Shown here: positions 1 through 45,885 of the stretch, in pieces
Position numbering within the stretch: position 1 is the first letter of the stretch
How the letters are laid out: each line of letters opens with the position of its first letter
DNA from: Planctomycetota bacterium
Lineage (GTDB): Bacteria; Planctomycetota; Planctomycetia; Gemmatales; Gemmataceae
Direction: 5' to 3'
NCBI GenBank assembly: GCA_021807595.1
Contig: JAKBCS010000027.1
Span: 1 to 45,885 of the forward strand
DNA: 45,885 nt
Program-made: the position numbers and the translations under genes
The notes under the pieces: model-generated
What the model was told of the DNA's origin: nothing
The model's database searches: none
What the model saw: only the letters and a program-made list of their open reading frames with translations

Positions 1-90
1 CCAGGACATCGAGCCGCACTAAGTCGGCGGCGCGGTAGCCGAGGAAATCGTAGTCCATCGTGCCGTAACCGTGCGTCACCGATTCTAAGT
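1..90 (-). pseudogene. Fragment of a second lepA allele
   Basis: Bases 1-84 match the intact lepA at 4388-4471 with only two differences. Both fall in one codon (CTG in the intact gene, TTA here) and are synonymous for Leu. Read on the minus strand, the fragment encodes LepA residues 461-489. The next two codons toward the 5' side are still recognisable (Leu kept, Lys462 changed to Glu), and all similarity stops at about base 90. The fragment runs off the left window edge, so its 3' extent is unknown. Synonymous change indicates a related allele that evolved under selection, not a fresh copy. The lepA 5' part is missing here, so it is called a gene remnant created by insertion or duplication. 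Confidence 0.85.
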
Positions 91-325
91 GAACAAAAGA
101 ATATATTGAACCCAATCGACCTTGACCAATTTGGCGATTTTGCGTTGAAGGTCGCCCAGCCAACTCACAGCTGGCTACCGACCTTGACAACTTTGGAGAA
201 TCAGTTGGCAATCCGCCGACTTGATCGGTTACCATAGCGAGAGATATTCTGAAAGAAGTCTCCATACTAACGCCGGGAAAACAGGGAATGGTCGGGCGAG
301 GTATGTGCGGAACGCGGAGGAACCC
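91..325. promoter_or_regulatory. Upstream region of the AAA/protease cassette with imperfect 21-nt direct repeats
   Basis: This 235-base region is visibly more AT-rich than the rest of the window. It contains two direct repeats, 117-137 and 179-199, matching at 18 of 21 positions and both starting CGACCTTGAC. Their start-to-start distance of 62 bases (about six helical turns) would suit a dimeric regulator, but that is inference. A TTGACA hexamer lies at 184-189, but no good -10 follows at 16-18 bases. A reading frame open from TTG 221 crosses here. I prefer the later GTG start at 326, which has a Shine-Dalgarno sequence. Confidence 0.45.
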
Positions 326-1330
326 GTGGCGACAGGTGAACAATTAAAAGCACTGTTGAAGAGCCACGCGGCTGGGGATAACGACCTCTTCCGATCCGTG
401 GCGTTACAGGTCGCTGCCCATGAGGCGACGAGGGGGAACGAACGTCTCGCGATGGAGCTTCGCGAATTGATTGATAAGGTTAAGCGCGCGCAGCAACCCG
501 TCGGCAGCCCCCGGGCACTCCCCATCGCCCGTCCGTCCGGGGAACTGGCTGGCCTGGTGCTGGCGTCTTATCCCTCGTTGCGGCTCTGCGACATGGTTCT
601 GGCGGACCCAATCCGGTCGCGGCTTACGGAGATCGTTCGCCAGCAGCGACAACGCGATCTTCTGCGCTCGCATGGCCTCTCCCCGAAACGGAAACTGCTG
701 CTCGTGGGGCCGCCGGGCTGTGGCAAGACGATGACCGCATCGGTACTCGCCAGTGAGTGCGAGATGCCCTTGCTATTCGTGCAACTTCACAGCCTTATCA
801 GTAGGTACATGGGCGAAACCGCGGCAAAGCTGCATTTGATCTTTGATGCGATGAGTACGACGCGCGGGGTTTATCTTTTCGACGAGTTCGATGCCATCGG
901 CGCGGCCCGCGCGGCCGGGAACGATGTCGGTGAGATTCGCCGCGTCCTTAATTCATTCCTACTGTTCCTTGAGCGGGATGACTCCGAGAGCCCGATCGTC
1001 GCGGCCACGAATTTCGTGGGCATGCTCGATGACGCGCTCTTCCGCCGGTTCGACGAGGTAATCGCCTATAACTTGCCGGACAAGAAACTTGTTAAAAGGC
1101 TTATCGAAAATCGACTGAACATTTTTGATCTGAGTGCGTTAAAATGGGGAGACGTTTGTATCGCGGCGCGCGGTCTTAGTCATGCTGAAGTCGCCCGTGC
1201 CTGCGACGACGCGGCTCGCAGCGCCGTCCTCTCCAGTGAGAGGGCGATCACGAATGAAAGTCTGACTCACTCTCTCAACAACCGCAGCGGTATGCGTCCT
1301 TCTCGACGAGGAAAGAGACAACAAGAATGA
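326..1330 (+). CDS. AAA+ ATPase of a two-gene ATPase/subtilase cassette
   Basis: The product is about 334 residues from GTG 326, which has GGAGG at 316-320 with 5-base spacing. The frame also opens at TTG 221, but that adds 35 residues with no Shine-Dalgarno. AAA+ motifs are clear (numbering from GTG): Walker A GPPGCGKT at 128-135, Walker B YLFDEF near 183-188, sensor-1 Asn in AATN near 229, and an RRFD arginine-finger motif near 240. The N-terminal 90 residues are helical, a likely partner- or substrate-binding segment. The stop overlaps the next gene's start in ATGA, so the two proteins are probably translationally coupled and work together. By analogy with AAA+ partners of proteases, it may remodel a substrate or gate the protease. 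The pairing recalls ATPase/S8-protease modules found sporadically on islands and plasmids. A conflict or defence role is inference. Confidence 0.88.
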   Translation: MATGEQLKALLKSHAAGDNDLFRSVALQVAAHEATRGNERLAMELRELIDKVKRAQQPVGSPRALPIARPSGELAGLVLASYPSLRLCDMVLADPIRSRLTEIVRQQRQRDLLRSHGLSPKRKLLLVGPPGCGKTMTASVLASECEMPLLFVQLHSLISRYMGETAAKLHLIFDAMSTTRGVYLFDEFDAIGAARAAGNDVGEIRRVLNSFLLFLERDDSESPIVAATNFVGMLDDALFRRFDEVIAYNLPDKKLVKRLIENRLNIFDLSALKWGDVCIAARGLSHAEVARACDDAARSAVLSSERAITNESLTHSLNNRSGMRPSRRGKRQQE

Positions 1331-4014
1331 GCGATCTGCCCCATCTTCGGATTCCGGGAACCCAAGAGACCGAAAAATACACTTATGCGGGAAGGACGCC
1401 TCAAGGTGTCGTCTTCAATCTCCCACCCAGGAACAAGTCGGCTCATGCAATCGAGGTTCGGAGTGAATTACAGGGTGCGCAGACGCAGGCGGTCAAGCAA
1501 CGAACCGCAAACCGGCAGCAATATCCCGACCTCGTGCAATGGGAGCCCGAAGGCGTCGTTCTCACCTTCCACAGCGACCAGGATTTCGAGTTGCCGCTGG
1601 AAAAGCTGGAGCGAAAAGGGAGCGGAATTTATCTTCTTAGTTTGAATGAGGAGAACGGCGCTCAGGTCGCAAAAGTTTTCGTCCCCGAAGGTCGCCTCGG
1701 CCAGTTCCTTCATCTGGTGAACGCCTACGCGAACAGCGTTCTACTTACCTTCGAGGCGGATGAGGACAAAGAGCAACAACTGAAGGATCGCGCCGATCCC
1801 GACAACGGCATTAAGTTGAACGGCCAAGTTCACAAAATAGATAACAAGGTTAGGATCGCGTTTCTTGTTCTCGAAGCGAAAGAGGCTGCTTTCACCGCCT
1901 CCGTCGGCGAGCTCGCTACCCTCGTCAAGACGGGCCGTAAGAACGAAAAGCTCATTGAGAGCATCTCCTCCGTCCGGCTCGCGCTCATCCAGGATTTTTG
2001 GCAGGACAGCCTACCGTTCCCCGCCTTGGACCAAGAGATGTGGTGGGAAATTTGGCTGCGCGGCACGCGAGCCACCGCTGAAACAGTTCACGCTCGTTTC
2101 AGAGATTTGGCGAAGATCGTCGGCATCACGAAGGTAAGTGATCGGTTCGTCGCTTTCCCCGAACGGGTGGTCGTCCATGCCTACGCTTCGGCGAACCGAT
2201 TGACGGCATCGATTGATGTGCTTACCCTGTTCGCAGAGCTTCGGAAGGCAAAGGAGCTTGCTACTTATTACGTCGACCTTGAGCCGCGCGAGCAAGGGGA
2301 GTTTATCGAAGATGCTGTCGGTCGGCTCGAACTCCCCGGCCCCAACGCGCCCTGTGTAACGATCCTCGACGGCGGAGTGAATCGGATGCACCCCCTCTTG
2401 GAACCGGGACTCGCCGAGGAGGATATGCACACCGCTGATCCCGAATGGGGGTTCGCCGATAGTTCCAACAATCAACACGGCACGGGCATGGCGGGCATTG
2501 GGCTTTACGGTTGCCTCACCGAGATTATGACGGAGACGGGGGAGATTATCCTTCAACACAAGCTGGAGTCGGTGAAGATTTTGCCTCCTCCGCCCTTGGT
2601 GAATAGCCCACCCGACTACGGCCGAGTAATGCAGGACGGCGTTCTGTTGGCGCATATCAAATCCCCGCAAAGGAAGCGAGTCCTGTGCATGGCTGTGACA
2701 GCCGACGACCGCGACATGGGGTTGCCGACGCTATGGTCAGGTGCGGTGGATGATCTCTGCGCGGGTGTGCTGGACGAGACACCGAAGCTCATGTTCATTT
2801 CCGCCGGGAATGTGAGAGAACATTTACATTCGGATGAATACACCTACCACACTTGGAACACGACGAAGGCGGGTATCGAAGATCCCGCGCAGGCGTGGAA
2901 TGCGCTCACGGTCGGAGCGATCACCGAGAAGGTCATGATCCAAGACGAGGATTTCAACGGATGGCAACCGATAGCCGAGTGCGGCGATTTGTGTCCGACC
3001 AGCCGGACCTCGCTCCCCTGGCCCTCCGAGAACCAGAAGGGCTGGCCCATCAAACCCGACATCGTCATGGAGGGCGGGAACTACGCACAGATTGGCGCGA
3101 ACGAAAGATCGAGTACCGACGACCTCTCTTTGCTGACGACGATCCTACACCAAAGCGGACGGTTGTTTGACACGACGAGAGACACGAGTCCCGCGACGGC
3201 GTTGGCAGCACGCTTTGCGGCTCTCATCTGGAGCCGTTACCCGAAACTCTGGCCGGAGACAATACGGGCACTGATGGTCCATTCGGCGACCTGGAACGAT
3301 CGGATGATCGCTCGTTTCCCCGGCAACTCGAAAGTAGCCGCTCACAATCGCCTTCGCTGCTACGGTTACGGCGTTCCAAATCTTCACCGGGCGTTGAATA
3401 GCGCGGAAAACGCCGTCACTCTCACGTTCGAGGGGGAACTTCAGCCTTTTCAAAAGATAAATTCAAAAGGCAAGACTTTCGAGATGCATCTGCATCAGTT
3501 GCCCTGGCCGATCATTGTTCTTGAGGCGCTCGGCGAGGCAAAGGTGACGATGAGAGTCACGCTTTCCTACTTCATCGAGCCAAGCCCGAACAGCGTCGGT
3601 TGGGGGGTAAATCACCGCTACGCTTCGCACGGTCTGCGGTTTGACGTCATCCGTCCGACCGAGGAAATTGAAGGTTTCAAGCGTCGCATTTCCAGAGATT
3701 TCTGGGAGGCACCGAACAAGCGGCCAGAGAACCCGGCGGAGGAAACGCGCAATTGGGTCATCGGCGATCAACGTCGAACACACGGTTCCATTCACTCTGA
3801 CTGGTGGGTCGGTAGTGCCGTTGAGCTAGCGAACTGCGGCCGTATCGTCGTCTACCCCGTCACAGGTTGGTGGAAGGAGCGGCTTCATTTGCAGCGATAC
3901 GACAGCAAGGCGCGTTATAGCATGATCGTGTCGCTCGATTCGGAGAACGTCGAAGTGGACCTTTATACACCCATTTCGCAGATGGTGAACGTCGAAACCG
4001 AGATCATGGAGTAA
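1327..4014 (+). CDS. Large cytoplasmic subtilisin-like (S8) serine protease
   Basis: The protein has 895 residues and no signal peptide, unlike classical secreted subtilases, so it should act in the cytoplasm. The triad can be placed: Asp348 in ILDGGV, His384 in HGTGMAG, and Ser621 in DTSPATALAARFAA, with the oxyanion Asn495 in SAGN. About 340 residues precede the catalytic domain; they look alpha/beta, lack recognisable motifs, and could be a regulatory or sensor domain. About 230 residues follow it, probably beta-rich. The architecture resembles the Y4bN-like S8 subfamily, as far as can be judged by eye. It overlaps the upstream AAA+ gene by 4 bases. The substrate is unknown. All catalytic residues are present, so an active enzyme is expected. 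Its stop lies 41 bases from the convergent lepA stop. Confidence 0.9.
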   Translation: MSDLPHLRIPGTQETEKYTYAGRTPQGVVFNLPPRNKSAHAIEVRSELQGAQTQAVKQRTANRQQYPDLVQWEPEGVVLTFHSDQDFELPLEKLERKGSGIYLLSLNEENGAQVAKVFVPEGRLGQFLHLVNAYANSVLLTFEADEDKEQQLKDRADPDNGIKLNGQVHKIDNKVRIAFLVLEAKEAAFTASVGELATLVKTGRKNEKLIESISSVRLALIQDFWQDSLPFPALDQEMWWEIWLRGTRATAETVHARFRDLAKIVGITKVSDRFVAFPERVVVHAYASANRLTASIDVLTLFAELRKAKELATYYVDLEPREQGEFIEDAVGRLELPGPNAPCVTILDGGVNRMHPLLEPGLAEEDMHTADPEWGFADSSNNQHGTGMAGIGLYGCLTEIMTETGEIILQHKLESVKILPPPPLVNSPPDYGRVMQDGVLLAHIKSPQRKRVLCMAVTADDRDMGLPTLWSGAVDDLCAGVLDETPKLMFISAGNVREHLHSDEYTYHTWNTTKAGIEDPAQAWNALTVGAITEKVMIQDEDFNGWQPIAECGDLCPTSRTSLPWPSENQKGWPIKPDIVMEGGNYAQIGANERSSTDDLSLLTTILHQSGRLFDTTRDTSPATALAARFAALIWSRYPKLWPETIRALMVHSATWNDRMIARFPGNSKVAAHNRLRCYGYGVPNLHRALNSAENAVTLTFEGELQPFQKINSKGKTFEMHLHQLPWPIIVLEALGEAKVTMRVTLSYFIEPSPNSVGWGVNHRYASHGLRFDVIRPTEEIEGFKRRISRDFWEAPNKRPENPAEETRNWVIGDQRRTHGSIHSDWWVGSAVELANCGRIVVYPVTGWWKERLHLQRYDSKARYSMIVSLDSENVEVDLYTPISQMVNVETEIME

Positions 4015-4055
4015 ATCGGTCGATTTTTTCCAAGGCAAGCATCGTCCGCGATGAG

Positions 4056-5855
<1,800 letters not shown>

Positions 5856-6411
5856 GGGTGTTCGTATACTCTCCTCGCAACGGTCGGTAAGCCATCCGTT
5901 GTGCTTCTCAGAAAGCATACCAGCAAAGGCGCGAACTGGATAGGGGAGACGGTCGAGACTCGCCCTCCGCGCGCGTGTCGGCGATCCACGCGGGTAACGG
6001 GCGCACGGCGACACCGACCGGAGTCTGCCCGCGATCGATCTCCGAGTCGGCCAAACACGCGGTCGCTTGCGAGGTCAAGTTGCCTTTTTCACTTCCATCG
6101 CCGTTACTTTTGCTATAATGATTGCGACAACCAGAAGGATAGTGTTGACCCCTCGAAGATTCGGCGGGACGACAGGATTATGCGGCCGTCCGGAAAAGAC
6201 AATTCGCCTCAACCGGAAGCCGTTGTCGGCGATCGCTGGGATTTTTACGACCTCTGTATCTCTGTTGGCCTTTTCTCGTTACGACGGCTCCGGGCCAAGG
6301 CGCGGCTCCGCTCTGGACAACGCGGCTGGATTCGGTGACTTGCGTACACTATGTTGATGTTTCGGTGCGGCGAAGAAAAGCGCGTCGGGGCGAACGACGA
6401 GGTGACGGCGG
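5856..6411. other. 556-base divergent intergenic region between lepA and the TPR gene
   Basis: No convincing gene is visible here. The region holds an extended -10 promoter (6111-6119, plus). Two short plus-strand frames follow it: GTG 6142 to 6357 (71 codons) and ATG 6180 to 6338 (52 codons). Neither has a recognisable product, and the second has only a poor ribosome site, so I treat the stretch as a long leader of the gene at 6412. Confidence 0.5.
6111..6119 (+). promoter_or_regulatory. Extended -10 promoter candidate TGCTATAAT
   Basis: TGCTATAAT is a perfect extended -10 (TGnTATAAT), which can work without a good -35. No TTGACA-like hexamer sits at the right distance. Transcription would start near 6126 and run toward the TPR gene at 6412, giving a leader of about 285 bases. 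Confidence 0.5.
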
Positions 6412-7710
6412 ATGCGTCGATTTTTACTCACTTTAGCGGCGCTGATGATTGCAGGTTCCCTGCGCGCCGGCGTGTACAATCTCGATCCGCCGCGCAAGTT
6501 TTCCAGCGATTACGTTGAAACCCATTTGGCTCAGCCGCTGCAAATGGCGATGCTCTATCTCGACGAACTGCGTGCCATACACGATTTGGCCGTCAATCCC
6601 AACGATCCGCCCAAACCGAACTCGCTACGCATTTCTTACGAGAAGCAACTCGCTCGACTTGCAATCGCGGAGAAAACCGGCGAACTAACGGGCGTCGATC
6701 GCGTCAACCTGAGCGCTTGTCTTATCCGCATGGGACGTTATCCCGCGGCGCAGCAAGTGCTGGAAGAAGGGTTGCGCGTGGTGCCGACCGGCGAGCCGAC
6801 TCGCGTTCTGCTGTTGCTCAACTTGGCCTCGATTTATCAGGAAGACGAGAACCTGATGCAGCGCGGCCTGCAAATGCAGCGCGAGGCGTTGGCCGCTTGG
6901 CCGCCGCTCTTGCTCGCGTGGACGCGGCAGGAATCCGAATGGTATCGCCACGTCGAAGAGTATACGCTCGCTCTGATGGAAATTCGCAATGCTGAGACGA
7001 TCCGTCACGGAGGCCGCCCGCAGCACGAGCAACCCTCGCCCGATCTGCTGTTTCCGCGCGAGGAGCGCGATCCGGCCAAGAAAGTGCGATTCGTTGGACT
7101 CGATGGCGAGTACGAAGCCGGCAGCATCGCCTGGAAAGAATGGGATCGGCTGCCCACCGACGCCGAGCAGGTTGTGCTACAGCTTCTCCTGTGGCGTCCG
7201 CACGACGCGCGCCTGCTGTGGCAATTCGGCGAGTTGCTTAACGCACGCGGCATGGTCGATTGGGCTTACTCAATCCTGAATGTCCGCGTGCGCGACAACA
7301 GCCGCTACCGCAACCGCGAACTGGATCGACACATCCAGGTATTAAACGCGGCAGAGAAGGTTTACAAATTGCTGTTCGCCGACGGTGCCGGTTCGGGGGA
7401 GAATCTCCGAGCGCAAGCGCTGTTGTTGGGATTGGTCGCGCCCCGTGGCGCGACTTTGATGCCGGCCGCAGCAGCTGTGGCGAACGAGACCGGCTTTGCG
7501 GCGTCGGCATCTTTTGCCGGTGTCCCTTTCGTCCAAGCAGCCCCGCCGTCAGCGCCCAACGCTCCCGCTTCCGCATCCGGCCTGGTTCTGCCGGATTGGC
7601 GACAATTGGCCGTCAGTTTCGTGACGGGGATCGTGGTCGCGGTCTTGGGTGTGTTGCAATGGCAACAATGGCGACGCTCTCGCTCGGTCCACGGCGAACC
7701 GGCGTCGTAA
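6412..7710 (+). CDS. Exported, membrane-anchored TPR-repeat protein
   Basis: The protein has 432 residues. An N-terminal signal peptide (cleavage expected after SLRAG) is followed by a helical region with TPR-like pairs between about residues 85 and 175, where phrases such as GRYPAAQQVLEEGLRVVP fit the TPR pattern. A low-complexity Ala/Pro stretch precedes one C-terminal transmembrane helix (LAVSFVTGIVVAVLGVL) and a short basic tail ending in RRSRS. The protein should therefore lie mostly outside the cytoplasm, anchored at its C terminus. It probably scaffolds protein-protein contacts; no catalytic motif is visible. Proteins of this layout are common in planctomycetes, and the exact role is unknown. 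RimB and RimK genes follow on the same strand. Confidence 0.75.
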   Translation: MRRFLLTLAALMIAGSLRAGVYNLDPPRKFSSDYVETHLAQPLQMAMLYLDELRAIHDLAVNPNDPPKPNSLRISYEKQLARLAIAEKTGELTGVDRVNLSACLIRMGRYPAAQQVLEEGLRVVPTGEPTRVLLLLNLASIYQEDENLMQRGLQMQREALAAWPPLLLAWTRQESEWYRHVEEYTLALMEIRNAETIRHGGRPQHEQPSPDLLFPREERDPAKKVRFVGLDGEYEAGSIAWKEWDRLPTDAEQVVLQLLLWRPHDARLLWQFGELLNARGMVDWAYSILNVRVRDNSRYRNRELDRHIQVLNAAEKVYKLLFADGAGSGENLRAQALLLGLVAPRGATLMPAAAAVANETGFAASASFAGVPFVQAAPPSAPNAPASASGLVLPDWRQLAVSFVTGIVVAVLGVLQWQQWRRSRSVHGEPAS

Positions 7711-7781
7711 GCCGCCGAATCTTCGCCAGCGCGTGGCAGTTGACGCTGCCGGTTCGCCCGATTCAAAAGGAGATAGCCGAC

Positions 7782-8267
7782 ATGCTGGAACCGTCTCTCC
7801 AAGCGTCCGAGATCGCCTTGCCGACTCGTCAGCCGCTCCGCGTCGGCTGGAAAGAGTATCTCCAGTTCACCGAATGGAATCTGCACCACATTCGCGTGAA
7901 GATCGACACGGGGGCGCGCACCTCGGCGCTCGATGTGGTTCGCTACGAACTGTTTGAAACGGCGACGGGCCAAGCGATGGCGACGTTGCTTCTCGCTCTG
8001 GATCGACGGCATCCCGGTCGATTCACGCGCATCCAAACGCCCGTACTACGAACCGTGATGGTCCGCAACACCGGCGGGAAGCACGAGGAACGGCCGGTCG
8101 TGGAGACGGCGGTACGCATCGGTCCGATCCACAAACGCATCCGCATCACGCTGGCCAATCGTTCGAGCATGCGCTATCGCATGATCTTGGGACGCGAAGC
8201 GTTGAACGACGATTTTGTGGTGGACGTGAGCCGCCGCTATGTGCTGAAAAACTGGTCGACGGAATAG
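7782..8267 (+). CDS. rimB: RimB-like retropepsin-type aspartic protease (PF05618 family)
   Basis: The protein has 161 residues from ATG 7782, with AAAGGAGA about 8 bases upstream; the longer frame upstream is a shadow of the TPR gene. The IDTGARTSAL segment near residues 40-50 carries the DTGA active-site loop of the family long annotated as an ATP-dependent zinc protease but resembling retropepsins. A second conserved block, ILGREAL, lies near the C terminus. In the known RimABK system, RimB trims glutamate tails that RimK adds to ribosomal protein S6. The gene directly precedes rimK (45 bases apart, same strand), which supports this role. The motif call is strong. The substrate in this organism is inferred. 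Confidence 0.85.
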   Translation: MLEPSLQASEIALPTRQPLRVGWKEYLQFTEWNLHHIRVKIDTGARTSALDVVRYELFETATGQAMATLLLALDRRHPGRFTRIQTPVLRTVMVRNTGGKHEERPVVETAVRIGPIHKRIRITLANRSSMRYRMILGREALNDDFVVDVSRRYVLKNWSTE

Positions 8268-8312
8268 TCTACCCGCATCCATGCGGATCGATTGGCTGGA
8301 GAGGAGGATTCC

Positions 8313-9248
8313 ATGCGCATTGTCATTCTGTCGCGCCGCGAGGAGCTATACAGCACCCGCGCATTGTTCTCGGCGGCGTTGGAACGGGGCCACGACGCGC
8401 GCGTTCTCGATACGTTGCAATTCGACATTCGCGTTAGTCGCCGCAATCCCGAACTCTTGTACAAGGGCGAGCCGATTGGGCCGGTCGACGCGGTGATCCC
8501 ACGCATCGGCGCGTCGATCACGCACTTTGGACTCGCCGTCGTCCGTCAATTCGAGATGATGGGCGTCTATTGTCTCAACGAATCGCAAGCCATCGCCCGT
8601 TCGCGCGATAAGCTCCGCTGTCTCCAATTGCTCAGCCGACACGACATCGGTTTGCCTCCGACGGTATACACGCGCCAAGCGGACCACGTTCCCGACTGCA
8701 TCGAGCGCGTAGAGGGGCCGCCGGTCGTGGTCAAACTGCTTCAAGGCACACAAGGCATAGGCGTGGTTCTCGCGGAAACCACCGTGGCCGCTCATTCCGT
8801 GATCGAGGCGTTCCACGGCTTAGAGCAAAACATTCTGATTCAGCAGTTTATCAAAGAAGCTGGAGGGGCCGACATTCGGGCGTTGGTCGTGGGACGGCGC
8901 GTGGTGGCATCCATGAAGCGACAAGCTGTGGCTGGGGAGTTTCGATCCAACATTCATCGCGGCGGCACGTCCAAAAAGGTGCGCTTGAGTGCCGAATCGC
9001 GCCGCACCGCATTGGCGGCGGCGCGCTGTTTAGGACTCACCGTGGCGGGTGTCGATCTCATCGAGTCCGATGAGGGGCCGATGGTGATGGAGGTCAATTC
9101 TTCTCCGGGTTTGGAAGGCATCGAAAGAACCACCGGCGTGGACGTGGCGGGAGCTATCGTCGAGTACATCGAGTCGGAGGTGCGCAACCCCAAGCACGAC
9201 ATCCGAAAAAACGGCGAGAGGAAGGCAAGCAAAACCAAATCCCACTAA
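8313..9248 (+). CDS. rimK: RimK, ATP-grasp glutamate ligase for ribosomal protein S6
   Basis: The protein has 311 residues starting [10 protein letters not shown], with a strong GAGGAGG at 8301-8307. The ATP-grasp fold is evident: an N-terminal domain of about 90 residues, the ATP-binding stretch around [14 protein letters not shown], and the metal-binding [12 protein letters not shown] near residues 260-272. RimK adds glutamates to the C terminus of S6, altering ribosomes. Related ligases act on other acceptors, such as lysine biosynthesis carrier proteins (LysX) or coenzyme F420, but the rimB partner and the N-terminal sequence favour RimK. No RimA-type gene is visible nearby. Confidence 0.9.
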
Positions 9249-9307
9249 GACCGTCCTCTCCTCCTCCGTACTCAGAAGGATGAAGGGACTGAGATCGGCG
9301 TCCTCCC

Positions 9308-9344
9308 AACCCCCTCTTCCCCGATTTTTCGGGCGAGAGGGGAG
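9308..9344. repeat. Intergenic inverted repeat, GGGGAGAGGGG family, copy 1
   Basis: The arms CCCCCTCTTCCCCG (9310-9323) and CGGGCGAGAGGGG (9330-9342) form a near-perfect hairpin with a T-rich loop. Read on the minus strand it contains GGGGAAGAGGGGGTTGGGAGGA, which resembles the copy at 40800-40818. It lies between convergent rimK and the EF-hand gene and could also end transcription, but no clear T-run follows. Confidence 0.5.
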
Positions 9345-9441
9345 AAACCCAGTGCAGCACTGTGCCGTTCCTTGGGCGATCGGAATTCATCTGCGCGGGA
9401 CGCTTCACCAACTTCGCGCGGCCTCTTTTCGTGTTCCCCCA

Positions 9442-11235
9442 TCATCTCTTCCGCAGTGCCTCATCGGCGCGGCGCGCTTCGTCCAGACTGATAAGTCCAT
9501 CGCCGTCCGTGTCCATGCTTCGGAAGTCGTCGCGGCTACCGAGGAACTCGCGCTGCGAAATGTCGCCGTCGCCGTTGCGATCCATCTTGCGAAACCAGAG
9601 GGGACCGCGGCGCGGCACGACGGCGACTGGCTCCATGCCGGCGGGCGGTTGCACTCCTCCGAGTTGCCCGGTGCGAAAGTTCGGCGCTCCGGGATTGAGA
9701 ACGATTTCATATTGCAGTGGGATTTCTTCGCGCCGAATGGCCCCATCGTTGTCGCGGTCGTAGGTTGCCACGCGCTGCCACGCGCTGCGCATCTCACGGA
9801 GACCGAGACGGCCATCGCGGTCTCCGTCGAGAAGTTGAAACAAACCGCGACCGCTCGCCGTCATGGCCACGCTCACTTGGCAATTCAATCCGCTGCTCGT
9901 CAGATCGAGCCAGGCGTTCAGCTCGTCCAGATCGAGGCATTCGTCGCCGTTGTTGTCCGCCACAAAAAGGATGGCGTTCAGGTTATAAAACTGCGCCGTT
10001 GGCAGTTGCTTCTTACTGAGGAACCCTCTGCCCTTTTGATCGATGGTCTTAAACTGTCGGATCAGAACGTCGCGCGCTGCCTGCCCGGCTGCAACGGGAA
10101 CACTCTCGGCCGCGATGAGAGTGACCGAGTGATCCAACGTCGAATAGGCCAAACTGTTGACGCTCCGCTTGATGAGGGCGGGATTGCGGTCGTCTCTCGT
10201 GGAAATAGGGTCGATTTTATCTTGTATACGGCCGAGGCGAACCTCGATCTCCGCATTCGGCGAAAGGACGATCCAGCGGAGCAGTTCGATAACGTCCAAC
10301 GAGTTGTCTTTGTCTCGGTCGAGTCGGTCGAAGTCTTTCTTGCTCATGCCGATTTCGTCGCGGCTGAGATGTTTATCCTTGTTCTTGTCGTATCGCTGTA
10401 AGACTTCGCGGGCGACAGGAAGGCGCGCGTTGAGTCGTCTCGGTCCATCCTCGCGCGGCACGAGCATCAAGGGGATGGCGGGGGTCTGCATCGCGGGGAC
10501 AGGTTTTTGGTTCGGAGTGGGGGCAGCCGGAGCGGGTTGAGGGACGGCGGTCTGCAATTCCGCAATCGACAGCATTTCGTCGTCATCGACATCGAACTTG
10601 TGCAAGATTTTCTCGGTGTCGTCCAGTTCGGCGCGTGAAAGTTTGCCGTCCTTATTCTTGTCCAGCAGCGAGTAGAGAAGATCGGTAAGGGCGTTCTGCG
10701 ACACGCCTTGAACGGGTTGATTGAACGGGGACACGATTTGAATGGGCCCAGCCTGCGACGCGCGATAGTAGCGAAGAAACTCGTCGAGGGAGACGCGCTT
10801 GTCGCGATCGCGGTCGAAATCTTCGAGGGGCGGGCCGTCGCGCAGAGCGTAAGCGTAGGGATTGCTCAGGAGATTCAACAGCAAGTGCGGAGCCGGAGCG
10901 CGGGCGATCTCCTTGCCGTCGAGAAAACCGTCCGCGTCGCCGTCGAGAAAGCGAAACCAGCGCGTCACATATTCGTTCCAACGCAGCGGATACGGTTTGC
11001 CGTCGACGAGAACTCGCAAACGGATCAGCACGGGGCCGCTCTCGTGAAAGAACAGAACGTCCTGAACCTCCTCGGCAGTACCGGGATCGGCCGATTTTGC
11101 CTCGTTCTTGCCCCTTTTCGTCTCTCCGTCGAGAGAGCGCGCGGCGACAAAGGGACAAGGGGACGCGATGAGGACGACGGCAAGCACGGTCGTCGCCCCG
11201 ATGCGGAAAAACCGCGCGATTGCGTTGCTACTCAT
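9442..11235 (-). CDS. Exported multi-EF-hand protein (about 11 EF-hand loops)
   Basis: The protein has 597 residues. A signal peptide covers roughly residues 1-33. About eleven EF-hand-type 12-residue loops follow, recognisable as DxDxDG cores: for example DGDADGFLDGKE near 98, DKNKDGKLSRAE, DVDDDEMLSIAE, DNNGDECLDLDE, DGDRDGRLGLRE, DRNGDGDISQRE and DTDGDGLISLDE near the C terminus. Between the middle loops lies a Pro/Ala-rich linker (around PAPAAPTPNQKPVP). Some loops, such as DRDKRVSLDE, lack a ligand and may not bind calcium. It should be a periplasmic or surface calcium-binding protein. It stands upstream-facing next to the DUF1501/DUF1549 pair, only 35 bases from the DUF1501 stop, so they may share a transcript. 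Confidence 0.85.
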   Translation of the reverse strand: MSSNAIARFFRIGATTVLAVVLIASPCPFVAARSLDGETKRGKNEAKSADPGTAEEVQDVLFFHESGPVLIRLRVLVDGKPYPLRWNEYVTRWFRFLDGDADGFLDGKEIARAPAPHLLLNLLSNPYAYALRDGPPLEDFDRDRDKRVSLDEFLRYYRASQAGPIQIVSPFNQPVQGVSQNALTDLLYSLLDKNKDGKLSRAELDDTEKILHKFDVDDDEMLSIAELQTAVPQPAPAAPTPNQKPVPAMQTPAIPLMLVPREDGPRRLNARLPVAREVLQRYDKNKDKHLSRDEIGMSKKDFDRLDRDKDNSLDVIELLRWIVLSPNAEIEVRLGRIQDKIDPISTRDDRNPALIKRSVNSLAYSTLDHSVTLIAAESVPVAAGQAARDVLIRQFKTIDQKGRGFLSKKQLPTAQFYNLNAILFVADNNGDECLDLDELNAWLDLTSSGLNCQVSVAMTASGRGLFQLLDGDRDGRLGLREMRSAWQRVATYDRDNDGAIRREEIPLQYEIVLNPGAPNFRTGQLGGVQPPAGMEPVAVVPRRGPLWFRKMDRNGDGDISQREFLGSRDDFRSMDTDGDGLISLDEARRADEALRKR

Positions 11236-11270
11236 CTGCTCACCTCGTCGCTTCGTCGCCCGAAGACGTT

Positions 11271-12617
11271 TTACAATAGGATTTCCTTAATCGGTTGAGC
11301 GGCCTTGTCGGCGATGCGAATGGGCCGGCCGACGTTGGAGTTGTTTTGCTTGAGCGGGTCGATGCCCAAAGCGAGACAAATGGTAGCCAAGAAGTCGCTG
11401 ACGGTGGTGGGGCGCGTCTCGACCTTGGTTCCATCGGCGCTGGTCTTGCCGTGGGCTTGGCCTCCTTTGATGCCGCCGCCGGCCAAGACGGTACTCCAGG
11501 CGTTGGGGAAGTGGTCGCGTCCCTGCCCGCCGTTGATTTTCGGCGTGCGGCCAAACTCGCCCATCCACACGATCAACGTCGAATCGAGCAGACCGCGCAC
11601 GGACAGGTCTTCCATCAAAGTGCCCCATGCGGGATCGAGAATTTCGCTGAGTTTGCGCACGGCCTGGAAATTCTGTTGGTGCGAGTCCCAGTTGAAGAAC
11701 ATGTTGTTCTCCCGGAGTCCGGCCAACGACACTTCGATGAATGGCACGCCGCGTTCGACGAGCCGACGAGCCAAGAGGCAGCCTTGGCCGAACAGGTTTC
11801 GCCCATACCGGTCGCGCAATTTGGGAGACTCTTCGTGCAGATTGAACGCCTTGTTGGCATCGGTGCGCATCAGCTTGACGGCGCGATCGTAGGCCGTCCG
11901 ATGGCTGAGCGGCGCGACGCCGGGATGATCGGCGAGGAAATCGCCTTCCATTTCTTGCAGCAGATCGATGCGCGCCTCGGCGTGGGCGCGGTTGACGCCG
12001 TTCGGCAAGTCGATGTCCTGCACCTTCAGCGCTTGCTCGTATGTGCCGTCTTGATTCTGGAAGAACGAATTGTTATCGCCGACGATTAAGGGAGCATATT
12101 GAGGTCCGAGAAATCCGGGACCATACGCCGCGGAGTTGAAGAATCGCGCCGGCGCGATGCTGACGAAGTTCGGCAGGGGAGCATCGTCGCTTCCCAACTC
12201 TTTGGCGACGAGCGATCCGAGAGACGGATACTGGATCGGACCAGTCGGTTGATAGCCGGTGCGCAACAGGAACGTGGCGCGACCGTGTTCGCCCTCTTTG
12301 GTACTCATGGAACGCACCACGGCCATGCGATCGCCGAACTTTGCCAATTGCGGCAAGTGTTCGCTGATGCGCAAGTCCGGCGACGAGGTGCGGATTTCTT
12401 TGAAAGGCCCGCCGTTGGCGTGCCCCGGCTTCAAGTCGAACGTATCCATTTGACTGGGGCCGCCGGTCATCCACAAGAGGATGCACGAACGTTTGCGCGT
12501 GGGATGCTGGGCGACATCGGCGGCCAGCGTTTCGAGCCAACCGGACATCGAATACCCCGTGACTCCGGCGGCGGTCAGGCGCAGCCAATCGCGCCGCGAC
12601 AATCGTGGAAGCTTCAT
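11271..12617 (-). CDS. DUF1501 family protein (copy 1)
   Basis: The protein has 448 residues. The N-terminus (SRRDWLRLTAAGVTGYSM) is a twin-arginine-type signal, so folded export is likely. The body matches DUF1501: CILLWMTGGPSQMDTFDLKP early on, and VWMGEFGRTPKINGGQGRDH and VLAGGGIKGGQ later. DUF1501 proteins have an alkaline-phosphatase/sulfatase-like fold in which these Asp, Glu and His residues would sit at the metal site, but no reaction has been established. In planctomycetes the gene is nearly always adjacent to a DUF1549/DUF1553 gene, as here (the start lies 93 bases downstream of that gene's stop). A second pair occurs at 24881-27795. Confidence 0.92.
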   Translation of the reverse strand: MKLPRLSRRDWLRLTAAGVTGYSMSGWLETLAADVAQHPTRKRSCILLWMTGGPSQMDTFDLKPGHANGGPFKEIRTSSPDLRISEHLPQLAKFGDRMAVVRSMSTKEGEHGRATFLLRTGYQPTGPIQYPSLGSLVAKELGSDDAPLPNFVSIAPARFFNSAAYGPGFLGPQYAPLIVGDNNSFFQNQDGTYEQALKVQDIDLPNGVNRAHAEARIDLLQEMEGDFLADHPGVAPLSHRTAYDRAVKLMRTDANKAFNLHEESPKLRDRYGRNLFGQGCLLARRLVERGVPFIEVSLAGLRENNMFFNWDSHQQNFQAVRKLSEILDPAWGTLMEDLSVRGLLDSTLIVWMGEFGRTPKINGGQGRDHFPNAWSTVLAGGGIKGGQAHGKTSADGTKVETRPTTVSDFLATICLALGIDPLKQNNSNVGRPIRIADKAAQPIKEILL

Positions 12618-12710
12618 GGAATGTCTCCGTCGTTCTGGCGAGCCTGGGTCGCAGCGCTGCGACGATCTTCTCCATCCATCGCGGAGGATCGACCCGCTCG
12701 CCGTGGGGAA

Positions 12711-14312
12711 TCAATGATTGAAAATGAATTCGCTGCTGTTGAGCAAGGCCCAGAAGACATCGGCGAGCGCTCGGCTCTTATCGCCGCTGGGACCGCCTCG
12801 ATCGAGATACGGCAAGATGCGCGAAACCTCGCGGTCGCGCATGGGGCGTCCGAGCGCGGCAAGGTAGAGCGCGTCGAGTCGTTGCCGGTCGTTGAGAAAC
12901 GGGGCATCGACGAGTGCGGCCAAAGTCTCGCTGCGCTCGACGCTGGTGGCGTCGGCGATGAACTTACCGTTCATCAACGACAACGCCTGCAAGATGGACG
13001 TTTGATACTCGGTGCGTTTATCGCTGCCGTTGCTGAACTTCGTCAGAAAATCGGCGCGAACCCCGTTAAAGCGATTGAAATTGCCGGGTGCGACCGGCGT
13101 GCCGCGATAGCCGGTGGCCACCGCCAAGCTGTCGAAAATCTGTTCGGGAGTCAACCCCTTCAGCGACATCCGCGCGAACAGACGCGGATCGTCTTGGCTG
13201 GGATCGGTCGAACGGCTGCCGCGCTGGTACGTCCGGCTGGCGGTGATGGCGCGAATGAGAAAGCGCAGGTCGAACCGATGATCGGCCATCGCTTGCCCCA
13301 AGGCATCGAGCAATTCCGGATGGCTGGGTGGATTGTTTTCGCCCAGATCGTCCACCGGTTCGATGATACCGATACCGAAGAAGTGCCCCCACAATCGGTT
13401 GGCGATGGCCTTGGCGAAGTAGGGATTCTTGGGCGAGGTCAACCAGTCGGCCAACACGGCGCGAGAGGAGGCCCCCTCTTCCCATTTCGGATTTGTACCG
13501 TCGAGGAATCGTGCTTGTACGGTTTTTTCGGTGTTGGGAATCTTGATCTCGCGCTTGCGCGGTTCGTCGAGCGATTGCGAGAAGACGCCGGCTTGAGGTT
13601 GCTGAGGTCGAATGCCGGAGTAGAAGGCGGCAAACTGCCAAAACTGATTGCGACTCCAACTGGCGAATGGGTGATCGTGGCACTGCGCGCATTCGAGCTT
13701 GATGCCCAAGAACAGGCGCGAGGTGGCGGCGGCGACGTTCTCCGGTTTGCTTTCATTGACCTGATAGAAGATCGCCGCGCCGTTGTTAGCGGGGTTTCGC
13801 GGACGCATGGCCATGCCCGAATTGCCGAGCGAAGTCGTCAATAGGTCGCGCACCATACGGTCGTAGGGTTTATTTTCGAGGATCTGGGGCCGCAGCCAAT
13901 TCTCCATTTGCGCGGCAAAGAATCTCACTTGTTGATCGTTATTCTGCGGCAGCAACAACGCGCGCCAGACGTTGGTAAAATGATTGACGTAGTACGGGCT
14001 TTTGAGCAAATCCTCGACTAAAGCGCGACGTTTGTTCGGGGCATTCTCGTCGAGAAACCTGTGTACTTCGCTGACGTGCGGGATACGCCCGGCCAAGTCG
14101 AGATAGACGCGGCGAACGAATTCCGCGTCGTCGGCCAAAGGTGCGGGAGTAACGTCATTAGCGTCGTAGCCCGCTTCAACTAGCCGGTCGATCCGATCCG
14201 CCAACGCCGCAACCTCATCCAGAGGTTTAGCCTCGGTCGGGGAACCGGCTCTACCGAGTGTGGCCGATAAAAGAAGAAATCCACAGCAGACGTGCAGTCG
14301 AAACCATCCCAT
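12711..14312 (-). CDS. DUF1549/DUF1553 protein with a CxxCH motif (copy 1)
   Basis: The protein has 533 residues from ATG 14312, chosen because GGAAGGAG lies just upstream and a signal peptide (MGWFRLHVCCGFLLLSATLG) starts there; the frame is open 39 codons further without support. DUF1549 covers the first half, with DAEFVRRVYLDLAGRIP near the start and CAQCHDHPF, a potential haem c site. DUF1553 covers the second half (NRLWGHFFGIGIIEPVDDLG, FDLRFLIRAITASRTYQ). No separate N-terminal PSCyt1 domain is present, so this is the short form. It is followed by the DUF1501 gene, its usual partner. The function is unknown; a role in degrading complex extracellular substrates has been proposed for such clusters but is not shown by the sequence. 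Confidence 0.92.
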   Translation of the reverse strand: MGWFRLHVCCGFLLLSATLGRAGSPTEAKPLDEVAALADRIDRLVEAGYDANDVTPAPLADDAEFVRRVYLDLAGRIPHVSEVHRFLDENAPNKRRALVEDLLKSPYYVNHFTNVWRALLLPQNNDQQVRFFAAQMENWLRPQILENKPYDRMVRDLLTTSLGNSGMAMRPRNPANNGAAIFYQVNESKPENVAAATSRLFLGIKLECAQCHDHPFASWSRNQFWQFAAFYSGIRPQQPQAGVFSQSLDEPRKREIKIPNTEKTVQARFLDGTNPKWEEGASSRAVLADWLTSPKNPYFAKAIANRLWGHFFGIGIIEPVDDLGENNPPSHPELLDALGQAMADHRFDLRFLIRAITASRTYQRGSRSTDPSQDDPRLFARMSLKGLTPEQIFDSLAVATGYRGTPVAPGNFNRFNGVRADFLTKFSNGSDKRTEYQTSILQALSLMNGKFIADATSVERSETLAALVDAPFLNDRQRLDALYLAALGRPMRDREVSRILPYLDRGGPSGDKSRALADVFWALLNSSEFIFNH

Positions 14313-14543
14313 GCGGCGCTCCTTCCTGTGGTTGTGGACGCTTCGCCGACGCGATGAGCCAAGGAATACGCATAGTAAACGTCTCAGACGAGTTTTTCTA
14401 ACCGCGCTAACGGTGAAGAATCGCACCAAGTGTCACAAAGGAATAGTACACGGGGCGGAGCAGGCGTGTCAAATAAAAACTTTCTCTCCGTCTCATTTTG
14501 GGTGAAGCGAAGGAAGTGCCAGCGAATTTCGTGAGCGGCGAGT

Positions 14544-14852
14544 TCAAGCGATGGGGGGGGCGGCGAGCAAAGGAAGTTCGAGATCTTCGCGGCGGACGAG
14601 TTGAGTATCGCGGCGTCCGCGGCTCATTTCGTAGATACTCGGCAGTTCCAGAGTCTCATTGGGCGCGAGACGGCAAGCGGCCTGTTTGCCACGGCTTCGC
14701 TGAAACGATTCGACCAAACATCTCGAACACGACAGCGCATAGGTCTTCAACTCGCGCGTGACGCCATCGCTCCAGCGCGCCGCAATCTTGTAGTGCGCAA
14801 GTTCCGTACAGCCCTCGTTGGTGCAGCGAATGGGATAAGACAGCATGGGCAT
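14544..14852 (-). CDS. Small zinc-ribbon-like protein downstream of rnc
   Basis: The protein has 102 residues from ATG 14852, preceded by GAGG at the rnc stop (about 9 bases spacing). A TTG codon at 14867 overlaps the rnc stop but is less likely. Four cysteines form two knuckles, CTNEGC near residue 10 and CSRC near residue 44, with the spacing of a zinc ribbon. The rest is hydrophilic, ending in a run of Leu/Pro/Ala. No family is recognised. The 11-base gap to rnc suggests a shared transcript. Confidence 0.65.
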   Translation of the reverse strand: MPMLSYPIRCTNEGCTELAHYKIAARWSDGVTRELKTYALSCSRCLVESFQRSRGKQAACRLAPNETLELPSIYEMSRGRRDTQLVRREDLELPLLAAPPIA

Positions 14853-14863
14853 GGCGAGATGCC

Positions 14864-15598
14864 TCAATCGTGTTCAAACGGCAACGGATCGCCGTTGACT
14901 TGAGCCAAGGCGTTCATCGCGGCGCGTTGTTCGGCTTCTTTTTTGTTGCGTCCCCAAGCACCGGCATAGGTATGGCGACCGATGACGGCGGCAATTTTGA
15001 AACACTTGCCGTGATCCGGCCCCTTTTCATCGAGCAAGACGTACTGAGGAGTGGCGTTGAACTCGCGCTGCGCCACTTGCTGAAGCAGCGATTTGTTATT
15101 GCCTCCCAGCGCTCCCTCGGCCACCTCTTCGATCTCCGGGCCTAGCAGTTTGAGAATGAATGTCCGCGCCTCTTCCAGGCCGCCATCGAGATAAATGGCC
15201 GCCACCAACGATTCGTACACATCGGCCATCATGCTCGAAGGCACGGCGGACGCGGTCAGGTGATTCATGCCCTTGCCCAAAAACAGAAACGCGCCGAGGT
15301 TCAGTTCTTTGCTGAAGCGCGCACAGGTTCGGCGGCTGACCACCACCGATTTGATCTTCGTTAGATCGCCTTCTTGATAGTCGGGGAAGCGCAAATACAA
15401 CTGCTCGCAAGTGACGAGTCCAAGAATCGAGTCGCCGAGAAACTCCATGCGTTCGTTCGAGGCGAGACGGGTGTTGGCACCGGATGCATGGGTCAGCGAG
15501 GCGCGGAGCAATTCCGGCTGGCGAAATTGGTAGCCGATCATTTTCTGGCACTCGTCCAGAATCTCGGCCTCATGATTGATGCTCAATTCCTGCGGCAT
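14864..15598 (-). CDS. rnc: Ribonuclease III
   Basis: The protein has 244 residues. The RNase III signature NERMEFLGDSILG lies at 48-60, with catalytic Glu52 and Asp56. The second catalytic pair, Asp126 and Glu129, lies in ADVYESLVAAIYLDGG. A double-stranded RNA-binding domain occupies about residues 165-235 (LLQQVAQREFNATPQYVL ... AGAWGRNKKEAEQRAA). The enzyme cleaves double-stranded RNA in rRNA precursors and mRNAs. A promoter-like sequence lies just upstream at 15637-15666. The small zinc-ribbon gene follows after 11 bases. Confidence 0.97.
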   Translation of the reverse strand: MPQELSINHEAEILDECQKMIGYQFRQPELLRASLTHASGANTRLASNERMEFLGDSILGLVTCEQLYLRFPDYQEGDLTKIKSVVVSRRTCARFSKELNLGAFLFLGKGMNHLTASAVPSSMMADVYESLVAAIYLDGGLEEARTFILKLLGPEIEEVAEGALGGNNKSLLQQVAQREFNATPQYVLLDEKGPDHGKCFKIAAVIGRHTYAGAWGRNKKEAEQRAAMNALAQVNGDPLPFEHD

Positions 15599-15636
15599 GA
15601 TTCAATTCAACAAACGATAACCGGACGTTTCGATTG

Positions 15637-15666
15637 AAAGTACCACAACCACCATCGCCTTGTCAA
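15637..15666 (-). promoter_or_regulatory. Candidate sigma-70-type promoter of rnc
   Basis: On the minus strand a perfect -35 TTGACA (15666-15661) is followed after 18 bases by TACTTT (15642-15637) as -10. Transcription would start near 15630, about 30 bases before the rnc ATG. The -10 is only moderately good. Confidence 0.5.
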
Positions 15667-15714
15667 CCGCTTCGTCCGCGCCTCGTCGAAACGCGCTCGA
15701 AATGTCCGCGGTTG

Positions 15715-15773
15715 GGTTGCAATTGAAATCGCCGCCGGTCCGTCTGTTCGCTTATCGCGGAATCCTCGACGCC
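15715..15773 (+). repeat. 59-base dispersed coding-like repeat, copy 1
   Basis: This matches 40693-40751 at 45 of 59 positions by direct comparison. In the same relative frame both copies read LQxxxPxVRL(L/F)A(F/Y)xGILDA, with many differences at third codon positions. It may be a remnant of a once-coding family or a dispersed element. Confidence 0.5.
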
Positions 15774-15989
15774 AAGAATGATTCGCGGCCGGGCAGCGAG
15801 GGCCTTTCTCGGTATCCGCATCCGCGCCGGCGGGAGCATAGACTCCGAGCGAGTGCGATCCGTCCGCCCGACGGTGGGCTGTAAGCCACGAGACGCCGCT
15901 TCCGAACGCGAATCTATTGTCGTACAGCAGGTTCCCGCTATATCAATGACACTAGCAATCCTTGCCTTATTCCAGGGGAGAATCCAGCC

Positions 15990-17516
15990 TTGGCCGAGCC
16001 GCTTCGCTGTGTGCCCGCCGATCGCCTCGTGGCGGGATGGGACTTTAGTACCGGGGCCGTCAAATGTTTGGCCTTCGACCTCGACGGTAACAAATTGGCC
16101 GAGGCGCGTCTGCCCACCGATTTATGGACCGAGGGGGGCGTGTCCGAATTGAATCTCATGCAACTGGAAGGCCAGGCGCTAGCCAGTTTACGTCTTTTAG
16201 GAATGCAATTAGGCGAGAAAGGGGCGGCGCGCTGGGTGGCCGGCGGCATCTCGGCCACGCACCACACCGCCGGCCGCATCGACGCCAACGCCGTGCAAGT
16301 CCGCCGAGCCATCTGCTGGAACGATCACAGCCTCGCTCCTTACCACGCGCGCGGCCTGGAACGCCTGGGCGGGCAAGAGAAAGTCGTCAAAGCCATCGGC
16401 GGGCCGTGGGCGATTCGCTACAGCCTCAGCCATCTCGTCAAAGACGAGCAATGTCTGCCCTTGGAAGATTGGCGGCGAACGCGCCGCATCGGGCAACACG
16501 GTCTGCTGGCCGCCGGCTATCTGACGGGCAATTTCGACGCCGTCAGCGTTTCCGCCGCCGCCTCGACCGGCATCATGAATCTGCGCACCTGCAAATGGTC
16601 GCGCTTCATGTTGGAAGCGCTGAGCGATCCGAAATTGCGCCAATTGGCCTGGAAGCAGTTGCCGCCCATCGTCGATGCCGACGAACCGCTGGGCGAATTG
16701 CTGCCGGCGGCGAAACAGTTCGCGCACATTCCCACCGCGAAGCGCGGTCCGCTGATCTTTCCGACCCTGGACGATCAAGCGGCCGGCCTGGTCGGCGGCG
16801 GGGCGGTCGATGCCGGGCAGGTGGCGATTATTCTCGGCAATTCGGCGGTGGTCAATTCGTCGTCGAGTAAGTTGCCGTCCTCCGGGGCGCTCGACGCCAT
16901 GCGGCTCAACTGGGGGCCGTATCTGTGGATGCGCTGCTACAACAACGGCGCGCAGTTCCTCGACCGCATCCTCGGCCCTAAACCGGACTGGGAGCGTTTG
17001 GAGCGCGAGGCGCGCACGTGCGAGCCGGGCTGCGACGGGACAGTAGTGCTGCCCTTCACCGCGCCGGAACCGTCGCTGGGAGTCGGCAAACCGCGGCTGG
17101 AATGGCTGCCCCACGAGCCGAAGGAGCCGGGCAAGAAGTTTCGGGCTTCGCTGGAGGCGCTGGCGTATCTGATCGCCCTGGGTGTGCGCGAACACGAAGC
17201 GGCGGGACAGAAGATAACCCGCCTCACGGTGTCCGGCGGCATCGCGCGGAGCGAGTTGATGTGCGAGATTTTGGCATCGGTATTGGATCGGCCTTTGGAA
17301 CGTTTGCAGTCGTCGGAAGGCCCAGCCCTGGGCGCGGCGGCGACGGCGTTGGCGGCCTATGAGTCGCATCAGCGGAAAAAGAAGAACATCGGCGCGCCCT
17401 ACACCGTGGCCGACGCCGTGGCGCAATTGGTCAAGTTCCGAACGCCGGTCGCGCCGAATCCGGCCTGGATCTCCACCTACCGCAACGGGTTACAGAAGTT
17501 TGCCGCGTGCCTCTGA
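15990..17516 (+). CDS. FGGY-family carbohydrate kinase
   Basis: The protein has 508 residues. The start is TTG 15990, chosen because AGGGGAG lies 9 bases upstream; no ATG is available near the conserved N-terminus, and the alternative is GTG 16011. The first phosphate-binding segment is GWDFSTGAVKCLAFDLDG; the usual DxGTT is changed to DFSTG. Later come the substrate-side ICWNDHS and the C-terminal ATP-binding block (LTVSGGIARSELMCEILASV followed by SSEGPALGAAATALAA). These fit the FGGY fold of xylulokinase, gluconokinase and glycerol kinase, closest in layout to xylulokinase. The sugar cannot be told from sequence, and no isomerase or sugar transporter gene is adjacent. Confidence 0.82.
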   Translation: MAEPLRCVPADRLVAGWDFSTGAVKCLAFDLDGNKLAEARLPTDLWTEGGVSELNLMQLEGQALASLRLLGMQLGEKGAARWVAGGISATHHTAGRIDANAVQVRRAICWNDHSLAPYHARGLERLGGQEKVVKAIGGPWAIRYSLSHLVKDEQCLPLEDWRRTRRIGQHGLLAAGYLTGNFDAVSVSAAASTGIMNLRTCKWSRFMLEALSDPKLRQLAWKQLPPIVDADEPLGELLPAAKQFAHIPTAKRGPLIFPTLDDQAAGLVGGGAVDAGQVAIILGNSAVVNSSSSKLPSSGALDAMRLNWGPYLWMRCYNNGAQFLDRILGPKPDWERLEREARTCEPGCDGTVVLPFTAPEPSLGVGKPRLEWLPHEPKEPGKKFRASLEALAYLIALGVREHEAAGQKITRLTVSGGIARSELMCEILASVLDRPLERLQSSEGPALGAAATALAAYESHQRKKKNIGAPYTVADAVAQLVKFRTPVAPNPAWISTYRNGLQKFAACL

Positions 17517-17587
17517 GCTTTTTTCGCCATCTATACATGCGTATAATAACTACAGAGAGGGAGGTGTGTAGCAACGCGGAGGGGATC

Positions 17588-18451
17588 ATGGACAATGCAA
17601 CCATCGCTCGCAAGCTGAACGAGTATGCGACGTACTTGGAAGGCGAGGATTCCAACCTCCACCGCTTGCGTGCCTATCGCCGAGCGGCGGAAACGGTGTT
17701 GGCCGAGCCGACACCGCTGTCCAAGATCTTGGCCGAGAAGGGACGCGCCGGCTTGGAAGAGTTGCCGGGCATCGGTGCGAGTTTGGCATACACCATTGAA
17801 GGACTGATCCGCACCGGCGCGTTTCGCACCTTAAGACCCGACGGTGGACACATCGACCCCGAACGTTTGCTCACAAGTCTGCCCGGCGTCGGTCGGCAGC
17901 TCGCGCACAAGTTGCACGAACGTCTGGGCATCACCACCTTGGAAGAACTCGAACGGGCCGCGCACGAGGGCCGACTCGCCCAAGCCGGGGTGGGACCGAA
18001 GCGCCTACGCGGCTTGATCGACGCCTTGGCCGGTCGGCTGCGGCGCAGTCAAGTGCGGGAGCCGCTCCAGGGCGAACCGTCCGTCGCCGCCCTGCTCGCC
18101 ATCGACGAGGAATATCGCCACGGCGCGGCGGACCAATCCATGCCGGTGATGACGCCGAGCCGGTTCAATCCGGAGCATGAACCCTGGCTGCCGATGTACG
18201 TCGCCGATCGTGAAGGCTGGCGTTTTCGCGCCATGTTCTCGAACACGGCGCTGGCGCATCGGCTCGGCAAGACGCACGATTGGGTGGTGGTATCGTTTCA
18301 CGATGGGTTCCATTCGTCGCAGCGAACCATTGTCACCGAAACGCGCGGCGACTTGCGCGGCCGGCGCGTGGTGCGCGGAAGAGAGCGCGAGTGCCGTGCC
18401 TACTATGAGAAACACGCGCCCACATCGTTGGGACTGGACGGCACGGCATGA
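17588..18451 (+). CDS. Helix-hairpin-helix protein related to the N-terminus of PolX polymerases
   Basis: The protein has 287 residues from ATG 17588, with GGAGGGG directly upstream. Residues 1-140 resemble the 8-kDa and helix-hairpin-helix part of family X DNA polymerases: an N-terminal ATYLEGEDSNLHRLRAYRRA segment, then hairpins LEELPGIGASLAYTIEGLI, LTSLPGVGRQLAHKLHERLG and AGVGPKRLRGLI. The polymerase catalytic palm with its Asp residues is absent. Instead there is an unrecognised domain of about 130 residues (MPVMTPSRFNPEHEPWLPMY onward). It probably binds DNA non-specifically, perhaps in repair; that is inference. A TATAAT at 17542-17547 may be its -10, although the -35 is poor. Confidence 0.75.
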   Translation: MDNATIARKLNEYATYLEGEDSNLHRLRAYRRAAETVLAEPTPLSKILAEKGRAGLEELPGIGASLAYTIEGLIRTGAFRTLRPDGGHIDPERLLTSLPGVGRQLAHKLHERLGITTLEELERAAHEGRLAQAGVGPKRLRGLIDALAGRLRRSQVREPLQGEPSVAALLAIDEEYRHGAADQSMPVMTPSRFNPEHEPWLPMYVADREGWRFRAMFSNTALAHRLGKTHDWVVVSFHDGFHSSQRTIVTETRGDLRGRRVVRGRERECRAYYEKHAPTSLGLDGTA

Positions 18452-18528
18452 TAGGGAGAAGAGTGTCCGTCCGGCGACTTGTTCGCGCAAGAGGAAGTGG
18501 CTCACGGGAGTGTGTTTTTAGCAGTACA

Positions 18529-18584
18529 GCGCTACTCCCCTCTCCCCTGAATACAGGGGAGAGCAGAGAATCCGAGAGTAGCGC
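18529..18584. repeat. Intergenic inverted repeat, GGGGAGAGGGG family, copy 2
   Basis: A perfect 10-bp hairpin (18540-18549 with 18554-18563, loop AATA) is nested inside a 9-bp outer stem GCGCTACTC/GAGTAGCGC (18529-18537 with 18576-18584). On the minus strand it carries TACTCTCGGATTCTC, identical to a segment near 40768-40782, and then the same CAGGGGAGAGGGG core. It lies between convergent genes and may act as a bidirectional transcription stop, but there is no T-run. Confidence 0.7.
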
Positions 18585-18622
18585 CGTATGGCTAGCCTCC
18601 ATCATGAGACACATTCGGCGTC

Positions 18623-19033
18623 TCAAATATCCACAATCACTTCCGCAAGCCACCCATCATCATTTTGCTCCACCAGCAGGCCGTGATATGTAATGGCCTT
18701 TACCTCGTGGGTTAATTCGTGCCGCGCGGGATCGAACGGCTCGCCCCAACCGCTGCCTTGTAAACCGTCGGAGCGAACCTCCACCTCGAAACGACTCAAA
18801 AGCAGATGCTCGGCGTTGAAGTGATAGAGCAACTCCTTGAGCCAATCGAAGAGAAGATATTCGCGATCCTCGCCGACGACGACCAGGTCGAGACGGCGCG
18901 TCGGTTTCACCGCGTCGAGATTTTCGACGAGGGCCGCGAACAAGGCGCGCGCAGCCTCGGCGAACAGAGAGTTCAGATCGGGCGCGCAAATGCGCAATCC
19001 TAAATCAGCTGTATGGTCGAAGGTCTCGTACAT
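18623..19033 (-). CDS. Archease (RtcB RNA-ligase cofactor)
   Basis: The protein has 136 residues, the normal length. The family's N-terminus (YETFDHTADLGLRI), the central REYLLFDWLKELLYHF and the C-terminus (HEVKAITYHGLLVE ... GWLAEVIVDI) are all present. Conserved acidic residues (Asp near 11, the final Asp) bind metal in known archeases. Archease accelerates guanylylation of the RNA ligase RtcB, used in tRNA splicing or RNA repair. No rtcB gene lies in this window, so the partner must be elsewhere. Confidence 0.93.
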   Translation of the reverse strand: MYETFDHTADLGLRICAPDLNSLFAEAARALFAALVENLDAVKPTRRLDLVVVGEDREYLLFDWLKELLYHFNAEHLLLSRFEVEVRSDGLQGSGWGEPFDPARHELTHEVKAITYHGLLVEQNDDGWLAEVIVDI

Positions 19034-19336
19034 GATGCCAGTCTATCGCGCCAAAGTGTAGAAGGGACGTTGGCGAGCGCCCTTTTGTGCCCCAAGGTCG
19101 GCAATCGCTGCAAGTTCAACGTGCAAACCGGGCGAGAGGACAAACTGGGTGCCGACGGACTTCCTGACCTAACTTGCATTACCCCATCGACTTATGCTGC
19201 TCATCTTTGCTTCGCTCGTTTGCGGCACACTGTTTGCATCCTATCAAAGTGTTAGCAAGCATTGTAACTCTCCCCACAGTGCGTCCGTGGAATTGAGTCG
19301 ACGAACTTTACGATCTTTTCGCAACAGGAGAGTCCC
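19034..19336. other. 303-base region upstream of the DUF1559 gene
   Basis: No gene, clear promoter pair or strong hairpin is visible. The part from about 19190 is AT-richer and likely holds the start of the DUF1559 transcript. AACAGGAGAG just before 19337 is a good ribosome site. Confidence 0.5.
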
Positions 19337-20137
19337 ATGGTCCGTAATGCTCGCCGAGGTGGTTTTACCTTGATTGAGCTGCTCGTGGTGATAGCGATTA
19401 TCGCCATTCTGATCGGTCTACTACTGCCCGCCGTGCAAAAGGTGCGCGACGCCGCCGCCCGCGCTCAATCGCAAAATAATTTGAAGCAGATTGGATTGGC
19501 CATTAATAATATCGGTGGAACGTATAACACCCAGATCCCTCCGTCGTATGGGAGTTTTCCCGCGAATGGTCCCTTCGGCTCGATCTTCGATTTTATGTTG
19601 CCGTACATCGAACAACAGAATTTGTACAATCAATATAACCCAGGCTCCGGCGGGTATTTCGGTGGTCTCGGTGCCAGCGGTACGCCCAACCCCGTCGCAG
19701 CCACGGTGAAAACCTACGTCGCTCCCGCCGACTCTACCAACAACACCAACAGCCTGCCCGGTTTGACGAGTTATGCCTCGAATTACTTGTTGTTCGGCTC
19801 GGCAGGCGCTTCCTTGCCGGCCTCCTTTATCGATGGAACCTCGAACACGGTCATGTTCATGGAGCGCTACGCGCAGGCCAATCTGTCGGGCACACCGACG
19901 CAACACTATTGGTCGTCGATCAACAATTATATCGTGGCAACGGCAACGTCGGGCTATCAAATCTCCCCGCCCCCCAACGGCGCGATTGACGGGCTACCAC
20001 AAGGCTGCTCCACGGCGGCGATGATGGTCGGTCTCGGCGACGGCAGCGTTCGCGCCGTGACCAACGGCGTTAGCCCGTACACTTGGTATCTCGCGTGCAG
20101 CCCGAACGACGGCTTGCCCATGCCGAGCGATTGGTAA
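19337..20137 (+). CDS. DUF1559 protein with type II pseudopilin N-terminus
   Basis: The protein has 266 residues. The type IV/II prepilin signal is [20 protein letters not shown], cut after Gly9, followed by the single hydrophobic helix and then [20 protein letters not shown], the standard planctomycete DUF1559 opening. The rest is Asn/Tyr/Gly-rich, with the family's C-terminal motif [15 protein letters not shown]. These proteins are assumed to be pseudopilin-like surface or secretion components and occur in dozens of copies per planctomycete genome; their function is not established. Good ribosome site AACAGGAGAG. A terminator follows at 20233-20280. Confidence 0.93.
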
Positions 20138-20232
20138 TCCGAACCTAACGGAATCATTTCGGTCTTCTAGGCATGGCGCGTCTTCGACGCCTTGTGCCGG
20201 ACCTTCTGTCTCCCCCTCCTCCTCCACCACCG

Positions 20233-20280
20233 ACCCGTTCCCTCCATATCCATCGAGAGGGGACGGGTTCTCCTCTTTTT
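20233..20280 (+). terminator. Intrinsic terminator after the DUF1559 gene
   Basis: ACCCGTTCCC (20233-20242) pairs with GGGGACGGGT (20259-20268) with one bulged T, followed by the T-rich TCTCCTCTTTTT ending at 20280. It lies about 95 bases past the stop codon. Confidence 0.7.
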
Positions 20281-20369
20281 ACGTTCGATTGGTGTTAGCC
20301 CATTCATTTCGACGTGCAGTCGGCGGACAGACAGGTCGCCGGACGTTCCTATTTTTTCCTAGATTTTTC

Positions 20370-20397
20370 TTGACATGAAGAAATGAACCGTTACTAT
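20370..20397 (+). promoter_or_regulatory. Strong promoter candidate with no gene downstream
   Basis: A perfect -35 TTGACA (20370-20375) and -10 TACTAT (20392-20397) are separated by 16 bases. The only things downstream on this strand before the convergent permease gene are a short stretch and an intrinsic terminator, so the transcript would be a small RNA. Confidence 0.6.
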
Positions 20398-20403
20398 CCA
20401 ATC

Positions 20404-20474
20404 TACTTTCCGGCCTCTTCTCTGTTCCGGCCCCGCTGTTCGACTTGCTTGCAAGGCGTTCAGCGGGGTTTTTC
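20404..20474 (+). ncRNA. Putative small RNA of about 70 nt with intrinsic terminator
   Basis: Starting near 20404 (6-7 bases after the -10), the transcript would contain a GGCC/GGCC mini-stem (20412-20432 region) and end in a hairpin CCCCGCTG (20431-20438) / CAGCGGGG (20461-20468) followed by TTTTTCTT. No ribosome site or start codon is visible. It ends 16 bases before the stop codon of the convergent permease gene, so it might also simply insulate the two transcripts. Confidence 0.45.
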
Positions 20475-20489
20475 TTAACCTTTCTCTCG

Positions 20490-21506
20490 TCAATCACTCC
20501 CTTTTCGCTGGTATTGTCCTAGCGCCGTGTTGGCGACGACAATCGCGCCGATGAGGATGAGCTTCACCTCGACGGCCACGCCGAAGAGGTTGACGCCGTT
20601 TTCGAGGATGGCCAGGATCGACACGCCCAAGAGAGTGCCGAAAACGCCTCCTTGACCGCCGGAGAGGCTCGCTCCGCCGATGACCACCGCAGCGATCACT
20701 TCCAGCTCCAGCCCGACGCTGGAAGTCGGGTCGCCGCCGCTGCCTTGCGCGAAGACGAGAATGCCGGCCCATCCCGTCAATAGCCCGGAGAGGAAATAGA
20801 TCCAGATGCGGGTGCGTTCGATGGCGATGCCGCATAGCCGCGCCGCTTCCGCATTGGCCCCGACGGCATAGCAATGTCGGCCAAACACCGTGGTTCGCAA
20901 GAGAACGGCCATCAGTCCAGCCAGGACGAACAGACTCCACACGCCGGGATCGAAGACCAAACGATCCGGCACGGCGCGGGAAAGGGCATCGACCCAACCG
21001 GGTCTCGCTCCGGGGAACGGCAGCGTCTTGCGACCGGCCAACCACACCGCCAATCCGCGCGAAATACTCAACATGCCCAGCGTGGCTACGAAAGGGGTCA
21101 CGCGCAAGCGCGTGATCGCGAGACCGTTTACAAGCCCGGCCAGTCCGCCCACGCCGATCCCCACGTTCACCGCCGCCACGCTCGCCCAAGCCGTTCCATA
21201 CTCGGATGCCAGCATCCGATACGATTGCATCGCCGTAACCGTAACCAGCGCCACGACGGAACCGACCGAGAGATCGATGCCGCCGCCGATGACGACGACC
21301 AGCATACCCAGCGCGATGACGCCCGTGACGCTGCTGGTATGCAACAACACTTGCAGGTTGCGCAAACTGAGAAAAGTGGCCAGCTGCCCCTTCCAGTGTA
21401 GCAGCAGCGCGAACAGAAGAAACACGGTGAGAAGCCCAAGCAATGGCCCCGTGAGCCAACGCTTCCGCGCGGCACGGAGCGTTGAGGTACGAACGACATC
21501 TTTCAT
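20490..21506 (-). CDS. ABC transporter permease, ribose/sugar (RbsC-like) family
   Basis: The protein has 338 residues and about nine to ten hydrophobic membrane segments. The family signature is VVVIGGGIDLSVGSVVAL near residues 68-85, with GVFGTLLGVSILAILENGVNLFGV near the C-terminus. It resembles RbsC and other BPD_transp_2 permeases of sugar importers. The ATP-binding and substrate-binding subunits that normally sit beside it are not in the visible neighbours: the SNF2 helicase is upstream (start at 23926) and a convergent small RNA is downstream. It is therefore an orphan here. The sugar is unknown. Confidence 0.88.
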   Translation of the reverse strand: MKDVVRTSTLRAARKRWLTGPLLGLLTVFLLFALLLHWKGQLATFLSLRNLQVLLHTSSVTGVIALGMLVVVIGGGIDLSVGSVVALVTVTAMQSYRMLASEYGTAWASVAAVNVGIGVGGLAGLVNGLAITRLRVTPFVATLGMLSISRGLAVWLAGRKTLPFPGARPGWVDALSRAVPDRLVFDPGVWSLFVLAGLMAVLLRTTVFGRHCYAVGANAEAARLCGIAIERTRIWIYFLSGLLTGWAGILVFAQGSGGDPTSSVGLELEVIAAVVIGGASLSGGQGGVFGTLLGVSILAILENGVNLFGVAVEVKLILIGAIVVANTALGQYQRKGSD

Positions 21507-21628
21507 AGCGGGTTCCTAACGGTGCAACACAACTATCGGATTCTCGCCTCTCCCTTGCGAGCCTGCTAAAGCCTGGGGGCGGCTCTCGATCCTTGGCCGA
21601 CGCACGAGGGGTTGCGGAGCGAACGGGA

Positions 21629-23926
21629 CTAGGGACGGGTCTCTGGATCGAGCGCGCGAAGAATCGTCAATAATGCAGACTTTCCTCGTAGCAATATCTC
21701 TGGCGTCGGCAGAGGCAACTGTAATACCGGCTCTCCGCGCGCATCTTCAGTCAAGAAGGACGCGAGCGCGGCCGACCCCTTGCCGTCCGCTTTGCTTCTT
21801 GGCTGCGCCGCGCCGGCGAGGATCGCCGCCGCCGATTCGAGGAGTTGCACGCCCGCGAGAACCATCGAGAGGCGCGGATCGTTCGATACCTCGCTTGCCG
21901 ATGGCGTGTCGGTGGGCGCTTCCTCCGCGTTCGCCGCTCCGGCCAGCGCGCGCATCGTTTGAAGAAACGCGCCTCGGCCGAGCGAGGAAAACAATAATTC
22001 CTCGTTGGTTCCGGAGAATAGTTCGGCGAACAGGGAGCTTTTTATCGCCAAGGTCCGCAGCACGCTTTCTTCGATGCTGTCGCGCATCACCAAGTTGAAG
22101 ACTTGCACGGGGCGATGTTGGCCCATGCGATGCACGCGTGCGATGCGTTGCTCCAAGACGGCGGGATTCCACGGCATTTCGAGATTGACGACGGTATCCG
22201 CCGTTTGCAGGTTCAATCCGGTTCCTCCCGCATCGGTGCTGAGAAAGACGCGACAATCCGCCGCGTCGCGGAAACGTTCCAACAGCCCGCGCCGCTCCTT
22301 GCCCGGTACGCCTCCATGCAGTACGGCGAAGCCGACTCCGAGCTTCTCCACCACTTCCGCCGTCAGACGCAACATCGTCTCCCACTGGCTGAAGATCACG
22401 ATCTTATGCGGTCCCGAAAAGAGCAAATCGCGCAACAGCTCTGCCAACTCCTCCAATTTCGGCGACACGTTCGCCTGTTCGTCGAGTAGAAACGTGCTGT
22501 CGCATAACATGCGCAGATTGTTGATGGACGCGAGGATGCGCCTTCGGTCGATCTCGGTGAGATATTTCTTTTGCAGCAGCCGAGCCAGCGCGTGGCTCTG
22601 TTCGGCATAGAGGGTTCGCTGCGCCTCGGCCATTTCGACATAGACCGTCGTATCGGTGCGCGCCGGCAATTGCGACAGCACCTCGGAGCGGGTTCGCCGC
22701 AGCAGGATCGGCTCCAATTTCTCGCGGATTTTATCGAGATGACGATAGCCCAACAGCGTGCCGTTCTCGTCCAGAACGCGATGATCGTGCAGAAACTGGA
22801 AAGCGGGGCCGAGCCGCCGATCGTCCACAAACTGCACGATGCTGTACAACTCTTCGAGCTTGTTTTCGAGCGGAGTGCCCGTCAGTACCACGGCATAACG
22901 GCTGCGCAGACGCTTGACCGCGCGCGTGGTCTTCGCCTCCCAGTTTTTGATGCGCTGCGCCTCGTCGAGGACGATGACATCCGGTTGCCAGACGTTGAGT
23001 TCCTCAACGTCGCGCACGGCAATCTCGTAGTTGATGAGGCGATAGAACGTCGGTTGGCGATAGAGCGACCGGCGTTGCGGCGACGTGCCGTCGATAACCT
23101 GCACGGCCCGACCGGTGTACTTGTGAATCTCCGTTTCCCACTGATATTTCACCGACGCTGGCGCGACGACCAGCACGCGCTCGATGCCGCGTTCGCGCGC
23201 CAAGAGTTCGATTGCCGCCAACGTCTGCACCGTCTTTCCCAAACCCATATCGTCGCCGAGAATGGCCCGGCCACGACAGGCGAGAAACAGCGCCCCACGC
23301 ATCTGATAGGGATAGAGAGGCACGCGTAGCAGATCGCGCAGCGGTTCGGGAGACTGGCCCGCTTCGAGTTGGCCGAGGAGATCGCGTTCGCGCTGGGCCA
23401 TTTCGTGCCGTTCGATCTCGCGCTCCATGAACTCCATCGCATCGGAGAAGATCGTCACTTGTTCCGGCACGCACTCGGCCAGTTCGATCAGCTTTTGGTA
23501 GTCGTCTCCGCCTTTCCACAAACCGCGCGGATCGAAGAATGCCTCGGCCAAGGCGCGAAGCCGATCGGAATAGCGCGGTGGCAGATGCAAGCCTACGCGC
23601 AATTGCTCTCCGTAATGAAGATAAATCTCCGGATGGGTGATGGCGGCTTTGCGCCGGCGCAGCTGGGGCGGCGTCTCTTGCCGCAACGAGGCCAACACGG
23701 CCTCAATGTGTTTGCAGGTGCCGAGCGTGTTGGTACGATAATCGGGACATTCGCAGGTGTTGTCTCCGACATCGAACCCGCGAATGCTGACGCGATACTG
23801 TCCTCCGGTCGTCGGATTGGTGATCCGATAATCGCTGAACACACGATTGCGTCCGAGATTCTGAATGCGAAACTGCTCCTCGGCGGCGCGGCGTCGGCGA
23901 ATATCAATCTGTTCCTCACGGAGCAT
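21629..23926 (-). CDS. SNF2-family helicase with N-terminal SWIM zinc finger
   Basis: The protein has 765 residues. An N-terminal SWIM finger has Cys58, Cys60, Cys71 and His73 in CECPDYRTNTLGTCKH. The SNF2 ATPase core follows: motif I GDDMGLGKT, motif II DEAQ, motif III LTGTPLEN, and in the second lobe STDAGGTGLNLQ and the arginine-bearing QRIARVHRMGQ. About 115 C-terminal residues are Ala-rich and unrecognised. Such proteins translocate on double-stranded DNA and act in repair, transcription recycling or defence; the SWIM finger suggests DNA or protein binding. The start at 23926 is MLREEQIDIRRR with GGTGAGGAG upstream. A minus-strand promoter candidate lies at 24173-24200. Confidence 0.93.
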   Translation of the reverse strand: MLREEQIDIRRRRAAEEQFRIQNLGRNRVFSDYRITNPTTGGQYRVSIRGFDVGDNTCECPDYRTNTLGTCKHIEAVLASLRQETPPQLRRRKAAITHPEIYLHYGEQLRVGLHLPPRYSDRLRALAEAFFDPRGLWKGGDDYQKLIELAECVPEQVTIFSDAMEFMEREIERHEMAQRERDLLGQLEAGQSPEPLRDLLRVPLYPYQMRGALFLACRGRAILGDDMGLGKTVQTLAAIELLARERGIERVLVVAPASVKYQWETEIHKYTGRAVQVIDGTSPQRRSLYRQPTFYRLINYEIAVRDVEELNVWQPDVIVLDEAQRIKNWEAKTTRAVKRLRSRYAVVLTGTPLENKLEELYSIVQFVDDRRLGPAFQFLHDHRVLDENGTLLGYRHLDKIREKLEPILLRRTRSEVLSQLPARTDTTVYVEMAEAQRTLYAEQSHALARLLQKKYLTEIDRRRILASINNLRMLCDSTFLLDEQANVSPKLEELAELLRDLLFSGPHKIVIFSQWETMLRLTAEVVEKLGVGFAVLHGGVPGKERRGLLERFRDAADCRVFLSTDAGGTGLNLQTADTVVNLEMPWNPAVLEQRIARVHRMGQHRPVQVFNLVMRDSIEESVLRTLAIKSSLFAELFSGTNEELLFSSLGRGAFLQTMRALAGAANAEEAPTDTPSASEVSNDPRLSMVLAGVQLLESAAAILAGAAQPRSKADGKGSAALASFLTEDARGEPVLQLPLPTPEILLRGKSALLTILRALDPETRP

Positions 23927-24172
23927 GGCGACTCCTCACCTTCGATTCGGAACGGAACGAGGTGATTATTCTCAACGGGTGACCATGATCCACCGATCGG
24001 TTCCAGCCTGCCGCATGTGCCAGGGGGATGAGCAGAGTAGAATCGCGTTGCCCGCAGAGGTATCCGACTCGCAGTTGCTCGGTCGATCTCAGAGAAAGGA
24101 TTTTCGTATGGCCGCGCACGAGGACACCGAGAGGGATGGAACGGGATGGCTCATCCACACCGCTAACTCTCG

Positions 24173-24200
24173 ATTATCCCCGATAGGAAAGACTTGTCAA
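24173..24200 (-). promoter_or_regulatory. Promoter candidate upstream of the SNF2 gene
   Basis: On the minus strand a perfect TTGACA (24200-24195) and GATAAT (24178-24173) are separated by 16 bases. Transcription from about 24166 would leave a leader of about 240 bases before the helicase start. An 80-codon frame within the leader (from 24158) has no ribosome site. The -35 begins at the base just below the end of the neighbouring gene at 24201. Confidence 0.55.
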
Positions 24201-24770
24201 TCAGGTATGCCTTTTTTTTCCCCAACGGTGTTTCGAGGAGGCCGCCCAACGATGACCGCCGGTCCAGCGAGTGCCGTTCGATTTGCGGCGCTCGTTTGTA
24301 ACCACCACGGTATTGGACGGCCCGTACAATCGCTGATATTCCTCCTCGACGCGCACAACCGCGCGGTCGCTCTCGCCGGGTGACTTCTCCAGCAATCGAC
24401 TTTGCACCCAGCAGAGGACTTGCCTTCCGACACCGGGCGGATCGATGGGCGTTACATACTGTGTTACCATTCCCACCGCACCGCTGCCGATCATTCGATT
24501 GGCGATTTGAAATCGCTCAACGGCTTCTTCGAGGCTCAGATGCCCGGCCAGCAATTCCTCGACAATCTCCGATTTGATTTGACCCGAGTACGCCGCGATC
24601 TGGTTCCGTTCGTCGAGAGCTTGCGAGCGGCGCAGCTCGTACACGAGCCGCTGACTGTCGGACAGGGGGCTGGCCTTATCGAGGAGCCGCCAACCGGCAA
24701 AGCTCGACAATCCGGCCCCGATGAGCGAGACGGCTCCGAAGAACACGACGGTGCGGGAGAGCAGCTTCAT
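24201..24770 (-). CDS. Small membrane-anchored protein of unknown function
   Basis: The protein has 189 residues. One N-terminal hydrophobic helix (residues 8-28, VVFFGAVSLIGAGLSSFAGW) is an uncleaved anchor or signal. The following region, about residues 40-90, is charged and helical (SQRLVYELRRSQALDERNQI), possibly a short coiled coil. The basic C-terminus may be cytoplasmic or periplasmic depending on orientation. The ribosome site is GAAGGAAA. No family is recognised. It stands alone between the SNF2 gene and the second DUF1501 gene on the same strand. Confidence 0.6.
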   Translation of the reverse strand: MKLLSRTVVFFGAVSLIGAGLSSFAGWRLLDKASPLSDSQRLVYELRRSQALDERNQIAAYSGQIKSEIVEELLAGHLSLEEAVERFQIANRMIGSGAVGMVTQYVTPIDPPGVGRQVLCWVQSRLLEKSPGESDRAVVRVEEEYQRLYGPSNTVVVTNERRKSNGTRWTGGHRWAASSKHRWGKKRHT

Positions 24771-24880
24771 TTTCCTTCGCTCGCTTTCAATTTTTCGCGG
24801 GAGGGTTCATCGACGATCCGAGGCGGAAGCGACGGGGTTTTCGCTTACGCTTCGGATCGCCGTTTGCGGTGGGAAGGAGA

Positions 24881-26146
24881 TCAACTGACGATTTCTTTCA
24901 GAACGTTCGCGCCTTTGTCCACGATGCGGATAGGCCGCCCGATGGACGTGTTGTTCTGCTTCTTCCAGTTGATGCCGAGGACCTCGCAGACGGTGGCCAA
25001 AAAGTCGAGGGCCGAGATGGGCCTTTCGACGACCGTTGCGCCTTCCTTGTCGGTCTTGCCGACCACCTGGCCGCCCTTGATGCCTCCGCCGATCATCAGC
25101 GAACTCCAGGCGCGCGGATAGTGATCGCGTCCGGGCTTGGCTCCCCGTTGATTGATGCGCGGCGTGCGCCCGAACTCACCCATCCACACGATGAGAGTGC
25201 TATCGAGCAAGCCGCGTTGCTTCAGATCGCGAACGAGGGCGGCCATCGCGGGATCGCATTGTTGCGAGAGCGATTTTACCCGATCGAAGTTGTTCTGATG
25301 CGTGTCCCACTGCGGCAGCGTCACCTCAACGAACGAGACGCCGGATTCGATCAACCTTCGCGCCAACAAGCAACCGTCGCCGAATCGGCTCGAGCCGTAG
25401 GCCGCGCGCGCCGAAGCCGGTTCTTGCGTCAGATCGAATGCCTTCGCTTCCTTCGATTGCATGAGGGTGACGGCGCGTTGATAGGTCGTCTTGTGATCGG
25501 CGCCGGCATCGGCTTTGTACTCGCGGTAAAAGGCCGATTCCATTTCTTGAAGCAGACTCAAGCGGTCGTCGAAGTGGCTGCCGGTCGTCATCGGTTTCAG
25601 ATTCTCGACGCCGCGCGCCGGATCGTTGACGATAAGTGGAGCGTGCTTTGCGCCGAGGAAACCCGCGCCGAAACTGCGACCGATGGAGACGTAGTTCGGC
25701 ATGGGCGAATCGGAGCGGCCGATCTCGGCGGATACCAACGAACCGAGACTCGGATACGTCAAGCCGCCTTGTCCCTCTTTGTATCCGGTATGGAGATAAT
25801 ACTTGGCGCGGCCGTGCGCGCCTTCGCTGGTACTCATGCCGCGCAAGAGGGCGGCGTGGTGCATCAACTTGGCAAACTTGGGAAAATGTTCGCCGATTTG
25901 AATGCCGGGTACGGAGGTCGCGATCGGCTTGAAGTCGCCGCCGTCCTTGGTCCCCGGCTTCAGATCGAACGTGTCCTTATGACTGGGTCCGCCGTCCATC
26001 CAGAGGAGGATGCACGATTTGTGTTTGCTCGGCACGGCGGCGGCGCGGCTGGCCAACACTTTGAACCAACCGGAAAGCGATACTGCCGAGACACCTGCCG
26101 CCGACATTTTCATCCAGTCGCGGCGCGAAAGATTCAAAAACGTCAC
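24881..26146 (-). CDS. DUF1501 family protein (copy 2)
   Basis: The protein has 421 residues. The N-terminus (NLSRRDWMKMSAAGVSAVSL) has the twin-arginine-type signal. DUF1501 blocks are present: CILLWMDGGPSHKDTFDLKP near 40-60, and late blocks VWMGEFGRTPRINQRGAKPG and GGGIKGGQVVGKTDKEGATV. It is clearly paralogous to the copy at 11271-12617, with the same order of motifs and the same C-terminal ending (IGRPIRI). It lies 68 bases downstream of its DUF1549/DUF1553 partner. No enzymatic reaction is established for the family. Confidence 0.92.
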   Translation of the reverse strand: MTFLNLSRRDWMKMSAAGVSAVSLSGWFKVLASRAAAVPSKHKSCILLWMDGGPSHKDTFDLKPGTKDGGDFKPIATSVPGIQIGEHFPKFAKLMHHAALLRGMSTSEGAHGRAKYYLHTGYKEGQGGLTYPSLGSLVSAEIGRSDSPMPNYVSIGRSFGAGFLGAKHAPLIVNDPARGVENLKPMTTGSHFDDRLSLLQEMESAFYREYKADAGADHKTTYQRAVTLMQSKEAKAFDLTQEPASARAAYGSSRFGDGCLLARRLIESGVSFVEVTLPQWDTHQNNFDRVKSLSQQCDPAMAALVRDLKQRGLLDSTLIVWMGEFGRTPRINQRGAKPGRDHYPRAWSSLMIGGGIKGGQVVGKTDKEGATVVERPISALDFLATVCEVLGINWKKQNNTSIGRPIRIVDKGANVLKEIVS

Positions 26147-26214
26147 GAGTCATCTCCTTCGATCATCGCGGTAGGGTCGGTCGAGCGGAGCGAAAGCCAC
26201 CCCACGGGTGTCGT

Positions 26215-27795
26215 TTAATGATTCATCGTAAATTCGCTGCTGTTCAGCAACACCCACAAGATGTCGCCGTATGCCTGGCGCGGCTCGTCGTCGTGCTTGC
26301 GGACGAGAGCCAAACAGCGATCGCGTTCGTGTCCCGTCGGCCTGCGCGATAGCACGGTCAGATACAGACGATCGACGATTTGCTCCGCCGTCCCGCCGGA
26401 TTGCAAGATCGGCGTCAGGGCGGCGGCATTGTTGAGCATGGGAGCGTTCATCATGCGCAGCACTTGCGGGATGCCGAGTTGATATTCGGTCGGATCGGCG
26501 TTGTCGTCGCCTTTGAAGAAGGCCACGAACAGGGTACGCGGCGTGAGGTTGCGCAGCACGGCGGCCTGAACGGCGTTGGCGGCTCGACGTTGCAGGCGGT
26601 CGGGATTCGGAGCGCCGACCACTTGCACCAGCGAATCGAATAGTTGCTCCGGCGTCAGCACTTTGATCGCCATGCGACTGTACATTTCGGGTCCGGCTTC
26701 CTTGTTTTCGGCGAGCGGTTTGCTCGTCCGCTGATAGGTCGCGCTGTTGCAAATCGAGCGGAACAGGTTTTTCACGTCGAAACCGTCCGCCACGAATTGT
26801 GCGGACAAGTCGCTCAGCAATTGCGGATGCGACGGCTTGTTGCCGTCGTGCATGTCGTCGATGGGATTGACGATCCCTCGCCCGAACAGCTGCGCCCACA
26901 GTCGATTGACCATCGCTCGGCTGAAATAGGGATTTTTCGGACTCGTCATCCACTCGGCCAGCGCGGGACGAGCGGCACTGCCGTCGGCAATTTTCGGCGA
27001 ATCGCCTTGCAAGAACTTCGGCGGCACGCGCTTGGCCGAGAGGGGCAGGCGAAGGGGTCGTCCTTTGCCGTTCTCGCCGATGGCGACCTTGCCGGCTTTA
27101 TTGTTGAGGATCGCTTGACGAGGATTGCCTTGAATGCTCACTTTGGTAAAGAAAGCGGCCATCCCCCAATAGGCATCTTGCTTCCAGTCGGTGAACGGAT
27201 GATTGTGGCACTGGGCACATTGCAACTGCACGCCGAGGAACATGCGAGTGGCGTTGTCGGTCAGCTTGTCCGGGGCGGCGTTGGCAAGGTAATAGATCAC
27301 CGCGCCGTTCTTATCGATTTCGCCTTCCGCTGTGAGAATCTCTCGGACCATCCGATCCCACGGCACATTTTCGTTGAAGCGCGTTTCGAGCCAGGTTGTC
27401 ATCTTGGCAAATGGAACGAAGCGATTGTCCGTGGTGCGCGGGAGCAAGAGGCTCTGCCAGATGTCGGCCTGATGCTTGCCGAAGTCGGTGGAGGCGAGCA
27501 GTTCGTCGATGAGTTTCGCGCGCTTGTTGGGTTCGCGGCTGTCGAGGAAGGCGACGGTTTTGTCCGCCGTGGGAATGTGTCCGATGAGATCGAGATAAAC
27601 GCGGCGGAGAAACTCGGCATCGTCGCAGCGTGGCGACGCGGTAACGCTCTCGGACTGCAGGCGCGCGTCGATGGCTTCGTCGATGCGGCGAGTCATAGCT
27701 CGGCCGTCCGGTTTTCGATCCTCTGCGGCTGCGGAGTGGACGGCCAGGGTGAGAGCGAACAGGGCGTACGGCAGAGCCGAAGCGCGGCGAAACAT
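26215..27795 (-). CDS. DUF1549/DUF1553 protein with a CxxCH motif (copy 2)
   Basis: The protein has 526 residues from ATG 27795, with GGAGG upstream and a signal peptide (LPYALFALTLAVHSAAA). The frame is open 69 codons further, without support. DUF1549 comes first, with DAEFLRRVYLDLIGHIP and CAQCHNHPF, a possible haem c attachment site; DUF1553 follows (NRLWAQLFGRGIVNPIDDMH). It is the same short form as the copy at 12711-14312, without a PSCyt1 domain. The two pairs share gene order and orientation, which suggests an old duplication. It is followed by DUF1501 copy 2. Confidence 0.92.
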   Translation of the reverse strand: MFRRASALPYALFALTLAVHSAAAEDRKPDGRAMTRRIDEAIDARLQSESVTASPRCDDAEFLRRVYLDLIGHIPTADKTVAFLDSREPNKRAKLIDELLASTDFGKHQADIWQSLLLPRTTDNRFVPFAKMTTWLETRFNENVPWDRMVREILTAEGEIDKNGAVIYYLANAAPDKLTDNATRMFLGVQLQCAQCHNHPFTDWKQDAYWGMAAFFTKVSIQGNPRQAILNNKAGKVAIGENGKGRPLRLPLSAKRVPPKFLQGDSPKIADGSAARPALAEWMTSPKNPYFSRAMVNRLWAQLFGRGIVNPIDDMHDGNKPSHPQLLSDLSAQFVADGFDVKNLFRSICNSATYQRTSKPLAENKEAGPEMYSRMAIKVLTPEQLFDSLVQVVGAPNPDRLQRRAANAVQAAVLRNLTPRTLFVAFFKGDDNADPTEYQLGIPQVLRMMNAPMLNNAAALTPILQSGGTAEQIVDRLYLTVLSRRPTGHERDRCLALVRKHDDEPRQAYGDILWVLLNSSEFTMNH

Positions 27796-28116
27796 GGTGC
27801 GACCTCCAAGAGCGGCGTTCGAGTTACTCGCATCCAGCAAGCGATTGGCATTCAGGTCATTCAACCCCATCCTAGTGCCGAAGTTTCGCCACTCGATTCG
27901 CTTTAACCGCTTTCTCACGTTCTTTCGATTTCTCATGGATCCTCGCTTTGAAAGGCGAAGGACTCCATACGGGGAAGACGGGAGAGTAAAGTGGGCATTC
28001 AAGTTTTATCTGGGAAGTGCCGATGGAACGAGGTATTCGATTTATACGGCGGCCGACACGGAGACGCGATCAGGGAACGTGTGGTCTCGCGGTCGCCTTT
28101 ATCACTAAGGTGCTTC
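27796..28116. other. 321-base region between the DUF1549 gene and a small zinc-ribbon gene
   Basis: This divergent spacer should hold promoters for both flanking genes, but I see no convincing -35/-10 pair and no strong hairpin. A continuation of the DUF1549 frame crosses part of it without coding support. Confidence 0.4.
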
Positions 28117-28314
28117 GTGGAGCGTTTAACAATCAAGTGCGCCAGCTGCGGCAGGCAATGGTTGGCCGTCGCCCCGCTGTCCCTTTACGAACAACAAGCC
28201 GTCGAATCTTGCCCCTGCCCGCACTGCGGAGCCTACACGCTCTGCTGCCGCGAGTTGGTAGACCTCGCGCCCGCACACTACTGGCAAATGGGGCGAACCG
28301 TCCACGCCCACTAA
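28117..28314 (+). CDS. Small zinc-ribbon protein
   Basis: The protein has about 65 residues from GTG 28117, with AAGG 6 bases upstream. A longer frame from 27991 has no ribosome site. Two CxxC knuckles, CASCG near residue 9 and CPHCG near residue 37, make a zinc-ribbon layout, with extra cysteines (CCREL) just after. No wider family is recognised. It is bounded on the right by a pair of REP-like palindromes, directly at the stop codon. Confidence 0.5.
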   Translation: MERLTIKCASCGRQWLAVAPLSLYEQQAVESCPCPHCGAYTLCCRELVDLAPAHYWQMGRTVHAH

Positions 28315-28387
28315 CCGGCAGCTTAAGCTGCCGGGTTAGGGTTTGCACCGCGCAAACTCGGCAGCGTGAGCTGCCGGTTCGCTCCTT
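28315..28387. repeat. REP-like double palindrome, copy 1 (intergenic)
   Basis: There are two palindromes. The first is CCGGCAGCTTAAGCTGCCGG (about 28317-28336), a perfect 20-base palindrome. The second is CGGCAGCGTGAGCTGCCG (about 28363-28380), with stem CGGCAGC and loop GTGA. They are separated by about 26 bases. The same two-palindrome layout recurs at 34222-34285 and, more degraded, at 34870-34930, both inside a coding gene. It sits between convergent genes. Confidence 0.75.
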
Positions 28388-28393
28388 CGGCCA

Positions 28394-29407
28394 TCACATT
28401 TGCATTTCCAGCGCGCGAGCGATCTTGCGGCACTCGGCCATCATGCGGCGGAAGCCTTCGGGGGTCAGCGATTGGTAGCCGTCGCTGAGGGCTTTGTCGG
28501 GGTTGGGGTGAATCTCGACGATCAAACCATCCGCTCCCGCTGCTACCGCCGCGCGCGCCATTGCCGTCACCAAACTGACTTTCCCCGTGCCGTGGCTGGG
28601 ATCGACGACAATGGGCAGGTGCGTGTGTTGATGCAAATAGGGCACGCTGGCCAACGGGAGGGTGAAGCGCGTGTGATCCTCGAAGGTTCGGATGCCGCGC
28701 TCGCAGAGCATCACGCGCGAATTGCCGGTCTTCAGGATGTACTCGGCGGCCAAGAGGAATTCGTCCATCGTCGCGGACGGCCCGCGTTTCAGCAACACCG
28801 GCAGTGTCGATTCGCCGACCGCTTCCAAGAGAGGATAGTTCTGCATGTTGCGCGCGCCGACCTGCAAAACGTCGGCGTACTTGGAGACCAATTCGACTTG
28901 CTCTTTGGCCATGATTTCGGTGACGACGGCCAAGCCGGTGGCATCGCGGGCCTCGGCGAGCAATTCCAATCCTTTTTCTTTCATCCCCTGAAAGCTGTAG
29001 GGGCTGGTGCGCGGTTTGAACGCGCCGCCCCGGAGACCCGCCGCGCCGGCCTCCTTCACGACGTGAGCCACCTCTAAAATTTGCTGACGACTTTCGACCG
29101 AACACGGCCCGGCGATGACGCCGATCTGTCCGCCGCCGACGCGCAGGCCGCGCGTCTCGACCACAGTAGGCTCTTTTTTCACTTCGGTACTGGCCATCTT
29201 GTACGGCGCGAGGATAGGAACCACTTTGTCCACTCCTTCCAGCGTTTCCAGCGCTTGCTTGGCCCCGTCGCGTTTTTCGCCGAGCGCGGCCACTACGGTT
29301 AGCTCGGTGCCTTCGATAACGTGACTGCGCAAACCCAGTTGCTCGATGTGTTCGATCACGCCGTCGATCTGCCACTTCGCTGCGCCTTCTTTCATAACCA
29401 CGATCAT
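28394..29407 (-). CDS. aroF: 3-deoxy-7-phosphoheptulonate synthase (DAHP synthase)
   Basis: The protein has 337 residues from ATG 29407 ([11 protein letters not shown]), with GAGGAG upstream; the longer frame start is unlikely. It is the shorter, Thermotoga/Bacillus-like type of DAHP synthase. An N-terminal ferredoxin-like regulatory domain (residues 1-70) precedes the TIM barrel, with GPCSVES and [16 protein letters not shown] as substrate-binding segments and DPSHGTGK for metal and substrate. The enzyme condenses phosphoenolpyruvate and erythrose 4-phosphate, the first step of aromatic amino acid synthesis. The N-terminal domain probably mediates feedback inhibition. Transcription appears to be controlled by an unusual leader with two terminators (29459-29826). 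Confidence 0.96.
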
Positions 29408-29458
29408 ATCCGTGTCTCCTCGATCTCCCCGCGCTTGCGCTTCGGGACGTTCTGTCAA

Positions 29459-29495
29459 CAAAAAAAGCCTCTGGAACCGGGTGGGTTCCAGAGGC
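29459..29495 (-). terminator. Strong intrinsic terminator in the aroF leader (distal)
   Basis: On the minus strand GCCTCTGGAACC (29495-29484) and GGTTCCAGAGGC (29478-29467) form a perfect 12-bp stem with a 5-base loop, followed by seven T residues (29466-29460). It lies only about 50 bases upstream of the aroF start, so it must be bypassed for aroF expression from the upstream promoter. Confidence 0.85.
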
Positions 29496-29528
29496 TTGCC
29501 GATTCACGATGCAAAGTCAGTGAGCGGT

Positions 29529-29581
29529 CGTACTCCGGAAGTCCCACGGAGGGGAGTTGGTAAACCACCAAAAGGAGTACG
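29529..29581 (-). other. Potential three-way-junction RNA between the two leader terminators
   Basis: An 8-bp stem CGTACTCC/GGAGTACG (29529-29536 with 29574-29581) closes a small hairpin TTGGT/ACCAA (29557-29561 with 29567-29571, 5-base loop) and a weaker TCCG/CGGA hairpin. It precedes the strong distal terminator and could be an aptamer or a second regulatory domain. No known riboswitch class is recognised. Confidence 0.4.
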
Positions 29582-29610
29582 CATATGCCGGCATGATAGA
29601 GTCTCAATGC

Positions 29611-29650
29611 GAAGAAAGAGAGACCCCGATGAGATTTCATCGGGGTCTCT
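29611..29650 (-). terminator. Intrinsic terminator in the aroF leader (proximal)
   Basis: A perfect 14-bp stem AGAGACCCCGATGA/TCATCGGGGTCTCT (29650-29637 with 29632-29619), loop AATC, is followed by the T-rich CTTTCTTC. Its first arm can alternatively pair with the upstream segment at 29754-29738. Confidence 0.8.
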
Positions 29651-29691
29651 AACAAAGTTGGCTGCACCCGACGGCAGCCCGTCGGCCGCAT

Positions 29692-29724
29692 CTAGTGCAG
29701 CCCCACCTGGTTGCTTTTACACAC
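29692..29724 (-). CDS. Possible 10-residue leader peptide of aroF
   Basis: GTG 29724 opens a 10-codon frame, MCKSNQVGLH, ending in TAG at 29692. The Shine-Dalgarno AAGGAGGTGATC (29738-29727) is a full 12-base complement of the 16S rRNA 3' end, with 7 bases from GGAGG to the start. The last codons overlap the outer arm of the nested hairpin, so translation would open it. There are no Trp, Phe or Tyr codons, so classical aromatic attenuation is not apparent. The same bases might instead act as a ribosome-binding decoy. Confidence 0.4.
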   Translation of the reverse strand: MCKSNQVGLH

Positions 29725-29832
29725 GCGATCACCTCCTTTTGTTAGGGTCTCCCCGCCCTCCGCGAGAAACCACTCTCCTCGGAGCGGCAAGCCTTAACCC
29801 CTCGCACCACGTTCGTGCGAGACGACATAACT

Positions 29833-29860
29833 ATTCTAACCGATCCAGAGAGCGGGTCAA
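29833..29860 (-). promoter_or_regulatory. Promoter of the aroF leader transcript
   Basis: On the minus strand TTGACC (29860-29855) and TAGAAT (29838-29833) are separated by 16 bases; each hexamer differs from consensus at one position. The start near 29826 coincides with the beginning of the first leader hairpin. Confidence 0.65.
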
Positions 29861-30024
29861 GCAAGCAACCCTGGAAATCGTCGAGGTCGGCGGGCGTGGA
29901 AGATTTGAAAGGCGGATTGTCGATATTTTCCTCTGGCAGATGGCGGCCTTGGCGCGCACAATGTAGGGAGTGGCTATCCGAGCGTAAGGACGAACCCCCC
30001 AAAGCTGAAAAGGGAGGATCGAGT

Positions 30025-30861
30025 ATGTGGACTAGTTTGGCCTTGATGACGGCTCTGAGTTGGACCCCGGCGCAGGCGAACCAACTCGAATTGAAAAACG
30101 CGCGCTTCACTTATGGCATCCTCGGCCAAGAGCGCAAGGAGTCGACGTTTATCCCCGGCGACATGGTGGTTTTGGCCTTTGATATTGAGGGGCTTAAAAC
30201 GGCAGACGACGGCAGCGCGACTTACAGCATGTCCATGAAACTCTTCCACAATAAAGAGGCGAAGCCCGTCTTGGAAAAAGTGCCGCAACGGATGACGGTC
30301 GTGAACACGCTCGGCGGCAATCGACTGCCCTCGTTCGCCCTGACGAATCTGTTCACCGATGCCGAGACCGGCGATTACACCATGTCCATCGTCGTCGAGG
30401 ACGTTCTCGCCAAGGTCAGCGCCAAATTGGAGCGCACCTTCAAGGTCAAGCCGCTCGAATTCGGCATCGTTCGAGTCGGATTCGTGTATAGCCAACTCAA
30501 TGAGGAACAGGCGGGCGGCCCGCCGCATCTGGCTCCGCCGTTGGCCGTCCCCGGTCAAAATCTTATGCTCAATTTCTCGGTAGTCGGTTTCAAGATGGCC
30601 GGTGCCAAGGATCAGCCCGATGTAGCGGTTACGATGGTCGTCGAGGATGAAGCCGGCAAACCCGTGCTGAAAAAGCCGTTCAGCGGCAAAGCCACCGAAA
30701 TCGACGACGAATTGAAGAAGCTGAAGATCATCCCCTTCCAAGTGCCGGTGCAAATCAATCGCTCCGGCAAGTTTAAGATCGTCATCACCGTCGAGGATAA
30801 GCATTCCGGTGGGAAGTCGATTTCTCAATCGCTGGACCTGAAGGCGATTGAGGTCAATTGA
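30025..30861 (+). CDS. Exported protein of unknown function
   Basis: The protein has 278 residues from ATG 30025, preceded by AGGGAGGA; a longer frame from 29815 runs through the aroF promoter region and is not supported. The signal peptide is MWTSLALMTALSWTPAQA. The mature part is rich in alternating hydrophobic and polar residues and seems to be two similar beta-sandwich-like halves (about residues 20-135 and 145-278), each ending in phrases like DYTMSIVVEDVLA and KFKIVITVEDKHS. This internal similarity is by eye. No family or active site is recognised. It heads a four-gene plus-strand group. Confidence 0.7.
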   Translation: MWTSLALMTALSWTPAQANQLELKNARFTYGILGQERKESTFIPGDMVVLAFDIEGLKTADDGSATYSMSMKLFHNKEAKPVLEKVPQRMTVVNTLGGNRLPSFALTNLFTDAETGDYTMSIVVEDVLAKVSAKLERTFKVKPLEFGIVRVGFVYSQLNEEQAGGPPHLAPPLAVPGQNLMLNFSVVGFKMAGAKDQPDVAVTMVVEDEAGKPVLKKPFSGKATEIDDELKKLKIIPFQVPVQINRSGKFKIVITVEDKHSGGKSISQSLDLKAIEVN

Positions 30862-30930
30862 GGTCAAAGGAAGGCGAGCGAGTCCGCGTCGGCGTCCCGC
30901 TCGCCGTTTTTGTTCTGGAGACGATCTACG

Positions 30931-31542
30931 ATGAGTCAGCTGCAAGATCGCATCGCTCAGTTTCGCAAAATGGCCAACGACGATCCCGACAACGAGTTGG
31001 GGCACTATCGTCTCGGTCAATTGTTGGCCGAAGCAGGAGAACACGCCGAGGCCGTCGGAGCCTTTCGCCGCACGCTGGAACTGAGTCCACGGTTTTCCAA
31101 AGTGTATCACCTGTTGGCTCAAAGTCTCTTGGCGAATCAGCAGCGCGACGAAGCACTCGCCGCGCTTCGCCAAGGGTTTGACGTGGCCGACGAGCAGGGC
31201 GACAACATGCCGCGCGACGCCATGTCGCGCATGCTCACGGAACTGGGCGAGCCTGAGCCGGTCTCGAAAAAAATACCGACGAGCGCTCCCCAAGGCATCG
31301 GCGGCTTTCGCTGTCAGCGTCCGGGCTGCTGGGTCGGCGACCGCGCTCGCCAACTCGACAGACCACCCATCGGCGACGAGGTCGGCCAACGCATTTACGA
31401 GTCGGTCTGCTCCGATTGCTGGATGGATTGGGTCCGCAATTACAGCGTCAAGGTCATCAACGAGTTGCGGCTCGATCTCAGTTCGGAGCGCGGCCAAGAA
31501 GAGTACGACCGCTATATGCGCGAGTTTCTCGGTCTCGATTGA
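30931..31542 (+). CDS. Fusion of TPR repeats with an iron-trafficking (YggX-like) domain
   Basis: The protein has 203 residues from ATG 30931, with GGAG upstream. Residues 5-95 hold two to three TPR units (NELGHYRLGQLLAEAGEHAE and following). Residues 120-203 resemble the Fe(2+)-trafficking family (PF04362): GQRIYESVCSDCWMDWVRNY, VINELRLDLSS and EYDRYMREFLG, with CQRPGC and CSDC as two cysteine pairs. Classical YggX is about 90 residues with one conserved Cys; this version has four, suggesting metal binding. Free YggX protects Fe-S proteins in Escherichia coli and Salmonella. Here the TPR part would add a docking platform. It lies 69 bases after the exported-protein gene and 11 bases before the PSP1 gene. 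Confidence 0.8.
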   Translation: MSQLQDRIAQFRKMANDDPDNELGHYRLGQLLAEAGEHAEAVGAFRRTLELSPRFSKVYHLLAQSLLANQQRDEALAALRQGFDVADEQGDNMPRDAMSRMLTELGEPEPVSKKIPTSAPQGIGGFRCQRPGCWVGDRARQLDRPPIGDEVGQRIYESVCSDCWMDWVRNYSVKVINELRLDLSSERGQEEYDRYMREFLGLD

Positions 31543-31553
31543 GGCGGTGAGCG

Positions 31554-32192
31554 ATGGAGGTGGAAGAATACCTGCTGAGCTTCGGGCAGAGCGGCGAATT
31601 CGGTCGCTTTCGTGCTGCCGCGTCGTTGCAGCTTCGCCGCGGCGATCGGATGGTGGTGCGCGGACCGCGCGGCATCGAAATCGGCGAAGTGTTGCGTCCG
31701 GCCGCGCCGGGTCATGCCCTCTTTTTACCCAATACCTCGGTCGGACAGGTGTTGCGCCGCCTCACCGAAGAGGATCGACGAACCGAGCGCGAGATGCGGC
31801 TTCGTTCGCAGCGCTTGTTCGAGCGCGCCCAAACGTTGGTCGAGGAATTGGGCTTGCCTCTACTGTTGCTCGACGCGGAAATTCTGCTCGATGGCGAACG
31901 TGCGATGTTGCATCATTTGCGCGGCGGAGAGTGCGACGTGAGGCCGTTGGTGTCCGCGCTCTCCGTCGAGTTCGGGCTGCATCTCGCGCCGATCGACCTG
32001 GGCGGATCGCCCCAGACGGATCTTGAGGCCGGCTGCGGTCGTCCGGATTGCGGCGGGGGACAAGCCGGCGATTGTACCTCGTGCGGCAGCGGCGGATGCG
32101 GCAGTTGCGGCGAAGGGAAGCCTCAAGAGAGCGAATCGACCTTTGCTGAGCGGCGCGAACAGATCGACCGCCGACGAACCGCCCTGTTATGA
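31554..32192 (+). CDS. PSP1-domain protein (RicT/YaaT-like) with Cys-rich tail
   Basis: The protein has 212 residues. The first 130 resemble the PSP1 C-terminal domain (PF04468) of RicT/YaaT: RRGDRMVVRGPRGIEIGEVL, then LLLLDAEILLDGERAMLHHL and the following FGLHLAPIDLG. The tail (about residues 160-190) carries seven cysteines in CGRPDC, CTSCGSGGCGSCG. RicT proteins bind Fe-S clusters with partner proteins and affect RNA processing, so the tail may bind a cluster or metal, although its spacing differs from RicT. The gene follows the iron-trafficking fusion by 11 bases, which supports an iron-related theme. The exact role is inferred. Confidence 0.75.
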   Translation: MEVEEYLLSFGQSGEFGRFRAAASLQLRRGDRMVVRGPRGIEIGEVLRPAAPGHALFLPNTSVGQVLRRLTEEDRRTEREMRLRSQRLFERAQTLVEELGLPLLLLDAEILLDGERAMLHHLRGGECDVRPLVSALSVEFGLHLAPIDLGGSPQTDLEAGCGRPDCGGGQAGDCTSCGSGGCGSCGEGKPQESESTFAERREQIDRRRTALL

Positions 32193-32223
32193 CGTTGCCC
32201 GTTGTGAAAAGAGGGAGTCAGAG

Positions 32224-32667
32224 ATGGTTCCGCTGCCGCGCATTCTCATTGCCGACGATGATCCGCTTGGCACCGAGTTGCTCGAAGCCTATCTCGGCGA
32301 GAGTGAATACGATCTTCGTACTGCGGGCGACGGCGAACAGGCGTTGCAACTCGTCGCTTCCTGGAAGCCGGACTTGATCCTGCTCGACGTGATGATGCCT
32401 CGCATCAGCGGCTTCGAGGTTTGCAAAAGTTTGCGCTCCGATCCCGCCACGCGCGACATTTCGATCCTCATGATTACGGCGCTCGATCAACCCAGCGACA
32501 TGGATCGCGCCGTCGAGGCCGGCACCGACGATTTTATTTCCAAACCCATCAACAAAACCGAACTGCTCCTGCGCGTCCGCTCGCTGTTGCGCAGCCGCCA
32601 GAATCAACTCGGCCTCGATCGCACCCTCGCCTACATTGAAGGCGTCGAACACGGCAAGCCCAATTAG
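32224..32667 (+). CDS. Single-domain response regulator (receiver only)
   Basis: The protein has 147 residues from ATG 32224 with GAGGGA upstream. Receiver motifs: acidic pocket Asp11/Asp12, phosphoacceptor Asp55 in LILLDVMMPR, Thr85 in LMITALD, and Lys107 in FISKPIN. About 25 residues follow the domain with no DNA-binding or output region. It probably acts through protein contacts, in the manner of CheY or Spo0F. A histidine kinase ends 79 bases away on the opposite strand; the pairing is plausible but not proven. Confidence 0.92.
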   Translation: MVPLPRILIADDDPLGTELLEAYLGESEYDLRTAGDGEQALQLVASWKPDLILLDVMMPRISGFEVCKSLRSDPATRDISILMITALDQPSDMDRAVEAGTDDFISKPINKTELLLRVRSLLRSRQNQLGLDRTLAYIEGVEHGKPN

Positions 32668-32745
32668 CGCCATCGCCGCGCTAGGGCTAGAAAAAGCGCA
32701 TCTGGAATGTATCCAATGTTCCGTCAACTCGGATGAGGTAGACGC

Positions 32746-34206
32746 TCACAGGGGCAGGGCGACCCGAAATACCGCGCCCCAATCAACCGCTCGGTCCAGT
32801 TCGATGGTTCCGTTGTGTTGCTGTACGATCTCACGGCAGAGCGCCAGGCCCAGACCCGCGCCATCCGGGCGCGTGCTGCGAAACGGCTCGAAGAGATGAG
32901 GCAATTCTTGTGGAGATATACCGGGTCCGGTATCGGCTACGGAAAGCTCGATGCGCGGCGGACTTTCGAGTCGGCGCGTGCGGCACAGCAGCGTACCGCC
33001 GTTCGGCATCGCCTGCAACGCATTGGTCGTCAAATTGAGAACGACTTGCTGAAACGTCTGGCCTGAACCCAAGAGCGGCGGCAAATCCGACGCTAGTTCG
33101 GTTCGCAAATCGACGTGTTGCGCCTCGGCCTGGGCGCGCAGGAGCGTCAATGTTTCCTCGACGACGGCGTTCATGTCCACGGGTCGGCGCGCTTCGTGGC
33201 CGGAACGAACGAAGAACAACAGTCGGCCAACCAGGGCGTTGAGGCGATCGACCCCGTGGAGAACCGCTTCCAAGGTCGATGGATCGCGGCTTCGTTCGGG
33301 AAGTCGTTGATAGAGTTGTACGGTTGAGCGGATGGCGGCGAGGGGATTGCGCACCTCGTGGGCAACCCCGGCCAACAGTTTGCCCAAAGCGGCGAGATGC
33401 TCGGATCGGCGCAGTTCTTCGCGGAGTAACTCGCGCTGTTGGCGTTCGCGGCGGAGATTGTGCCCCAGAGTGATCGTCAACAACAGAGAAACGACGATAC
33501 CGGCCAAAGCCAAGATCGCCGACGTTAGATAGCGGTGTAAATCCGAAGCCAGGTGTTCGGGGCGCGTCAATCGCGTCATCACCCAGGTACTCATCGCCGC
33601 GGGACGCCTCTGTCCCACAGGTTCGGTGACCACCAAAACGCGGCTGGGTGGGAGCTCGGTAATCTGGACGATGGGTGCGACATCGAGCGGAACATTCAGA
33701 CTGGCTTTGCATTGGGCATAGATGGAATCGCGCTCGTTGGGAGGCGGTTCGCGGCGCGCGGGAATCTCGGCATCCTCGAGGGGAAGCGGACGCTTCCCTC
33801 GCCCCTTTTTTCCCTGCGGAGGTTTACCCGGTGGTGGCGGCGGCTCGGAAGATCCGTGTGGATTGTTGGGAAAGGCGAAGCCGGTGAACTGATTCCACTC
33901 GCCGCCGAGATAAAATCCGCCCTCGACGCCGTACAAGTCGGACAGTGCCTCGTTCGCGATGGCAGCCAGACGCCGGTGCCATTCTCCGGGCGCTTTTTTG
34001 CGGCGGAGATCGTCGGGATTGTCGAGCAGGGAAGCGGCAGACTCGGCCATGCGCCGGCTGGCGGCGATCAACTGCCTTTGCAACTCGGCTTCATGGCCCG
34101 GCACGGACACTGCCGCCAGACTGCTCGACAGCAGGGCGATCAGAGAGGCGGCAAACAATAGCCCCACCAACACGACTTGCCAGCGAAGACCGAACCGTTC
34201 GCTCAT
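32746..34206 (-). CDS. Membrane sensor histidine kinase
   Basis: The protein has 486 residues from ATG 34206, whose ATGA overlaps the stop of the upstream MFS gene. Two transmembrane helices (about 10-32 and 227-247) enclose a sensor region of about 190 residues that includes a Pro/Lys-rich insert (EPPPPPGKPPQGKKGRGKR, about 121-139). A HisKA domain carries the phosphorylated His283 in GVAHEVRNPLA. The ATPase domain has N-box NLTTNALQAM, G1 DTGPGIS and G2 GAGLGLALC. It is a class I kinase of NtrB-like type. Coupling to transporter genes suggests it senses something related to their cargo or membrane state. The convergent receiver protein is a candidate partner. Confidence 0.93.
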   Translation of the reverse strand: MSERFGLRWQVVLVGLLFAASLIALLSSSLAAVSVPGHEAELQRQLIAASRRMAESAASLLDNPDDLRRKKAPGEWHRRLAAIANEALSDLYGVEGGFYLGGEWNQFTGFAFPNNPHGSSEPPPPPGKPPQGKKGRGKRPLPLEDAEIPARREPPPNERDSIYAQCKASLNVPLDVAPIVQITELPPSRVLVVTEPVGQRRPAAMSTWVMTRLTRPEHLASDLHRYLTSAILALAGIVVSLLLTITLGHNLRRERQQRELLREELRRSEHLAALGKLLAGVAHEVRNPLAAIRSTVQLYQRLPERSRDPSTLEAVLHGVDRLNALVGRLLFFVRSGHEARRPVDMNAVVEETLTLLRAQAEAQHVDLRTELASDLPPLLGSGQTFQQVVLNLTTNALQAMPNGGTLLCRTRRLESPPRIELSVADTGPGISPQELPHLFEPFRSTRPDGAGLGLALCREIVQQHNGTIELDRAVDWGAVFRVALPL

Positions 34207-35492
34207 GGCATCTCTCGCGGCGAACCGACGGCGTAGGCTGCCGGATAGCTGTCGTCGCCCGGCAACGCAAGCTGCCGATTCGCCGGGACGGTGTTCCTCA
34301 TCAGCGTCTCCGGCACGAAGAGCAACACCATCAGCGTGGCCAGGCCCGCCGTTGTAGCCAACAGTCCGAACATCGCTCGATAACCCAGCGCCTCGACGAA
34401 CAAGCCGGCCGCCAACGGACCCAATGCCGATCCGAGAACCAAGCACGAACCGACGAGAACCTGGGCTTCTCCGGCGCGGCGCGCGTCGGCGAAGCGATCC
34501 GTCACCCACGCGGCGGCGAGAACGCCGAACACCCCCTGGGACAAGCCGTCGAGCAGTTGCACGAACAGGATTTGCTCCGGCGATTGTGCGAGGGCGATCA
34601 GCGACAATCGCAAGGTCATGGCCGACCACCCCAACAACAACAGCGGTTTACGTCCCACTCGATCCGCCAGTTTTCCGACCGGACGCACCACCACCATCCA
34701 GGCTACCATCATCACGATAAAAAGACAGGGTAGAAAGTCCTTATTCGCGCCGAGATCGCGATGGACGAACAATCCGAGATACGCTCCTCCGGGTGCCGCG
34801 GCCGCGTGAAAGAGTACCATCGCCACCACAAATGCCCACAGGGAACCGTCGCGCCACACCGACCGCGTCGAAGCAGCAGGGCGAGCTGTCGGCTGATCCA
34901 TGTCGCCCGGCAGCTCGGCCTGCCGTTGCGCCGAAACGGGCTTGTGGATCAGCAGCGCGGCCAGGATCGCCGCCGCTTGGAGTGCGACGATGAGCGGCAA
35001 CACGGAACTAGGATCGCCCGTGTTCTTGACGATCTCGCGGCCAATCAGCGCCACGGCCATGACACCGATAGGCCGCCAAAATCGCAACGCGCCCAGTGTC
35101 GCCGCAATCCGGTTGGGCGGTGCTAAATGAACGGCTTCGGCTCCCGCCAGGCTTTCCACCGTCGCTCGGCAGGGGCCATTCTCGGCGAACATCACGGCCA
35201 GAAAGCTCACCCACACCAGTCCAGCCGCATCGCGCAACAGAAACGTAACCAAAGCGAGAACGACGAGGGCGACGAGCAAGATCGGCTTGCGCGCCCTCAG
35301 TCGATCCGACCACACGCCGAGGGGAAACTGCACCAAGGCGGTCAGCGCGGCCGCCATCCATACCAGGCCAATGGCCGAATCGGATAGACCCTGCTCGCGC
35401 AGATAAACGGGCAAGTAGGGGAGGATGAAGCCGATGCCGGCCATGCACAGAAAATACGATCCGTAAAGTCCAACTTTATTGCGCAGATCCAT
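34203..35492 (-). CDS. MFS transporter (copy 1)
   Basis: The protein has 429 residues from ATG 35492 with GGAAGG upstream; a TTG nine bases earlier is less likely. Twelve hydrophobic segments are apparent, with MFS loop motifs such as GVWSDRLRARKP after TM2 and GKLADRVGRKP after TM8. Two stretches outside the helices are encoded by REP-like palindromes: the central loop (about residues 187-207) and the last 27 residues. They give related peptides RQAELPGDMDQP and RQLALPGDDSYP. Substrate unknown; the layout resembles drug or sugar exporters. It overlaps the histidine kinase start by 4 bases and follows the NhaD/ArsB-type gene by 30 bases, so it belongs to one operon. Confidence 0.9.
   Translation of the reverse strand: MDLRNKVGLYGSYFLCMAGIGFILPYLPVYLREQGLSDSAIGLVWMAAALTALVQFPLGVWSDRLRARKPILLVALVVLALVTFLLRDAAGLVWVSFLAVMFAENGPCRATVESLAGAEAVHLAPPNRIAATLGALRFWRPIGVMAVALIGREIVKNTGDPSSVLPLIVALQAAAILAALLIHKPVSAQRQAELPGDMDQPTARPAASTRSVWRDGSLWAFVVAMVLFHAAAAPGGAYLGLFVHRDLGANKDFLPCLFIVMMVAWMVVVRPVGKLADRVGRKPLLLLGWSAMTLRLSLIALAQSPEQILFVQLLDGLSQGVFGVLAAAWVTDRFADARRAGEAQVLVGSCLVLGSALGPLAAGLFVEALGYRAMFGLLATTAGLATLMVLLFVPETLMRNTVPANRQLALPGDDSYPAAYAVGSPREMP
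34222..34285. repeat. REP-like double palindrome, copy 2 (inside the MFS gene 3' end)
   Basis: A degenerate CCGACGGC/GCTGCCGG palindrome and a CGGCAACGCAAGCTGCCG palindrome lie about 24 bases apart, the same layout as 28315-28387. The element encodes most of the C-terminal tail of the MFS protein. Confidence 0.6.
34870..34930. repeat. REP-like double palindrome, copy 3 (inside the MFS central loop)
   Basis: The clear half is CGGCAG (34908-34913) / CTGCCG (34920-34925). A weaker CAGC/GCTG hairpin lies at 34874-34888. It resembles copies 1 and 2 and translates to RQAELPGD within the cytoplasmic loop of the MFS protein. Confidence 0.5.
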
Positions 35493-35522
35493 GAGATGCA
35501 ACCTTCCGTTTGACTCGACGAC

Positions 35523-36800
35523 TCAATAAGGGACAAACTTCAGCCATGCGATGCCCACAGCCAGCGTCAACAGCGTGATGGGGACGCCGACCTTGCAGTA
35601 TTCCCAGAACGATACGGGCACGCCCTCGCGGCGTGCGTTCTCGACGACGATAAGATTGGCCACCGAACCGAGAACCGTTAGATTGCCGGCGAAGGTACTC
35701 GACATGGCCAGCGCCAGCCACGCCGTCTCTTGACTGGCTGGCGGCATCGCCTTCATTACCGGCTCGAACAGCAACACTGCCGGTACGTTGCTGACCAGGT
35801 TCGACAGCGCCGCCGAGACGCCGCTCAGTAAATCGACCGGACGATTCAACAACCAGGTCCAGCCGTCGATGCCCCAAAGTCCCACGACGTGGACCTGAAA
35901 GGCGTGAACGACCACAAACAGACCGGCGAACATCATCAACAGGCTCCAATCGATTTGACGGTACATTTTCTCCGGATTGACGATTCGCCCCACCAACAAG
36001 AAGGCGGCGCTTCCCAAGGCGACAATCGGCAGATAGCGACTGGGCAAGACGAAAAAGAGTGTTACGGCCGTCAGCGTTGCCAACACGCTCTTACTTAAGA
36101 GCCAACGGTGCGCTCGCCGGAGGGGGGGATGCGTTTCGGGGACGAGCGGTTCCGTCACATCGACGATCTTGGGCGGCACGAGAGCGCGGCGATAGATCCA
36201 GGCCACGACGAAATAGTTGAGAATCAGACCGAAGGCTGCCACGGGGAACAGCTTGGCCGCAAAGCGCAGATAACCGATCTGCGATTGAATACCGATAATC
36301 ATGTTCTGCGGATTGCCGGTGATGGTTCCGGTCGAGCCGATGTTCGATGCCGTCGCCAAGCCGATCAAATGGGGTATCGGATCGAAGCGGAGCCGCCGGG
36401 CCAAATGCAACACCAACGGAGTCAGCGCGAGACAAACGATGTCGTTGACCAGGAAAGCCGAGAGTACGCCGGAGAGCAAAATCGTCACCGCCAACAACCC
36501 CTTGGGCGTCTCGATGCGGTCCAGGCACCAGTGCGTCAACAGGCGGAAGAAACCCGAAAGGCGCAGGCAGCCGACGACGATCATCATGCCGAGCAGGAGA
36601 ATCAGCGTTTCGTAGTCGATGGATTTCGGCGAAATCGCATCTTGTAAGGAGATAATACCCGTCACCATCATGAGCGTCGCGCCGACCAGGGCGATGCCGG
36701 CGCGATCCATGCGCAACCCCGGTATCTTGCCCAGTGCCAGACCGGCATAGGTGAGGGCGAAGAACAACGAGGTCAACAAGACAACGGTTTGGCTCAGCAC
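35523..36800 (-). CDS. NhaD/ArsB-type ion or anion permease (SLC13-like)
   Basis: The protein has 425 residues. GTG 36800 is chosen because GAGGAG lies 7 bases upstream; TTG 36806 is too close to that ribosome site. There are about ten to eleven hydrophobic segments. Family blocks: IDYETLILLLGMMIVVG, AFLVNDIVCLALTPLVLHL, NIGSTGTITGNPQNMIIG and, in the second half, LSNLVSNVPAVLLFEPVM and GNLTVLGSVANLIVVENAR. The paired TGNPQN and SNVPA motifs fit the ion-transporter superfamily (arsenite, Na+/H+, citrate or sulfate). The substrate cannot be assigned. It sits between two MFS genes in one operon, with 12 and 30 base gaps. Confidence 0.87.
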   Translation of the reverse strand: MLSQTVVLLTSLFFALTYAGLALGKIPGLRMDRAGIALVGATLMMVTGIISLQDAISPKSIDYETLILLLGMMIVVGCLRLSGFFRLLTHWCLDRIETPKGLLAVTILLSGVLSAFLVNDIVCLALTPLVLHLARRLRFDPIPHLIGLATASNIGSTGTITGNPQNMIIGIQSQIGYLRFAAKLFPVAAFGLILNYFVVAWIYRRALVPPKIVDVTEPLVPETHPPLRRAHRWLLSKSVLATLTAVTLFFVLPSRYLPIVALGSAAFLLVGRIVNPEKMYRQIDWSLLMMFAGLFVVVHAFQVHVVGLWGIDGWTWLLNRPVDLLSGVSAALSNLVSNVPAVLLFEPVMKAMPPASQETAWLALAMSSTFAGNLTVLGSVANLIVVENARREGVPVSFWEYCKVGVPITLLTLAVGIAWLKFVPY

Positions 36801-36812
36801 CCGCAATCTCCT

Positions 36813-38135
36813 CTATTCCAGTACGGCGAGCGGGATCGTAGCCGCGCTCCCCGATAGACCGGCGCTCGGTTCGCCGATGCCATCCACTCCGCCGATTTCC
36901 TTGGTCTCCGGCATGAATCCGACGAACACCAGCGCGGCCAACGCGGCGATGGCAGAACACAGATAAAACGCCTCGTCAAATCCGAAATACTGCGCCGCGA
37001 ATCCCGCCAGCGCCGGGCCGATTACTCCTCCCGCGCTCAGTGCCGTGGCGATTAGCCCCTGCACCGCGTTGAAGCGCCCGGTACCGCGCGTCAGATCGGC
37101 GCACACGGCTACGATCGCCACTCCGTATATGCCCGCGCCGATGCCGTCGAGCGTTTGCAATGCGACTAACACCCAGGGCGAATCGGTCGACGAATACAAC
37201 AGGATGCGAACCGGCAGCACCAAAAATCCGATGGCGAAGACGGGCTTGCGCCCCCAGCTTTCGCCCAGCCTCCCCGCCAACCAGGCCACCGGAACCATCA
37301 CCGCCTGCGCCGTCAACACCACGCAAGCCACTTGCGTATCCGTGCCTTTCAAGCGGTCAACGTACATTCCGACCAGCGGCATCACCGGGGCGTTGGCCAA
37401 GTGGAACAGTCCGACGGCGACGAAGAGAATGGCAATCCGTCGATCTTGGAGCAAGGTCAGAAACGAGACCGAAGGTTGGCCTTTCCTCTGGCCGCCACAA
37501 GCCAATGCTTCGTCCACTTCGCTGGAACGGATGAGGAATACGGAAGCAGCGGCAAGGACGGAGACGGCGGCGACGGCGTAAAAAACCGATGTCACCGGAA
37601 GCCAGGCCAGCAACCCAATTGCCACCAATGCAGAGGCGAAATTACCGGCATGATCGCAGCTCTGATTCACTCCCACCAGGCGATTCAAGCCGGTGTGTCC
37701 CGCTAGTCCCAGTGCCAGAGCGCCCAACAGCGGGACGAAAAACGAACGACTTGCACCCGCGATAAATAGCAACGGATCGAGCCAGATCCCCCTCGTAGGC
37801 AATAAGGGCAGGACGCCGAAGCACAACCCCACGGCGAGCGAAGCGACGGCCAACAGGGCGCGGCGTTGACGAATGCGATCGACGAGGATTCCGGCCGGCG
37901 TTTGCATCAAGCATCCGCCCAGTCCGCCGAGGGAAATGGCCAAGCTAGCGCTGCCCAAGCTCCAGCCCTGGGCCACGAGATATTTGCCGAGGAATGGTAC
38001 AACGACGCCGCCGATCTCGGCGAGAAAGAAATTGGCCGCGCTCAGGCCGAGCAGGCTTCGCGTCGAGAGGGGGCGTTCCAGGAGCGAGAGCGACCGAGAC
38101 TGTGGAGGGTGCGAGGGCGCGGAGGCCGACTTCAT
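36813..38135 (-). CDS. MFS transporter (copy 2)
   Basis: The protein has 440 residues from ATG 38135 (MKSASAPSHP), with TGGAG upstream. Twelve hydrophobic segments fit the major facilitator superfamily. Motif-like loops include GILVDRIRQRRA after TM2 and GRLGESWGRKP after TM8. An N-terminal Ser/Pro-rich segment of about 25 residues precedes TM1. It differs from copy 1 in loops and termini, and neither is a recent duplicate. It heads the operon of three transporters and a histidine kinase; the next gene's GTG starts 12 bases after its stop. Substrate unknown. Confidence 0.88.
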   Translation of the reverse strand: MKSASAPSHPPQSRSLSLLERPLSTRSLLGLSAANFFLAEIGGVVVPFLGKYLVAQGWSLGSASLAISLGGLGGCLMQTPAGILVDRIRQRRALLAVASLAVGLCFGVLPLLPTRGIWLDPLLFIAGASRSFFVPLLGALALGLAGHTGLNRLVGVNQSCDHAGNFASALVAIGLLAWLPVTSVFYAVAAVSVLAAASVFLIRSSEVDEALACGGQRKGQPSVSFLTLLQDRRIAILFVAVGLFHLANAPVMPLVGMYVDRLKGTDTQVACVVLTAQAVMVPVAWLAGRLGESWGRKPVFAIGFLVLPVRILLYSSTDSPWVLVALQTLDGIGAGIYGVAIVAVCADLTRGTGRFNAVQGLIATALSAGGVIGPALAGFAAQYFGFDEAFYLCSAIAALAALVFVGFMPETKEIGGVDGIGEPSAGLSGSAATIPLAVLE

Positions 38136-38226
38136 TCGAGAAACTCCAGAAGGTGAGATCGTTTGCAACCGCGGCGTCGGCGTGCGTTTCTCGCCGATCC
38201 GCCGCGGTCAACTCTGGGAGGGCGGA

Positions 38227-38940
38227 TCAATCGCGCGGTGGAGGAGGCGGACGGCGCGGTCTGTCGTCGGGAGGGGCGGGGGGTTCGCGGCGGCGCGGCG
38301 GTTCGCGTCGCGCGCCGACCCGTGGATCGGCGTTGTCGAGGTGTTCGCCCACATGCGTCCAGGCTTCTGCGGCTCGGGCTAGTTGCAGCGCACGCGCCGA
38401 ATCGTCCTTCCCGGCCCGTCGCGCCCGGTCGTACAGACGGCGTGCCGCGTCGTAAAAGGCGCGTCCCGCGCCTTGGGTCGCCACGTCGCGGAAATCCTCC
38501 AAGCGATCCTGTGTGCGACTTAGGAGATCCTCCAACTCGTACTCGTCTCGAAGGGGCGGAGCGGGAACGCCCTTGGGTGCCGAGGCATCCGCGCGTAGGG
38601 CGTGAACCAAGCCGCGCGCCGCATCGTGGGCCGCCGCTCCCAGTTCCTCGGCGCGCCGGAACTCATCTCCGCGCGCGGCTTTCAGGGCTTCGCGGTACAG
38701 ATCTTTGGCCCGTTCGACCAACGGAGCCAAATCGCGCGGCGGCCGCGCGGCGGCCACATCCGTCAGTGCCTCGAACGTCTTCTGCAAGTGATCTTTGCCC
38801 TTCTTCGGTCCCTTCTCCTTTCCCTTGCCCGGTTTGGCCGAGGCCACGCTTGTGAACCCTGCGGCCGGCCCCCAGTCGATCAAGCCGCCGACCGCTGACG
38901 CGGCCAACAGCACCACCGTGCCTCGCAACAAACGCTTCAT
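38227..38940 (-). CDS. Exported helical protein with Pro/Arg-rich tail
   Basis: The protein has 237 residues from ATG 38940 with TTGGAGG upstream; the longer frame to 39087 has no signal or ribosome site. A signal peptide (MKRLLRGTVVLLAASAVGGL) is followed by a Lys/Gly-rich stretch (GKGKEKGPKKGKDH). The middle is Ala/Arg/Glu-rich and strongly helical, with repeated LxxAxxL-type phrases such as ARAFYDAARRLYDRARRA. The last 25 residues are Pro/Arg repeats (RREPPRRREPPAPPDDRPRR). No enzyme motif or family is recognised. It lies 91 bases upstream of the MFS copy 2 start. Confidence 0.65.
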   Translation of the reverse strand: MKRLLRGTVVLLAASAVGGLIDWGPAAGFTSVASAKPGKGKEKGPKKGKDHLQKTFEALTDVAAARPPRDLAPLVERAKDLYREALKAARGDEFRRAEELGAAAHDAARGLVHALRADASAPKGVPAPPLRDEYELEDLLSRTQDRLEDFRDVATQGAGRAFYDAARRLYDRARRAGKDDSARALQLARAAEAWTHVGEHLDNADPRVGARREPPRRREPPAPPDDRPRRPPPPPRD

Positions 38941-39233
38941 GGCTGTCGCCTCCAATAAAAAGGAGTCTCTGAATCTCTCATTGGGCGCTGGGTCACGGAC
39001 AGCCAAAGATAAAGGCAAGGCGTGTGCCAACCGGTGACGGCGCGACCTATTCTTAGCGCACCGATTACACAACAATAATGAATGCAAATAGTTGCGACGA
39101 GTGATTCGCGCGGATTATCTTCGGCTGCACTGCGAGATCCCAGCGGGATCGGTGGGCACGAATCCCCCGGTTGGGAGCGATTCGCCCGCGCGGAATCTCA
39201 CGGGAAATGGGGAAAGGGCGATGTCCGTCGATC

Positions 39234-40553
39234 TCAGTAGCGGAATTGGAGGCCGAGGTTGAGTCCCTGCGCCCAGAAATCGGTACTCTGGAAGGTGAAG
39301 TTCGGTCGCGCTGGGCCGTACAGTGTTCCATGGCCGACGAGCGATGTGAGTTCCGTCGGATTGACGCCGCGATCGATCTGATCGCCGGCGCGGAAGACGT
39401 TACTCCAATATAAGAGCGTGTAGCCGAAGGTGAGGCGGATGTGTCGCGTCAGAGCATAGCCGAGATTGATGCCCGCTTCCGGCACCACGGCGAATCGACT
39501 TTGTCCGTAGCCGCCGACGTTCGACGGTAGAGCCAATTGCCCCACGCCGACGAAGCCGCTTTGTCCCAAAGAATTGTTGTACGCCGACCACCCGTTGATG
39601 CCGGCATGTTCGACCGATACGCCCATCGCCACCTTGGTCAGCACATCGACGAAGAATCGGCCTCGACTCCACATGATGTCCGCGCCGAGTTGCCCGCCGT
39701 AAAACTGATTGCCGGTGTGAACGTGGTCCATCGTCGTGGTCCAAGTGTAGGGCGCGGTGTAGTATTGCGGGAAATAGGTATTGTTTTCCTTCAGACTCAG
39801 CGAGTCGTGCAGATCGAGGAAGCGAAATCCTCCCAGCAAATTGACTTGATAGGAAGCGCCGCGGAAGAGCATGCCGCGCAAATCGAGGTCGGCACCCCAC
39901 AAGCGCGTCGAAAGCGCACCGACGATGTCTCCAGCTTGTAGCCCGGGGTAGGACACTAGAAAGGCATCTTGATGATTGCTGTTGACGTTGAAGAATGGAC
40001 GCGCCAATACCGGATCGCCGTTGGAGGAGTCCCCGAATCCCGCCGATTGCCCGCCGAGGAAAAAGAGCGTTCCATCAATGCCGAACGTCTGATCCGGCGT
40101 GAACCAGTAGCCGCCCCGCAGGCGAACGCCGGATCGCATACGGCTATTGTAATCGCCGCCGAAGAGAACTTGCGTGCCAGGTTGGCCCAAGGCTCCCGGT
40201 ATCAGATCGTTCGGCGATCCACTGCTTACGAGGGCGGGTACATGGTCGCCCTTGGTCCACCACATGAGATAATCGACGCCGATCCAATAGCGCGTGGAGA
40301 AACCGTCGAGTCCGGCATCGGCGAAGAGAGGCGGCGGTGGAGCGGCGGTCGGCGCAAGCGGCGGAGGTCCGGGAGGCGCAACCTCAACCGCGAGACGAGG
40401 CTCGTTTGGCAGCGTCTCGGGAGGCGACTCTTCCGCGATCGCGGCGGATGTTGCCGTGGACTTCGATTGATCTTGGGCTTGGCCTCGGCTCGACACGGCC
40501 AGTCCAATCGCCGCGGCGGCAAGGAAAACGCACCTCATCGCCCTATTCTCCAT
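39234..40553 (-). CDS. BBP7-family outer-membrane beta-barrel protein
   Basis: The protein has 439 residues. A signal peptide (CVFLAAAAIGLAVSSRGQAQ) is followed by an Ala/Pro-rich spacer (VAPPGPPPLAPTAAPPPP) and then a barrel with alternating aromatic strands. The family's opening STRYWIGVDYLMWWTKGDHV is near residues 85-105. It ends in the outer-membrane-type terminal strand (LNLGLQFRY, final aromatic Tyr). AAGGAGA precedes the start. BBP7 proteins (PF07585) are widespread in planctomycetes, with unknown cargo. A 293-base spacer separates it from the helical exported protein's start. Confidence 0.85.
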   Translation of the reverse strand: MENRAMRCVFLAAAAIGLAVSSRGQAQDQSKSTATSAAIAEESPPETLPNEPRLAVEVAPPGPPPLAPTAAPPPPLFADAGLDGFSTRYWIGVDYLMWWTKGDHVPALVSSGSPNDLIPGALGQPGTQVLFGGDYNSRMRSGVRLRGGYWFTPDQTFGIDGTLFFLGGQSAGFGDSSNGDPVLARPFFNVNSNHQDAFLVSYPGLQAGDIVGALSTRLWGADLDLRGMLFRGASYQVNLLGGFRFLDLHDSLSLKENNTYFPQYYTAPYTWTTTMDHVHTGNQFYGGQLGADIMWSRGRFFVDVLTKVAMGVSVEHAGINGWSAYNNSLGQSGFVGVGQLALPSNVGGYGQSRFAVVPEAGINLGYALTRHIRLTFGYTLLYWSNVFRAGDQIDRGVNPTELTSLVGHGTLYGPARPNFTFQSTDFWAQGLNLGLQFRY

Positions 40554-40637
40554 CGGTTCTCCTTATGCTCGGCGCGCCGTGGACAACGGCGCGGCGAAGA
40601 TACAGTAAAACGAGGCTCATAACCGGGAGGAAAAGAA

Positions 40638-40754
40638 ATGTCGAGAGCAATCCGCGATGGGTGTCGGGACGCCATAGAAAGGTTCTCTGTCCGGTTGCAA
40701 TCGAGTTGTCCGCTGGTCCGGCTTCTCGCTTTCCACGGGATTCTCGACGCCTAG
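40638..40754 (+). CDS. Possible 38-residue small protein
   Basis: ATG 40638 has a good ribosome site, GGGAGG at 40625-40630, 7 bases upstream. The frame gives 38 residues ending in PLVRLLAFHGILDA. The last 19 codons fall in a 59-base repeat whose other copy keeps the same frame. It may be a real small gene, a remnant, or chance. No family is recognised. Confidence 0.3.
   Translation: MSRAIRDGCRDAIERFSVRLQSSCPLVRLLAFHGILDA
40693..40751 (+). repeat. 59-base dispersed coding-like repeat, copy 2
   Basis: This matches 15715-15773 at 45 of 59 positions, with the same frame and many third-position changes. Confidence 0.5.
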
Positions 40755-40757
40755 CTT

Positions 40758-40897
40758 TACAGCGATACTCTCGGATTCTCCCTTTGCCTCTGTACTCTGG
40801 GGGAGAGGGGTTGGGATGAGGGGGTTAGTTTTCCCAGACTTCTTGCCCCGCACAACTCCCCTCTCCACCAGAGTACAGGGGCGAGGGGAGTTGTGCG
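40758..40897. repeat. Intergenic inverted repeat, GGGGAGAGGGG family, copy 3
   Basis: Two overlapping inverted repeats are present: GTACTCTGGGGGAGAGGGGTTG (40792-40813) with CAACTCCCCTCTCCACCAGAGTAC (40853-40876), and a perfect 15-bp pair at 40850-40864 and 40883-40897. TACTCTCGGATTCTC near 40768-40782 also occurs in copy 2 (minus strand). Partial similarity to copy 1. Confidence 0.7.
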
Positions 40898-40915
40898 GAT
40901 AGTCTCGAACCGGAT

Positions 40916-42265
40916 TCATTCCTTACGCATCGCTTGCCAATACTGCACCAAGTCGATCCGCGTTACGATGTCCACGACCTTGCCATCCCTCAGCGCCAAC
41001 ACGCCGGTATGTCCCGCCATCAGCAGGCGATACGCTTCGTCGAGATGCACGGTCGCATCCAGAGCCGGCAGTGGGCGGGCCATGATTTCGCCGACGGTTA
41101 CGATATTCGGATCGCTATTGTCGTGCAACATTCGGGCCAGGGTAACTTCTTGCACCGCGCCGACGGGCTTGCCTTCTTGTAGCACCGGCAATTGGGAGAT
41201 GCCTGTTTTCTGCATGAGTTCGATGGCCGCCGCCGCCGTGGTGCCGGGTGCGATCGATACCATTTGCCGAGGGCCGCGCGTTTTGAGGAGATCGCCGATG
41301 GAATGGGCCGGCTGATCTTTCAACATCAACTTGTTCGCGGTCATCCAATCGTCGTCGAAGAATTTAGAGAGATAGTTTCTCCCCGTATCGCATACCAAGG
41401 CGACGACGAGTTGATCGCGCGTCAACCGGCGAGCGTAACGCAGGGCGGCGGCGACGTTGGTGCCGCTGGAACCGCCGGCCAAGATGCCTTCCCGCCGCGC
41501 CAACGAGCGGGCGATGTGGAACGACTCGGCATCGCCGACGCGAATCCATTCGTCCACGAGTTGACTGTTAAACGTCTTGGGCACATAGTCTTCGCCGATG
41601 CCCTCGACCTTCCAAGGCTTCGGCACTCCACCCGACAGCACGCTGCCCTCCGGGTCTGCACCGACGATTTTAACGTCGGGGTTGCGCTCTTTGAGGTAGC
41701 GGGCCACGCCGGAGATGGTACCGCCCGTGCCGATGCCGGCGACGAAGGCCCCGATGCGCCCTTCGGTCTGTTCCCAGATTTCGGGGCCAGTTGTGCGATA
41801 ATGTATCTCCGGATTGGCGAGATTGGTAAATTGATTGGGCCGCCACGCTCCGGGAATCTCGCGGGCAAGACGGTCGGCGACACCGTTGTAGCTCTCCGGC
41901 GAATCGGGGGCCACGTCGGTCGGCGTGACGACTACCTCCGCGCCGTATGCCTTGAGCAACAGGATTTTCTCACGCGACATTTTGTCGGGCAGGACGAAGA
42001 TACAGCGATAGCCCTTGACGGCGGCGACCATGGCCAGAGCCGCCCCAGTATTGCCGGCGGTGGCTTCGATGATGGTTCCGCCCGGACGCAGCCAGCCGCG
42101 CTGCTCGGCTTCGCTAATCATGGCCATGCCGACGCGATCCTTGACGCTGCCGCCGGGATTGAGCGATTCCACTTTCACGCACACTGTCGCCGGTACGTCC
42201 GCGGCCAAACGACGCAGCCGCACCAGCGGCGTCCAACCGATCGATTGCAAAATAGTCTCGTGCAT
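40916..42265 (-). CDS. cbs: Cystathionine beta-synthase with C-terminal CBS-domain pair
   Basis: The protein has 449 residues from ATG 42265, with GAGAAGGAGG upstream; the longer frame start is not supported. The PLP-enzyme part has the cofactor Lys42 in LNPGGSVKDR, with EATAGNTGAALAMVAAVKGY and GIGTGGTISGVARYLKE for phosphate and cofactor contacts. A CBS-domain pair occupies about residues 340-449. The enzyme makes cystathionine from homocysteine and serine (reverse transsulfuration). A cysteine-synthase-like activity is possible, but the C-terminal pair favours CBS. It is divergent from the DisA_N gene. Confidence 0.93.
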   Translation of the reverse strand: MHETILQSIGWTPLVRLRRLAADVPATVCVKVESLNPGGSVKDRVGMAMISEAEQRGWLRPGGTIIEATAGNTGAALAMVAAVKGYRCIFVLPDKMSREKILLLKAYGAEVVVTPTDVAPDSPESYNGVADRLAREIPGAWRPNQFTNLANPEIHYRTTGPEIWEQTEGRIGAFVAGIGTGGTISGVARYLKERNPDVKIVGADPEGSVLSGGVPKPWKVEGIGEDYVPKTFNSQLVDEWIRVGDAESFHIARSLARREGILAGGSSGTNVAAALRYARRLTRDQLVVALVCDTGRNYLSKFFDDDWMTANKLMLKDQPAHSIGDLLKTRGPRQMVSIAPGTTAAAAIELMQKTGISQLPVLQEGKPVGAVQEVTLARMLHDNSDPNIVTVGEIMARPLPALDATVHLDEAYRLLMAGHTGVLALRDGKVVDIVTRIDLVQYWQAMRKE

Positions 42266-42288
42266 CGGTTCCTCCTTCTCTAAACCGT

Positions 42289-42294
42289 ATTGTA
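42289..42294 (-). promoter_or_regulatory. Possible -10 element of the CBS gene
   Basis: On the minus strand TACAAT (42294-42289) would start transcription about 17 bases before the CBS ATG. The -35 at 18 bases spacing (TTCCGC) is poor. Confidence 0.35.
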
Positions 42295-42427
42295 TCAAAG
42301 GTGAGAAAAAGTGCGGAATTGCGGTCGTCTGACAATTGCCCCGGCATAGAAACATCGTTAGGATGGGTACGGGACAAATCGAATTCGCGCGGTCGGCATC
42401 GTTGAAAATCGTTGGAAGTGGTGACGC

Positions 42428-43426
42428 ATGGGTCTGGCACCTCAGTCGATAATCTTGTTGAAGGCGGCTCGCAACCTCGTTCATGCGTTGCCGGCCGATG
42501 CCGTCTTGTTGTTGGCAGAATCGAATCTCAATTGGGAGATCGTTCTGCAACATCTCGATGGCTGCCGATTGCTCGTTGCCGCCGAGGATCATTCGCTGAC
42601 CGAGCGTCTCAGGCATCACCCGAACTTGACCGTTCTCGATATCGACGCCGGCCCAACACCGACGCAGGAGCGTATGAGTCTCGCTCTGCTTGAAGCGGTT
42701 CGCAGCGAAAAACTGCGGCAGGGGGCGGATGTCATAGCTCTGTACAATGGAATCGACACCGGCGACGACCACTCCGAACCGCTCGACACACTGAGCATTA
42801 TCCATCTCGGCGAACATCTGGAGCGCCTGAGTGCATCCGATCTCCGCAAGCTCGATACACAAGTTCCTTTGGAGACGCTGCGCGCCGTGGTCGATTTGGC
42901 GGTCGAGATTGGGCGCGAGGGGCGCGAGGGGCATCCGGTCGGCACCATGTTCGTGGTCGGCGACACGCGCAAGGTTTTGAGCATGGCCCGGTCGATGAAT
43001 TTCAATCCGTTTCGCGGTTACAGTCCCGAAGAGCGCGACATCCGCGATTTCAATGTGCGCGAACAGATCAAGGACATCGCACAGCTCGAAGGAGCGATCA
43101 TCGTGCGCCGCGACGGCGTGGCTGTGGCGGCCGCCATGCGCATCGAAGCTCCGGATAAGGGGTTCACGCTGAGCAAAGGGTTAGGCACGCGCCATGCCGC
43201 TGCCGCCGCCATCAGCAAGAGTACCAAGGCCCTCGCGGTGGCCGTCAGCCAATCGTCCGGCACGGTTCGCCTGTTTCAAAACGGCGAGGTGATGTTGCAC
43301 ATCGAGCCGTTGGCCCGTCCGGTAATATGGAGTCGTTTTCATATGGAAACCACCGATCCCAATGGAATCAATCGCCTTGTCGCCGCGCGGCCGCCGGCGG
43401 CTCCCGACCGCGCCGCAACCACTTGA
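42428..43426 (+). CDS. DisA_N-domain (diadenylate cyclase-like) protein with altered catalytic motifs
   Basis: The protein has 332 residues. About 155 N-terminal residues form an alpha/beta domain of unknown kind. The C-terminal half is a DisA_N/DAC domain: MFVVGDTRKVLSMARSMNFN, GYSPEERDIRDFNVREQIKD and the core near 215-290. The layout resembles the archaeal DacZ group, in which an N-terminal domain precedes the DAC domain. Active DACs carry DGA and RHR motifs; here the corresponding segments are LEGAII (221-223, EGA) and GTRHAAA (255-257, RHA). Both are changed, so activity on ATP (making c-di-AMP) is uncertain. The Asp to Glu change could keep metal binding. It is followed by a lipoprotein gene 11 bases later. 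Confidence 0.8.
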   Translation: MGLAPQSIILLKAARNLVHALPADAVLLLAESNLNWEIVLQHLDGCRLLVAAEDHSLTERLRHHPNLTVLDIDAGPTPTQERMSLALLEAVRSEKLRQGADVIALYNGIDTGDDHSEPLDTLSIIHLGEHLERLSASDLRKLDTQVPLETLRAVVDLAVEIGREGREGHPVGTMFVVGDTRKVLSMARSMNFNPFRGYSPEERDIRDFNVREQIKDIAQLEGAIIVRRDGVAVAAAMRIEAPDKGFTLSKGLGTRHAAAAAISKSTKALAVAVSQSSGTVRLFQNGEVMLHIEPLARPVIWSRFHMETTDPNGINRLVAARPPAAPDRAATT

Positions 43427-43437
43427 GGAGAAGCCCC

Positions 43438-43827
43438 ATGAGTCTTCGCCGATGCCTGACACTCGCTCTCGTCGCCGCGGCCACGCTTTCCGGCTGCCAG
43501 CGGCTCACCTATGAGCATTCGGTCAAAGTCCCGCCGTTTGGCGTTCATCGCATCGAGTTCGACGCACCGAAATACGCACAAAAGCTCACTATTGAAGCGC
43601 ATTCTCCCAGCTCGCCAGTTTCCGTGTATCTGGTGCGCCAAGAAGACAGCAGTGCGGCACAGGACCAACTGGAAAATGACAAAAAGCCCAACGCCCCTTT
43701 GGCAAGTATGGACAAAAGCGAAGACATCGCGCTTGAAGCCAGCGTACCGGCCAAGACGGCGTTCGTGCTGCTGATTCGAGCGGAACAGAAAGCGGCCGAG
43801 GTCCGCGTCAAAGTGACCGGACGGTAA
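43438..43827 (+). CDS. Small lipoprotein
   Basis: The protein has 129 residues from ATG 43438 with TTGAGGAGA upstream. A lipoprotein signal ends in the lipobox LSGC (Cys20), so the mature protein should be lipid-anchored. The rest looks like a small beta-rich domain with a hydrophilic Lys/Asp/Ser-rich middle (QEDSSAAQDQLENDKKPNAP). No family is recognised. It follows the DisA_N gene by 11 bases, suggesting a shared transcript. Confidence 0.75.
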   Translation: MSLRRCLTLALVAAATLSGCQRLTYEHSVKVPPFGVHRIEFDAPKYAQKLTIEAHSPSSPVSVYLVRQEDSSAAQDQLENDKKPNAPLASMDKSEDIALEASVPAKTAFVLLIRAEQKAAEVRVKVTGR

Positions 43828-43894
43828 ATCGGTTATGCCGAACCGCGATCCGGCGAGGAGAGCGGCTTATTCTCGATCCAAGGAGAGTTCGTCA

Positions 43895-45682
43895 ATGAAT
43901 CGCTTGTGTTTGTTTGTTGTCGTCGCAATCGGTTTGCTCGCGCCGGTTTCCATCGCGCGCTCGGCTCCCGCTCCGGCGGCGCAATCTGGATTGGAACAAC
44001 TCCCGGCCTCGGCCCACATGGTTCTCTATCTCCGCGGCGTCCAAGGCACGCGCGATCGCTTCGTCACCATGATGGAGAACGCCCTGCCGGAGGTTCTCAA
44101 AAAGTTTCAAGGCACCATGGACGATTTTCTCAAGGACGGTTTCGAGGGACGCAAGCTACGCGGATTGCCCAAGGACGGGCCTATCTTCCTCGTCTTCACC
44201 GAGCTACCCGATCCGATGGCTCAAGCAGAGATTCCAAAGTTCGCCCTCGTCCTCGCCGTCACCGACTATAAGGATTTTCGAGACAACCTCTTGACCGAGG
44301 GCGAACGGAACAAGTTGACCGACAAAGGCGACGGCATTGAGGCCACCAATATCAATAACGAATCCGAGAAGACTTATTTTCTCAATCGCAAGGGCTATGC
44401 CGTAATCACCCCCAACGAAGGAGTCGCCAAATCGTTCGCTAAAAAACAAACCGGCTTGCACACGCGAATGAGCAAGGAACACGCCGCGAAAATGTTGGCC
44501 GCCGACGGCGCGATCTACGTCAACATGGAGGCGGTCTACAAGCAATACGGCGACCAGATCAAACTCGGGAAAGAAAACTGGAAGCTGATCGTCGCTCAAA
44601 TTGAGCAGATGGCGGATGAATCGCAGAAAAAACTCTTCAAGATGTTTTCCAAAGCCATCGATCCCGTTTTCCAAGCGGTGGAAGATCTCCACGCTACCCT
44701 GGTAACGCTTGAGTTTCGACCCACCGGCTTGGCTCTGCATGTACAAAGCGAATTGCGCGACAACACGCCCACCGCCAGCCTCCTGGAAGATTCTCGCCCC
44801 GTGGCCTTTAAGGAACTCGACAGCTTGCCCGCTGGAAGCGCTTTCTACACTGGCATGAAAACCAGTACGGCGCTCTTCCAGGGGCTAGGTACGTTGATGG
44901 CGGGCAACCCGCTGGCCCAATTCGGCTCCGATGCGAAGGGAGTAGCCGAGGCGATGGAGGCGCTAGGCAAGGCTGGCCCTACGGTGCGCGTGGACGGGTT
45001 CTCTTTCCCCATGAAGGGGCTGCAAGTGTTCCAATTCGAGGAGCCGGCTAAGGCGGTCGAAGCGCAGTTGAAGATGTTCAAGGCGCTTGCCGACGCCGAC
45101 CCCAAAGAGTTGGGCTTCAAGCACAAGCCGACGATAAAGATGAATGCCGAGTCGCTCGGTGAATTCAAGTTGCACGCCGTCGAAATCGCTCTGGATTACG
45201 ACAAACTCGCTGATAAGGTCGGTCAGGGCGGAGAAGCGTTCAAGAAGTTTTATGTCGAGTACATGAAGCAGATCATCGGCGAGAAGACGGTGATGTGGTT
45301 TGGCACGGATGGAAAGTCGGTGGTACAAGTCACGGCGTCCGATTGGGAGTCCGCTCGGAAGATTCTGGAGGACTTCCAAAAGGGGAAGAATACTACGGGC
45401 AACGACAAAGCGTACCTCGAAGCGCGCAAGGCGATGCCCGCGCGGACCTCGTTTCTCGGAGTGTTCGACTTACTCAACACCTACGGCACTGCGTTCGATG
45501 TCGTCAAACCGATGTTGCCGCCCGGTCTGATACCGGCCACGGTGAAGGGTAAGGGAGCATCGGCCTACATCGGCTTGGCCGTGACGTTGCAACCCAAGCG
45601 CGGCAGTTTCGATCTCTTCATCACCGCGAGCGCGGCCCGAGAGATTTACAACGCCGTCGTGAAGCCCTTCGTTGGAGAATGA
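43895..45682 (+). CDS. Large exported protein of unknown function
   Basis: The protein has 595 residues from ATG 43895, with AAGGAGAG upstream; a 20-codon extension to 43835 lacks a ribosome site. The signal peptide is LCLFVVVAIGLLAPVSIARS. The mature protein is rich in Lys, Glu and Ala, with several helical stretches (for example DESQKKLFKMFSKAIDPVFQ) and Gly-rich turns. It seems to have two halves of similar length (about 30-310 and 320-595), each opening near 'LPA(G)SA' (LEQLPASAHMVLYLR and LDSLPAGSAFYTGM). That could reflect an internal duplication; an alignment would be needed. No enzyme motif is recognised. Confidence 0.7.
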   Translation: MNRLCLFVVVAIGLLAPVSIARSAPAPAAQSGLEQLPASAHMVLYLRGVQGTRDRFVTMMENALPEVLKKFQGTMDDFLKDGFEGRKLRGLPKDGPIFLVFTELPDPMAQAEIPKFALVLAVTDYKDFRDNLLTEGERNKLTDKGDGIEATNINNESEKTYFLNRKGYAVITPNEGVAKSFAKKQTGLHTRMSKEHAAKMLAADGAIYVNMEAVYKQYGDQIKLGKENWKLIVAQIEQMADESQKKLFKMFSKAIDPVFQAVEDLHATLVTLEFRPTGLALHVQSELRDNTPTASLLEDSRPVAFKELDSLPAGSAFYTGMKTSTALFQGLGTLMAGNPLAQFGSDAKGVAEAMEALGKAGPTVRVDGFSFPMKGLQVFQFEEPAKAVEAQLKMFKALADADPKELGFKHKPTIKMNAESLGEFKLHAVEIALDYDKLADKVGQGGEAFKKFYVEYMKQIIGEKTVMWFGTDGKSVVQVTASDWESARKILEDFQKGKNTTGNDKAYLEARKAMPARTSFLGVFDLLNTYGTAFDVVKPMLPPGLIPATVKGKGASAYIGLAVTLQPKRGSFDLFITASAAREIYNAVVKPFVGE

Positions 45683-45873
45683 GGTAACGTTTTGCTGCAA
45701 ACGCCTTGTCGCCGTGCGGCGGAGCGCGTAGGTCGTGCGCTTCTCCGCGCGGCGCGGGCCGCGTGCAAGAAACCGGCGAAGGCCGGTAAAGATCGAAGGG
45801 TGTCGAACGAATAGAGGGATAACTGCCGCTACCTTTCGTCGGAGGCGGCCTTCGTTCACTCAGGAGATGGATC

Positions 45874-45885
45874 GTGCGGAACCTG
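45874..45885 (+). CDS. Possible start of the next gene (partial)
   Basis: AGGAG at 45862-45866 is followed 7 bases later by GTG 45874, which reads VRNL to the window end. ATG 45867 is too close to the ribosome site. Only four codons are visible. The 191 bases before it (45683-45873) hold no other gene, only short GC-rich hairpins. Confidence 0.3.

What the first reader, a model, noticed from the sequence alone, without database searches (positions are those of the whole stretch)
326..4014. Tightly coupled AAA+ ATPase and cytoplasmic S8 protease as a candidate defence or toxin-like system
Seen: ATGA overlap, complete Walker A/B, sensor and arginine-finger motifs, and a complete catalytic triad (Asp348, His384, Ser621) in a protein with no export signal. 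The cassette is AT-richer than its surroundings at the start and lies at an insertion boundary. Known: ATPase/S8-protease pairs occur sporadically in accessory regions. Inference: the ATPase senses or unfolds a target and licenses proteolysis, for example in abortive infection or plasmid conflict. The 340-residue N-terminal region of the protease is unassigned and could be the sensor.
Basis: partly seen in the sequence, partly recalled or inferred. Interest (0 to 1): 0.68.

Follow-up and report, generated by a model that had tools for sequence, protein, structure and literature searches.

The report
A planctomycete IetAS defence toxin–antitoxin pair
The two genes are a planctomycete copy of the known IetAS system, in which a protein-cutting toxin is held in check by a partner ATPase and helps keep plasmids and block phages; it is a new member of a described family rather than a new kind of system.

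Summary
The pair is a full-length IetAS. The ATPase is 52% and the protease 39% identical to IetA and IetS of the Agrobacterium Ti plasmid pTiC58, the founding pair. PADLOC names both genes IetA and IetS. IetA lies directly upstream of IetS in 134 of 135 related loci that had room to show it. The catalytic triad, the oxyanion Asn and the Walker/arginine-finger residues are invariant in 91 homologues. Published work on relatives shows the protease is toxic and the ATPase is its antitoxin, so the ATPase restrains proteolysis rather than "licensing" it. Distribution is patchy (8 of 58 relatives), and neighbours elsewhere include restriction-modification, defence RT, AbiEi, integrase and relaxase genes. 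One local oddity: the cassette lies between intact lepA and an 84-bp copy of lepA's interior at the contig end, which looks like an insertion scar. How IetS is released during infection remains unknown.

The parts
85..325 (+). AT-richer leader of ietA (50% GC), presumed promoter region; holds an imperfect 21-nt direct repeat (117-137 / 179-199, 86%)
   Evidence: promoter function not shown (one search finds no sigma-70-like match here on the + strand)
326..1330 (+). ietA: classic-clade AAA+ ATPase, presumed antitoxin; N-terminal three-helix bundle (residues 4-56), AAA core and C-terminal lid; pore loop K/R-F/Y-M/L-G-E
   Evidence: PADLOC IetA 4.5e-68; 52% identical to pTiC58 IetA; A4 conservation; AlphaFold2 pLDDT 89.5, nearest folds PAN/Rpt/FtsH
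1327..4014 (+). ietS: cytoplasmic S8 (subtilisin-type) protease, presumed toxin; Asp348/His384/Asn495/Ser621
   Evidence: Pfam Peptidase_S8 2.5e-46; PADLOC IetS 3e-29; 39% identical to pTiC58 IetS over residues 4-884; AlphaFold2 pLDDT 90.2, subtilisin folds in PDB
1741..1938 (+). approx. residues 139-204 of IetS: extra N-terminal segment; among the 91 aligned sequences present only in the window and two planctomycete ones (also in L052)
4056..6014 (-). lepA (elongation factor 4), intact housekeeping gene converging on ietS; not part of the system; marks the right boundary of the cassette
   Evidence: synteny with sister genome G003 covers 4039-6925
1..84 (-). fragment of lepA (codons ~542-511), 98% identical direct repeat of 4388-4471, running off the contig end: probable insertion scar left of the cassette

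Best explanation
326-4014 is an IetAS module, the toxin-antitoxin and anti-phage system first found on the Agrobacterium Ti plasmid. IetS is a cytoplasmic subtilisin-type protease that is toxic when unrestrained. IetA, a PAN/Vps4-like AAA+ ATPase made from the gene just upstream, binds IetS and keeps it harmless, most likely as a ring that uses ATP to remodel or occlude it. When phage infection, an incoming competing element, or loss of the module upsets IetA (inhibition, titration or faster decay), IetS is freed and cuts cell proteins, stopping growth before the invader spreads. Shown here: gene pair, intact active sites, full-length family membership, conserved pairing, patchy distribution. 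Shown by others in relatives: IetS toxicity, IetA neutralisation, plasmid or island stabilisation, phage defence. Inferred: IetA-IetS contact, the ring, the trigger, and that this planctomycete copy is active.
For: Full-length identity to pTiC58 IetA (52%) and IetS (39%), closer than the experimentally tested SGI1 pair is to pTiC58 (50% and 36%; PMC5006074). PADLOC IetA/IetS hits. IetA immediately upstream on the same strand in 134 of 135 loci with room. D348/H384/N495/S621 of IetS and K134/D186/E187/N229/R240/R241 of IetA invariant in 91 homologues. Models: subtilisin fold and PAN/FtsH-type AAA fold. Aromatic pore loop kept in all 91, so IetA looks like an active threading ATPase. Patchy presence: 8 of 58 relatives; of three congeners two lack it and the third has a divergent ~30% copy. 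Found on 482 plasmid records, 337 typed conjugative, and on 53 viral-collection contigs. Neighbours elsewhere: type I/III restriction-modification, DndB, Prok-E2, UG36 defence RT, AbiEi, integrase, relaxase, none of which appears among the top families of lepA-flank controls. Literature: toxicity and neutralisation in E. coli and mycoplasma; association with phage resistance.
Against: No direct test of this pair. NCBIfam equivalog cut-offs are not reached (IteA 196 of 510 bits, IteS 56 of 900), so it lies outside the narrow equivalogs. The immediate neighbourhood in this genome is housekeeping (lepA), not a defence island, although the left side is missing. An IetA that only neutralises does not obviously need a conserved threading pore loop.
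Confidence: 0.8

Rival explanations
1. Same genes, opposite logic: IetA is an unfoldase that recognises phage or plasmid proteins and feeds them to IetS, which is inactive or harmless alone, as in FtsH- or PAN-proteasome-like machines.
For: IetA has a conserved aromatic pore loop and its nearest folds are PAN, Rpt and FtsH, all protease-coupled unfoldases.
Against: In SGI1 and mycoplasma relatives the protease alone kills and the ATPase protects (PMC5006074, PMC8562856). Deleting only the ATPase was lethal in JCVI-syn2.0 while deleting both was viable.
Confidence: 0.12
2. A selfish stabilisation (addiction) cassette without a defence role here: a toxin-antitoxin pair kept because its loss kills the cell, carried in by a mobile element and now chromosomal.
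For: pTiC58 and SGI1 pairs stabilise their elements; many homologues on conjugative plasmids; lepA repeat at the left end suggests insertion.
Against: Phage resistance attributed to family members and defence-gene neighbours in other genomes. The two roles are compatible.
Confidence: 0.2
3. Cellular protein quality control: an ATP-dependent protease with a housekeeping role.
For: AAA+ plus protease architecture in the cytoplasm.
Against: Absent from 50 of 58 relatives; neighbours not conserved; lepA is not next to ietAS in any other locus examined; phylum labels change 20 times on the IetS tree where 8 would be the minimum.
Confidence: 0.03

Closest known systems
ietA/ietS of the Agrobacterium fabrum C58 Ti plasmid (NC_003065, ATU_RS23410/ATU_RS23415; Yamamoto et al. 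2009, J Bacteriol 191:4656, known here through citing papers)
   Same: Gene order, close spacing, all catalytic residues; 52% and 39% identity over essentially the whole of both proteins
   Different: Ti plasmid rather than a chromosomal contig; pTiC58 IetS lacks the extra ~65-residue N-terminal segment (139-204)
sgiA/sgiT (S026/S025) of Salmonella Genomic Island 1 (PMC5006074)
   Same: AAA antitoxin plus S8 protease toxin in one operon on a mobile element that integrates at the 3' end of a conserved gene (trmE)
   Different: Here no integrase is visible; the cassette lies beside lepA and the left flank is missing
Mycoplasma TA132/3 (MMCAP2_0132/0133; PMC8562856)
   Same: AAA-ATPase antitoxin and subtilisin-like protease toxin; flanking direct repeats reported
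   Different: Shorter protease (757 aa); identity to the window pair was not measured
PADLOC/NCBIfam anti-phage IetAS (IteA/IteS)
   Same: Both genes hit the models (4.5e-68 and 3e-29 in PADLOC)
   Different: Well below the NCBIfam equivalog cut-offs, i.e. outside that narrow subgroup

Membership tests
IetAS | AAA+ ATPase gene immediately upstream of an S8 protease gene, same strand, overlapping or nearly so | tested here: met
   ATGA overlap 1327-1330; same arrangement in 134 of 135 homologous loci with room
IetAS | Full-length homology of both proteins to a characterised IetA/IetS pair | tested here: met
   52% over 325 and 39% over 893 columns against pTiC58
IetAS | Intact S8 catalytic residues in IetS and Walker/sensor/arginine-finger residues in IetA | tested here: met
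IetAS | Accessory, patchy distribution on mobile or variable DNA | tested here: met
   8 of 58 relatives; 482 plasmid records; viral-collection contigs
IetAS | IetS toxic alone and neutralised by IetA | not testable with these tools
   Shown for relatives only
IetAS | Protection against phage or competing plasmid | not testable with these tools
   Literature on relatives only
NCBIfam IteA/IteS equivalogs (narrow sense) | Score above the curated equivalog cut-off | tested here: not met
   196 of 510 bits and 56 of 900 bits; so a family member, not an equivalog of the reference pair
ATP-dependent housekeeping protease (FtsH/Lon/Clp-like) | Conserved presence and operon context across relatives | tested here: not met

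The most novel reading that the evidence does not exclude
The ietAS cassette entered this genome by recombination at the 3' end of lepA, on DNA that carried its own lepA 3' end, so that the host gene was rebuilt on one side and a truncated lepA fragment was left on the other. That would make lepA an integration site for defence modules in this planctomycete lineage, parallel to SGI1 at trmE.
Probability: 0.2. Interest if true: 0.35.

Novelty: new member of a known kind. Interest (0 to 1): 0.15.

Why it matters
It adds a clean planctomycete member to IetAS and gives a 91-sequence alignment with confident models of both proteins. These point to conserved residues (IetA pore loop; IetS WWEVWL/FPER/ELR segment just before the protease domain) that could be mutated to ask the family's open question: how the ATPase holds the protease back and what releases it. 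It does not change what is known about defence systems.

Tried and rejected
A single-sequence scan of genome contigs found nothing; the profile scan found 494 relatives, of which the best 80 were kept. Solved-structure search by sequence found no IetAS structure, only generic subtilisins and p97/CDC48-type ATPases. Promoter/terminator scan uninformative. PADLOC hits in lepA-flank controls were protein kinases matching PD-T4-6 and similar models, i.e. not evidence of defence, so single-model PADLOC hits were not counted as such. I looked for lepA next to other ietAS loci and found none, which rejects a conserved lepA-ietAS linkage. I tried to find the left flank: the genes that follow lepA in sister G003 lie on contig C146 of this genome, whose end overlaps contig C94 by exactly 127 bases (an assembler k-mer). 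C94 carries unrelated genes and no lepA or ietAS, so it does not close the gap. The founding 2009 paper is not in the library. Housekeeping protease and 'uncharacterised new system' were considered and rejected.

Full report
WHAT IS THERE. The pair is real. The ATPase gene runs 326-1330 (GTG start, GGAGG six bases upstream) and the protease gene 1327-4014, overlapping by ATGA. The longest open frame in 200 shuffles of this stretch was 368 codons. Neither protein has a signal peptide or membrane span by hydropathy. The GC dip is confined mainly to the leader at 85-330 (50% against 60%).

WHAT IT IS. PADLOC identifies the genes as IetA (4.5e-68) and IetS (3e-29). A protein search of plasmids hits the Agrobacterium Ti plasmid pTiC58 over residues 4-894 of the protease. 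Pairwise, the ATPase is 52% and the protease 39% identical to that pair. This is the founding IetAS locus, described as a toxin-antitoxin system (Yamamoto et al. 2009, cited; the paper itself is not held). The pair here is closer to pTiC58 than is the SGI1 pair, whose toxin/antitoxin behaviour was demonstrated (50% and 36%; PMC5006074).

THE FAMILY. A profile search gave 80 loci from public genomes (of 494 relatives) and 53 from viral contigs. Together with relatives and two plasmids, 140 loci had an IetS frame; in 134 of the 135 with room upstream, an IetA frame lies before it on the same strand. A few of these have larger apparent gaps because of frameshifts or start choice. In 91 aligned pairs the four IetS active-site residues and the key IetA Walker, sensor and arginine-finger residues never vary, and the IetA pore loop keeps an aromatic residue in every row.

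STRUCTURE. AlphaFold2 with these alignments gives mean pLDDT 90.2 for IetS and 89.5 for IetA. IetS matches subtilisins, pro-subtilisins and related proteases; IetA matches PAN, 26S Rpt subunits and FtsH. Residues 205-340 are conserved family-wide. Within them, 238-307 has a strand-helix-strand-strand-helix-strand order, which to my knowledge is also the topology of subtilisin propeptides; Pfam finds no propeptide domain there, so this likeness is only a suggestion. Residues 139-204 are an extra segment shared with a few planctomycete sequences only.

DISTRIBUTION. Eight of 58 related genomes have IetS; of three congeners, two lack it and the third has only a divergent copy (about 30% identical). 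On the IetS tree the window groups with planctomycete sequences (3 rows at support 100, 11 rows at 97), while phyla are interleaved elsewhere (20 label changes, minimum 8). Other ietAS loci have neighbours such as type I and III restriction-modification, DndB, Prok-E2, integrase and relaxase proteins, and in single cases a UG36 defence reverse transcriptase and AbiEi. Control flanks of lepA in 23 related genomes show signal peptidase, thioesterase and other housekeeping families. The comparison is qualitative: control and test taxa differ and thresholds were not identical.

THE LOCAL INSERTION. To the right is intact lepA. The closest sister genome G003 (LepA 97% identical) is collinear with the window from 4039 to 6925, where its contig ends; left of 4039 it diverges, and it has no IetS. 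The first 84 bases of the window repeat lepA 4388-4471 (98%; the 62 bases next to the junction are identical), in the same orientation, and run off the contig. The cassette therefore lies between intact lepA and a lepA fragment. That fits integration of DNA carrying its own lepA 3' end, or a partial duplication. Comparison of four congeneric genomes shows that lepA's downstream side is a breakpoint in this genus. No recombinase is visible and the left flank is not assembled, so the mechanism is open and an assembly fault cannot be excluded.

HOW IT WORKS. In SGI1 and mycoplasma relatives the protease alone is toxic and the ATPase neutralises it (PMC5006074, PMC8562856). IetAS is associated with phage resistance, with the mechanism stated as unknown (PMC11878078, PMC9958689). 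I therefore take IetA as the restraint and IetS as the effector, released when IetA fails. The conserved pore loop suggests that IetA is an active threading ATPase, so an unfoldase role remains possible; whether it acts on IetS or on other proteins is the open question.

VERDICT. A well-formed new member of a known system.

Noticed in passing
window 1-84 and 4388-4471: 84-bp direct repeat of lepA codons ~542-511 flanking the ietAS cassette, 62 bp identical next to the junction; runs off the contig end
   Followed up: partly
G000 contigs C146 end / C94 end (L210, L211) versus sister G003 (L060): lepA's downstream neighbours differ among four congeneric genomes; two contig ends of this genome overlap by exactly 127 bp, an assembler k-mer, showing C146 continues into C94
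   Followed up: partly
window 117-137 and 179-199: imperfect 21-nt direct repeat (CGACCTTGACcAaTTTGGcGA) in the ietA leader, a possible operator or promoter element
   Followed up: no
window 9442-11235 (-): 597-aa protein made largely of EF-hand calcium-binding repeats
   Followed up: no
window 7260-9248 (+): ATP-dependent zinc-protease-domain protein (PF05618) directly followed by a RimK-like ATP-grasp ligase
   Followed up: no
L058 (G054) 5665-11477: divergent ietAS (IetS about 25% identical) placed next to a UG36-type defence reverse transcriptase
   Followed up: partly
L196 (pTiC58) 4144-4737: the gene just upstream of ietA on the Ti plasmid (DUF6088) scores as AbiEi, an abortive-infection antitoxin
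   Followed up: no
L057 (G035): ietS split into two frames, apparently a decayed copy of the pair
   Followed up: no
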